Part shown: piece after piece, positions 1-49,060 of the stretch | Layout: every line of letters begins with the position of its first letter | How positions within the stretch are numbered: the first letter of the stretch is position 1 | Assembly (NCBI GenBank): GCA_017442315.1 | Contig: JAFRZX010000119.1 | Span: 1 to 49,060 of the forward strand | DNA: 49,060 bases | Direction: 5' to 3' | From: Bacteroidales bacterium | GTDB taxonomy: Bacteria; Bacteroidota; Bacteroidia; Bacteroidales; UBA932 | The notes under the pieces: generated by a model | Told to the model about the DNA's origin: nothing | What the model saw: the letters and a program-made list of their open reading frames with translations, nothing else | The model's database searches: none | Translations under genes and position numbers: made by a program

Positions 1-1
1 A

Positions 2-2803
2 CTTGACGGCGACTATGTCCTTACGGTTTCAGGTCCTGATGCAGTTGTGGAGATCAGCTGCATAGGATATGCAAGTCAGACTTTCACGGCATCACAGCTG
101 CCTGCAACAGTCACACTTGCCGAAGACAACCAGTTCCTCGACGAGGTGGTGGTCATCGGTTACGGTACTGTGAAGAAGGAAGATATGACAGGATCAATAT
201 CTACCGTAAAGGGTGATGATATCAACAAGGGTATGATTACAACCCCTGCCGATCTCCTCAAAGGTAAATCTGCCGGTGTTGTAGTAACTCCAGGAAGCGG
301 TCAGCCAGGTGCTGGTGCGACAATCCGTATCCGTGGTGGTTCTTCCCTTTCAGCATCAAACAATCCTCTCATAGTGATTGACGGACTCCCTGTAAGCAAT
401 GACGGTGTCAATGGCATGGCAGACCCGCTGTCTTCAATCAACCCAAGCGACATCGAGTCATTCACTGTTCTCAAAGATGCTTCTGCAACCGCTATCTACG
501 GTTCACGTGCATCAAACGGTGTCATTGTAATCACAACAAAGAAAGGAGCAAAGACAAAGACAAACGTGCCTCAGATCAACTTCGACATTACAGCATCACT
601 CAGCCAGGTGAGCAAATATGTTGATGTGATGGATGCCGACACATACCGCGCATGGGTTGCAGAAAAGATGGGAACCGACCAGGATCCTTATACTCAACTC
701 GGCGATGCAAACACTAACTGGCAGAAGGAGATCTACCAGCTTGCTCCTACATATGAAGGAAATCTCAGTATTGCCGGACGCGTGGATATGGGCAAGACAG
801 GAGTGCTTCCTTACCGAGTATCAGGAGGATACCTGTCGCAGAAAGGTGTGCTGAAGACTTCACAGATGGATCGTGGAACAATTTCCGTAAACCTCACTCC
901 ATCATTCCTCGACAAGCACCTCACTATCGGTCTCAACGGTAAGGCTGTGTTCACAAAGAACAATTTCGCAAATCAGGATGCCATCGGAGCAGCTATCCGC
1001 ATGGACCCTACCCGTCCGTTAGACTTTCAGTGGAAGAGCAGTCCTACCGTATATAACACAATGGCGACCCAGAATCCTCTCTTCCTCCTCAATGAGAAAG
1101 AAGACAAGGCAAACGCCACACGCTTCATCGGAAATGCTCAGATCGATTATAAGATCCACGGTCTCGAAGACCTGCGTGTCAACCTCAACCTCGGTATAGA
1201 CTATGCTTCATCCCAGGGCTACAACACCACCCCTATAGGAACAGAGCAGTCATTCCATGCGACAAAGCAGTCCGGTTCAGGATATTGGACAGACTACACA
1301 TACGAGCGTATGGACAAGACGCTTGAGGCATACATAGCATATGACAAGGATTTCAAGGGGGGGCATCATTTTGATATAATGGCCGGATACTCATGGCAGC
1401 ACTTCTACAATGGCTCTACCGACTATTCATACAAGCTTCAGCCTAAGGATGGTGTACAGGAAGTCCTCAATGACACAAAATTCATGACGGAATACTTCCT
1501 CGTATCATTCTTCGGACGTCTGAACTACAGCTATGACAACCGCTATCTGATTACAGCCTCTCTCCGCCGCGACGGTACTTCACGTTTCTCGAAGAACAAA
1601 TGGGGTCTCTTCCCTGCAGTAGCTCTCGGATGGAACATTGCCAACGAGCCATGGCTCAAGGACAACAAGACCCTCAGTACAATGAAACTCCGCCTTTCTT
1701 GGGGACAGACAGGTCAGCAGGACCTCAACGAGGGTAACTACCCTACTCTTGCAACCTACTACACAAACCTCGCAGGCAGCAAGTATTACTTCGGTGACAA
1801 GCTCATCACTCCAATGAGTGCCCTTGGATTCAACGAGGAACTCAAATGGGAGACAACCACAACTTACAACATAGGTCTCGACCTCGGTTTCTGGAATGAC
1901 AGACTCACATTCGGAGTGGAGGCATACTACCGTAAGACCACTGATCTTATCAACAAGATTCCTGTACCTGCTCTTGCAAACCTCACAAACTGGCTTACGA
2001 CCAACATCGGTGACCTTGAGAACAAGGGAGTGGAGGTTGAAATGAATGCAATTGCAATCGATACAAAGGACTGGTCATGGACAATCGGAGCAAACGTTGC
2101 ATACAACAACAATAAGATCACCAAGCTGAACATGTCTGAGAACGACAAGTCAGGCGTGGCAACAGGCGGTATCTCCGGCGGTGTAGGAAACACTGTCCAG
2201 ATGCACCAGGTAGGATATCCTACTTCAGCATTCTATGTCTATGAGCAGGTCTATGATGCAGAAGGCCGTCCTATCGAAGGCGAATTCGTTGACCGCGACG
2301 GTAACGGAACTGTAGATGCATCCGACAGATATTTCTACAACAAGCCTGCTGCCGACGTGACTCTCGGTATCAACACCACACTCATGTACAAGAACTGGAC
2401 TCTCGCAGTTTCAGGACACGGCAGCATCGGAAACTACGTATACAACAACGTGGCATCAGACAACGAAATGACTGCCGACCTCTGGACAAACAACTTCGGC
2501 AGCAACCGTCTTGCTTCAGCTTCATGGTCAAACTTCTCTCAGGCTCAGTACCTTTCCGACTACTATGTAAGAGACGGATCGTTCTTTAAGATAGACAACA
2601 TCACTCTCGGATATACATTCCCTAACCTGGCGAAATCAGCAAAGCTTGACCGTTCACTCGGCCTCAACATATTTGCAACGGTTCAGAATGTATGCACCTT
2701 CACAAAGTATGACGGACTTGATCCTGAGGTATTCGGAGGTATCGACAACAATCTTTACCCACGTCCGAGAACTTATATCCTCGGTCTCAAATTCAATTTC
2801 TAA
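2..2803 (+). CDS. SusC-like TonB-dependent outer-membrane receptor, module 1 (5' partial)
   Basis: This is the glycan-importing barrel of a SusC/SusD pair: it carries oligosaccharides through the outer membrane using TonB energy. The frame is open from base 2, so the start lies outside the window. Alignment with the paralog at 7087 suggests about 57 residues are missing (signal peptide and first part of the carboxypeptidase-regulatory-like domain). The visible part starts in that domain, passes the TonB-box-like DEVVVIGYGT, then a plug with VVTPGSGQPGAGATIRIRGG and LKDASATAIYGSRASNGV, and a long barrel ending LGLKFNF with the terminal Phe typical of outer-membrane barrels. The susD-like gene follows within about 20 bases. 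A run of seven G at about 1358 encodes Gly-Gly in frame; the paralog interrupts it. Starch or maltodextrin as substrate is inferred from the SusE/F, GH13 and malQ neighbours. Confidence 0.95.
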   Translation, partial: LDGDYVLTVSGPDAVVEISCIGYASQTFTASQLPATVTLAEDNQFLDEVVVIGYGTVKKEDMTGSISTVKGDDINKGMITTPADLLKGKSAGVVVTPGSGQPGAGATIRIRGGSSLSASNNPLIVIDGLPVSNDGVNGMADPLSSINPSDIESFTVLKDASATAIYGSRASNGVIVITTKKGAKTKTNVPQINFDITASLSQVSKYVDVMDADTYRAWVAEKMGTDQDPYTQLGDANTNWQKEIYQLAPTYEGNLSIAGRVDMGKTGVLPYRVSGGYLSQKGVLKTSQMDRGTISVNLTPSFLDKHLTIGLNGKAVFTKNNFANQDAIGAAIRMDPTRPLDFQWKSSPTVYNTMATQNPLFLLNEKEDKANATRFIGNAQIDYKIHGLEDLRVNLNLGIDYASSQGYNTTPIGTEQSFHATKQSGSGYWTDYTYERMDKTLEAYIAYDKDFKGGHHFDIMAGYSWQHFYNGSTDYSYKLQPKDGVQEVLNDTKFMTEYFLVSFFGRLNYSYDNRYLITASLRRDGTSRFSKNKWGLFPAVALGWNIANEPWLKDNKTLSTMKLRLSWGQTGQQDLNEGNYPTLATYYTNLAGSKYYFGDKLITPMSALGFNEELKWETTTTYNIGLDLGFWNDRLTFGVEAYYRKTTDLINKIPVPALANLTNWLTTNIGDLENKGVEVEMNAIAIDTKDWSWTIGANVAYNNNKITKLNMSENDKSGVATGGISGGVGNTVQMHQVGYPTSAFYVYEQVYDAEGRPIEGEFVDRDGNGTVDASDRYFYNKPAADVTLGINTTLMYKNWTLAVSGHGSIGNYVYNNVASDNEMTADLWTNNFGSNRLASASWSNFSQAQYLSDYYVRDGSFFKIDNITLGYTFPNLAKSAKLDRSLGLNIFATVQNVCTFTKYDGLDPEVFGGIDNNLYPRPRTYILGLKFNF

Positions 2804-2820
2804 AAAAGGAGATGAAGAAT

Positions 2821-4386
2821 ATGAAAAATCTTAAATATATAGTAAGTGCTTTCGTTCTGGCCATCGGACTTTCATCATGCGTGGGCGACCTGAATGTGGA
2901 TCCGATTGACCCGAACATCATGACTTCAGGAGAGGCGATGTCATCTGCGGATGCTTATCAGTCCACTCTTGCCCAACTCTATGTCGGCTTCGCTACCAGC
3001 GGATACTACGGACCGGACGGAGGACCGAGCATCTCTGGTCTTGACGGCGGTATGAGCCAGTATATGCGTGGTCTGTACCACCTCAACGGTCTCACTACAG
3101 ACGAGGCTGTCTGCGGATGGAACGACCAGACCATCCAGGACCTGCACGGTATGGCATGGACAACCACAGATGTGTTTATCACGGCATTCTTCGCACGTGT
3201 ATTCTATCAGATCGCACTCTGCAACGAATATCTCCGTCAGGCTGCTGCCGTAACATTCGATGTTCCGAATCTGGACGTATACTGCGCTGAGGCACGTACT
3301 CTCCGCGCTCTCTGCTGGTATCATGCAATCGACAATTTCGGAAACGTGCCATTTGCTGATGAGACTTCTGTCGTAGGACTCGCAGCTCCTGAGCGAAAGA
3401 CACGTGCGGAAATGTTCACATGGCTGGAGGCAGAGCTTAAGGATATCATAGAAAACAGCGCGATCATGCCGGCAAGAAAGAACGTATATGGCCGCGTAGA
3501 TGTTGTCACAGCCCAGATGATCCTTGCAAAGCTATACCTCAATGCAGAAGTATATACCGGCGAGGCTAAGTACCAGGAGTGCATGGATGTATGCCAGCAG
3601 ATTGCAGCTTCAGGATATGAGCTCCATACGACAGTCCACGGTACCGGCGACAATGCTTATCAGGAACTTTTCCTTGCTGACAACCACCGCTGCTCTGACG
3701 AAATCATCTTCGCAATCCAGCAGGACGGCAACGACATCCAGAGCTATGGTGTGACCAACTACCTCATCTTCGCTTCTACAGGTGGAGGAATGGACGCTGC
3801 TTCAGTAGGTATCAGTTCCGGATGGGGCGGTATCCGCACTACACCAGAGCACTACAGCAAATTCCTCAACGGCGACAAGAGAAACCTGTTCTTCACTGAC
3901 GGACAGGAACTTGAGATCAAGAACGTCGGCAACTTCAAGCACGGATATGCATTCATGAAATTCAAAAACATCAATAGCGACGGTACCAATGGCAAGCAGA
4001 AGGGCTTCGTCGACACTGACTGGCCTGTATTCAGATATGCAGACGCCCTGTTGATGATTGCAGAATGTGCTGCACGCGGAGCAAGCGAAGGTGCAATGAC
4101 AGGTCTCGATGCATACAACAAAGTACATGCACGTGCCGGATTAGGAGAAGTATCAGCATACACTCTTGATAGTGTCCTGAATGAGCGTGCTTGCGAACTC
4201 TATCAGGAAGGATGGCGTCGTTCTGACCTCATCCGCTTCAACAAGTTCACTACGGATTCTTACATCTGGGCTTGGAAAGGCGGAGTTAAGGATGGCAGAA
4301 GCGTATCATCACATATGAACCTTTTCCCTATTCCTGAGGCTGACATCATAGCTAACCCTAACCTTGTTCAGAACCCTGGATATTAA
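2821..4386 (+). CDS. SusD-like surface glycan-binding lipoprotein, module 1
   Basis: SusD-family lipoprotein of 521 residues that caps the SusC barrel and helps deliver glycan. The signal peptide ends in lipobox LSSC, with Cys at residue 17, followed by VGDLNVDP. The C-terminal SusD/RagB part shows WRRSDLIRFNKF and the usual ending FPIPEADI...NPNLVQNPGY. I chose ATG 2821 because the paralog at 10110 begins at the equivalent Met and both have AAGGA upstream; an in-frame ATG at 2812 would add three residues. A 47-nt block (3085-3131, encoding TTDEAVCGWNDQ) is identical to 10371-10417 in the module 2 paralog. It is co-directional with the preceding SusC gene and the following SusE-like gene, so probably one operon. 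Confidence 0.95.
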   Translation: MKNLKYIVSAFVLAIGLSSCVGDLNVDPIDPNIMTSGEAMSSADAYQSTLAQLYVGFATSGYYGPDGGPSISGLDGGMSQYMRGLYHLNGLTTDEAVCGWNDQTIQDLHGMAWTTTDVFITAFFARVFYQIALCNEYLRQAAAVTFDVPNLDVYCAEARTLRALCWYHAIDNFGNVPFADETSVVGLAAPERKTRAEMFTWLEAELKDIIENSAIMPARKNVYGRVDVVTAQMILAKLYLNAEVYTGEAKYQECMDVCQQIAASGYELHTTVHGTGDNAYQELFLADNHRCSDEIIFAIQQDGNDIQSYGVTNYLIFASTGGGMDAASVGISSGWGGIRTTPEHYSKFLNGDKRNLFFTDGQELEIKNVGNFKHGYAFMKFKNINSDGTNGKQKGFVDTDWPVFRYADALLMIAECAARGASEGAMTGLDAYNKVHARAGLGEVSAYTLDSVLNERACELYQEGWRRSDLIRFNKFTTDSYIWAWKGGVKDGRSVSSHMNLFPIPEADIIANPNLVQNPGY

Positions 4387-4407
4387 TGGATTATAAAAAG
4401 ACTAAAG

Positions 4408-5574
4408 ATGAAGAGAATATATATATTGGCATCTTTGCTTCTGGGTGCGGCTGTCATCACTTCATGCGACAAGACAGACAAGACCCCAGTATTTACCGAG
4501 CCGACTGAGTTTGTGCTGAACACACCGGCTTACGCAGGCGCAGAGTATGACCTCGCCAATTCAGAGGTGATTACCCTGACATGCTCACAGCCTGACTATG
4601 GATTCACGGCTGGAGTTGACTACACTCTCAACCTTTCGCTCAACGAAGACATGTCCGAAGCCATCGCTGTAGGAACATACAATTCAGCTACACTTGAAGT
4701 GGACCCTGAGACACTGGCTATTACCGCAACAACTCTCCTGACAACATATCAGGCAAAGGAAGAGAAGGATTTCCCACTTGTTACAGCGCTTTACGCAAAC
4801 ATCACCGCAAAGCTAACCAACAGCGGAAAAGGTGAAATCACATCCAACACCATAAAACTTGAGAAGGTAAAGGTACATTTTGCCCTCCCTCCTGTGGAAC
4901 TTCCTAAGAAACTGTATATGGTAGGATCAGACTGCAACTGGGACTGGAATTCATGCTCGAAGTCATTTGTTGAGACCAACTCTCATCCTGAACTTCTGTG
5001 GCGCCTGCTCTGGTTCTCTGACGGTGCGACATTCAAGTTCAACATGGAACAGGCTTGGGACAACAACGAGTTCGGCTATGAAAAGGCTGCAGCTGTAGTG
5101 GATAATGCCGGTGCCGGCCTTTCAAACAGTGAAGGCAACTTCAAGATCGACAATGGAGGCTGGTATCTCGTACATGTAGCCACCGAAATCGACGGAAGAA
5201 AACTTCTCCACACCGTGACATTCGATAAACCTAATGTATATCTGACAGGTACTGTATCTCATGCTTTCACAAAGGATGACGGAACCTTGGATTACTGGAC
5301 CGGAAACAACCCTATAGAAGCGAACCTCTTCACTGTTCCTGAGACTGCAGACGGTGACTTCATATCACCAGCATTCTCGGCAAATGCTGCAGCTGACAGC
5401 GGAGTACGCGCACATGTAAAGATAGAGGGATGCGAATGGTGGCACACCGAGTTCATGGTATTCAGCAATAAGATCGAGTACCGCGGAACAGGTGGAGACC
5501 AGCCACGAGTTACAGGTGCACAGGGACAGAAGCTTTATCTGAACTTCTCAACAGACACAGGAAAGATCGAGTAA
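4408..5574 (+). CDS. SusE-like starch-binding outer-membrane lipoprotein, module 1
   Basis: Lipoprotein of 388 residues in the position of SusE. The signal peptide ends VITSC with Cys20, followed by DKTDKT, a Lys/Asp-rich stretch resembling the Bacteroidetes lipoprotein export signal, so surface exposure is likely. Residues about 25-155 look like the SusE N-terminal Ig-like domain (TEPTEFVLNTP, then LTCSQPDYGFTAGVDYTLNLS). From about 165 comes a binding module starting KLYMVGSDCNWDWN, and a second from about 270 starting VYLTGTVSHAF. In known SusE and SusF such modules hold alpha-glucan at the cell surface without cutting it. The gene is 21 bases after the susD-like gene and 13 before the next lipoprotein. 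Substrate assignment rests on family and context. Confidence 0.85.
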   Translation: MKRIYILASLLLGAAVITSCDKTDKTPVFTEPTEFVLNTPAYAGAEYDLANSEVITLTCSQPDYGFTAGVDYTLNLSLNEDMSEAIAVGTYNSATLEVDPETLAITATTLLTTYQAKEEKDFPLVTALYANITAKLTNSGKGEITSNTIKLEKVKVHFALPPVELPKKLYMVGSDCNWDWNSCSKSFVETNSHPELLWRLLWFSDGATFKFNMEQAWDNNEFGYEKAAAVVDNAGAGLSNSEGNFKIDNGGWYLVHVATEIDGRKLLHTVTFDKPNVYLTGTVSHAFTKDDGTLDYWTGNNPIEANLFTVPETADGDFISPAFSANAAADSGVRAHVKIEGCEWWHTEFMVFSNKIEYRGTGGDQPRVTGAQGQKLYLNFSTDTGKIE

Positions 5575-5587
5575 TCCTTAAAAAGAA

Positions 5588-6970
5588 ATGAAAATGAAGA
5601 AATTAGCATATTTGAGCGCTATCGCCCTGATGATCTTCGCATCATGCACCAAGGAAGACTTCGGTGTCAAGGGTGCCGATCCTCAGACAAATCCTCAGGA
5701 AGAATCCGTGACTGTTCCTGAAGGAGTTGAAGCAACTGCAACAGAGGTCATCAATCTGGCTGAAGTCACTGAGGAATATGTAACAGTGGCAACCTGTACT
5801 CCTGTAGAAATCGAGGGTGCAGAGTATGTATACACACTTGACATTGAAGGAAAGGAATTCAAGGTTGACAAGAATATGATGGTTGCCGTATATGATCTGC
5901 AGAGTATTGTGGAAGAAAAATACGGCAAACGTCCTGTCGAAAGAAGTCTTAGTGCCGTGGTATCGGTGTCTGCCATGCTTGAAGGACAGGCTTTCAGCTT
6001 AGGATCTGCAGAATTCACAATAAATGTAATCCCGGTTGCTCCATTCATTGACGAGGCATACTACCTCGTAGGTGACATGTGCGGATGGGATGCAGCAACT
6101 GCAGTCATGTTCAATCATAGCGACAGGGATGTATACGACGATCCTGTATTCACCCTCATGATCGACGTTCCGGACACTGACGGTAATGGTGGCGACTACT
6201 GGAAAATCATCCCTAAGACCAACTTTGATGGCGATTTCTGGGGCGCAGGTGTACTGGGTACTGCAATTGATGGTGATCCTGCAACAGAAGGTCATCTCGT
6301 GACTGACAATCCTCAGGCCGGAAAGATCGAAACCACTGGTCTTCACAAGATCAGCATCAACATGATGGACTACACATATTCCATCATGCAGGTTGACTTC
6401 GTAGAATACATCTACATACCAGGCAACCATCAGGGATGGAATCCGGCAAGCGCTCAGAAACTCTGGTCACCTGCATTTGACGGCGTGTATACAGGATTCT
6501 GTGCAATGAACGGAGACTTCAAGTTCACAAAACAGCCAGCCTGGGGGGAAGAATACAACTACGAATCATTCAGCAGCTACTCAGACGGAATCAGCCAGGG
6601 TGAAGGCACCAACATCAACATTGCAGAGGGATTCTACTATCTCACTGTAGATGTCGGCCTCGGAAGCATTAATGCGGTTCCTGTCAGCTGGGGAGTCATC
6701 GGTGATGCCACTGAAAACGGATGGGACAGCGACCAGGACATGAACTGGGACGCAACCAAGAAGTGCTGGACTGCTACCATTACTCTTAAAGACGGTGAAA
6801 TGAAGTTCCGCGCAAACGACGCTTGGGATATCAATCTCGGAGGAAGCTTAGACAATCTCGTTGCAAATGGAGGAAATATAAAAGTTACAGCCGGAACATA
6901 TGCTGTTGAGCTTTACTGCGAGCGCACAGACGCCCAGCCACAGCTCTACTGCACAATGACCAGACAGTAA
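5588..6970 (+). CDS. SusF/SusE-like starch-binding outer-membrane lipoprotein, module 1
   Basis: Lipoprotein of 460 residues at the SusF position, last gene of module 1. The signal peptide ends FASC with Cys20, then TKEDF, which fits the Lys-acidic surface-export signal. An N-terminal SusE-like Ig domain (about 40-150) is followed by three binding-type modules starting near AYYLVGDMCGWD (about 156), EYIYIPGNHQGWN (about 276) and SWGVIGDATENGWD (about 367). The last shares the pattern WG-GD, then KFRAN-AWD, then AGTYAVEL with modules in the module 2 lipoprotein and with the insert in the GH13 amylase. Aromatic residues such as W of the GW and NW signatures are plausible sugar-stacking residues. 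It probably holds starch for the SusC/D pair. Two hairpins follow the stop. Confidence 0.83.
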   Translation: MKMKKLAYLSAIALMIFASCTKEDFGVKGADPQTNPQEESVTVPEGVEATATEVINLAEVTEEYVTVATCTPVEIEGAEYVYTLDIEGKEFKVDKNMMVAVYDLQSIVEEKYGKRPVERSLSAVVSVSAMLEGQAFSLGSAEFTINVIPVAPFIDEAYYLVGDMCGWDAATAVMFNHSDRDVYDDPVFTLMIDVPDTDGNGGDYWKIIPKTNFDGDFWGAGVLGTAIDGDPATEGHLVTDNPQAGKIETTGLHKISINMMDYTYSIMQVDFVEYIYIPGNHQGWNPASAQKLWSPAFDGVYTGFCAMNGDFKFTKQPAWGEEYNYESFSSYSDGISQGEGTNINIAEGFYYLTVDVGLGSINAVPVSWGVIGDATENGWDSDQDMNWDATKKCWTATITLKDGEMKFRANDAWDINLGGSLDNLVANGGNIKVTAGTYAVELYCERTDAQPQLYCTMTRQ

Positions 6971-6980
6971 TAACATTCAT

Positions 6981-7046
6981 ATACAGATCCGGATGTTTCC
7001 GAATCTGTATGTCTTATGACCGGAAGCCCCTGACCGGGCTTCCGGT
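6981..7046 (+). terminator. Two consecutive hairpins between PUL modules 1 and 2
   Basis: Two back-to-back inverted repeats follow the SusF-like stop. The first has arms ATACAGAT (6981-6988) and ATCTGTAT (7003-7010), with an inner CGGA/TCCG after one mismatch. The second has an 11-bp perfect stem, ACCGGAAGCCC (7019-7029) with GGGCTTCCGGT (7036-7046), and a 6-base loop. Neither is followed by a T-run, so these may be partial terminators, RNA-processing sites or 3'-end stabilisers rather than classical intrinsic terminators. No TAnnTTTG box is visible before the next susC-like gene, so read-through into module 2 is possible. Confidence 0.55.
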
Positions 7047-7086
7047 TACCTATGACCAAACAATTTATTAATCAACCCAATAACTT

Positions 7087-10000
7087 ATGAACAGAATTCT
7101 GACACTTTGCGCTGTCTTCGTGCTGTCATGCATGATGGGCGCGCATATGTCCGCCCAGAACGGATACGAAGTGAAAGGAGTCGTCATGGATCAGATAGGC
7201 CCTATCATTGGAGCCACTGTGATCGAACAGGGAACGACAAACGGAACTTCTACCGGACTGGACGGTGACTATGTCCTGACAGTCTCAGGGCCGGATGCAG
7301 TTGTCGAAATCAGCTGCATAGGCTACTCTGCCGTAACATTCAAGGCATCTGCTGTGCCTGCAACAGTCACACTTGCCGAAGATAACCAGTTTCTTGATGA
7401 AGTCGTGGTCATCGGTTACGGTACAGTAAAAAAGGATGACATGACAGGATCGGTATCTACCGTAAAGGCAGATGAAATCAACAAAGGTATGATTTCCACA
7501 CCGACAGACCTTCTCAAAGGAAAGTCAGCCGGTGTCGTAGTAACTCCTGGATCAGGAGCACCAGGTGCAAAGGCCACCATCCGTATACGCGGAGGCGCAT
7601 CATTGAACGCAACCAATGACCCTCTCATCATCATTGACGGTCTTCCGGTAAGCAATGACGGCATCAGCGGAATGAGCGATCCGCTTTCCTCAATCAATCC
7701 AAGCGACATCGAATCATTCTCAGTACTCAAAGATGCATCAGCAACTGCTATCTATGGTTCACGAGCATCAAACGGAGTAATCCTGATCACCACGAAAAAG
7801 GGTTCAAAGACCAAGACCCTTATTCCGCAGATCAATTTCGATTTCTCTACCTCGATAAGTCATGTGACTGATTATGTCGATGTAATGGATGCAGCCACTC
7901 TGCGCTCCACCTTGGAAAAGCTGGCGGCAGAAAACAGCACAAAATACGGTGCGGCGCTCAACGCACTCGGCAATGCAGACACCAACTGGCAGAAGGAAAT
8001 CTATCAGATAGCACCTACCTATGATGCAAATCTCAGCATCAGCGGACGCCTTCCGATGGGCAAGGCAGGACATCTCCCATATCGTGTTTCCGGAGGATTC
8101 ATGTCACAAGATGGTATCCTCAAGACAGACCACATGAACAGAGGTACGATATCGCTGAATCTATCACCATCCTTCCTTGACAACCATCTCACCGTCAATC
8201 TCAACGGAAAGGGTGTATTCTCTGCCAACAATTATGCTAATGATAGTGCAATCGGGGAGGCTATACGCATGAACCCGACACACCCTGTCTATGATGATTC
8301 AAAGAACGGTCTCAACGGTTATTTTGCTCATCGGGATGCTGGTGGAGCCATCAATGTAATGGCAACTCAGAACCCGGTTGCAATGCTGATGGACAAGACC
8401 AACAAGAGCCATGCATCACGTTTCATAGGAAATGCTCAGATCGACTACAAGATACATGGCCTTGAAGATCTCCGTATCAATCTCAATCTCGGTATTGACT
8501 ACGCTCAGTCCGGCGGATACAACAGTGCGCCTGAAGGATCTGAGATGTCACACCATGACACAGGCCAAAGCGGTTCAGGATACAGAAACGAGTACACATA
8601 CACACGTATAGACAAGACTCTGGAAGCGTACATCGCCTACAACAAGGACTTCAAGGGAGGGCATCACTTCGATGTCATGGCCGGTTATTCATGGCAGCAG
8701 TTCTACAACAGGTCGACATCAATGAGCTGGAAACTGTCAACAGGAGACCTGCTTAGTGAAAGCGAACCTGCCGGAGAACTGTTCCTTGTATCCTTCTTCG
8801 GACGTCTGAACTATAGCTACGACAACCGTTACCTCATAACTGCCACACTTCGTAGAGACGGTACTTCACGTTTCCAGAACAACAAATGGGGTCTTTTCCC
8901 AGCTGTGGCCCTCGGTTGGAACATCAGTAACGAAGGTTTCCTCAAGGACAACGATGTGCTGACAACCCTCAAGCTTCGTCTTTCATGGGGCCAGACAGGT
9001 CAGCAGGGTGTAGGCGGATACTACGATACAATGCCGAACTATTATAAGAACCAGCAGGGAAGCTGGTACGGATTCGGCAATGTAGAAGGCACAGTGATTC
9101 CTCTCACCGGTCTTGGCTACAACCCTGACCTCAAATGGGAAACCACCAGTACATGGAACGTAGGTATGGATTTCGGATTCCTCAATGACAGGATCACAGC
9201 CGGATTCGATGCATATTACCGCAATACGACTGACATGCTCAACAATATCCCGGTACCTTCCATGAGCAACCTTACCAACTACCTCAACGTGAACATCGGA
9301 AGCATGGTCAACAAGGGTGTCGAGTTCAACATCAATGCAATGGCAATCGACAGGAATGACTGGACATGGTCTATCGGTGCGAACATGGCATACAACCACA
9401 CAGAGATAACCAAGCTCAAAGCATCATCCAAGGATACAGCTGGTGTGGAGACAGGAGGAATCTCCGGAGGTACGGGTAACAATATCCAGCTCCATCAGGT
9501 AGGCTATGCACCTAACACCTTCTATGTATACCAGCAGGTATACGATCAGGAAGGACGCCCTATGGAGGGTGTATATGTAGACCGTAACAATGATGGAAAG
9601 ATTGACTCAGATGACAAATACATGCATACAAAACCGGCTCCTGACGTAACTGTAGGTCTGAATACTACACTGACATACAAGAACTGGACGTTAGCTGTAT
9701 CAGGACATGGAAGTTTCGGAAACTATATCTACAACAACGTAGCTTCTAACGGAGAGATGCTTGCAGACCTCTGGACAAACAACTTTACAAGCAACCGTCT
9801 GAACTCTGCTATTGATTCCGATTTCAACTCGGCATGCTACCTTTCCGACTACTACATCAAGAATGCATCATTCTTCAAACTGGACAACATCACCCTGGGA
9901 TATACATTCCCTTCCCTTGTCAAGGACAAGAAGAATGACCGCAAACTTGGAATGAATATATACGCAACGGTACAGAACGTATGTACCATCACAGGATACG

Positions 10001-10092
10001 AAGGTCTTGACCCTGAGAACTACGGAGGAATCGACGGTTCGATATATCCACGTCCAAGGACATACATCATCGGCCTAAAGTTCAACTTCTAA
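7087..10092 (+). CDS. SusC-like TonB-dependent outer-membrane receptor, module 2
   Basis: Complete SusC-family receptor of 1001 residues. The signal peptide is residues 1 to about 23 (MNRILTLCAVF...HMSA). It is followed directly by a carboxypeptidase-regulatory-like domain (about 27-108) with no STN signalling domain, a TonB-box-like DEVVVIGYGTVKKDD near 103, a plug with IRIRGGASLNATNDPL and SVLKDASATAIYGSRASNG, and the barrel ending IGLKFNF. It resembles the module 1 receptor almost throughout, consistent with tandem duplication, but differs in several loops, for example an extra stretch around residues 400-430 (DDSKNGLNGYFAHRDAGG). The susD-like partner starts 17 bases after the stop. Lack of STN argues against direct anti-sigma signalling by this receptor. 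Confidence 0.96.
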   Translation: MNRILTLCAVFVLSCMMGAHMSAQNGYEVKGVVMDQIGPIIGATVIEQGTTNGTSTGLDGDYVLTVSGPDAVVEISCIGYSAVTFKASAVPATVTLAEDNQFLDEVVVIGYGTVKKDDMTGSVSTVKADEINKGMISTPTDLLKGKSAGVVVTPGSGAPGAKATIRIRGGASLNATNDPLIIIDGLPVSNDGISGMSDPLSSINPSDIESFSVLKDASATAIYGSRASNGVILITTKKGSKTKTLIPQINFDFSTSISHVTDYVDVMDAATLRSTLEKLAAENSTKYGAALNALGNADTNWQKEIYQIAPTYDANLSISGRLPMGKAGHLPYRVSGGFMSQDGILKTDHMNRGTISLNLSPSFLDNHLTVNLNGKGVFSANNYANDSAIGEAIRMNPTHPVYDDSKNGLNGYFAHRDAGGAINVMATQNPVAMLMDKTNKSHASRFIGNAQIDYKIHGLEDLRINLNLGIDYAQSGGYNSAPEGSEMSHHDTGQSGSGYRNEYTYTRIDKTLEAYIAYNKDFKGGHHFDVMAGYSWQQFYNRSTSMSWKLSTGDLLSESEPAGELFLVSFFGRLNYSYDNRYLITATLRRDGTSRFQNNKWGLFPAVALGWNISNEGFLKDNDVLTTLKLRLSWGQTGQQGVGGYYDTMPNYYKNQQGSWYGFGNVEGTVIPLTGLGYNPDLKWETTSTWNVGMDFGFLNDRITAGFDAYYRNTTDMLNNIPVPSMSNLTNYLNVNIGSMVNKGVEFNINAMAIDRNDWTWSIGANMAYNHTEITKLKASSKDTAGVETGGISGGTGNNIQLHQVGYAPNTFYVYQQVYDQEGRPMEGVYVDRNNDGKIDSDDKYMHTKPAPDVTVGLNTTLTYKNWTLAVSGHGSFGNYIYNNVASNGEMLADLWTNNFTSNRLNSAIDSDFNSACYLSDYYIKNASFFKLDNITLGYTFPSLVKDKKNDRKLGMNIYATVQNVCTITGYEGLDPENYGGIDGSIYPRPRTYIIGLKFNF

Positions 10093-10109
10093 CATAAGGA
10101 AAACAGAAT

Positions 10110-11792
10110 ATGAAATCATTGAAACATATTATCAGTGCAATCATTCTGACTGTCGGACTGGCTTCCTGCGTGGGTGACCTTAACGTGAAGCCTATCGATC
10201 CGTCAATGCTCAGTGAAGAGGATGCACTACAGACCGAGCAGGATTATTTCAATCTCCTGACCTCATGCTATGCGGGATTCGCAATGTCAGGAAATACCGG
10301 CCCAGGAAGCAGTACGATTTCCGGACTTGATCCAGGTGCAAGCCAGTATTTCCGTGGACGTTATCACCTGAACGGTCTCACTACAGACGAGGCTGTCTGC
10401 GGATGGAACGACCAGACTATCCAGGACCTGCATGCAATGACATGGACTACTTCAGACGTATTCGTAGCATCGTTCTATTACAGAATCGGCTACCAGATCT
10501 CTGCATGCAACAACTTCATACGTCTTGTCAACAAGGCAACAATCGAACTTCCCGAAAAGGCTAAATGGATAGCTGAAGCACGGGCTCTGCGTGCATTCTG
10601 CTGGATGGACGGCATCGACTGCTTCGGCAACATGCCTTTCTCTGATGAAAACATGAAAGTCGGGCTCGATATGCCGGAAAGAAAGACACGCGCGGAACTT
10701 TTTGAATATACTGTATCAGAACTCAAGAATCTGCTTGAAGGAAATGATCTTCCTGAATACGGAGAAGGAGGCTACGGCAGAGTGGACAAAAGTATGGCGG
10801 CAATGGTGCTTGCAAAGCTCTATCTGAATGCAGAAGTCTACATCGGAGAACCTAAATATCAGGAATGTGCAGACGTTCTGAACAAACTGGAGACAAAATA
10901 CAGCCTTCACGATGAGAACACCATTCATGGTACAGGTGAAAATGCATATCAGGAACTCTTCCTTGCAGATAATGACCTTTGCACAGATGAAGTCATATGG
11001 GCAGTGCAGCAGGATGGTATCAAGACGCAGAGCTACGGAGTGACCAACTACATCATCTTTGCATCAACTGGTGGAGACATGAATCCTGAAGCCGTAGGAA
11101 TATCATCAGGATGGGGTGGTATCCGAACCACTCCTCAGATGTACGATAAGTTTGAGGAAGGAGACATGAGAAAACTGTTCTACGACAAGGAAACCCAGCG
11201 GGCATGGTGGGAAATCCAGTATGGAGAATACGAAGAAGGCATCTCCGGTGACGAGAAGGTTCTCAGTTTTGAAGAGTGGGTGGAAGATCAGAAGAAAGTC
11301 GAGCAACAGAAGGAAATAGGCATAATTACAGAATTCACCCACGGATATGCATTCATGAAGTACAAGAACATACTCAGCAATGAAGATAAAGCCCAGTCAA
11401 CCGGCTTTGTCGATGTGGACTTCCCTGTTTTCCGCTATGCAGACGCGCTCCTGATGCTTGCTGAGTGCGAATTGAGAGGTGCAACATTAAAAGGCATACA
11501 GGGTCTTGCAGCATTGAACAAGGTACGTGCACGCGCTGGTCTTGATCCACTTGCATCACTCACGGCAGAAGATATTCTCGATGAGCGCGCATGCGAACTT
11601 TATCTTGAAGGATGGCGTCGTTCAGACCTCATCCGTTTCGGAAAGTTCACGTCAGACTCATATCTGTGGGCATGGAAAGGCGACAACAAGGATGGTCAGG
11701 GCGTAAGCTCACATCTTGCTCTCTTCCCGATTCCGGACAATGACCTAATATCAAACACAAACCTTGTGCAGAATCCTGGTTATAAGAATTAG
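10110..11792 (+). CDS. SusD-like surface glycan-binding lipoprotein, module 2
   Basis: SusD-family lipoprotein of 560 residues, partner of the receptor just upstream. Lipobox LASC with Cys17, then VGDLNVKP. It is a clear paralog of the module 1 SusD: matching segments include YHLNGLTTDEAVCGW, NAYQELFLADN, ISSGWGGIRTTP and EGWRRSDLIRFGKFTSDSYLW. It carries an extra charged stretch near residues 350-410 (WWEIQYGEYEEGISGDEK and EEWVEDQKKVEQQKEIG) absent from the module 1 copy, which may alter the face that contacts glycan or SusC. The C-terminus FPIPDNDL...NLVQNPGY is typical of the family. The next gene starts 18 bases later in the same direction. Confidence 0.95.
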   Translation: MKSLKHIISAIILTVGLASCVGDLNVKPIDPSMLSEEDALQTEQDYFNLLTSCYAGFAMSGNTGPGSSTISGLDPGASQYFRGRYHLNGLTTDEAVCGWNDQTIQDLHAMTWTTSDVFVASFYYRIGYQISACNNFIRLVNKATIELPEKAKWIAEARALRAFCWMDGIDCFGNMPFSDENMKVGLDMPERKTRAELFEYTVSELKNLLEGNDLPEYGEGGYGRVDKSMAAMVLAKLYLNAEVYIGEPKYQECADVLNKLETKYSLHDENTIHGTGENAYQELFLADNDLCTDEVIWAVQQDGIKTQSYGVTNYIIFASTGGDMNPEAVGISSGWGGIRTTPQMYDKFEEGDMRKLFYDKETQRAWWEIQYGEYEEGISGDEKVLSFEEWVEDQKKVEQQKEIGIITEFTHGYAFMKYKNILSNEDKAQSTGFVDVDFPVFRYADALLMLAECELRGATLKGIQGLAALNKVRARAGLDPLASLTAEDILDERACELYLEGWRRSDLIRFGKFTSDSYLWAWKGDNKDGQGVSSHLALFPIPDNDLISNTNLVQNPGYKN

Positions 11793-11810
11793 CGGAAAGT
11801 TTTGAAGATT

Positions 11811-13538
11811 ATGAAAATCACCAGATATATTATGATGCTGGCAGCTGCAGTCGGACTGGCTGCAGGCTGTCAAAAGGACGAAATGGTAAAGTTCGATCCT
11901 GTCCAGGTAAAAGTTCCGAAACTGAATGCAGTTGAGGAAATCCTGATCAGCAAAAGTAATCTCAGCACCGGAAAGGCTGCGTTCTCATGGGAAAAGGCAG
12001 ACTTCGGAATTGCAGCAGAGATATTCTATTCAATAGAAGTTGCATATGGAGACAGCGAAAAGCTGGAAATAATGACTGGTCTTGGCGGAAATTCAGCAGA
12101 AGCCTTGTACTCTGTTATCAATGACAAGCTTTATCTCGACCTGGGAATTGCTCCCGGCATGCCTGCACAGGCAGATTTCTATGTGGCAGCAAGACTCAAT
12201 GACAGCGAAAAGTTCTACTCTGAACCTGTAAAGGTAACTGTAACATGTGTAGAGGTCGAGAAAAAGTACCCGATGGTATACGTACTCGGACAGTTCAACA
12301 ATTGGTCGCATGATACGGCTCAGCACCTGTTCAACTTTGCCGAAACCGGATCCACTTATCAGGGTGTGATCGGACTCGGCAACAAGGGTGCGGAAGGCTT
12401 CAAGATAACAGGAGCAGCATCATGGGATGATGCTACAGGTAACTGGGGTGCTCCGGCTACCGCTAATCCTGAAGCAGAAACATTGAGCCTGGCAAACGGC
12501 AGTTCAAACAACATCACATGCTACAGCAAGCCGTTCTATCATTTCACATTCGACACCTCTACCCTCCTGCTGACGAAGACTATGTCATTCAGCAGTATAA
12601 AAGCTGTAATCGGGGCAAATGAGACCGATATGAAATTCGATGAGACTAACCAGAAGTTCTATCTCGACGCTGATATCAATGAGGGTGACCAGATATCATT
12701 CAAATATGACAACGGCACAGTACTCGGCGGACAGACTGACAACCTCGTTGAAGGAGGTTCTCCTATAACCTATCCTGCTTCAGGAAGCTACAGGATTCTT
12801 CTGAACCTGAACAACAGCGAGCATATGACCGTAACATTCGAGGATTCTTCTGAAAACAGCGGAGACGATCCTGTAGGTGAAGTGACATCAGAATGGGGAA
12901 TAGTAGGAGATGCTATCAATAACTGGGGAGCAGCCGGAGATGACGTAACCATGACCGACAACGGTACATACATCTATGCGAAAGGCGTCAGACTCGAAGC
13001 CGGAAAAGAATTCAAGTTCAGAACAAACAACACCTGGGGTACAGAGCTTACCGTAGCCGGTGGAAATGTTGTCCCTGACAAGGAATATGCGACAATAGAT
13101 GGAATCGCTGGAGCACCTAACATTGCTATTTCTACAACAGGCGTCTATGACATCTATCTTACCAAGGACCTCAGCAGAGTATATTTCATGACAGAAGGAA
13201 AGACTCCAGAAGAAGCAGAACCTGGTGTAATACCTCCAACCGGCACTGCTACAGTAAAGGTATATTGCGCCGAGGCATATACACATCTGTATGTATGGGT
13301 TGAAGGCAAGGATGGCTATACTGCCTGGCCAGGTGCTCAATATGAGGCGACAGAGGATATTGACGGGACTGAGTACAAGAGATGGACACTCGTGATTCCG
13401 GCTGCAGACTTTGCCGGAAACGGACGCTTCATCCTGAATGACGGAGCCGGTAATCAGACCTCCGACAGCGAACCGATCAAATTCGCCGAGACTATGTTCA
13501 TCACTGTATCAGGAGGAAAGGTTGTATTGAAACAATAA
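11811..13538 (+). CDS. Large SusE/F-like multi-module starch-binding lipoprotein, module 2
   Basis: Surface lipoprotein of 575 residues. ATG 11811 is preferred over a TTG nine bases upstream because it gives a compact signal peptide ending LAAGC (Cys19); QKDEM after the Cys matches the Lys-acidic surface-export signal. Apparent domains are a SusE-type Ig domain (about 27-145), a module starting YPMVYVLGQFNNWSHD (about 150-250), a module with IGANETDMKFDETNQKFYL (about 255-345), a module starting EWGIVGDAINNWG (361-461) with FKFRTNNTW and VYDIYL, and a C-terminal CBM26-like domain (about 478-575; LYVWVEGKDGYTAWPG). This is longer than ordinary SusE or SusF and could replace both in this module. 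Upstream is susD-like, and the GH13 amylase starts 10 bases downstream. Confidence 0.83.
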   Translation: MKITRYIMMLAAAVGLAAGCQKDEMVKFDPVQVKVPKLNAVEEILISKSNLSTGKAAFSWEKADFGIAAEIFYSIEVAYGDSEKLEIMTGLGGNSAEALYSVINDKLYLDLGIAPGMPAQADFYVAARLNDSEKFYSEPVKVTVTCVEVEKKYPMVYVLGQFNNWSHDTAQHLFNFAETGSTYQGVIGLGNKGAEGFKITGAASWDDATGNWGAPATANPEAETLSLANGSSNNITCYSKPFYHFTFDTSTLLLTKTMSFSSIKAVIGANETDMKFDETNQKFYLDADINEGDQISFKYDNGTVLGGQTDNLVEGGSPITYPASGSYRILLNLNNSEHMTVTFEDSSENSGDDPVGEVTSEWGIVGDAINNWGAAGDDVTMTDNGTYIYAKGVRLEAGKEFKFRTNNTWGTELTVAGGNVVPDKEYATIDGIAGAPNIAISTTGVYDIYLTKDLSRVYFMTEGKTPEEAEPGVIPPTGTATVKVYCAEAYTHLYVWVEGKDGYTAWPGAQYEATEDIDGTEYKRWTLVIPAADFAGNGRFILNDGAGNQTSDSEPIKFAETMFITVSGGKVVLKQ

Positions 13539-13548
13539 ATGGAAAAAG

Positions 13549-16458
13549 ATGAAAAGGATATTATATTGTCTGATTGCTGCGGTTCTGGCAGCAGTCGCAT
13601 GTACAAAGGCATTCGATGAGAACGGACTTCAGGTGTCTCTTGAGACCCTGAGGTTCACCTCAGCGGGTGGAACAAAAGTGCTGACCGTTACATCTGATTC
13701 GCCTTGGGAGATGACAGTCAGCGGTGCGGATTGGCTCACAATCGGAGCGACATCTGCCAAAAGCGGTGTGACATCATTCAAGGTAACAGCTTCTGTAAAC
13801 AACGGTATTGTACGTAGGGCAACCTTGAACTTCACATCCAAAAGCGGAGCAAGCGCAAGCGTACAGGTAGTCCAGGCCAACCCATTCGGAGATACTGGTG
13901 AGGATGTCGTCCCTGATCCTGCATCAGGAATCGGTGTTGAACCGACAAAGCCAAATGCAGATGAGCCATGTACCATCACATTCAAGCCTGCAGAAGGCTC
14001 GGAACTCTATGACTATGCCGGTGACATTTATGTTCACCTCGGCATCATCGTGGACGGCGATTGGGGATTTGTTCCTGCTGCATGGGATGAAAATATCGAC
14101 AAATGCCGGATGACCAAGATCGAGGACAATTCATATGAGCTCAAGCTTGAACCTTCCGTACGTGAATTCTTCAAATCAGGAGAGACACCTATCAACAGGA
14201 TTGCCATGGTGGTAAGAAGCGATAACGGAGAGCTGCAGACAAGACCTGACCAGTTCTGCTCTGTCGAAGACACCAAATATGAGTTCATTCCTTTCAATCC
14301 TGATCCGGTTATCGAAAAAGCAATGCCACAGGGCATGAAGCATGGAGTGAACATTCATCCAGCCAAAGATTCCGTAACGTTCGTCCTTTACGAGACAAGC
14401 AAGACCGGAAAGCACAAACAGTACTGCTATCTAGTCGGTGACTTCAACGAATGGACAAGAGATGCAAAGTCTGCAATGTACAGAGATGATGATGAAGGCG
14501 TATGGTGGCTCACTCTTGGAGGATTCGACCCTGACACTGAATACAGATTCCACTACCGTCTCGGAAGTCCTAGCGGAAATGACATCTGCGTCAGCGATCC
14601 TTACTCAGAAATCATCTACGACCAATGGAATGACCAGTACATAGAAGAAAGTACATATCCTGGTCTGCCTGAGTTCCCTGCAGGAGCGAAAGGACTGGTA
14701 TCTGCATTCAAGATCAACAAGGATGAATATAACTGGAAGTACGGTGATTTTGAAATAGTGGATGAAAATGACCTGGTGATCTATGAACTTCTTCTGCGTG
14801 ATTTCTCTGTTACAGGAGACCTGAACGGTGCAATGGAAAAGCTCGATTACCTCGAAGAACTCGGAGTAAACGTCATTGAATTCATGCCGGTGCAGGAGTT
14901 TGACGGAAATGACAGCTGGGGATACAACCCTAACTCATATTTCGCACTTGACAAGGCATATGGTACACGTCAGATGTATAAGGAATTCATCGATGAGTGT
15001 CATGGCAGAGGAATAGCCGTATTCTTCGATGTGGTATACAACCATGCTACAGGTCTGAATACATTTGCCAAGCTTTACTACGGCACAGACAAGACCACAT
15101 CCGACAATCCTTGGTTCAATGTCAACGGAACATGCCCTGGACTTGATGTCTTCCATGACTGGAATCATGAAAGTGAATTCGTGATGGACTACATAAAGAA
15201 GAGTCTTGTGTTCCTGATTGAAGAATACAAGGTTGACGGATTCCGTTTCGACCTCACAAAGGGATTCACCCAGAACAGGGGCATGGAAAACTCTTATGAC
15301 CAGAGCCGTGTGGATATTCTGACAGAATACTACAATGCAATCAAGGAAACCGATCCTGACTGTGTCGTAATACTTGAGCACTGGGTAGGCGCTGAAAATC
15401 AGGAACTCGGAAACAGAGGCATGAAGGTATGGCAGAACATGAGCCACAGCTACCGCAGTGCAGCACATGGTTCAGCTGCATCATTCAACGATGTCCGTGA
15501 ACCTTCCGGACTTCCATTCGGTACATATATCAGCTATATGGAAAGTCACGATGAGGAGCGCATGTGTTATGGTCTTACTCCTGGCGACCTGTCATCCGTA
15601 TCCTGGGGAATATGCGGTACCAATACCCAGTGGGGAACGGATCCTGACCTCCCATTAACAGAAGACGGCGCCTTCTTCTCAAAGAAGGATGTACCTCTTA
15701 CAGCTGAGGACCAGTTCAAGATCAGAGGCAACAGCAGCTGGAACGACCTGTACAACTACGGTTCTACATCAGATGGAGAGAAACTGCCGCTGAATACGGC
15801 ATATACGCTCACCAGCGGATCAGGATCCAAGAATATGTCCGCACCTGCAGCAGGAACATATGACATCTACTTCTCACCTGAAGCAAAGAGCATCTGGCTG
15901 ATGGAGACTGGCAAGAGACCGGCAGATCCGGTTATCCAACCGACAACAGATGACCCGACAGAAGCAGCAATGCGCCGTGCAGCCCTCAATGCCGCATTCT
16001 TCCTTACTGTTCCAGGCCCTAAGATGATCTGGCAGTTCGGAGAGATCGGTTACGACTATTCCATCAACTATCCTACCGGTACTGATGACAGCAGAACTCA
16101 TAGGAAACCTGTCGTAACTGATGAGTATATGGCAAATGAATACAGGGCAGGAGTATACGAGACATATTCCGAGCTACTCAGATTCCGCCGGGAGAATCCT
16201 CGCTTCTTCGACAGCGATGCAACTTTTGAATGGCACGTATCTGACTCAAACTGGCCTGGCAGATATATCTTCGGACAGGTGGAAGGAAAGAGATTCGCGG
16301 TAGTGGGCAACTTCGGAAATACCAGAAGCAGCATAAGCACACAGTTGCCAACCGGAGGCACATGGTACAACTGGCATGACCGCAGTGAGACATACTCCGG
16401 AAGCAATCACTCCTTCAACCTTGACAGCGGTGAGTTCAAACTGCTCGTAAACTTCTAG
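13549..16458 (+). CDS. Surface GH13 alpha-amylase lipoprotein with inserted SusE/F-type binding module
   Basis: Predicted endo-acting starch-cleaving enzyme of 969 residues, in the role of SusG. Lipobox AVAC gives Cys18. A BACON-like domain (about 25-110) is followed by a beta-rich domain of uncertain family (about 135-245), a CBM48-like domain (about 270-375; CYLVGDFNEW) and the GH13 barrel from about 405. Catalytic regions are visible: DVVYNH (494-499), GFRFD with nucleophile D568, ILEHW with acid/base E610 and SHDE with D668. Between region IV and barrel strand 8 (AAFFLTVPGPKMIWQFGEIGYD) sits an insert at about 684-790 that reads like a SusE/F binding module (SWGICG, FKIRGNSSW, GTYDIYF, LMETGK). 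A C-terminal beta domain ends the protein. It is the last gene of module 2 and is followed by a strong terminator. Whether it prefers alpha-1,4 or also alpha-1,6 bonds cannot be told. Confidence 0.92.
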   Translation: MKRILYCLIAAVLAAVACTKAFDENGLQVSLETLRFTSAGGTKVLTVTSDSPWEMTVSGADWLTIGATSAKSGVTSFKVTASVNNGIVRRATLNFTSKSGASASVQVVQANPFGDTGEDVVPDPASGIGVEPTKPNADEPCTITFKPAEGSELYDYAGDIYVHLGIIVDGDWGFVPAAWDENIDKCRMTKIEDNSYELKLEPSVREFFKSGETPINRIAMVVRSDNGELQTRPDQFCSVEDTKYEFIPFNPDPVIEKAMPQGMKHGVNIHPAKDSVTFVLYETSKTGKHKQYCYLVGDFNEWTRDAKSAMYRDDDEGVWWLTLGGFDPDTEYRFHYRLGSPSGNDICVSDPYSEIIYDQWNDQYIEESTYPGLPEFPAGAKGLVSAFKINKDEYNWKYGDFEIVDENDLVIYELLLRDFSVTGDLNGAMEKLDYLEELGVNVIEFMPVQEFDGNDSWGYNPNSYFALDKAYGTRQMYKEFIDECHGRGIAVFFDVVYNHATGLNTFAKLYYGTDKTTSDNPWFNVNGTCPGLDVFHDWNHESEFVMDYIKKSLVFLIEEYKVDGFRFDLTKGFTQNRGMENSYDQSRVDILTEYYNAIKETDPDCVVILEHWVGAENQELGNRGMKVWQNMSHSYRSAAHGSAASFNDVREPSGLPFGTYISYMESHDEERMCYGLTPGDLSSVSWGICGTNTQWGTDPDLPLTEDGAFFSKKDVPLTAEDQFKIRGNSSWNDLYNYGSTSDGEKLPLNTAYTLTSGSGSKNMSAPAAGTYDIYFSPEAKSIWLMETGKRPADPVIQPTTDDPTEAAMRRAALNAAFFLTVPGPKMIWQFGEIGYDYSINYPTGTDDSRTHRKPVVTDEYMANEYRAGVYETYSELLRFRRENPRFFDSDATFEWHVSDSNWPGRYIFGQVEGKRFAVVGNFGNTRSSISTQLPTGGTWYNWHDRSETYSGSNHSFNLDSGEFKLLVNF

Positions 16459-16507
16459 AATCACATTCAAGATATCTGGTTTCTGACCAGTTGTAAAATT
16501 TGTTTTC

Positions 16508-16545
16508 CGACAGAAAGTGCGATGCACTTTCTGTCGCTTTTTTAT
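16508..16545 (+). terminator. Rho-independent terminator after the GH13 gene
   Basis: A 13-bp perfect stem, CGACAGAAAGTGC (16508-16520) and GCACTTTCTGTCG (16524-16536), closes a 3-base loop and is followed by CTTTTTTAT. It is 50 bases after the amylase stop and should end the module 1/2 transcript, making susC/D module 3 a separate unit. A smaller repeat CTGGT/ACCAG lies at 16476-16490. Confidence 0.92.
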
Positions 16546-16627
16546 GGATGAGCCTGATTTGGAATAAGGATTGTTTAATGATTGTGCAATTTGGAAATAT
16601 TATAAATTACATAATGAACAGTCTATC

Positions 16628-19600
16628 ATGAACAGGATCATCACCATACTCTCTGCACTGATGATATGTGCAGGAAGCTATATCTCATATGCCCAGGGAG
16701 GGTACTCCATCAGCGGTACAGTCACTGACAAGACCGGACCTGTAATAGGAGCAGCTGTCATGGAACAGGGTACATCCAACGGAACATCTACAGATCCGGA
16801 CGGAAATTATTCGCTTACAGTAAGCAGTCCGGAATCAATAGTGGAAATCAGCTGCATAGGATATGAAAGCGTGACATTCAATGCAGCAATGATTCCATCT
16901 CAAGTGACACTGAAGGAAGATAATGAATTCCTTGACGAGGTCGTTGTGATAGGATACGGTTCTGTAAGAAAGGATGACATGACGGGTTCAGTCGCTGCAA
17001 TCAAGGCAGAAGACATCAATCGCGGTGCAGTAACAAACACGCAGGAACTTCTGAAAGGAAAGGTGGCCGGACTTCTGGTAACCCCTGGTGACGGAGGGCC
17101 TGGGTCGGGATCCAGAATCAGGATACGCGGATCAGCTTCATTGAACGCCTCTAATGATCCGCTTATTGTGATCGATGGAGTACCGGTAGCAAGCGGAGCT
17201 GGAGGAGCAATGTCAAATCCGCTTGACCTGCTGAATCCGAACGATATCGAGTCTTTCTCCATACTGAAGGACGCATCAGCTGCAGCCATCTACGGCTCAC
17301 GTGCATCCAACGGAGTAATACTGATCACCACTAAAAAGGGTAAAGGGTATACTCCACAGGTAAGCTACAACGGTAGTTTCAGCATACAGAGCAACACAGG
17401 AAAGGTACCCGTCATGAGCGCGCAGGAATTAAGGGCATACTACATGGAGACCTACCCGGCAGGCACTCAGACCGGTAACAGGATCACGGAACTGATCGGA
17501 ACTGCAGACACCGACTGGCAAGATCTCATATTCAGGACCGCACTGGCGACTGAGCATAACATAAGCGTCTACGGAAACGTCAAGGGGAAAATGCCATACA
17601 GAGGTTCAGTCGGCTACAGCGGCCAGCAGGGTACCCTCAAATCATCCGGATATGACAGAGGGACAGCAGACATCAATCTCACTCCGACCTTTCTTGACGG
17701 TCATCTGACACTTGACCTGAACATGAAGGGGGTCTACGCCTGGTCAGACTATGCCGACAGCGGAGCCATCGGCAAGGCAGCATTCTTCAATCCTACACAG
17801 GACCCGTATTGGAGAAATTCAGACGGAACGATAGACTATTCCACTACAAACGGTTTCTGGAACTACGGAAACGGACGAGGTGAGCAATTCTCGCCGAACA
17901 CCCTTGTCGGTCCAAGTCCTCTTTCCATAATATATGACAACATCAGCACGGCTCGTTCGCAGCGCTTCATAGGACGGGCTGCATTAAACTATAAGGTACA
18001 CGGTCTTGAAGCCTTGAGCCTGAACATAAGTGCAGGTCTGGATATAACATCCACAGATTCATACAACGGAATGAACCCAGGTTCGTTTCAGGCATACTCG
18101 GACACAGATAATCTAGGTATCGGGGAATACAGCAAAGGCCGTAACATAAGCCGAAGCCAGCTCTTTGAGACATATGTCAGCTACAAAGATAAATGGGGAA
18201 TACACAGCCTGGACCTGCTTGGCGGATATTCATGGCAGAACAACTGGTGGGCAAGTCATAGTGCAACCTACTTCAATATAACAGATGAAATCAACCTCAG
18301 TGATGGCCTCACTGCTGAGGAAAGATATCCCTGGTGGAAAAACGAGAATTACCTGATCTCATTCTACGGAAGGGCCAACTATTCCATAGCATCCAGATAT
18401 GTCTTCACCTTATCTGTCAGAGGAGACGGATCGTCAAAATTCGCCAAGGGTCACAGGTGGGGTATATTCCCGTCAGGAGCATTCGCCTGGAACATCGCTG
18501 AAGAAGACTTCATGAAAGGGATCAAGGCTGTATCGACACTGAAATTGAGACTGTCAGCCGGTGTCACAGGCCAACAGGACGGGATAGGAGATTATGTCCA
18601 TCTGGCAAGATATGTACGAACAACAGATCCGGGAAAGACGTATCTGATGGGAGTGGATTCTTCCGGAAATCCGCTATATTCATATCCTTTGACGCCACAG
18701 GCTTATGATCCGGAAATCAGATGGGAGACTACCGTTACCTACAATGCAGGCATAGACTTCGGCTTTTTCAATGAAAGACTCAGCGGAAGCGTGGATGCAT
18801 ACATCCGCGACACCCGCGACCTGCTGAATTCCGTTCAGATTCCGATGGGATCCAACTTCGGCAACAGACTCATGACCAATATCGGTTCAATCCGCAACAA
18901 GGGTCTTGAAATATCCCTCAACGGCATTCCGGTACAGAAAGGAGACTGGAGCGTTCAGATCGGCGTCAACGGCACATTCCAGGACACCAGATTCACAAAA
19001 CTGAACACCACTGAAGACAAGAACTACTATATAGAGACCGGAACCATATCCAAAGGTACCGGAGGATACCTGTGCCGGCAGATGACAGGATATGCACCAT
19101 TCACATATTATGTATATAAGCAGAAATATGACCAGGACGGGAAACCTGTCCAGAACGAATTTGCAGACCTTGACGGAGACGGGATGATTACTGAAAACGA
19201 CAGATACATGAGCGGAAAGAGTGTAACTCCGAAGTTCTACTACGGAATGAATGTGAAAGTGTCATACCGCAACTGGGATTTCGGCCTCAACGGGCATGGT
19301 TCCGCCGGGACCTGGGTATTCAATGATTTCGCATCAGCAAATTCCACATCAAGTCTGGACCTGAACTCCGGAAGTCTTCCGAATCAGGCACAGCTGGTAA
19401 AGAAGACTGGCTTCACGTCACCGAACAGCGGAGCACAATGGTATTCCGATTATTTCATTGAAAATGCATCATTCTTCCGGCTGGACGACATAAACCTGGG
19501 ATATACTTTCCGCAGCATCGGCAGATGGGAAACGGATATAAGAGTCGGAGCCGGCGTCCAGAATGTCTTCATTCTCACTGGATACAGCGGCATGGACCCT

Positions 19601-19684
19601 GAAGTAATATCCGAGAACGGAATAGACAATACAATCTGGCCACGTCCCAGAACATGGTCCATTCGCCTTAACGTGAATTTTTAG
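16628..19684 (+). CDS. SusC-like TonB-dependent outer-membrane receptor, module 3
   Basis: SusC-family receptor of 1018 residues. ATG 16628 is chosen because it starts a normal signal peptide (MNRIITILSALMICAGSYISYAQ); the frame also opens at TTG 16571, but those residues do not resemble a leader. A carboxypeptidase-regulatory-like domain follows (GGYSISGTVTDKTGPVIGA), then DEVVVIGYGSVRKDDMTGSV, a plug (IRIRGSASLNASNDPLIVID; SILKDASAAAIYGSRASNG) and a barrel ending IRLNVNF. It belongs to the same subfamily as modules 1 and 2 but is clearly more divergent, especially in the barrel loops. It lies between the terminator at 16508 and its SusD partner. A weak TTTG (16558) and GCAATTTG (16586) pair upstream might be promoter elements, but the spacing is poor. 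Confidence 0.95.
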   Translation: MNRIITILSALMICAGSYISYAQGGYSISGTVTDKTGPVIGAAVMEQGTSNGTSTDPDGNYSLTVSSPESIVEISCIGYESVTFNAAMIPSQVTLKEDNEFLDEVVVIGYGSVRKDDMTGSVAAIKAEDINRGAVTNTQELLKGKVAGLLVTPGDGGPGSGSRIRIRGSASLNASNDPLIVIDGVPVASGAGGAMSNPLDLLNPNDIESFSILKDASAAAIYGSRASNGVILITTKKGKGYTPQVSYNGSFSIQSNTGKVPVMSAQELRAYYMETYPAGTQTGNRITELIGTADTDWQDLIFRTALATEHNISVYGNVKGKMPYRGSVGYSGQQGTLKSSGYDRGTADINLTPTFLDGHLTLDLNMKGVYAWSDYADSGAIGKAAFFNPTQDPYWRNSDGTIDYSTTNGFWNYGNGRGEQFSPNTLVGPSPLSIIYDNISTARSQRFIGRAALNYKVHGLEALSLNISAGLDITSTDSYNGMNPGSFQAYSDTDNLGIGEYSKGRNISRSQLFETYVSYKDKWGIHSLDLLGGYSWQNNWWASHSATYFNITDEINLSDGLTAEERYPWWKNENYLISFYGRANYSIASRYVFTLSVRGDGSSKFAKGHRWGIFPSGAFAWNIAEEDFMKGIKAVSTLKLRLSAGVTGQQDGIGDYVHLARYVRTTDPGKTYLMGVDSSGNPLYSYPLTPQAYDPEIRWETTVTYNAGIDFGFFNERLSGSVDAYIRDTRDLLNSVQIPMGSNFGNRLMTNIGSIRNKGLEISLNGIPVQKGDWSVQIGVNGTFQDTRFTKLNTTEDKNYYIETGTISKGTGGYLCRQMTGYAPFTYYVYKQKYDQDGKPVQNEFADLDGDGMITENDRYMSGKSVTPKFYYGMNVKVSYRNWDFGLNGHGSAGTWVFNDFASANSTSSLDLNSGSLPNQAQLVKKTGFTSPNSGAQWYSDYFIENASFFRLDDINLGYTFRSIGRWETDIRVGAGVQNVFILTGYSGMDPEVISENGIDNTIWPRPRTWSIRLNVNF

Positions 19685-19697
19685 AAAGACGCAACAT

Positions 19698-19740
19698 GAG
19701 GTGATAGATAGCAAACAGCTATCATGTCCTCAAAAATTTT
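19698..19740 (+). promoter_or_regulatory. Hairpin plus T-run in the susC3-susD3 gap, possible attenuator
   Basis: Between the stop of SusC module 3 and the SusD start, GATAGC (19707-19712) and GCTATC (19718-19723) form a 6-bp stem with loop AAACA. It can be extended across an internal loop by GAGG (19698-19701) and CCTC (19728-19731). AAAAATTTTTT follows directly. This looks like a weak intrinsic terminator that could lower SusD transcription relative to SusC; modules 1 and 2 have no such structure in their much shorter gaps. Confidence 0.4.
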
Positions 19741-19748
19741 TTGATAGT

Positions 19749-21395
19749 ATGAAACGATATCTATATATACTGATGACAGCGGCATCCCTGACAGCCTGCG
19801 TAAAGGATCTGGACACCTTGCCGCTCAACACCAACGAGCCTGTTTCGGAATATGTATATGGCAATTCCGAAGAAGCATATCTCGCAGGACTGGCACGTCT
19901 GTACTTCCAGTTCGTATCCAATGACCTTACAGACCTCCAGCAGATGGACGGTGGAGCATCGGAAGTGATCAGGGCATTCTGGTCAGTACAGGAGACGACT
20001 ACCGATGAGGCTAAATGTTCATGGGAAAACGACGCATGGGTCCGTGCGCTGAACACAAACACATGGACAGAGGCACAGAACGATGCAGTCTATGCCGTCT
20101 ATGTACGCACACTGCAAGGCATTGCCTATGTGAATGAATACCTGAGGCAGACTACGCCGGAAAAGCTGGCGTCCCGCAATGTGGACAGCACTCTGTCAGA
20201 CAAGATAGATGGATTCAGGGCAGAAGCCAGATTCATAAGGGCTTATCTCTACTGGATGGCATTGGACTGCTTCGCCAATGTCCCTTTCTCAACCGAGGAC
20301 TCTCCTTTCGGCGGAACATATGTGCCACCTCAGGCTTCCGGAAAGGATATATTCAATTTCTGCATCACAGAACTTGAATTCCTCGCATCTGCGGAAAGTC
20401 CTCTCAATGAAGCAAGATCGGTTTATCCACGTGCCGACAAAGGTGCGGCTACCGGACTGCTGGCAAGAATGTATCTCAATGCTGAAGTCTATGCAGGGAC
20501 CCCTATGTGGAGCAAGGCTAAAGATGCATGCGAAAGGATATTCTCCATGGGATACTCCCTCTGTCCGGACTATCAGGCCTTGTTCAGAGGAGACAATGGG
20601 GAGAATCCTGATGCCCGTGCGGAAATGCTATGGACCGTGACATATGATGCCGACAGGACTGAATCTTACGGCGGAACATCCTACCTTCTGGCAGCTACAC
20701 TGGCATCCACAGACATCACAGACCAATCCAAACCGAACGGACAAAGAAACGGCTGGGCAGGCCTCAGGGTACCTTATGAATTTGTATCACGTTTCTTCAA
20801 GGTCAGCGGGCAGGACTACGTGACAGGAGATTATCAGGTCAACGACAAGAGGGGCGCGATGTTCTATATAAAAGGCAGGGAAGAATCCATGGAAAATGCG
20901 CTTTACTCGTTCATGAACGGCTGGTCGTGTCTTAAATTCAACAACATACCTCACGACATGACAGAGAAGGAATTTCTTCCTACAGCAGAAACAACGGCAT
21001 TCGGAAACGTAGATTTTCCTATGATAAGATTAGGTGAAATCTATCTCATCTATGCAGAAGCATGCATAAGACTTGGACAGACCGGTACAGCTCTTCCTTA
21101 TATGGCTGAACTTTCCCGACGGGCAGGAATCGATCCGCCATCATCATCTGAGATTGAAAGCAGATTCTGGCTGATGGAAGAACGTGCAAGAGAACTTATG
21201 TGGGAAGGCCACCGGCGCACTGACCTGATCCGTTACGGCTTTTTCAACACAGATGAGTATCTGTGGCCGTACAAAGGAGGTGACAGTTATACCGGACAAG
21301 CCTTCCCAGCATACAAGTGTCTGTTCTCAATTCCGCCTACGGAGCTGGCGACCAATACAGGGCTCGCCCAGAATCCGGGATATGCGGTTCCTTAG
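19749..21395 (+). CDS. SusD-like surface glycan-binding lipoprotein, module 3
   Basis: SusD-family lipoprotein of 548 residues. ATG 19749 starts a compact leader, MKRYLYILMTAASLTAC, with lipobox LTAC (Cys17) and then VKDLDTLP; an upstream TTG-initiated extension would span the hairpin region and is rejected. SusD features include TTDEAKCSWEN, AEARFIRAYLYWMALDCFANVPF, EGHRRTDLIRYGFFNTDEYLWPYKGG and the C-terminal FSIPPTEL...NTGLAQNPGY. It lacks the QELFLADN wording shared by the other two SusDs, so its specificity may differ. No SusE/F-like gene follows. Its stop codon TAG (21393-21395) overlaps the stop codon of convergent malQ. Confidence 0.94.
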   Translation: MKRYLYILMTAASLTACVKDLDTLPLNTNEPVSEYVYGNSEEAYLAGLARLYFQFVSNDLTDLQQMDGGASEVIRAFWSVQETTTDEAKCSWENDAWVRALNTNTWTEAQNDAVYAVYVRTLQGIAYVNEYLRQTTPEKLASRNVDSTLSDKIDGFRAEARFIRAYLYWMALDCFANVPFSTEDSPFGGTYVPPQASGKDIFNFCITELEFLASAESPLNEARSVYPRADKGAATGLLARMYLNAEVYAGTPMWSKAKDACERIFSMGYSLCPDYQALFRGDNGENPDARAEMLWTVTYDADRTESYGGTSYLLAATLASTDITDQSKPNGQRNGWAGLRVPYEFVSRFFKVSGQDYVTGDYQVNDKRGAMFYIKGREESMENALYSFMNGWSCLKFNNIPHDMTEKEFLPTAETTAFGNVDFPMIRLGEIYLIYAEACIRLGQTGTALPYMAELSRRAGIDPPSSSEIESRFWLMEERARELMWEGHRRTDLIRYGFFNTDEYLWPYKGGDSYTGQAFPAYKCLFSIPPTELATNTGLAQNPGYAVP

Positions 21396-23803
21396 CAGGA
21401 CTTCTGACTTCTGCCGCTTGCCGAAATCATATCAGCAAGAACTGCATTGAATTCATCTGCCTGGGCAAGCTGCTCAAGGGTCAGATGCATACGGTAACGC
21501 CAATAGTGGCGTGAGTTTGCAGGAACATTGATACGTTCTTCATTAGGGTTGAGGCGACGGAGCATTCCATCCATTGAAAGCCAATCCTGAAGAGGAAGAA
21601 CTGTCAGCATCGCAGGAGACCAAAGGTGCTGCTCAAGAATCTGGCGACATATCCACGGTTCGCAGTAATAAGGAGCCGGTCCCTGATTGCCGAGGATCAT
21701 GTGCCAGAACTGCTCTGTCACCTGCCTGTCCTCTTCCCACCATGCACGGATAGGGTTCATGTCGTGGGTCGATGTAGTGCAGACAGAAAGATATGGATAG
21801 TTGGCAGGATGAGCGAATGTCTCTTCAACCGACTTAGGCATACGCTGGATTTCAAGAGACAGAATCCTTAGATCTGACATTACCTGAGGAACAGTAGCTG
21901 GAATCATTCCCAGATCCTCGCCGCAGGCAAGCATTCCTGTGGAATCCAGAAGGGCAGGAAGCTTCTGCATCGCCTTGTCTTTCCAGAACTCATTGTTACG
22001 GCGGTAGAAGAAGTCATCATACAGGCGGTCAAATGCTGCACGACGGTACGCATCAAGCACATAATATGATTGTGTCTGCTTAGCTCCGATCTTAGGATGA
22101 TAGTGACCTTCCTGACGAGGATCCTGAAGGAAAAGATCGAAATCATTCACATCAAATCCCTGAGACTGCAGTTCATGAGCAGGGAAAGGAAGTGCAGGAT
22201 TGAAGTAACCGTTCAGACCACTCTTAGTCCAGAGAGGAATCTCCCAGATACGGAAGAAGCCGAGGATATGGTCTATTCTGAACGCATCGAAGTACTCGGA
22301 CATCTTGGCAAGACGTGACTTCCACCATGCATAGCCGTCTTCTGCCATCTTCTCCCAGTTATAAGTAGGGAAGCCCCAGTTCTGTCCGTCAGCTGAGAAA
22401 GCATCAGGCGGTGCTCCTGCCTGTGAGTCCATATGGAACAGTTCAGGGTATAGCCATGCATCTACACTCGTGCGGCTGATTCCGATAGGAAGGTCTCCCT
22501 TGAAGATAACACCTTTCGAGTGCGCATATGCACATACCTCGGAAAGCTGCTGATCAAGATGATACTGGACAAAACACCAGAAGTCTATTTCAGACTTATG
22601 TTCTTCGCAAAAGGCATTGATCTTCTTCCTGCTGTATTTAGCATAGCCTTTCCACTGAGAGAAGTCAGGAGTTCCGTTATGGTCACGAAGTACACAGAAA
22701 GCTGCATACGGAAGGAGCCAATGGCCGTTCTTGTCCACAAAATTCTGATATCTTGCCGTAGCGGACAGTTTCTTGAAAGTCTTGTCAAAAGCTTTGTGCA
22801 GATACTCGATCTTTGCATTGTTGACCCTTTCGTAGTCTATCTGTTCCAATGCATTCAGCTCTGCCTGAAGATTCCTGAATTCCTCATCGACCTTGACTCC
22901 TGCAGCCTGAAGATTCAGATACTGAGGATGAAGCGCAAAAGTGGAATTCGGATTATAAGGGTATGAATCCTCCCATGTATGAAGCATAGTGGTATCATTG
23001 ATAGGAAGGAGCTGAAGGATACTCTGACCTGTAGAAGCAGCCCAGTCAACCATCTTCTTCAGATCGTAGAATTCGCCGACTCCAAAGTCATCTGCACTGC
23101 GGAGAGAAAATACAGGTATTGCAGTACCGGCACCTTTCCATACTCTTGAATTGAATGAAGGAACCACACTGGCCTCCACAACAAACTCGTCCTTCTGAGG
23201 AATCTGTGCAAACCATCTGTTCTCGGAATCCTCCCATGCAACAGGAGCCAGAGTTTCCTTATCGGCAATAAGGAACTTATATGAGAACGCTTCTGTCACC
23301 TTCAAAGCCAACGTCCACACAGGGAAGGCCGAATCATTGAAAGGAAGAACCTTTGTCCAGTTGCCCAGAGCCTTTCCACTTCCAGCAATGGCAAGCACTT
23401 CATTAGGACGAAGCATAGGAGCTGCAACCTGGAGGACTGCATTTGCTCCCTTGACAGCTTTTGAAGAAGATTTCTTTCTTCCGAAAATCGCATTGGTGAA
23501 TGCAGAAGACCAGAAAGGAGCATCCTCCGGACGGTCATTCCATCTGTCATTGACTGTGAGTTCCTTTACTGCAAGTCCTTCATCGACAGCAAGGACATGC
23601 TTCTTCCACTCAGTACGGACGGTAACACCATCACGTACAACTTCATAGCTGTACTCAGAGGACTTGGCCGGATTGAAACGGGCAATCTCCCCTTTCCATA
23701 GGCCGTCCGCCACATAAGTCAGCGCATGGCGTCTGCCATCAAGACAAAGGACGAGTTCTTCGCCCCACGAAGTCTTGTATTCAATGCTGAGGTTCAATTT
23801 CAT
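21392..23803 (-). CDS. malQ: 4-alpha-glucanotransferase with two CBM20-like domains (GH77)
   Basis: Cytoplasmic amylomaltase/disproportionating enzyme of 803 residues that moves glucan units between maltodextrins and releases glucose. There is no signal peptide. Residues about 1-95 and 120-215 look like two starch-binding CBM20 domains (IAGSGKALGNWTKVLPFND in the second), a layout seen in DPE2-like and Bacteroides MalQ enzymes rather than the shorter classical bacterial MalQ. The GH77 catalytic part from about 225 holds FDAFRIDH with nucleophile D511, CGEDLG with acid/base E629 and TSTHD with D681; GDLPIGISRTSVDAW (436-450) is also typical. The stop overlaps the convergent SusD stop. No TAnnTTTG box is seen just upstream, so it may be transcribed from the MFS promoter through the repeat region. 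Confidence 0.96.
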   Translation of the reverse strand: MKLNLSIEYKTSWGEELVLCLDGRRHALTYVADGLWKGEIARFNPAKSSEYSYEVVRDGVTVRTEWKKHVLAVDEGLAVKELTVNDRWNDRPEDAPFWSSAFTNAIFGRKKSSSKAVKGANAVLQVAAPMLRPNEVLAIAGSGKALGNWTKVLPFNDSAFPVWTLALKVTEAFSYKFLIADKETLAPVAWEDSENRWFAQIPQKDEFVVEASVVPSFNSRVWKGAGTAIPVFSLRSADDFGVGEFYDLKKMVDWAASTGQSILQLLPINDTTMLHTWEDSYPYNPNSTFALHPQYLNLQAAGVKVDEEFRNLQAELNALEQIDYERVNNAKIEYLHKAFDKTFKKLSATARYQNFVDKNGHWLLPYAAFCVLRDHNGTPDFSQWKGYAKYSRKKINAFCEEHKSEIDFWCFVQYHLDQQLSEVCAYAHSKGVIFKGDLPIGISRTSVDAWLYPELFHMDSQAGAPPDAFSADGQNWGFPTYNWEKMAEDGYAWWKSRLAKMSEYFDAFRIDHILGFFRIWEIPLWTKSGLNGYFNPALPFPAHELQSQGFDVNDFDLFLQDPRQEGHYHPKIGAKQTQSYYVLDAYRRAAFDRLYDDFFYRRNNEFWKDKAMQKLPALLDSTGMLACGEDLGMIPATVPQVMSDLRILSLEIQRMPKSVEETFAHPANYPYLSVCTTSTHDMNPIRAWWEEDRQVTEQFWHMILGNQGPAPYYCEPWICRQILEQHLWSPAMLTVLPLQDWLSMDGMLRRLNPNEERINVPANSRHYWRYRMHLTLEQLAQADEFNAVLADMISASGRSQKSC

Positions 23804-23812
23804 ACTCTTAAT

Positions 23813-23926
23813 CTATTTAGTTTATCTTATGTTGTTCTTATCTTTCTCTTTTGGTACGGTAGTGCATGTGTATGAAAAAATCCACGTTACCTCTCCCCTA
23901 AATCCCCTCTCTCGGAGAGGGGACTT
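23813..23926. repeat. 114-bp perfect direct repeat, copy 1
   Basis: This segment is identical to 23948-24061 at a period of 135 bases. It begins CTATTTAGTTTATC and ends with CCCCTCTC-TCG-GAGAGGGG, an 8-bp hairpin with a 3-base loop, then ACTT. The 21-base spacer holds a further inverted repeat CATCAC/GTGATG (23929-23943). The hairpin part resembles the short C- and G-rich palindromic repeats scattered in many Bacteroidetes intergenic regions; that family match is from memory. Confidence 0.95.
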
Positions 23927-23947
23927 GCCATCACTCCGTGATGAATA

Positions 23948-24061
23948 CTATTTAGTTTATCTTATGTTGTTCTTATCTTTCTCTTTTGGTACGGTAGTGC
24001 ATGTGTATGAAAAAATCCACGTTACCTCTCCCCTAAATCCCCTCTCTCGGAGAGGGGACTT
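23948..24061. repeat. 114-bp perfect direct repeat, copy 2, entering the MFS gene
   Basis: Second copy of the repeat at 23813-23926. Its right end (24033-24061) lies inside the 3' end of the MFS gene on the minus strand and supplies the last codons (VPSPREGI) and the TAG stop. The hairpin CCCCTCTC/GAGAGGGG therefore lies in the coding end and could also act as a 3' stem-loop of that transcript. Confidence 0.95.
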
Positions 24062-25430
24062 CCGGTTGCTCCTTCATCTTTTTCCAGTTGAGGACAGGAA
24101 GAAGAAAAGAGACCAGAGCCGCTGCAAGCCAGAACCACGATACGGGTCCGAAATCATAGACAGCCCCCTGAGCACTCTCTACAGTATTGCACTGAATCAT
24201 ATATCCACTTGTTATATCCTGCAGTCCCGCTGCCACATAACTGGAAATACCGACTATTCCCAAAGCTGCTCCCGTTGCTTTTCTCGGCACAATATCCACT
24301 GCCATCAGTCCTGCGACAATGCAATACAGCACGCCTACAGAAAGACTGAACAAAGAGACATACAATACATTCATTATCCAGTTGTCACCCGAAAACAGGA
24401 ACAAAGCCAATGATATGAAACTTATTATTCCAGATAATACGGCAGGTTTGACCCTGTCGCTTCGGAATATCTTATCGGACAGCCATCCGGCAAGCACTGT
24501 TCCCACGACTCCGAATACTGCAGAAAAGGCTATCACCTGTGACGCATCTTCCAAAGAATATCCTTTTTCTTTCTGAAGGAAAAGCACTCCCCAACCTGCA
24601 ACTGCATATTTCGTTATATATATGAATGCGCTCGACAAGGCTATTATCCAGATACCAGGATGCCTGAGTACCATTTTCTGAAGGTCCTTGGTCGACAGTT
24701 CATCCTGTTGCGAAAGCCGTTCCTGGTGAAACACCTGTATTGCAGGAAGTCCTTTGCTCTCCGGGGTATCGGTAACAAACATCACGATTACAAGAGATCC
24801 GATCACACCGGCCAGGGATGCCACGAGAAATCCATACTCCCATCCCAAGGCTCCGACCACGAATCCGGTGATGATGAACGAAAAGAATTCACCAATATAA
24901 GGAGTCGCACTGAAAATACTGTAAAATGTACCGCGTTGCGTCTTGGAAAACCATCTGGAAAGACTTATGACACCAGGAGGCGATCCCATAGACTGCATCC
25001 ATCCGTTGACACCCCACAATATTGCGAACATAATGAACATAAACACCTGGGTAAAAGCCGCAATACCGCTTAAGAGTCCAAACACGCCAAGCAAGAGGTT
25101 TATCACAGAAGACACCAGCAGGCCGGTTGCCATAAAACGCCTGATATTGCAGTAGTCAGCTATGAATCCGTTCATGAACTTGCCGACTGCATACACAAAA
25201 AGAAGAGCAGAGCCTATTATACCCAGCTGACCCGCCGTAAGCAACCCTTCGTCAATCAAAGGCTGCTTTACTACACTTAGACTCATACGGCACACATAAT
25301 AAAGGCTGTACGCAACAGTAACGCCCCAGAAAGTCCTGTTGCGCAGCGTCCTGTATCTGCTTTCCACCTCTTCAGGAGACACCGTATCCTTCGATGGCTT
25401 GCTTATCCTATAGAATGAGTACAGACCCAT
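24033..25430 (-). CDS. MFS transporter, organophosphate:phosphate antiporter-like
   Basis: Inner-membrane major facilitator protein of 465 residues with about 12 hydrophobic segments. The N-terminal half shows TFWGVTVAYSLYYVCRMSLSVVKQPLI and GVNGWMQSMGSPPGVISLSRWFSKTQRG, which resemble the GlpT/UhpT/UhpC branch (compare the WFQG-GWPP motif of that family). Next to malQ and a starch locus it may import a sugar, maltodextrin or sugar phosphate; the substrate cannot be read from the sequence. A TAnnTTTG box lies 40 bases before the start. Its last eight codons come from the repeat copy at 23948-24061, so the native C-terminus may have been replaced. The tail after the last membrane segment is short, so function is probably kept. 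Confidence 0.88.
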   Translation of the reverse strand: MGLYSFYRISKPSKDTVSPEEVESRYRTLRNRTFWGVTVAYSLYYVCRMSLSVVKQPLIDEGLLTAGQLGIIGSALLFVYAVGKFMNGFIADYCNIRRFMATGLLVSSVINLLLGVFGLLSGIAAFTQVFMFIMFAILWGVNGWMQSMGSPPGVISLSRWFSKTQRGTFYSIFSATPYIGEFFSFIITGFVVGALGWEYGFLVASLAGVIGSLVIVMFVTDTPESKGLPAIQVFHQERLSQQDELSTKDLQKMVLRHPGIWIIALSSAFIYITKYAVAGWGVLFLQKEKGYSLEDASQVIAFSAVFGVVGTVLAGWLSDKIFRSDRVKPAVLSGIISFISLALFLFSGDNWIMNVLYVSLFSLSVGVLYCIVAGLMAVDIVPRKATGAALGIVGISSYVAAGLQDITSGYMIQCNTVESAQGAVYDFGPVSWFWLAAALVSFLLPVLNWKKMKEQPEVPSPREGI

Positions 25431-25470
25431 ATTTCCGTCAATTACACCGTCTCTTTACGGCAAACAGAGA

Positions 25471-25478
25471 CAAAGTTA
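25471..25478 (-). promoter_or_regulatory. -7 box TAACTTTG upstream of the MFS gene
   Basis: On the minus strand TAACTTTG matches the Bacteroidetes TAnnTTTG -7 element 40 bases before the MFS start. No good -33 TTTG is visible at the expected distance. It suggests that MFS, and perhaps malQ behind it, is a transcription unit separate from the MATE gene. Confidence 0.55.
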
Positions 25479-25583
25479 CGAAAGAATGGGGAAATTCACT
25501 AGATTAACTCCGTATTTTTTGGAAACACATCTAATCCATACCGTAATGCTGATACGGCTAAGGTTTCATGAAAGAGTTCAGCG

Positions 25584-26993
25584 TCAGATGATGATTACCT
25601 TGCGATATCTCGCTGTAAGATATATGGTACGGGCAAGAAGATGTGCGAAATACGCAGCCATAAGGATGTGCATCGCTATGCGCCCATATATTGTGGAGCC
25701 TCCTGTCTGCTCTGTTGATGGGCATAGGATTTCAGATGGAGCGAAAACGTTGAGACAGATCATCCCGGCAAACCATACGATTACAAAACCACCCACAGCC
25801 CAGAGCATCGAGTTGCGGATTGCCTTGGAAGCAGTCGCTCCTATATATATGCCGTCCCATGTGAATGCCGCACAACCGACCACAGGCATCAGAAGCAGCC
25901 ATGGAAGATATTCTCTCGAAGCCTCGACAACTGCCGTATCGGAAGTCATCATCCTCAGAAGAGGCACTCCTGCAGATTGATAGATTGCCATAAATAACAC
26001 AGCTATGGCCATACTCCATATAAACGTATATCTCACTGTCTGACGAAGCATCTGCGAGTCCCTTGCCCCGATATATTTTCCGGTCATAGCCTCACCGGCA
26101 TAAGCGAATCCGTCTGTAAAATATGAAAATATCATCAGCAGTTTCATCATTATCGAAGACACAGCCAGAAGAAGATCTCCGTAACGCGCGGAAATGACAG
26201 TAAAGCCTATGTAAATGGCTATGAAACATAAGGAACGGACAAAAAGGTCAGCATTCATCACAAAGAATCTGCGGGTTTCACTACCCTTGAACATATCCTT
26301 GAGGCCGGAAGTGCCTATGGCCGACAATGTATTCTTCCTATACTTGATTAAAACGAGTATGACAGCAACTGCAAGTCCGGAATATTGAGCTGCCACTGTA
26401 CCGGATGCAATACCGGGGAAGCCCATCCCTTCATATCCCAACGGTCTGAACCCCAGAGCCAGGATAATGCTCATCAGCACATTCATTCCATTGACGACAA
26501 GGTCAGTAAACATAGGACTGACACTATCCTGCATCCCGATAAACCAGCCTTTGAAAACCATCAGGGTCAATGTTGCCGGTGCTGCCCAGATGCGTATGAA
26601 GAAATATTGCGATGCCAGTTCCTGCACTTCGGGAGTACAGTCAACCACCAGAAATGCCGCCTTCACAAAAAGCCACTGGATTGCAATCAAGGCAAATGCA
26701 CAGGCCAGAGCAATACCCAAAGCTCTTGCTAGAATGCGCGAGCATTCAGCTCTGTCACCCCGGCCAAAAGCCTGGGCAGCAAGTCCGCCCGTACCCACAC
26801 GCAGAAACCCGAAGTTCCAATACAGAAGATCGAAAAGCATCGTACCTATGGCAATACCTCCTATCATGGTAGCAGCCTGGGCGTCCAGGTGGCCGGCTAC
26901 GGCTATGTCCACCATACCTACAATCGGCACAGTGATGTTGGCCAATATGCTAGGTATGGCCAATTTAAGAATATCCTTGTTTATTGCTTTCAT
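25584..26993 (-). CDS. MATE family multidrug/sodium-type efflux transporter
   Basis: Polytopic inner-membrane protein of 469 residues with about 12 hydrophobic segments in two similar halves. The start, LKLAIPSILANITVPIVGMVDIAVAGHL, and the FGFLRVGTGGLAAQAFGRGD stretch are typical of MATE proteins, nearest the DinF-like branch. It would export drugs or metabolites in exchange for Na+ or H+; the substrate is unknown. It starts 20 bases after the rsgA stop on the same strand, so the two are probably co-transcribed. Downstream, CCGTA/TACGG (25541-25557) is a small inverted repeat without a T-run. Confidence 0.93.
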   Translation of the reverse strand: MKAINKDILKLAIPSILANITVPIVGMVDIAVAGHLDAQAATMIGGIAIGTMLFDLLYWNFGFLRVGTGGLAAQAFGRGDRAECSRILARALGIALACAFALIAIQWLFVKAAFLVVDCTPEVQELASQYFFIRIWAAPATLTLMVFKGWFIGMQDSVSPMFTDLVVNGMNVLMSIILALGFRPLGYEGMGFPGIASGTVAAQYSGLAVAVILVLIKYRKNTLSAIGTSGLKDMFKGSETRRFFVMNADLFVRSLCFIAIYIGFTVISARYGDLLLAVSSIMMKLLMIFSYFTDGFAYAGEAMTGKYIGARDSQMLRQTVRYTFIWSMAIAVLFMAIYQSAGVPLLRMMTSDTAVVEASREYLPWLLLMPVVGCAAFTWDGIYIGATASKAIRNSMLWAVGGFVIVWFAGMICLNVFAPSEILCPSTEQTGGSTIYGRIAMHILMAAYFAHLLARTIYLTARYRKVIII

Positions 26994-27013
26994 TGACTGC
27001 GCTCAGATGAGGA

Positions 27014-28048
27014 CTATCTGTATTTGTCTTCTTCGTCAAGCATACCCAGATACGAAGAATAACGCTCGTAGCTGATCTGCCCCTCTTCCACAGCAACCTT
27101 TACCGCACATCCCGGTTCATGCGTGTGCGTACATGGGGCAAAACGGCACCCTTCGGAGACCTTGAGCATTTCAGGGAAATACAACGCGATCTCCTCCTTC
27201 TCCAGATCCACCAGACCGAAACCGCGCAAGCCCGGAGTGTCGACAATGAACCCCAATGCTCCATTACCCTGGGCGGAATTATCCGTGAGCGCATACATCT
27301 CATAGAATGTGGTCGTATGCTTGCCTTGGAGATGCACATCCGATATTTCCCCCACTTTAGGATCAAGCGAAGGGTCAAGAGCCTTTATAAGCGATGACTT
27401 TCCGACTCCTGATACTCCAGAGAAAAGCGATACGTTTCCACGGCATGCTTCCCGCAGATCCTCCACACCCTCTCCCGTAAGAGCTGACACCTCCATAACA
27501 GGATATCCTGCCCCCTCGTATATTTCATGGAATGCCTCCAGCATTTCGCTATGCGAGCTGTGGTAAAGGTCGACCTTGTTGAGGACAATGGTAACCGGAA
27601 CATTATATACCTCACATGTCACCAGGATCCTGTCCAGGAAAGGCAGTTTGACTTCCGGATAATCTATCGTAACTATTATGAAAGCACGGTCCAGATTGGC
27701 CGCAATGATATGGGACTGGCGGGAAAGATTTGTTGACTTTCGGATTATATAGTTACTGCGAGGCATCACAGCTGTTATTGCAGCCGGATGCTCCAATGTG
27801 ATGGACCCTGAAGAAATCCTCTCTCCGGAGTCTGACACGATCTTACCTCCTTGACCAATGGAATCATCCGGAACTTCCACCTCAAAAGTCACGACATCTC
27901 CTACTGCCACAGGATTGGTTGCGTTGCTTCCTTTCAAACGTATCCTGCCCCTCAATACGGCAGGGAACAGTTCCCACTCAGGAAGCTGTGCCAGAAGATA
28001 ATGGCTTCCCGTATGCTTTACAACTTTAGCTTCTCCCTTTACAATCAT
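27014..28048 (-). CDS. rsgA: Ribosome small-subunit-dependent GTPase A
   Basis: Circularly permuted GTPase of 344 residues that acts in late maturation of the 30S ribosomal subunit. An OB-fold region is at about 25-95. G motifs occur in the permuted order G4 NKVD (157-160), G5-like SALTGEG (188-194), G1 GVSGVGKSS (211-219) and G3 DTPG (270-273). The C-terminal zinc-binding set is C301, C306, H308 and C314. The length is normal for Bacteroidetes RsgA. It is divergent from the polyprenyl synthetase gene and upstream of the MATE gene. The -7 box at 28053-28060 ends only four bases before the ATG, so the transcript may be leaderless or nearly so. Confidence 0.97.
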   Translation of the reverse strand: MIVKGEAKVVKHTGSHYLLAQLPEWELFPAVLRGRIRLKGSNATNPVAVGDVVTFEVEVPDDSIGQGGKIVSDSGERISSGSITLEHPAAITAVMPRSNYIIRKSTNLSRQSHIIAANLDRAFIIVTIDYPEVKLPFLDRILVTCEVYNVPVTIVLNKVDLYHSSHSEMLEAFHEIYEGAGYPVMEVSALTGEGVEDLREACRGNVSLFSGVSGVGKSSLIKALDPSLDPKVGEISDVHLQGKHTTTFYEMYALTDNSAQGNGALGFIVDTPGLRGFGLVDLEKEEIALYFPEMLKVSEGCRFAPCTHTHEPGCAVKVAVEEGQISYERYSSYLGMLDEEDKYR

Positions 28049-28052
28049 ATTG

Positions 28053-28060
28053 CAAATATA
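28053..28060 (-). promoter_or_regulatory. -7 box TATATTTG of rsgA
   Basis: TATATTTG on the minus strand matches TAnnTTTG and lies four bases before the rsgA ATG. A TTG 16 bases upstream of the box could be a partial -33 element. It lies back to back with the oppositely oriented box at 28094-28101. Confidence 0.6.
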
Positions 28061-28093
28061 AGATAAAGAAACGGAACAACGAGTTATTTTTAA

Positions 28094-28101
28094 TATCTTT
28101 G
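28094..28101 (+). promoter_or_regulatory. -7 box TATCTTTG of the polyprenyl synthetase gene
   Basis: TATCTTTG matches TAnnTTTG and ends 24 bases before ATG 28126. This placement argues against starting the protein at TTG 28099, which overlaps the box. No clear -33 TTTG is seen. Confidence 0.6.
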
Positions 28102-28125
28102 CACCTGTTTAAAACAAGGTATATC

Positions 28126-29112
28126 ATGATACAGGAAAGCCATATCGACCAAGTCATCAAGGAACTTTTTGACAATCTCTCCTTTACAGAAGAACCCGCC
28201 GGATTATATGACCCTCTGAGGTATATGATGGCAATCGGAGGCAAAAGGATACGTCCGAGACTATGTCTTACAGCATATGCCTTGTTCAAAAACGGATTCA
28301 GCCAGGAAATCCTCATGCCCGCCGCTGCCTTGGAAGTATTCCACAGCTTTACCCTTATCCACGACGACATAATGGACAAGGCGGATGTCCGTCGTGGCGT
28401 ACCTACCGTATATCGAAAATGGAATGAGAACACTGCAATCCTTTCGGGCGATGTGATGTCCATTGAAAGCTACAAGCTTATAGCCAAAGCTCCGTCCGGA
28501 GTTCTGCCGAAGGCACTTGAGCTCTTTTCCACAACTGCGGCACAGGTATGTGACGGACAGCAATTCGACATGGACTTTGAAGATCAGGATTTTGTTCCCA
28601 TGGAAGATTATCTGAAGATGATTGGGTTGAAGACTGCCGTACTGATAGCATGCTCGGCAAAAATGGGGGCCATAATTGCAGGTGCCTCAGATGAAGCATG
28701 CTCTTCACTTTATAGATTCGGATATGATCTAGGTCTCGCTTTTCAGATTGCAGACGACTGGCTGGATACATACGGAGACCCTCAGGTATTCGGAAAAGCC
28801 ATTGGAGGCGACATTGTCAACAACAAGAAAAGCTGGCTGATGACACGGGCATACGAAAAAGCTTCGGACTCCATGCGTGCGCAGCTCAAGGAGGCTATGA
28901 TGATGCCTGTGGATACTGATGAGGATAAAGAGACCAAGATTGCAGCAGTCAAGGCCATCTATGCTGCACTTGAAGTCGGAGAAGAAGCACAGAAGGAAAT
29001 AATCAGGCTTCACAACCAGTCCATGGCACACGCAGCATCCCTCGATCTGCAACCTGAAGCCTACGCTCTTCTTGAAAACTACGCTAAGAAACTGATAGGA
29101 AGATCAAAATAA
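28126..29112 (+). CDS. Polyprenyl diphosphate synthase (trans-isoprenyl)
   Basis: Soluble enzyme of 328 residues that condenses isopentenyl diphosphate with allylic diphosphates. Substrate-binding motifs are GGKRIRP (38-44), first Asp-rich HDDIMD with D80, D81 and D84, and second QIADDWLD with D210, D211 and D214. An aromatic residue (F75) five positions before the first Asp-rich motif is the kind of residue that limits chain length, so a C15 or C20 product is plausible; this is inference. ATG 28126 is chosen because the -7 box lies just upstream. The stop and the next start overlap as TAATG, so translation of the U32 gene is probably coupled. Confidence 0.94.
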   Translation: MIQESHIDQVIKELFDNLSFTEEPAGLYDPLRYMMAIGGKRIRPRLCLTAYALFKNGFSQEILMPAAALEVFHSFTLIHDDIMDKADVRRGVPTVYRKWNENTAILSGDVMSIESYKLIAKAPSGVLPKALELFSTTAAQVCDGQQFDMDFEDQDFVPMEDYLKMIGLKTAVLIACSAKMGAIIAGASDEACSSLYRFGYDLGLAFQIADDWLDTYGDPQVFGKAIGGDIVNNKKSWLMTRAYEKASDSMRAQLKEAMMMPVDTDEDKETKIAAVKAIYAALEVGEEAQKEIIRLHNQSMAHAASLDLQPEAYALLENYAKKLIGRSK

Positions 29113-30470
29113 TGGGAAAGAATAATATGAACGGACATGACAAGCCTGCGAAATCTCTGGAAATAATGGCCCCTGCGGGCAACTTTGAATGTCTGCATGC
29201 CGCCATACAAGGAGGAGCCGACTCCGTATATTTCGGAGTGGAAAAGCTCAACATGAGGTCTCACTCGGCCAATAACTTCAACATGACCGACCTTAGGGAA
29301 ATTGTCCGCATATGCTCGGAATTCGGTGTAAAGACCTACCTTACTCTGAACATCGCCCTTTATGACTCGGACCTTTCCGATATGAGAATGACACTGGACG
29401 CAGCCAAAGATGCAGGTATAACGGCTGTAATAGCATCCGACATGGCAGCCATCATGTATGCCAGAAGCATCGGAGTGGAGGTACATATATCTACCCAGTT
29501 GAGCATCTCAAATGCGGAAGCCTTGAGGTTCTATGCACAGTTCGCCGATGTCATTGTCCTGGCTAGGGAACTCAATCTTACCCAGGTAAAGGAAATCAAG
29601 GCCATAATTGACAAAGACAATATATGCGGGCCATCCGGACGTCCGGTTGAAATCGAGATGTTCGCTCATGGAGCGCTATGCATGGCCATTTCCGGCAAAT
29701 GCTATCTGAGCCTGCACGAATACGGTGCATCTGCAAACAGAGGTTCATGCTATCAGTTGTGCCGCCGCGCATATAAGGTACAGGACAGGGAGACAGGGAT
29801 GGAACTGGAGATAGACAACAAATACATAATGTCACCCAAAGACCTGTGCACCATTGAATTCATGGACAAGATCATCGATGCAGGAGTTACGGTATTCAAG
29901 ATAGAAGGACGTGCCAGATCCGCGGAATATGTGAAACGTGCAGCCTCATGCTACAGACGTGCTGCTGATGCTGTATGCGAAGGCACATACACACCTGAGT
30001 TAGGGGCAGGTCTCAAGAAGGAACTCGAAGAAGTGTTCAACAGAGGATTCTGGGACGGATATTATCAAGGTGCCCGTATGGGTGAATGGTGCGATGTCTA
30101 CGGCAGCACAGCAACCCGCAGGAAAGTATATTGCGGAAAGATAACCAACTGGTTCGGCAAGCTCGGTGTTGCTGAAATCCTGATAGAATCCCATCCTCTC
30201 AAGGTCGGAGACAAGATCCTTATTCTGGGACCGACATCCGGATGCGTGGAATACACAGTGCCAGAGATCCGTGTCGACCTTGTGCCTGTTGCTGAAGCAG
30301 AAAAGGGCGTAAGGTGTTCCATTCCGATTGATTGGAGCAACGTGGTTCCCGGAGCCCGAGAAGAAGCCCTCGGCCTGTGTGGAGACGGCTGCAACGAGCA
30401 GGCGTGCCGTGCAATAGAGGAGACGCGTCTGCGCCGCAGCGACAAGGTATACATCTGGCCTGAGCAGTAA
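29112..30470 (+). CDS. U32 peptidase family protein, likely RNA hydroxylation factor (TrhP/RlhA type)
   Basis: Protein of 452 residues in family U32. Despite the peptidase name, characterised bacterial members such as TrhP and RlhA act in hydroxylation of tRNA or rRNA pyrimidines. The N-terminus shows LEIMAPAGNFECLHAAIQGGADSVYFG. The signature region at about 187-201 reads HGALCMAISGKCYLS, followed by NRGSCYQLCRRAY; these four Cys (ALC, GKC, GSC, QLC) fit the iron-sulphur-type cysteines of the family. FKIEGRARSAEYVKR follows and a small beta domain closes the protein. It overlaps the polyprenyl synthetase stop by one base. Length and layout favour TrhP over RlhA, but the exact target cannot be told. 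Confidence 0.9.
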   Translation: MGKNNMNGHDKPAKSLEIMAPAGNFECLHAAIQGGADSVYFGVEKLNMRSHSANNFNMTDLREIVRICSEFGVKTYLTLNIALYDSDLSDMRMTLDAAKDAGITAVIASDMAAIMYARSIGVEVHISTQLSISNAEALRFYAQFADVIVLARELNLTQVKEIKAIIDKDNICGPSGRPVEIEMFAHGALCMAISGKCYLSLHEYGASANRGSCYQLCRRAYKVQDRETGMELEIDNKYIMSPKDLCTIEFMDKIIDAGVTVFKIEGRARSAEYVKRAASCYRRAADAVCEGTYTPELGAGLKKELEEVFNRGFWDGYYQGARMGEWCDVYGSTATRRKVYCGKITNWFGKLGVAEILIESHPLKVGDKILILGPTSGCVEYTVPEIRVDLVPVAEAEKGVRCSIPIDWSNVVPGAREEALGLCGDGCNEQACRAIEETRLRRSDKVYIWPEQ

Positions 30471-30473
30471 AAA

Positions 30474-30503
30474 CCTCATGACCATCTCCCGACGGTCATG
30501 AGG
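30474..30503 (-). terminator. Bidirectional-looking terminator between the U32 gene and small lipoprotein A
   Basis: Arms CCTCATGACC (30474-30483) and GGTCATGAGG (30494-30503) form a perfect 10-bp stem. On the minus strand the stem is followed by TTTTT, so it terminates lipoprotein gene A; on the plus strand it lies three bases after the U32 stop but without a T-run. A second small stem AACCTT/AAGGTT (30523-30540) touches the stop codon of gene A. Confidence 0.8.
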
Positions 30504-30539
30504 CAACGCATTATTTCAAATCAACCTTAATATAAAGGT

Positions 30540-30914
30540 TTACCTTCCGATCTTAGTCAATATTACGTTAAATTCACCTTCATGCGACAGTGTCATTACA
30601 GAACCGTTCACTGTTCCTGTCAAGGTTTGAGAATATCCACGTCCATATTCCATTACAGTAATCATTATTGAAGGGTTTGTAAAAGTATATGTACCGGTAC
30701 CGTTAAAGTAATCATCACAGTAGTCAGTCCAAGTGCATGTCACCGACGACTCTGATGTAAAAATAATATTATAAGACCATCCCATATCAGACACACCTGT
30801 CCATGTTGTTCCCGCAAGATGCTTTGGTTTGGTGATTTTCTCACATGATGTGAAAGAAAACGATGCTGCCACAAGTACGGTAACAGCTGCAACTAGAGCA
30901 ACTAGTCTTTTCAT
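30540..30914 (-). CDS. Small lipoprotein A, GTxWxG type, function unknown
   Basis: I do not recognise a named function. The 124-residue protein has a signal peptide with lipobox FTSC (Cys24) and then EKITKPKH. The mature part is a short all-beta-looking domain: AGTTWTGVSDMGWSYNIIF, alternating Thr/Ser-rich strands, TGTVNGSVMTLS and VILTKIG at the end. It is paralogous to the gene at 31437 (matching G-T-W-G--D, NGTV/NGSV, and the L-K ends), suggesting a small lipocalin- or meta-like barrel. No acidic export signal follows the Cys, so it may face the periplasm. It has its own promoter with a G8 tract and its own terminator, so it is a single-gene unit. Confidence 0.8.
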   Translation of the reverse strand: MKRLVALVAAVTVLVAASFSFTSCEKITKPKHLAGTTWTGVSDMGWSYNIIFTSESSVTCTWTDYCDDYFNGTGTYTFTNPSIMITVMEYGRGYSQTLTGTVNGSVMTLSHEGEFNVILTKIGR

Positions 30915-30968
30915 GATTTTTTGTACGATTAAATGATTAAATATAATACTTTACCTCATTCAGGCGTG

Positions 30969-30998
30969 CAAATATACCCCCCCCGCGACTTTTCCAAA
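30969..30998 (-). promoter_or_regulatory. Promoter of lipoprotein A with G8 tract in the spacer
   Basis: On the minus strand, -33 TTTG (30995-30998) is separated by 18 bases from -7 TATATTTG (30969-30976). The spacer ends in eight consecutive G directly next to the -7 box (30977-30984). The box is 54 bases before the ATG. The whole element is nearly the same as that upstream of lipoprotein B, where the tract has nine G. Confidence 0.82.
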
Positions 30999-31020
30999 TT
31001 TTTCTGCATAAATCTCTGTT

Positions 31021-31373
31021 TCTGACTTTTCCAACTTTCTCTAAAGAAATCACGGCTCAGTCGCAAAAACATGTGTCTGAGTCCCGTGACACGAGGTTTG
31101 CGCAGCTTGCTTTTAGCAGTTGCTGGCGTATTTGCCAGCTGCGGTGCTTATTGTCCACAAATGACAGGCACGACCTCTATAGTCTTAGAAGATGTTTAAT
31201 TCTTAAACAGCTTCTTATACCACTGTGTCATTTTAGACGGGTTTCATATGGCAGTACTGCCGAATTCTAACCATTTGAGCCATATCAGGCACCACTGTGT
31301 CGTCTGCAAGGCTAAACTTGTCACAGTACTTCCGTTGCCTGTCGCAATGGCTTGTCACGAAATACAGACCACC
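31021..31373. other. Gene-poor stretch between the two lipoproteins, possible mobile-element relic
   Basis: No convincing gene. Visible structures are GCTGGC/GCCAGC (a 6-bp stem with loop GTATTT near 31120-31141) and an interrupted inverted repeat at 31187-31215, AGAAG-AT-GTTTAA and TTAAAC-AG-CTTCT. There is also a repeated ACCACTGTGTC near 31218 and 31290. A 66-codon minus-strand frame (31233-31433) overlaps the terminator and has no homology I recognise. The inverted repeat resembles ends of some Bacteroidales insertion sequences, but no transposase can be read. Confidence 0.3.
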
Positions 31374-31417
31374 ATAAAAACAAAAACAGGCAGCAACGTT
31401 ACTAACGTTACTGCCTG
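31374..31417 (-). terminator. Intrinsic terminator of lipoprotein B
   Basis: On the minus strand CAGGCAG-T-AACGTT pairs with AACGTT-G-CTGCCTG (31387-31417) through a T-G wobble, with a 3-base loop, followed by TTTTTGTTTTTAT (31374-31386). It lies about 20 bases after the lipoprotein B stop. Confidence 0.9.
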
Positions 31418-31436
31418 TAATGGGTATGACCATTCA

Positions 31437-31775
31437 TTATAGCTTGCGTAATGTCAAAGGCTCACCATCAGGATTATACAGAATCATTGTATCTTTATCC
31501 ACTGTGCCATTGATGATACCACCACCAATCGATACGTTCGGTTTTTCATATACATAAGGCAGCGTCAATGAGAGGTTCTCTCCATCATCATCAGATTCAG
31601 AAACAGAGAACACACATGTAGTCTCAGTATTGAAATCAATCATAACAGAAACATCATCTACTCCAATCCATTTAGTACCTACCAGGGAGCCATTAGTTTT
31701 GGAACAAGACGAAACAGAAAGCGATGCAACTGCAAGCACTGCCACAGATGCAAGCATTACTAAAAATTTTTTCAT
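31437..31775 (-). CDS. Small lipoprotein B, paralog of lipoprotein A
   Basis: Function not recognised. ATG 31775 starts the lipoprotein leader MKKFLVMLASVAVLAVASLS with lipobox VSSC (Cys24). The frame stays open further upstream, but that part overlaps the promoter and does not look like protein. The 112-residue product continues SKTNGSLVGTKWIGVDDVSVMIDF, a short beta-rich domain with IINGTVDKDTMILYN and a basic end LTLRKL, parallel to lipoprotein A. No acidic export signal follows the Cys. It has its own promoter with a G9 tract and a strong terminator. It lies on the same strand as miaA upstream but appears to be transcribed independently. Confidence 0.8.
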   Translation of the reverse strand: MKKFLVMLASVAVLAVASLSVSSCSKTNGSLVGTKWIGVDDVSVMIDFNTETTCVFSVSESDDDGENLSLTLPYVYEKPNVSIGGGIINGTVDKDTMILYNPDGEPLTLRKL

Positions 31776-31815
31776 AACAGGTTGATTTGAAATTTGTAAC
31801 TTGCTTTTAAAGATG

Positions 31816-31847
31816 CAAATATATCCCCCCCCCGCGACTTTTCCAAA
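31816..31847 (-). promoter_or_regulatory. Promoter of lipoprotein B with G9 tract in the spacer
   Basis: On the minus strand, -33 TTTG (31844-31847) and -7 TATATTTG (31816-31823) are 20 bases apart. The spacer contains nine consecutive G (31825-31833). The flanking AAATTTGGAAAAGTCGC is identical to the promoter of lipoprotein A, while spacer length differs by two bases. Confidence 0.82.
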
Positions 31848-31969
31848 TTTTTCCATAAAATCTACAAAATCTCTGATTTTTACGGATTCAGGTTGATGGG
31901 GAAGTCGACGCGATGTCGCTGCCATATGTATATGAAAAACCGAACATATCGATTGCAGGCTCAAGAGTC

Positions 31970-32884
31970 CTACAGTTCCTTCCAGATTATTGATTTGTCA
32001 CGGCCCCACCATGAAAGCTGGCGTTTGGCATAATGGCGTGTATTGCGCTGAATGAGTTCGACAGCACGCTCCAGCGATGTGACAGGTCCGTCTCCAGGAA
32101 TTGTCGGTCCCCATCCTTCAAGACAGACACGTCCTTCCAGATAATCGAACCAGCTGAATATTTCTTTGTATCCTACCGTCTGAAGTGCAGTCAGGTCACG
32201 ATATGCAGTAAGTGAACGGACTTCTTCTACCAGTCCTTCATCAATCATCTGAAGCACCCGTCGGTTGATACGTTCATAAAGCACATCACGAGGACGTACC
32301 AGTCCTATCTTCTCGATATCGAAATCACGCTTCTTGCTGACAGATGTCTTGAATGAAGAAAATGGTCTTCCTGTCATAAGGCATACTTCAAGGGCCCGCA
32401 CGACACGCTGTCCGTTGGCGATGTCAATAGCTGCATAGCTCTCAGGATCGAGCATCTTCAATTCTGTCCTGAGCGACTCCACACCTTCCTCTTTCAGACG
32501 TTCCATCAGTTCATTCCTCAACCGGATGTCGGCAGCCGGAAAGTCATCCAGTCCATTCACCAGAGCATCGATATAGAATCCTGATCCACCTGCCATAACA
32601 AGCGTATCATGGCCTTCTTCAAAAAGACGGTTTATCAGTTCCAACGCCTCAACCTCATAACGTCCTGCCGTATACAGATCCTCTACCGTATGAGAATGGA
32701 TAAAATAATGCTGAACAGTCTGAAGCTGTTCAGCAGAAGGTACTGCCGTACCTATTGTCATTTCCTTATAAATCTGACGCGAATCGCAGGAAATTACAGG
32801 GGAATCATATTTAAGCGCAGTCTCTATGCTGTAGTCCGTCTTTCCTACAGCTGTGGGACCAAGTATGATAATCAGCTTCTTCAT
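31970..32884 (-). CDS. miaA: tRNA dimethylallyltransferase
   Basis: Transfers a dimethylallyl group to A37 of tRNAs that read codons starting with U. The 304-residue protein has P-loop GPTAVGKT (9-16), then CDSRQIY (33-39), MAGGSGFYIDALVNGL (97-112), NGQRVVRALEV and QTVGYKE, all diagnostic of MiaA, and RNTRHYAKRQLSWW near the end. The length is normal. It starts 36 bases after the pRiA4b-like gene on the same strand and probably shares the promoter at 33518. An alternative role is very unlikely. Confidence 0.98.
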   Translation of the reverse strand: MKKLIIILGPTAVGKTDYSIETALKYDSPVISCDSRQIYKEMTIGTAVPSAEQLQTVQHYFIHSHTVEDLYTAGRYEVEALELINRLFEEGHDTLVMAGGSGFYIDALVNGLDDFPAADIRLRNELMERLKEEGVESLRTELKMLDPESYAAIDIANGQRVVRALEVCLMTGRPFSSFKTSVSKKRDFDIEKIGLVRPRDVLYERINRRVLQMIDEGLVEEVRSLTAYRDLTALQTVGYKEIFSWFDYLEGRVCLEGWGPTIPGDGPVTSLERAVELIQRNTRHYAKRQLSWWGRDKSIIWKEL

Positions 32885-32920
32885 AGGTAAGGCATCATTG
32901 TCTTCTCCCGAACCTACATT

Positions 32921-33460
32921 CTAGTCTTCTTCGTCTTCCTCGTAAATTTCTTCAGTATCATCATCAGCATCCTCTTCGTCATCGACAAAATCCTCATCGT
33001 CAAAATCTTCATCATCAGGATCCTTCTTCTTGTCGTCCGGAAGATCCTCAAAAGCCACATAACCGTTTTCAAACTCTATCGGATTCGGACCTTTTGACTC
33101 AACCAGAACCGGATAAATGACATTGCGCCTTTCCTCAGCCTCACCTTCAAACGTAACTACAACACTTTTGACATTGGTAGTATCGTAGAAATATATGAAT
33201 CTATCCTCACCTTTCCTGTGACACTCTCCCGCTGTCACATTATCTATAGTTCCATATCCGAAATCTGTAAATATGCTGTAACGGGCCTGAACCTCGCCAT
33301 TCTTTCCCATAGCCTTGAACAGCACAATCTGATCCTGAGGGAAATCCATATCTGCACGCATCTGCTTATGGAAACTGTAAAGCGATGCACTGGCCTTAAC
33401 CTCATATATACGCGCAAACCCCTTTATTCCGGGCAGTGAAACTCTATATTTCAGTATCAT
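32921..33460 (-). CDS. pRiA4b ORF-3-like protein with acidic tail
   Basis: Protein of 179 residues that resembles the plasmid pRiA4b ORF-3 family, widespread in Bacteroidetes and of unknown function. The fold-bearing part is residues 1 to about 135 (FARIYEVKASASLYSFHKQM, then FTDFGYGTIDNVT and FIYFYDT). The last 40 residues are almost entirely Asp and Glu, interrupted by a few Phe, Tyr and Val. There is no signal peptide or membrane segment, so it is cytoplasmic. The acidic tail could bind basic proteins, RNA-binding partners or metal, but this is speculation. It has its own -7 box at 33518 and lies upstream of miaA in an apparent two-gene operon. Confidence 0.82.
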   Translation of the reverse strand: MILKYRVSLPGIKGFARIYEVKASASLYSFHKQMRADMDFPQDQIVLFKAMGKNGEVQARYSIFTDFGYGTIDNVTAGECHRKGEDRFIYFYDTTNVKSVVVTFEGEAEERRNVIYPVLVESKGPNPIEFENGYVAFEDLPDDKKKDPDDEDFDDEDFVDDEEDADDDTEEIYEEDEED

Positions 33461-33517
33461 AGATAGTTAGAATTGTAAATATCATAAAAACAGCCTCCGA
33501 CTCCGCGGAAGCGAGGC

Positions 33518-33525
33518 CAAAGGTA
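33518..33525 (-). promoter_or_regulatory. -7 box TACCTTTG of the pRiA4b-like/miaA operon
   Basis: TACCTTTG on the minus strand matches TAnnTTTG, 57 bases before the ATG of the acidic-tail protein. The same intergenic region holds the oppositely oriented promoter at 33617-33648. Confidence 0.55.
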
Positions 33526-33549
33526 GTAAAATTTCTTTCAGCACGAGTA

Positions 33550-33610
33550 AGAAACTGTTTAAAATTTTCCCGAAAAATCATTAATTGTTGAAACTGAATA
33601 AACAGTTTCT
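33550..33610. repeat. 11-bp inverted repeat in the divergent promoter region
   Basis: AGAAACTGTTT (33550-33560) and AAACAGTTTCT (33600-33610) are perfect inverted arms with 39 bases between them. They lie between the two divergent -7 boxes and just upstream of the plus-strand -33 element. They could be two half-sites for a dimeric regulator or a long hairpin. Confidence 0.5.
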
Positions 33611-33616
33611 AAAAAA

Positions 33617-33648
33617 TTTCTTTTTAACATCAAAAAACACTATTTTTG
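33617..33648 (+). promoter_or_regulatory. Promoter of the IMPACT-family gene
   Basis: TTTC (33617-33620), a 20-base gap and TATTTTTG (33641-33648) fit the Bacteroidetes -33/-7 pattern with one -33 mismatch. The box ends nine bases before ATG 33658, so the leader would be only a few bases long. Confidence 0.6.
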
Positions 33649-33657
33649 ATTTTCGGT

Positions 33658-34272
33658 ATGGATAACACTCTGATCCAGGATTCATATAGAAGCATCGCCA
33701 CCGAATCTAGGGGGCTGTTCAAGGACAATGGAAGCCGTTTCATTGCCCATGCTTATCCCGTTGAAACAGAAGAAGAAGTAAAGCAGATCGTCTCGTCGCT
33801 CAAGAAAGAATACTACGACGCCAGACATCATGTGTATGCATATCGGCTCGGTCATCTAGGTGACAGATTCAGAGCAAACGACGATGGCGAACCGTCAGGA
33901 TCATCCGGGCGTCCTGTCCTGGGACAGATAGACTCCAACAATCTGAGTGACATCCTGGTGGTGGTGGTAAGATACTTCGGAGGCATAAAACTAGGCATAC
34001 CGGGCCTGATAAGAGCATACAGGACAGCTACAGCAGATGCCATCGCAAATGCTGAAATCGTAGAAAAGATCGCCTCGAAAACGTTTCGTGTACATTTCGG
34101 CTACATGAGCATGAACAGTGTCATGAAAGTGTTCAAGGACATGGGACTTGAGCAGAAGAATCAGAAATTCGACATGGAGTGCACCATGGACACAAGCGTC
34201 AGACTCTCCATGGCCGATACTTTTCTTGAAAGGATCAAGGATGTAGAGGGATGCAGGATAGAGGAAATTTAG
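33658..34272 (+). CDS. YigZ/IMPACT family protein
   Basis: Conserved cytoplasmic protein of 204 residues. The N-terminal UPF0029 (IMPACT) domain shows SRFIAHAYPVETEEEV, HHVYAYRLG, DDGEPSGSSGRPVLGQI and VVVVRYFGGIKLGIPGLIRAY; a smaller C-terminal domain follows. Members are linked to translation regulation in eukaryotes, while the bacterial role is unclear. ATG 33658 is preferred over a TTG at 33646, which lies inside the -7 box. pyrB starts 15 bases after its stop on the same strand, so the pyrimidine genes may be expressed from this promoter. Confidence 0.92.
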   Translation: MDNTLIQDSYRSIATESRGLFKDNGSRFIAHAYPVETEEEVKQIVSSLKKEYYDARHHVYAYRLGHLGDRFRANDDGEPSGSSGRPVLGQIDSNNLSDILVVVVRYFGGIKLGIPGLIRAYRTATADAIANAEIVEKIASKTFRVHFGYMSMNSVMKVFKDMGLEQKNQKFDMECTMDTSVRLSMADTFLERIKDVEGCRIEEI

Positions 34273-34287
34273 AACAACACACTTAAT

Positions 34288-35196
34288 ATGAGCAGCAAAA
34301 GTTTGATTTCAATCAGGGATTTCACCAAGGAGGAGATCCTGCATGTGCTGGAAACAGCCAAGGAATTCGAGCAGAACAAAGAACAGAAATTTCTGGAGGG
34401 CAAAGTCATTGCCAGTCTTTTCTTCGAGCCTTCTACCAGAACAAGACTGAGTTTCGAGACTGCAATAAACAGACTTGGAGCAAAGGTCATCGGTTTTTCT
34501 GATGCGACAAATACAAGTCAGAGCAAAGGCGAGACATTAAAAGATACCATCAAGATGGTCAACAATTATGTGGACATGATAGTGATGCGTCATCCTCTGG
34601 AAGGAAGTTCACGATATGCTTCGGAAGTAGCTACCGTACCTGTAGTCAATGCCGGTGACGGAGCCAACCAGCATCCTTCGCAGACCCTGCTTGACCTCTA
34701 TACCATCCTCCAGACTCAAGGGAAGCTGGAAGGACTGACCATCAACATGGTAGGAGACCTGAAATACGGGCGCACAACTCATTCTCTTCTGCAGGCAATG
34801 TCCCATTTCAATCCAAAATTCATTTTCACAGCTCCGGACGAGCTGAAGATGCCTAAGGAATATAAGGATTTTCTTGACAAGAGGAACATTGAATACATTG
34901 AAACAGATTCCTTGGATGAATACCTGAACGAATGCGACATACTTTACATGACAAGAGTACAGCAGGAAAGATTTACTGATCCAATGGAATATGAACGTGT
35001 CAAGGATGTCTATACTCTCAATGCATCTATGCTGGGGAACGTCAGGAACAACATGAAGATACTGCACCCTCTTCCACGCGTTACCGAGATAGACCAGGAC
35101 GTGGACGACACACCATATGCATATTACTTCAAGCAGGCTGAAAACGGCTTGTATGTACGAATGGCAATAATTTCATATTTATTAGGATACCGATAG
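34288..35196 (+). CDS. pyrB: Aspartate carbamoyltransferase, catalytic chain
   Basis: Catalyses carbamoyl phosphate plus aspartate to carbamoyl aspartate, the committed step of pyrimidine synthesis. The 302-residue chain has the carbamoyl-phosphate motif [13 protein letters not shown] (45-57, STRT at 49-52), [30 protein letters not shown] and the C-terminal [10 protein letters not shown]. Next to the regulatory chain gene, with two bases between stop and start, it should form the allosteric pyrB/pyrI holoenzyme. The length is normal. Confidence 0.98.
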
Positions 35197-35198
35197 TC

Positions 35199-35651
35199 AT
35201 GACAAGAAAAGAATTAGTTGTAAGCGCGTTGGAAAACGGTACGGTTCTGGACCACATCCCCGCAGAAAATGTATATAAGGCACTTGACCTTCTCAACCTC
35301 AAAGGCATAGAAAGTCAGATTACAATCGGAATCAACCTTACCAGTAAGGTACATGGCAGGAAAGGCATAATCAAGATTGCAGACAAGTTCTTCGAGAACG
35401 AAGAATTGAACAAACTGGCTCTCATTGCTCCCAAAGCCACTGTAAATGTGATCAAAGATTTCAAGGTAGTCGAAAAGAAGACTCTCGTAATGCCGGAACA
35501 GGTCACAGGCATCGCCAGGTGCAAAAACCCTAAATGCGTAACGAATCACCAGCCAATCAAGACAAGATTCACCACGATTGAAAACGGTAACGATATTTCA
35601 TTAAGATGTCACTATTGCGAAAAAATTACAGCAATCAAGCATATATTTTAA
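35199..35651 (+). CDS. pyrI: Aspartate carbamoyltransferase, regulatory chain
   Basis: Nucleotide-binding regulatory subunit of 150 residues that lets CTP and ATP modulate PyrB. The N-terminal allosteric domain contains GTVLDHIPAENVYKAL and NLTSKVHGRKGIIKI. The C-terminal zinc domain has the four Cys C108, C113, C137 and C140 (ARCKNPKC and RCHYC), which bridge to the catalytic chain. It begins two bases after pyrB and is followed by a long hairpin. Confidence 0.98.
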   Translation: MTRKELVVSALENGTVLDHIPAENVYKALDLLNLKGIESQITIGINLTSKVHGRKGIIKIADKFFENEELNKLALIAPKATVNVIKDFKVVEKKTLVMPEQVTGIARCKNPKCVTNHQPIKTRFTTIENGNDISLRCHYCEKITAIKHIF

Positions 35652-35667
35652 AATAATTTGTTATCTT

Positions 35668-35708
35668 TCGGGCCGTTTTGGTTATGAAGTGTAACCAAAA
35701 CGACCCGA
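35668..35708 (+). terminator. Long hairpin between pyrI and serC
   Basis: TCGGG-C-CGTTTTGGTT (35668-35683) pairs with AACCAAAACG-A-CCCGA (35693-35708) with one mismatch and a 9-base loop. There is no T-run. It may end the pyr transcript. Alternatively TATCTTTC (35662-35669) just before it is a near match to a -7 box, which would place the hairpin in the serC leader. Confidence 0.55.
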
Positions 35709-35742
35709 ACAGGCAATAATAACACAAAACACAAACATTATA

Positions 35743-36816
35743 ATGAAAAAGGTTCACAATTTCACAGCAGGACCATGTATCCTGCCGCAGCAGGCAATAG
35801 ACAATGCCATTGAAGCTCTAAAGGATTTCAAGGGTACAGGCATACCTGTAATTTCCATCTCACATAGGACAAAGGAGTGGGATGCAGTGATGGATGAATG
35901 CCGCGCCCTATGGAGAGAACTTCTAAACATTCCAGAAGAATATGAAATCCTCTTCTTAGGAGGTGGAGCAAGCATGGGATTCCTATATGTCGCCATGAAC
36001 TTTCTTGAAAACAAAGCAGCATATCTTGAAACCGGAGTATGGGCAAAGAAGGCTCTCAAAGAAGCTAAAGGTCTGGGAAACGCATATGCACTAGCATCAT
36101 CGGCAGACACCGTATACAACTATATTCCAAAGGATTATGAAATTCCTGCCGATCTGGACTACTTCCATATAACAACCAACAACACCATCTACGGCACAGA
36201 GATCCATGAAGACATGGACAGTCCGGTTCCTCTCATAGCAGATATGTCATCAGACATAATGAGCCGTCCTGTAGACGTAAGCAAGTACGCCATGATATAT
36301 GGTGGAGCACAGAAGAACGTTGGTCCTGCCGGGGTTACATTCTTCATCGTCAGGAAAGACCTGCTTGGAAAAGTAAGCCGTTATATTCCTACAATGCTTG
36401 ACCTACGCACCCATATTGACGGAGCTTCAATGTTCAATACTCCTCCTGTATTTTCAATATTCGTGATGAACGAAACACTAAAGTGGCTGAAAGGCATAGG
36501 AGGTGTCGAGGCTATCCAGAAACTCAATCAGGAAAAGGCCGCACTCCTGTACGGTGAAATTGACCGCAACCCGCTTTTCAAAGGCACAGCAGCCAAAGAA
36601 GACCGTTCATTGATGAACGTATGTTTCGTCATGGCAGAAGGCTATGAGCACCTTCAGGACGAATTCATGACATTCGCCAAGGAAAGAGGAATGACCGGAA
36701 TAAAGGGTCACAGGTCAGTAGGAGGATTCCGCGCATCCATATACAATGCCTGTCCTCTTGAAAGCGTCCAGGCACTTGTCGACTGCATGAAGGAATTTGA
36801 ACAGCTTCACAAATAG
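35743..36816 (+). CDS. serC: Phosphoserine aminotransferase
   Basis: PLP enzyme of 357 residues that converts 3-phosphohydroxypyruvate plus glutamate to phosphoserine (and can serve pyridoxal phosphate synthesis). It starts [13 protein letters not shown] and holds [44 protein letters not shown] and [11 protein letters not shown] with the PLP-binding K191; the end includes [15 protein letters not shown]. It is first in a serC-serA-DUF1015 group on the plus strand, an arrangement common in Bacteroidetes. Confidence 0.98.
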
Positions 36817-36826
36817 CATCCACATC

Positions 36827-36847
36827 ATCCCCGGTCTGACCGGGGAT
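36827..36847 (+). terminator. Short GC-rich hairpin between serC and serA
   Basis: ATCCCCGGT (36827-36835) and ACCGGGGAT (36839-36847) form a perfect 9-bp stem with loop CTG. There is no T-run, only ATAAAAGAATAA after it. It may partly terminate, stabilise serC mRNA, or separate expression of serC from serA. Confidence 0.55.
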
Positions 36848-36862
36848 ATAAAAGAATAACCG

Positions 36863-37783
36863 ATGAAGATTTTAGTAGCAACAGAGAAACCGTTCGCAGC
36901 AGCTGCGGTAAACGGAATAAAAGATATAGCACAGAAAGCCGGGCATGAAGTGGTCCTTCTTGAAAAATACACAGAAAAAGCTCAGCTTCTTGAGGCTGTC
37001 GCCGATGTCGATGCAATGATTGTCCGTTCAGACAAAGTTACAGCGGAAGTGATTGCTGCAGCTCCGAAACTCAAGATAGTTGTACGTGCCGGAGCAGGTT
37101 TTGACAATCTTGACCTGTCTGCCTGCACAGAGAAAGGCATAGTTGCGATGAACACTCCCGGACAGAATTCAAATGCTGTGGCAGAACTGGCAATCGCTAT
37201 GATGATATTCATGTCACGCAACCAGTTCACTCCTGGCACAGGCATGGAGATAAAAGGTAAGAAAGTGGGTATCCAGGCTTATGGCAACGTAGGACGTCTG
37301 GTAGCAGAAAAAGCCAAGGCACTCGGAATGGAAGTCATGGCGTTCGACCCATTCGTTCCTGCAGAAAAGATGGAGGAAGAAGGTGTCACACCTGCCCGTA
37401 CTCTTGAGCAGATGTACGAACAGTGCAACTTCATTTCTCTCCATATTCCGGCTATTCCGGCAACCATAGGTTCCATCAATTACAATCTTGTATCCAGAAT
37501 GCCAAAAGGCGGATGTCTTGTGAATACTGCCCGTAAGGAAGTAATCAATGAACCTGAACTGATGAAAGTGCTTGCAGACCGTCCTGACATTAAGTATGTC
37601 ACAGATGTTGCGGCATCAATTCAGCCGGAATTCAACGAAAAATTTCCTAAGCAAGTGTTTGCTACTCCTAAGAAGATGGGGGCGGAAACAGCAGAGGCAA
37701 ACATCAATGCAGGACTTGCCGCTGCACAGCAGATATGCGATTATTTCGCTACAGGCTGCACTAAATTTCAATTGAACAAATAG
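36863..37783 (+). CDS. serA: D-3-phosphoglycerate dehydrogenase-like protein, short form
   Basis: Expected to oxidise 3-phosphoglycerate to 3-phosphohydroxypyruvate, feeding SerC just upstream. The 306-residue protein has no ACT regulatory domain. It shows VRAGAGFDNLDLSAC (74-88), a Rossmann motif GIQAYGNVG (136-144) with D162 after the second strand, and the substrate Arg in VNTARKE (R224). Unusually, where the family has the catalytic Glu/His pair (DVFE-EP and PHIGG/AST), this protein reads DVAASIQPEF and TPKKMGAETAEAN (268-280), with Lys at the His position. I recall the same TPKKMGA motif in other Bacteroidetes SerA proteins, so it seems to be a lineage form rather than a decayed gene. 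Confidence 0.9.
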   Translation: MKILVATEKPFAAAAVNGIKDIAQKAGHEVVLLEKYTEKAQLLEAVADVDAMIVRSDKVTAEVIAAAPKLKIVVRAGAGFDNLDLSACTEKGIVAMNTPGQNSNAVAELAIAMMIFMSRNQFTPGTGMEIKGKKVGIQAYGNVGRLVAEKAKALGMEVMAFDPFVPAEKMEEEGVTPARTLEQMYEQCNFISLHIPAIPATIGSINYNLVSRMPKGGCLVNTARKEVINEPELMKVLADRPDIKYVTDVAASIQPEFNEKFPKQVFATPKKMGAETAEANINAGLAAAQQICDYFATGCTKFQLNK

Positions 37784-37792
37784 AGAATGCCA

Positions 37793-37817
37793 CGTCACTA
37801 CGTACCTCGTAATGACG
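37793..37817. repeat. Small imperfect inverted repeat between serA and the DUF1015 gene
   Basis: CGTCA-C-TACG (37793-37802) and CGTA-A-TGACG (37808-37817) pair with one mismatch around TACCT. No T-run follows. Its role is unknown; it may be an RNA processing or stability element inside the operon. Confidence 0.4.
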
Positions 37818-37842
37818 CAGGAATCTCCAACACTAATATATT

Positions 37843-39081
37843 ATGGTAAAGATCAGACCATTTGCAGCGGTACGTCCGCCTAAGCAGTATGTTGAAGAAG
37901 TGGCAGCAAGGCCATACGATGTCCTCAATTCGGCAGAAGCCAAGGCAGAAGCCGGTGAGAAATCCTTACTTCACATCACCAAACCTGAAATCGATTTCGA
38001 TACTATAATTGATGAACACAGCCAGCCGGCATATGACAAGGCCGTAGAAAACTTCAAGGCATGGCAGGAAAAGGGATGGCTCGTGCAGGATGACAAGCCA
38101 TACTACTATGTATACGCCCAAACGATGGAAGGCCGCACCCAGTACGGACTCGTGGTCTGCGCTCACACAGATGATTATGCTTCCGGTGCTATCAAGAAAC
38201 ATGAACTGACGCGCAGGGACAAGGAAGAGGACCGCATGATTCATGTGCGCATCCAGAACGCCAACATCGAACCAGTATTCTTTTCTTACCCTGACAATGC
38301 CGAGGTGAACGCTATCGTTGGCAAATACATAGCTAGGGAGCCGGAATATGATTTCGTGGCAGAGGACGGTTTCGGGCATCACTTCTGGGTGATTGACGAG
38401 CAGGCTGACATTGACCGCATCACAGAAATATTCTCTGAAATTCCTGCTTTCTATGTAGCAGACGGCCACCACCGTACTGCAGCTGCCGCCCTTGTAGGTG
38501 CAGAGAAAAAGGCACAGAATCCTAACCACACAGGAGAAGAGGAATACAACTTCTTCATGACAGTGGCTTTTCCTGACAGCCAGCTTAAGATCATCGACTA
38601 TAACCGAGTAGTGAAAGACCTCAACGGCCTCACAGAGGAGCAGCTTCTGAAAGCACTTGCAGAAGACTTCGATGTACGCAAAGAGGGTACGGAAATCTAC
38701 AAGCCAGGGAAACTTCATGAGTTTTCAATGTATCTCGATGGCAACTGGTACTCGCTCGTAGCCAAGGAAGGACGCTATAACGACAACGACCCTATAGGAG
38801 TACTTGACGTTACCATCCTGTCTGATCTTGTGCTTGACAAGATTCTGGGTATCAAGGATCTCAGGACAGACAAGAGAATCGATTTCGTAGGAGGTATCCG
38901 TGGGCTCGGCGAACTTTCACGCAGAGTTGACAACGGTGAGATGAAGGTTGCATTTGCCCTATATCCTGTATCGATGAAGCAGCTTGTTGACATTGCGGAT
39001 TCAGGCAACATCATGCCACCTAAGACAACCTGGTTCGAGCCTAAGCTCCGTTCAGGTCTGGCAATACATAAATTGTCGTAA
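37843..39081 (+). CDS. DUF1015 family protein
   Basis: Conserved protein of 412 residues in the DUF1015 family (start VKIRPFAAVRPPKQYVEEVAARPYDVLN, middle FYVADGHHRTAAA, end TWFEPKLRSGLAIHK). It has no signal peptide. The family lacks an established function, but its steady position after serC and serA in Bacteroidetes points to serine or one-carbon metabolism; the HHR stretch hints at a ParB/Srx-like or kinase-like active site. Inference only. The stop is 16 bases from the stop of convergent atpG, and no terminator fits in that gap. Confidence 0.88.
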   Translation: MVKIRPFAAVRPPKQYVEEVAARPYDVLNSAEAKAEAGEKSLLHITKPEIDFDTIIDEHSQPAYDKAVENFKAWQEKGWLVQDDKPYYYVYAQTMEGRTQYGLVVCAHTDDYASGAIKKHELTRRDKEEDRMIHVRIQNANIEPVFFSYPDNAEVNAIVGKYIAREPEYDFVAEDGFGHHFWVIDEQADIDRITEIFSEIPAFYVADGHHRTAAAALVGAEKKAQNPNHTGEEEYNFFMTVAFPDSQLKIIDYNRVVKDLNGLTEEQLLKALAEDFDVRKEGTEIYKPGKLHEFSMYLDGNWYSLVAKEGRYNDNDPIGVLDVTILSDLVLDKILGIKDLRTDKRIDFVGGIRGLGELSRRVDNGEMKVAFALYPVSMKQLVDIADSGNIMPPKTTWFEPKLRSGLAIHKLS

Positions 39082-39097
39082 GGAAGAGGACAGGATA

Positions 39098-40036
39098 TTA
39101 CGCCATTGTTCCACCGACAAGGTCGAGTATTTCGGCTGTAATGGCCTGCTGACGACCTTTGTTATAGGCAAGGGTAAGATCTGATATGAGGTCCTGAGCA
39201 TTGTCAGATGCAATCTGCATGGCAAGAGTCCGCGCAGCATGCTCGGCAGCATTTGCATCCAGAAGCACAGTGTACATCTTCAGCAGAAGCACCTGAGGCA
39301 GAAGATGCTTTACTAAAGTAAGAGGGTCCGGCTCAAGTATATAGTCAACTTGATCCGGGCCTTCATCATAATCGTGAAGAGCCAGCGGAAGATAGTTTTC
39401 ACGTATGACAGGCTGAGAAGCCGGTGAAGCGAAGTGGCTGTATACCAGCAAAACCTGTGACACTTCTCCTGAAGTAAAACTATCCACGAGTCCGGATGCA
39501 AGATCTGCTGCTGCATCATAAGAAGGCTTGTCAGCGATATCAGCATGTTCTGATTTCACAACATAACCGGACTTACGCACCGCATCTGCCATTTTACGTC
39601 CTATTACATATATGTCAACATCTTCTTTCCCATATCCCTGCCTTTCGAGAATACCTATAGTCTCTTGATATTTCTTTATGACATTTGCATTGAAAGCCCC
39701 ACAAAGAGAAGCATTAGAGGAAATTGCAACTACGGCAATTCTGTTTATGCCCTCTTTTGCAGGTATGGAATCCGACGAAACATCCTGAAGAACAACAGGA
39801 GACTGGCCATGAGGACTGCCAAAGCCCAATTCATCATGCATCGCCTTCTGAAGATCATCATCCTGAAGAAGACCAGCAAGGATATGATGCAGCTTCTGCT
39901 CATAAGGCAACTTGCCGCCGATTGCAGCCTGAGCCTTATGAAGTTTTGCAGAAGCAACCATCTTCATGGCAGAAGTTATCTTCAGAGTATTCTTTACCGA
40001 AGCTATCCTGTTCTTTATTTCCCTCAGCGATGACAT
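39098..40036 (-). CDS. atpG: ATP synthase F1 gamma subunit
   Basis: Central rotor stalk subunit of 312 residues. The start, LREIKNRIASVKNTLKITSAMKMVASAKLHKAQ, and the C-terminal helix (LDANAAEHAARTLAMQIASDNAQDLISDLTLAYNKGRQQAITAEI, residues about 260-307) are diagnostic. It is the last gene of the atp operon, 19 bases after atpA. It is slightly longer than E. coli gamma, due to an insertion in the middle (LGFGSPHGQSPVVLQD) as often seen in Bacteroidetes. Confidence 0.98.
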   Translation of the reverse strand: MSSLREIKNRIASVKNTLKITSAMKMVASAKLHKAQAAIGGKLPYEQKLHHILAGLLQDDDLQKAMHDELGFGSPHGQSPVVLQDVSSDSIPAKEGINRIAVVAISSNASLCGAFNANVIKKYQETIGILERQGYGKEDVDIYVIGRKMADAVRKSGYVVKSEHADIADKPSYDAAADLASGLVDSFTSGEVSQVLLVYSHFASPASQPVIRENYLPLALHDYDEGPDQVDYILEPDPLTLVKHLLPQVLLLKMYTVLLDANAAEHAARTLAMQIASDNAQDLISDLTLAYNKGRQQAITAEILDLVGGTMA

Positions 40037-40055
40037 AACGATTCAAGCATTTGGA

Positions 40056-41642
40056 TCACCCTATGAGTCCTTTTACAATAGATTCTGCCTCTTTCTCAAT
40101 GATTGAGAAAAGGTCCGGACCAAATTCACCCTTCGAAAGAGGCTCCAGCACATCCTTTGCGCGGAAAGCTCTCATCTTCTGAAGAAACATTGCCTGGAAA
40201 TCATCCACCTGGTCTATCTGAAGATCCTTCAGAAGTCCTTTAGTGCCACAATAAAGCAATGCTACCTGCTCTCCTACAGGCATAGGGGAATACTGAGGCT
40301 GTATCAGAAGTCTGTTATTCTTCCTGCCCTTATCCAGAGTCAGCATTGTAACAGGATCCATATCACTTCCGAACTTGGAAAATGCTTCCAGCTCACGATA
40401 CTGGGCCTGGTCGATCTTCAATGTGCCTGCCACTTTCTTCATACTCTTGAGCTGAGCACTTCCTCCAACACGTGAGACAGATATTCCCACATTTACGGCA
40501 GGCCTGAATCCTTGATTGAAAAGGTCCGATTCAAGGAAGATCTGTCCGTCGGTTATAGAAATCACATTTGTAGGTATATAGGCGGAAACATCTCCTGCCT
40601 GAGTCTCTATTATCGGCAGAGCCGTCAATGAACCTCCAGCCTTTACCTTGCCGTTCAAAGCCTCAGGAAGATCATTCATCTTCTCGGCTACTTCCTGCTG
40701 GCTTATGATCTTGGCTGCCCTTTCAAGCAATCTGGAATGCAGATAGAAGATATCTCCCGGATATGCTTCACGTCCTGAAGGACGACGCAGAATCAGAGAC
40801 ACCTCACGATAGGCAACAGCCTGCTTGGAAAGGTCATCATAGACAACCAGTGCATGACGTCCCGTATCACGAAAATATTCGCCTATGGCAGCACCGGCGA
40901 AAGGAGCGTAATAGCGCAGTGCAGCAGGGTCTGCAGCCGTAGCCGCAACTATGACCGTATAGTCCATCGCTCCCTTTTCCTTCAATGTCTGGACAAGACT
41001 GGCAATAGTGGAACCTTTCTGCCCTACCGCCACATATATACAGTAGACAGGTTCTCCTGCTTCATATGCAGAGCGCTGGTTGATTATGGTGTCAATAGCT
41101 ATTGCTGTCTTTCCGGTCTGACGGTCTCCTATTATAAGTTCACGCTGTCCCCGACCAATCGGAATCATGGAGTCTATCGCTTTAAGTCCTGTCTGCAGAG
41201 GTTCTGTGACAGGCTGGCGGAAAATCACGCCTGGAGCCTTCCTTTCAAGAGGCATCTCAAAAAGCTCCCCTGAAATACGTCCTTTCCCATCCAGAGGCTC
41301 ACCCAAAGGATCCACTACCCTTCCTACCATGCCTTCTCCTACCTGAAGAGATACAATCCTCCCGGTACGGGATATCGTCATACCCTCCTTGATCTTTTCA
41401 GTAGGGCCCAGCAGCACCGCACCGACATTGTCTTCTTCAAGATTCATGACAACAGCCTTTATTCCGCTTTCAAATTCAAGAAGTTCACCTGCCTGAGCAT
41501 TCTGAAGCCCACGAATCCTGATGACACCATCACTGACTTGCAGTACTGTTCCGATCTCTTCAAACCGAAGACCGGTATCAATATCTCTTAGCTGACTCAG
41601 TATCAAATCTGATATTTCAGACGGTCTGATCGTATTTGACAT
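40056..41642 (-). CDS. atpA: ATP synthase F1 alpha subunit
   Basis: Non-catalytic nucleotide-binding subunit of the F1 hexamer, 528 residues. The P-loop GDRQTGKT is at 172-179; [23 protein letters not shown] and the start [10 protein letters not shown] are typical. The arginine finger lies in the SVSRVGG stretch. The start codon overlaps the atpH stop as TAATG. Confidence 0.99.
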
Positions 41643-42196
41643 TATACAATTCGATTATTATTTTCCACCAATTCCTTTCTGATACGCTGCAACTGTCCTT
41701 TTATGCTGGCATCAAGTCTCAAATCGTCAATTTCCAGCACAAACCCTCCAATTATTTCAGGCCTTTGCAGCATTTCCACATGCACACTGGAAGATGTCAT
41801 TCTACCAAGGACTTCCTCCACCTTTTCTTTCAGACCTTCTGAAAGAGATGCCGTTACAAGGACTCCCACCTTGATGCCCTTGAAGTCTCTATACTGCCTG
41901 ATGAAAGAATCCAGCATGACATGAAGATACTCCATGCGCCCCTTGGAATCCACCAGCCGGATAAATCTCTCCATCTGACTAGCCAAAGGTTCCTCCAATG
42001 CAGTCTCCAGCACAGAAAGTTTCCTTTCAACGGGTATCTGAGGCTGCTTGCGGACCATATCTTCAAGCTGTTTTATACTATCCATATATTTCTGCAGCAC
42101 ACAAGCCTGATGATAGACCTTATCCTCCGCACCAGTCTCGACAACGTACCTCAGCAAAGCCTTGGCATACCGCGATGCTATTATCCCTGTATTCAT
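41642..42196 (-). CDS. atpH: ATP synthase F1 delta subunit
   Basis: Peripheral stalk subunit of 184 residues that joins F1 to the b subunits. It shows the delta-type N-terminal helical bundle ([14 protein letters not shown]) and the C-terminal [27 protein letters not shown]. It lies between atpF (7-base gap) and atpA (1-base overlap). Confidence 0.96.
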
Positions 42197-42203
42197 TCCG
42201 CAA

Positions 42204-42701
42204 TCATGTCAATGACGAGATCTCGTCAAGAAGCTTTTCAACATATTCATTCCGAACCTCATCTTTGGAAAGTTCGCTGCCCAGAATCTTCTCAGCAACT
42301 GCGAGCGAAATCACTGCAACCTCATGACGTACCTCCTTCAAAGCCGCCTCCTTCTCTTCCCTGATTGCGGATCTTGCATCTTCCATTATCTTCTGCGCCT
42401 CGGCCATAGCCCGCAGCTGTGCCTCTTCTATGATCCTGTCTCGTTCGGCTGCTGATTCCAAAAGAATCCGTTCCTGCTCGCTACGGGTCTCGGAAAGTAT
42501 CCTCTCCTTCTCACGATCAAGATGAGCCACTGCTTCCTCAGCCACACGTGCAGCCTCAAGCGAATCAGCAATCCGCTTGTTGCGTTTTTCCACCATTCCC
42601 GTAATGACCGGGAAACCGAATCTGGCCAATATGAAGAATACAATGGCAAAGATAATGGTCATCCAGAATATCAGACCACTATCCGGCAACATCAGGTTCA
42701 T
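42204..42701 (-). CDS. atpF: ATP synthase Fo b subunit
   Basis: Peripheral stalk protein of 165 residues. One membrane segment near residues 8-30 (LIFWMTIIFAIVFFILARFG) is followed by a long charged helix rich in Glu, Arg and Ala that should dimerise. The end VAEKILGSELSKDEVRNEYVEKLL is typical. Only one b gene is present, so a homodimer is expected. Confidence 0.96.
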   Translation of the reverse strand: MNLMLPDSGLIFWMTIIFAIVFFILARFGFPVITGMVEKRNKRIADSLEAARVAEEAVAHLDREKERILSETRSEQERILLESAAERDRIIEEAQLRAMAEAQKIMEDARSAIREEKEAALKEVRHEVAVISLAVAEKILGSELSKDEVRNEYVEKLLDEISSLT

Positions 42702-42707
42702 GACCCC

Positions 42708-42968
42708 TTATTTAAGCACGATAGCCATCAGACAGGCAATGATTGCAAAGAGGCAGGCACCCTCTACAAGCGCGCCGATGATAAGCATGGCTGTACGTAT
42801 GCCTCCTGCTGATTCCGGCTGACGTGCAATGGCTTCCATCGCAGACTGACCGATCTTTCCAATACCCCATGCTGCGGCAAGGGCTGCAACAGCAGCACCT
42901 AAAGCACCTGCAACCTTACTCCATACTGCTGCACCGGCAGCCTGTAACAAAATAGTTGATAGTAACAT
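42708..42968 (-). CDS. atpE: ATP synthase Fo c subunit
   Basis: Proteolipid of 86 residues that forms the rotor ring. Two membrane helices flank the polar loop ARQPE (RQP at 49-51). The ion-binding carboxylate is E69 in ALVEGACLF. The residue after it is Gly, and no Gln is found at the helix 1 position used in Na+ rings, so proton coupling is expected (inference). Confidence 0.97.
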   Translation of the reverse strand: MLLSTILLQAAGAAVWSKVAGALGAAVAALAAAWGIGKIGQSAMEAIARQPESAGGIRTAMLIIGALVEGACLFAIIACLMAIVLK

Positions 42969-42970
42969 AG

Positions 42971-44050
42971 CTATATATTTTTAGTTTGTTGTTTTTCTTC
43001 TTCCTGACGAGACAAGCCTATGAATACGGCTGACAACATAGTAAATACATATGCCTGAATGAAGGCAACAAGCAATTCAAGACAATCCATGAACACACCG
43101 AACACCACAGTAATGAGTGTCATGGAACCACTTATCACAGCACCAAGTCTCGCGGTCACGAATATTACGGCAACCAGGCCCAGTATCATTGCATGGCCTG
43201 CCATTATATTAGCGAATAATCTCACCATCAACGAAAACGGTTTCGATATCACGCCGAATATCTCTATGATCTGCATTATAGGAATAGGGAATTTCAAGAA
43301 AAGAGGCACATCCGGCCAAAGAATCTCTTTCCAGTAATGCTTGTTTCCGAATACATTCACAGCAACAAAAGTACACAGAGCCAGTACCATAGTCACTGCT
43401 ATATTTCCAGTAACGTTGGCCCCTCCCGGAAAAAACGGAACGATACCAAGAAGATTGCTAAGAAAAATAAAAAAGAATGCCGTCAAAAGATACGGTGCGT
43501 ATTTCCTATAGCAATGTTCTCCTACAGACGGCTTTATGAGATCATCATTTACCATCATCACCATCATCTCCATCAACCCGGCGAATCCTCCAGGTGCACC
43601 ATCATACGATGCATCATGTCTGCGATACCATTTCGCAGTGCCAAGCACAATGACAATCAGCAACAGGGCAGAAAACATCAGAGATGCCACATTCTTGGTT
43701 ATGGAAATATCAAATGGACGTACAATACTACCATCAGGAAGAAGTTCCACGATCTTATCCTCGTATCTGCCTTCTTCTGCAAGGAACAATCCCTCGTACT
43801 GTTCTCCATGCTCTATCCTTGAAGACATGAATACATGCCAACCGGTGGAACTGCGGATTATGCATGGCAACGGGATGGAAATATGCCTTCCGTTCCACTG
43901 AGTCAGATGCCATCCATATGAATCACCTATATGTCCGAACAGCATTTGTTCAATATCCACCTCACCTGTATCCGCCTCTGCATGACTGGCATACAAAGGT
44001 AGAACAGCGGTCAGCAGGACCATAATGCATATCAGCCTGAAATGTCTCAT
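42971..44050 (-). CDS. atpB: ATP synthase Fo a subunit with long N-terminal extension
   Basis: Stator channel subunit of 359 residues. The essential Arg is R277 in PFSLMVRLFANIMAGH, and C-terminal membrane helices are normal. About 118 residues precede the first conserved membrane helix: a signal-peptide-like start (MRHFRLICIMVLLTAVLPLYASHA) and a domain with HIGDSYGWHLTQWNG and ISIPLPCIIRSSTGWHVF. A similar extension occurs in other Bacteroidetes a subunits as far as I recall; it should lie on the periplasmic side. The start overlaps the atpC stop by four bases (ATGA). Confidence 0.97.
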   Translation of the reverse strand: MRHFRLICIMVLLTAVLPLYASHAEADTGEVDIEQMLFGHIGDSYGWHLTQWNGRHISIPLPCIIRSSTGWHVFMSSRIEHGEQYEGLFLAEEGRYEDKIVELLPDGSIVRPFDISITKNVASLMFSALLLIVIVLGTAKWYRRHDASYDGAPGGFAGLMEMMVMMVNDDLIKPSVGEHCYRKYAPYLLTAFFFIFLSNLLGIVPFFPGGANVTGNIAVTMVLALCTFVAVNVFGNKHYWKEILWPDVPLFLKFPIPIMQIIEIFGVISKPFSLMVRLFANIMAGHAMILGLVAVIFVTARLGAVISGSMTLITVVFGVFMDCLELLVAFIQAYVFTMLSAVFIGLSRQEEEKQQTKNI

Positions 44051-44295
44051 AATTCAGCGCAAACCGTAATTCTATTGGACACTACCTCTACAAATCCGGA
44101 TTCTATTTCAACGGTCTCTTCAATCCCATTGTCCATAAAGACGATCTTTCCATGATCTAACGAGGAAATGACAGGGGCATGATTCCAAAGAACCATAAAA
44201 CGACCCTTCGTACCCGGCAGAGATACTTTTGACACCTCTTTTTCTAAAAGCACCTTTTCAGGAGTCATTATGATCAGCCTCATCTTCCCTGACAT
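44047..44295 (-). CDS. atpC: ATP synthase F1 epsilon subunit
   Basis: Rotor subunit of 82 residues. It holds only the N-terminal beta-sandwich (MRLIIMTPEKVLLEKEVSKVSLPGTKGRFMVL) and lacks the C-terminal helical hairpin used for inhibition in E. coli, a short form common in Bacteroidetes. It overlaps atpB by four bases and follows atpD after five. Confidence 0.95.
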   Translation of the reverse strand: MSGKMRLIIMTPEKVLLEKEVSKVSLPGTKGRFMVLWNHAPVISSLDHGKIVFMDNGIEETVEIESGFVEVVSNRITVCAEL

Positions 44296-44300
44296 AGTCT

Positions 44301-45866
<1,566 letters not shown>

Positions 45867-45874
45867 TCAGATAA

Positions 45875-46309
45875 TTAACGTTTTTCTTCATTCTTAAGTT
45901 TCTTGTCTATCAGATAGTCGAGAGAATATCGTCCGGCTCCTGTTAGATAAATAATAATGAAGACGACAAAATAAATCAAAGACAATTCTCCTTCCGGCAT
46001 CATGGCATCATGCACATCAAAGAATGCAACTCCCATAGATACTATCATAGGAAGAAGCATAATGCGTATCATAAGTCCTGAAATGAGAAAGAGAGAACAG
46101 CAGAATTCGCAGAACACAGACAACATGAGCGTCATATAGCTGCCGAATCCGAGAACACTCGGATAGGTCTCAGACAAGGTATTGAAATTCATGAGCTTAT
46201 CCAGACCGTGCATGAAGAAAAGGATGCCGAAGAAAATCCGGACAAAAAGAATCAGAAAGGAAACTCCCTTCCCTCTGAAATTTTGGGGAAATAGAAAATC
46301 ATAAAACAT
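45875..46309 (-). CDS. DoxX family membrane protein
   Basis: Inner-membrane protein of 144 residues with four hydrophobic segments, of the DoxX family (FVRIFFGILFFMHGLDKLMNF near 23-43, then FCEFCCSLFLISGLMIRI, and a last segment near 112-128). The family is linked to oxidative stress or terminal oxidase function in some organisms; here the role is unknown. It lies 53 bases upstream of atpD and 52 after the GH2 gene, all on the same strand. Its ATG is at the foot of the hairpin at 46308-46339. Confidence 0.88.
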   Translation of the reverse strand: MFYDFLFPQNFRGKGVSFLILFVRIFFGILFFMHGLDKLMNFNTLSETYPSVLGFGSYMTLMLSVFCEFCCSLFLISGLMIRIMLLPMIVSMGVAFFDVHDAMMPEGELSLIYFVVFIIIYLTGAGRYSLDYLIDKKLKNEEKR

Positions 46310-46339
46310 AGCAGTTCGTTTTGTGTCACGAACTGCTAT
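46308..46339 (-). terminator. Hairpin terminator of the GH2 gene overlapping the doxX start
   Basis: A 12-bp perfect stem, ATAGCAGTTCGT (46308-46319) and ACGAACTGCTAT (46328-46339), has an 8-base loop. On the minus strand it is followed by GTTTTATGATTTTC, a broken T-run. The last two paired bases are the first two of the doxX ATG, so folding of read-through RNA would hide the doxX start. Confidence 0.7.
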
Positions 46340-46361
46340 TCAAATTATAGTCCAATCCTGT

Positions 46362-48860
46362 CTATTCAATTGCAGAAATTGAAACAGAAGCCTTGCGAAG
46401 TCCCTTTGAAGTTGCTTCAAGAACTATTTCACCAGCCTCCTCTGAAGATGATACGATAGCGGTCATCATACCGTAGAAAGCCCTCATATGCGGCTCCTGA
46501 AAAGACTCCAGAGAGGTCGGGTCACCATTGGCTCCTGCACGATATGATCCGTTACCGCTGACCTTGAAATGAATCTCATTATCGGCAAGAGGACATAGGT
46601 TACCATCTTTATCCACAATCCTGACTGTCACAAATGAAAGATCCTTTCCATCAGCCTTTATCACCTTTTTGTCCGGCTCCAGAACAATCCTATAAGGCTT
46701 TCCCGCCGTATGCATTTCCTTTTGGGCCACCGCATTTCCATCTGCATCGTATGCAACCACCTTGACTGTTCCCGGCTCATACACAGTATCCATCCACATC
46801 AGTCTGTAACGCTGCTGTCTCTTAAGGTCGGCTGCAGACTGCGGGTCTGCACTGTTATGTACGGTCACAGACATATCCTTTGTCTTCCTGCCCTGACTCT
46901 TACCGTTGATGAATACCTCAGCAGAAGGATAATTGGTATACACGAATATTGGAGTAACTTCACCCTCACGTCCAGCCCAGTTCCAATGCGGAAGAATATG
47001 CAAAGTCTCGACATCTTTGTTCCAATGGCTTCTGTAAAGCCAATACCTGTCTTTTGGAAGTCCCGCAAGATCTATGATTCCGAACAATGAAGAATGACTC
47101 GGCCAATCGGAATAATAAGGAGTCGGTTCTCCGAGATAATCGAAACCGGTCCATACGAACTCACCCATGCAATATGGAAGATCCTCATGTTGTATGAAGT
47201 CATCCTCAGGAAGATTCGACCAGCTGCAATGTTCCACATCATATGATGACGCCTGATGGTCATCATATTTTGCCATGGACTTACGTTCCACCGGAAATTT
47301 ATATACTCCGCGTGAACTGACGGTTGAAGCTGTCTCGCTACCAAGAATCAGACGCTGAGGCAGTTTACTATAGCTCTCCTGATATCTATGAGGGCGATAA
47401 TTGAATCCGGGGACATCAAAGACAGCTGCAATATTGTTATACACCACATTATCCGGCTGATCCATACCCATCGTAACCGGACGGGTCGGGTCTTCTCTGT
47501 GACAAATGTTCTGCATCCAGTGGGATATCTTTGCACCCTTGTCTCCAGGCCACTGGTCCGGGACCTCATTGCCTACACACCACATCACGACGGCAGGACT
47601 GTTTCTGTAATGACGTATGAGATTTACCAGGTCTTTTTCTGCCCATTCTCTGAAATGTCTGTTATAGCCGTTCTCGACCTTAGGGGTGACCCATTCGTCG
47701 AAGGTTTCTGCCATAAGCATCATACCCATTTCATCACATGCTCTGACAAGCTCAGGAGCCGGCATATTATGAGATGTACGTATTGCATTGCATCCCATAT
47801 CTTTAAGCATACGCACCTGACGGCGTATTCCTGCATCATTTGCAACAGCTCCTAAAGGACCCAGGTCATGATGGTTGCACACTCCCTTGAACTTTACAAG
47901 CTCTCCGTTCAGGAAGAAGCCCTCATCACCCTTCAGTTCTATCATACGGATCCCGAAAGTCGTCTTATATTCATCCTTAATGACATCACCTTCATACACT
48001 CGACTAACAGAAAGATATAATTCAGGAGTATCCGGCGTCCACAATAACGGGTCCAATATGCGGAATTCCTGCTTAAACACATTACCATCATAATCGGAAC
48101 CATCCTTTCTTCCCTCTGCGACCTGCCTGCCTGAAGGATCAAAGATTTCTGTATGGATTGAATAATCGGAAAAACCCTTACCCTCAGGAACGACAAATTC
48201 AGTATGCTGTATCAGATCAGCATGAGCAGCACTTATATTATCTGTCACGATATAAGTACCCCAATCAGGAATATGGGCATCCTGCGTAAGCACCAGATGA
48301 ACATTCCTGTACAGTCCGGCACCGGGATACCAGCGCGAAGACTCTTCATAATTCTCAAGTCTCACTGCAAGTTCATTTCCATAGGGTTTAAGGAAAGGTG
48401 TCGCATCAACAATAAAGGAATTATATCCATAAGGCCAGTATGCAGCATGGGAGCCATTGACATAGACATCGGCATGACTCATTGCACCATCGAAGATCAG
48501 ACGGCATGAGTGTCCCTCGGAGAATTCAGGAACATCAAACTGAAGACGATACCATCCTGGACCTATGAACGGTAATCCTCCAGTACGTCCGGCATGCTCC
48601 ATTGCTTCCTTCTGGCCGTCCTGAGCAATGGCGACATTCTGCATATCGTTACTGACACTGAATGGTCCATATATAGCCCAGTCATGGGGAACAGTAACAT
48701 TCTGCCAAGAAGAATCATCAAATCCGACTGAAGAAAACTCAGCAGAATCTTCGCGCGTGAACTTCCATCCTTTTTCGAGGAGACACTCGACGCGGACCTG
48801 AGCTGAAAGGATTAAGGGCACCAAAAAGAAAAATGCAGAAAGACGATATTTACTGAACAT
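46362..48860 (-). CDS. Secreted GH2 beta-galactosidase-like glycoside hydrolase
   Basis: Family GH2 enzyme of 832 residues, probably periplasmic, with signal peptide 1 to about 20 (MFSKYRLSAFFFLVPLILSA). In order: sugar-binding jelly roll (about 25-195; GWKFTREDSA, PHDWAIYGPF, GWYRLQFDV), immunoglobulin-like domain (about 215-305), and TIM barrel (about 305-620) with acid/base E432 in CVGNEVPDQW and nucleophile E509 in LGSETAST. Then comes a DUF4982-like domain (FVYTNYPSAEVFINGKSQGRK) and a C-terminal Big-type domain (PDKKVIKADGKDLSFVTV). Beta-galactosidase activity is the best guess, but GH2 also includes glucuronidases and others. It stands alone next to the rRNA terminator, without susC/D neighbours, so it may serve as a general exoenzyme. 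Confidence 0.92.
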   Translation of the reverse strand: MFSKYRLSAFFFLVPLILSAQVRVECLLEKGWKFTREDSAEFSSVGFDDSSWQNVTVPHDWAIYGPFSVSNDMQNVAIAQDGQKEAMEHAGRTGGLPFIGPGWYRLQFDVPEFSEGHSCRLIFDGAMSHADVYVNGSHAAYWPYGYNSFIVDATPFLKPYGNELAVRLENYEESSRWYPGAGLYRNVHLVLTQDAHIPDWGTYIVTDNISAAHADLIQHTEFVVPEGKGFSDYSIHTEIFDPSGRQVAEGRKDGSDYDGNVFKQEFRILDPLLWTPDTPELYLSVSRVYEGDVIKDEYKTTFGIRMIELKGDEGFFLNGELVKFKGVCNHHDLGPLGAVANDAGIRRQVRMLKDMGCNAIRTSHNMPAPELVRACDEMGMMLMAETFDEWVTPKVENGYNRHFREWAEKDLVNLIRHYRNSPAVVMWCVGNEVPDQWPGDKGAKISHWMQNICHREDPTRPVTMGMDQPDNVVYNNIAAVFDVPGFNYRPHRYQESYSKLPQRLILGSETASTVSSRGVYKFPVERKSMAKYDDHQASSYDVEHCSWSNLPEDDFIQHEDLPYCMGEFVWTGFDYLGEPTPYYSDWPSHSSLFGIIDLAGLPKDRYWLYRSHWNKDVETLHILPHWNWAGREGEVTPIFVYTNYPSAEVFINGKSQGRKTKDMSVTVHNSADPQSAADLKRQQRYRLMWMDTVYEPGTVKVVAYDADGNAVAQKEMHTAGKPYRIVLEPDKKVIKADGKDLSFVTVRIVDKDGNLCPLADNEIHFKVSGNGSYRAGANGDPTSLESFQEPHMRAFYGMMTAIVSSSEEAGEIVLEATSKGLRKASVSISAIE

Positions 48861-48882
48861 AATAAGAAAGATTTAGTGCCTG

Positions 48883-48890
48883 CAAATATA
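48883..48890 (-). promoter_or_regulatory. -7 box TATATTTG of the GH2 gene
   Basis: TATATTTG on the minus strand lies 22 bases before the GH2 ATG and 13 bases beyond the 5S terminator stem. No -33 TTTG at a normal distance is visible, because the rRNA terminator occupies that place. Confidence 0.55.
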
Positions 48891-48893
48891 ATG

Positions 48894-48933
48894 AAAAAAC
48901 AAAACACCCCGTCATCATCTGATGACAGGGTGT
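48894..48933 (-). terminator. Terminator of the rRNA operon after 5S rRNA
   Basis: On the minus strand ACACCC-T-GTCATC pairs with GATGAC-G-GGGTGT (48904-48933), the mismatch being a T-G wobble, and is followed by TTTGTTTTTTC (48894-48903). It lies 11 bases after the 5S 3' end. Confidence 0.88.
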
Positions 48934-48944
48934 CGTATAAGAAA

Positions 48945-49054
<110 letters not shown>

Positions 49055-49060
49055 AGTATG

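Follow-up and report, generated by a model that had tools for sequence, protein, structure and literature searches.

Guanine-tract spacers in promoters of exported-protein genes of a Bacteroidales genome: a candidate system of transcriptional phase variation

To our knowledge, phase variation in gut Bacteroidales is regarded as a matter of DNA inversion, and surveys for it seek inverted repeats. Invertible promoters at capsule and SusC/D loci in this order bring about phase variation of surface structures at transcription initiation (PMC12632263), and the accessible portions of two reviews (PMC12632263, PMC11868660) treat Bacteroidales phase variation as inversion, the words "slipped" and "homopolymer" being absent from the main text of the former. 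At the level of titles and abstracts, with thin coverage of subscription journals, no report on homopolymer-spacer promoters in Bacteroidota was found. According to the available text of the sources, porA and fetA of Neisseria undergo transcriptional phase variation via a homopolymer situated between the promoter elements (PMC5320596; porA also in PMC7864442), and the promoter of Treponema pallidum tprL, which encodes a putative outer-membrane protein, contains a variable poly-G tract whose length affects promoter activity (PMC7864442). The sigma-ABfr promoter of Bacteroides is in turn described with TANNTTTG at -7 and TTTG at -33 (PMC7366714).

The window, i.e. the whole stretch of 49,060 nucleotides analysed here, contains two small lipoprotein genes on the minus strand (genes A and B), each preceded by a promoter with the layout TTTG-GAAAAGTCGC-Gn-(A)-TATATTTG (Table 1). 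In both promoters GAAAAGTCGC is located between TTTG and the G tract; the G8 of promoter A abuts TATATTTG, and a single A separates the G9 of promoter B from TATATTTG. The initial annotation had noted nearly the same TTTG, G-tract and -7 element before both genes, with eight versus nine G and a -33 to -7 spacing of 18 versus 20, and the sequence agrees with it on each count, the two copies matching at 97% over 33 nt at a distance of 849 bp. The two tracts are the only G or C runs of at least 8 nt in the window, and TATATTTG occurs there four times on both strands together, twice as the -7 boxes of promoters A and B. A third, degenerate copy of the upstream half-element is without G tract and without -7 box.

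Like the Bacteroides sigma-ABfr promoter, promoters A and B combine a -7 box of the TANNTTTG type, in the form of TATATTTG, with TTTG at -33, at spacings (18 and 20) which are used genome-wide with a peak at 19 and then 20; they are set apart by a spacer that is largely a G homopolymer. With eight and nine G, this homopolymer has the length (about 8 or more) characteristic of tracts between the core promoter elements of the porA and fetA type, where the length of the G or C tract alters both spacing and surface-protein expression (PMC5320596, PMC7864442). Unlike in Neisseria, the promoter class is that of -33 TTTG and -7 TANNTTTG, the phylum is a different one, and the tract follows a common upstream half at several loci of one genome. 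With tprL of T. pallidum the window promoters have in common a poly-G tract in the promoter of a gene for a putative surface protein, whereas phylum and promoter class again differ and the present case is known from sequence alone. The invertible promoters of Bacteroidales belong to the same order and likewise switch at transcription initiation, as is proposed here; the agent there is DNA inversion, however, and the proposed agent here is homopolymer slippage.

Table 1. Positions of the promoter elements and genes in the window, and loci of SusC-like receptor genes with G tracts in their promoters.
Feature	Position or locus	Strand	Remarks
Promoter A	30969-30998	minus	spacer 18
-33 TTTG, promoter A	30995..30998	minus	inside GAAAAATTTGGAAAAGTCGC
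G8 tract, promoter A spacer	30977..30984	minus	total spacing 18
-7 box TATATTTG, promoter A	30969..30976	minus	
Promoter B	31816-31847	minus	spacer 20
-33 TTTG, promoter B	31844..31847	minus	
G9 tract, promoter B spacer	31825..31833	minus	with one A, total spacing 20
-7 box TATATTTG, promoter B	31816..31823	minus	
Degenerate third copy, upstream half-element GTTGGAAAAGTC	31024..31051	minus	repeat family D1, 82%
Gene A, small lipoprotein	30540..30914	minus	124 aa; ATG 30914; lipobox ...FSFTSC
Gene B, small lipoprotein	31437..31775	minus	112 aa from ATG; ATG 31775; lipobox ...LSVSSC
SusC-like receptor genes, five genomes	L142, L146, L147, L024, L232		promoter tracts G9-G12; L232 outside the Pfam scan

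The products of genes A and B carry lipobox-type signal peptides and are paralogues, as had been proposed, with 36% identity in alignment A2 and, by a separate comparison, E 9.1e-7. Neither product matched a Pfam family above cut-off, and no relative with a solved structure was obtained for the window lipoproteins by sequence search. The paralogy and the near-identity of the promoter cores would both fit an explanation in which promoters A and B were merely duplicated along with the lipoprotein gene and their tracts drift neutrally. Unrelated genes, however, carry the element too, both in the source genome (the gene of an OmpA-family protein and others) and in other genomes, and duplication with drift does not predict the bias towards exported proteins described below; we hold this explanation to be very improbable.

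No inverted-repeat pairs of at least 18 nt flanking promoter A were found within positions 30480-32000. An inverted repeat with arms of 62 nt (31526-31587 / 31894-31955, 50/62 matches), best conserved over 42 nt (31526-31567 / 31914-31955, 39/42), encloses promoter B together with the 5′ portion of gene B. One arm is inside the gene B coding sequence; the outer arm follows directly after miaA and resembles an inverted remnant of the window lipoprotein family. DNA inversion at this site is conceivable. Positions 31100-31147, between the lipoprotein genes, form a dispersed repeat; other genomes of the genus match it over some 50 nt at numerous sites.

The source genome is a draft of 2.8 Mb in 173 contigs (88.6% complete), in which 32 overlapping G8 matches were reduced to 24 distinct tracts, the longest being G9. 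Eight of these 24 are located 0-6 nt 5′ of TATATTTG, all in G sense and none in C sense (0/24), as compared with a chance expectation of about 0.007 derived from the density of TATATTTG boxes in the window. The genome-wide search for further copies, which the initial annotation had called for, accordingly counts at least eight promoters including the window pair, and genes for exported proteins follow: the two window lipoproteins, four more lipoproteins, two of them paralogous (one matching Fib_succ_major below cut-off), an OmpA-family protein, and one exported protein whose match to LpoB is likewise below cut-off. Upstream, GAAAAATTTGGAAAAGT or a one-letter variant of it is common to six of the eight. 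Two more paralogues of the window lipoproteins have kept the upstream half, with G5-CG (C26) and GGGGCGGG (C21) as spacers, and at C23 another gene is preceded by a GGGAGGG form. The G-rich spacer may thus be a general trait of the promoter family, with the pure tracts as its slippable subset.

Since short or interrupted G-rich spacers of this kind (GGGGCGGG, GGGAGGG, G5) exist, G-richness may matter for other reasons. The spacer could be static, i.e. a regulator-binding or DNA-shape element of a co-regulated set of exported proteins, in which changes of length are incidental. The common upstream half with its consistent G-sense orientation, and its retention in paralogues whose spacers are not pure, are in keeping with such an element; mere G-richness, on the other hand, needs no pure tracts. 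The tract lengths in relatives, given below, bear on the same question.

Another promoter style is also recurrent in the genome; its spacer closes with AAAAAGTGCG and is followed by TATCTTTG or TATATTTG (G000:C4:73968, C73:103, C88:491, C76:59193 and C76:99684). Further G tracts were observed in or near genes. Two G8 tracts (G000:C137:14880, L066; G000:C164:32715, L071) lie near the 5′ end of genes with signal-peptide-like starts; in the assembly the starting frame meets a stop shortly past the tract and a different frame stays open beyond it, an arrangement suggestive of translational switches. The gene of a C-5 cytosine DNA methylase (PF00145; G000:C124:2656, L064) contains a G9 tract in frame, and two genes for TonB-plug (SusC-like) receptors have in-frame G8 tracts close to where the carboxypeptidase-regulatory-like domain begins (G000:C168:36830, L076; G000:C171:64309, L077). 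At G000:C76:54424 (L057), a G8 tract is placed 5 nt ahead of the possible ATG of a protein with a NusG/KOW domain, which may be a capsule-type antiterminator.

By a crude, home-made signal-peptide rule, which visibly errs both ways for some proteins, all eight genes behind the poly-G promoters code for exported proteins (six with lipobox), versus 8 of the 30 other source-genome promoters with an ORF (Fisher p = 2.6e-4). These controls came from 40 regions hand-picked in listing order, with spacings mostly of 18-21, which gave 39 promoters, nine without an ORF and one with an interrupted G spacer. Across all loci collected, 57 distinct sites with G7 or longer were counted, a set for which the family's own pattern had retrieved many of the loci and in which the RGIG8520/RGIG3000 pair (see below) counts double; 31 of the sites belong to the TTTGGAAA/ATTGGAAA family, where 29 have an ORF and 25 of these ORFs code for exported proteins according to the same crude rule (41 of 52 for all sites). 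Short peptides of similar style (...YEAP..., late Cys) were observed in several genomes behind or across G tracts (L122, L129, L131 and L072).

Within the genus, the pattern G7-N(0-6)-TATATTTG matched in 26 of 400 genomes and its reversed control in none (0/400), with 42 distinct sites by our own count, eight of them in the source genome. In an order-wide sample of 393 genomes, six matched, the source genome included, and control hits appeared in four, i.e. there was no enrichment across the order beyond the source genome in this sample. A looser pattern of G6 and TANNTTTG was discarded as a genus signal (17/101 genomes versus 18/101 for the reversed control, own count), several sites in the source genome and in G010 being the exceptions. 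A second copy of the window locus was not found among the 400 genus genomes, and the matches to it listed for the other 399 were at most about 63 nt long and represented the promoter or the dispersed repeat. Scanning of named species genomes with TTGGAAA-N(4-7)-G6-N(0-6)-TATATTTG returned 25 stretches, 21 of which are titled Bacteroidales, Bacteroidia or Alistipes sp.; 14 of the 25 came, by title, from gut samples of deer, goat, sheep or dairy cattle, and the four from other groups may in part be due to chance. The complete upstream half was identified with G13 in a Bacteroidia MAG (L117). In IMG/VR the scan returned three stretches, one with G8 and two related contigs (L225, L226) with a common promoter that contains G6 and the TTTGGAAA half; these offered no basis for comparing strains.

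The closest comparison of tract lengths was between RGIG8520 (L099, from water deer) and RGIG3000 (L115, from goat), which both contain two exported-protein genes in tandem, each gene with a poly-G promoter of its own. An alignment of 1,632 columns showed four substitutions and no indels apart from a single G in each of the two promoter tracts, G9 versus G8 in one and G9 versus G10 in the other. A T7, the one remaining run of at least 6 nt in this stretch, has the same length in both. Slippage of the tracts, as foreseen in the initial annotation for the window pair, thereby finds support for the promoter type, in that both tracts differ at this tandem locus between near-identical flanks. The pair, like most of the compared genomes, consists of draft assemblies or MAGs in which homopolymer miscalls are possible, and the tract lengths might on that account be taken for sequencing or assembly errors. 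Pure G8 and G9 tracts recur, however, at many loci and in separate assemblies, and errors are not expected to prefer promoter spacers or one strand; we give this explanation hardly any credence.

At greater divergence, where some homologous promoters vary and others keep one length, a SusC query matched 16 genomes, of which six were aligned. Five of the six promoters keep a pure tract in the same place (G12, G11, G10, G9 and G9), one of them preceding TATTTTTG and not TATATTTG, and the sixth has the spacer GGGGTGGG. The three closest loci are 75-82% identical, and Pfam scans of four products gave TonB plug and CarboxypepD_reg-like domains. At five homologous promoter loci of 'Alistipes sp.' MAGs, four tracts are G9 and one is G6, and the homologous promoters of L131 and L132 are both G10; identity at these promoters of constant length is roughly 76-82%. 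As read from these alignments, the SusC-like, 'Alistipes sp.' and L131/L132 sets indicate that a tract can persist, which alone is no proof of fast change, and because of the constant-length promoters our confidence in switching is slightly lowered. For the static element, the G9 shared by four of the five 'Alistipes sp.' promoters, the G6 of both related IMG/VR contigs, the GGGAGGG at C23 and the GGGGTGGG of one SusC relative count in favour; against it, tract lengths within the family range from G7 to G13, and both tracts differ in the near-identical RGIG8520/RGIG3000 pair. On balance we regard a static spacer as unlikely.

For slippage to act as a switch, promoter output would have to depend on spacing, as the initial annotation assumed, and this is supported by a sharp peak at 19 among the promoters of the source genome. 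The pattern TTTG-N-TATNTTTG matched 141 times, versus 40 times for the reversed control, and among the 100 of the 141 matches listed the spacings were 19 (n=26), 20 (n=17), 21 (n=10) and 18 (n=7). Leaving out the four poly-G promoters among them (one at 18, two at 20, one at 21) gives 26, 15, 9 and 6 for the spacings 19, 20, 21 and 18, respectively. In the TTTGGAAA poly-G family, spacing ranges from 17 to 23 with a mode of 19-20. The commonest spacing thus falls between those of promoters A (18) and B (20), one base away from each; by analogy with spacing-dependent promoters elsewhere, we infer that a one-base slip should alter the strength of either promoter independently of the other.

In the proposed mechanism, a Bacteroidota housekeeping promoter of the sigma-ABfr type would drive each lipoprotein gene, with transcription starting at promoters A and B. 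Slipped-strand mispairing in the mostly pure G tract that makes up the spacer between -33 TTTG and -7 TATATTTG would add or remove one G, and such a change would shift the spacing about the optimum near 19, so that individual cells would transcribe the gene more or less strongly. A single G would be expected to alter the output appreciably, and switching within a strain would be frequent and reversible. The two window genes, and six other exported-protein genes with tracts of their own, could then switch independently.

We consider it probable that slippage in poly-G spacers constitutes transcriptional phase variation of the Neisseria porA/fetA kind, operating on Bacteroidota promoters at many loci. 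A broader proposal, on which we are evenly divided, is that a ruminant-gut lineage of Bacteroidales, in a phylum of inversion-based phase variation, has evolved a dispersed family of poly-G promoters that independently switch SusC-like receptors, lipoproteins and an OmpA-family protein, the interrupted or short tracts being locked derivatives and the few in-gene tracts translational switches. The poly-G promoters represent a natural spacing series for probing the spacing tolerance of an unusual promoter class. If the switch is real, it would be readable in existing metagenomes from G-tract lengths at named promoters, and if poly-G spacer promoters do switch surface proteins here, they would constitute an overlooked second class of Bacteroidales switches.
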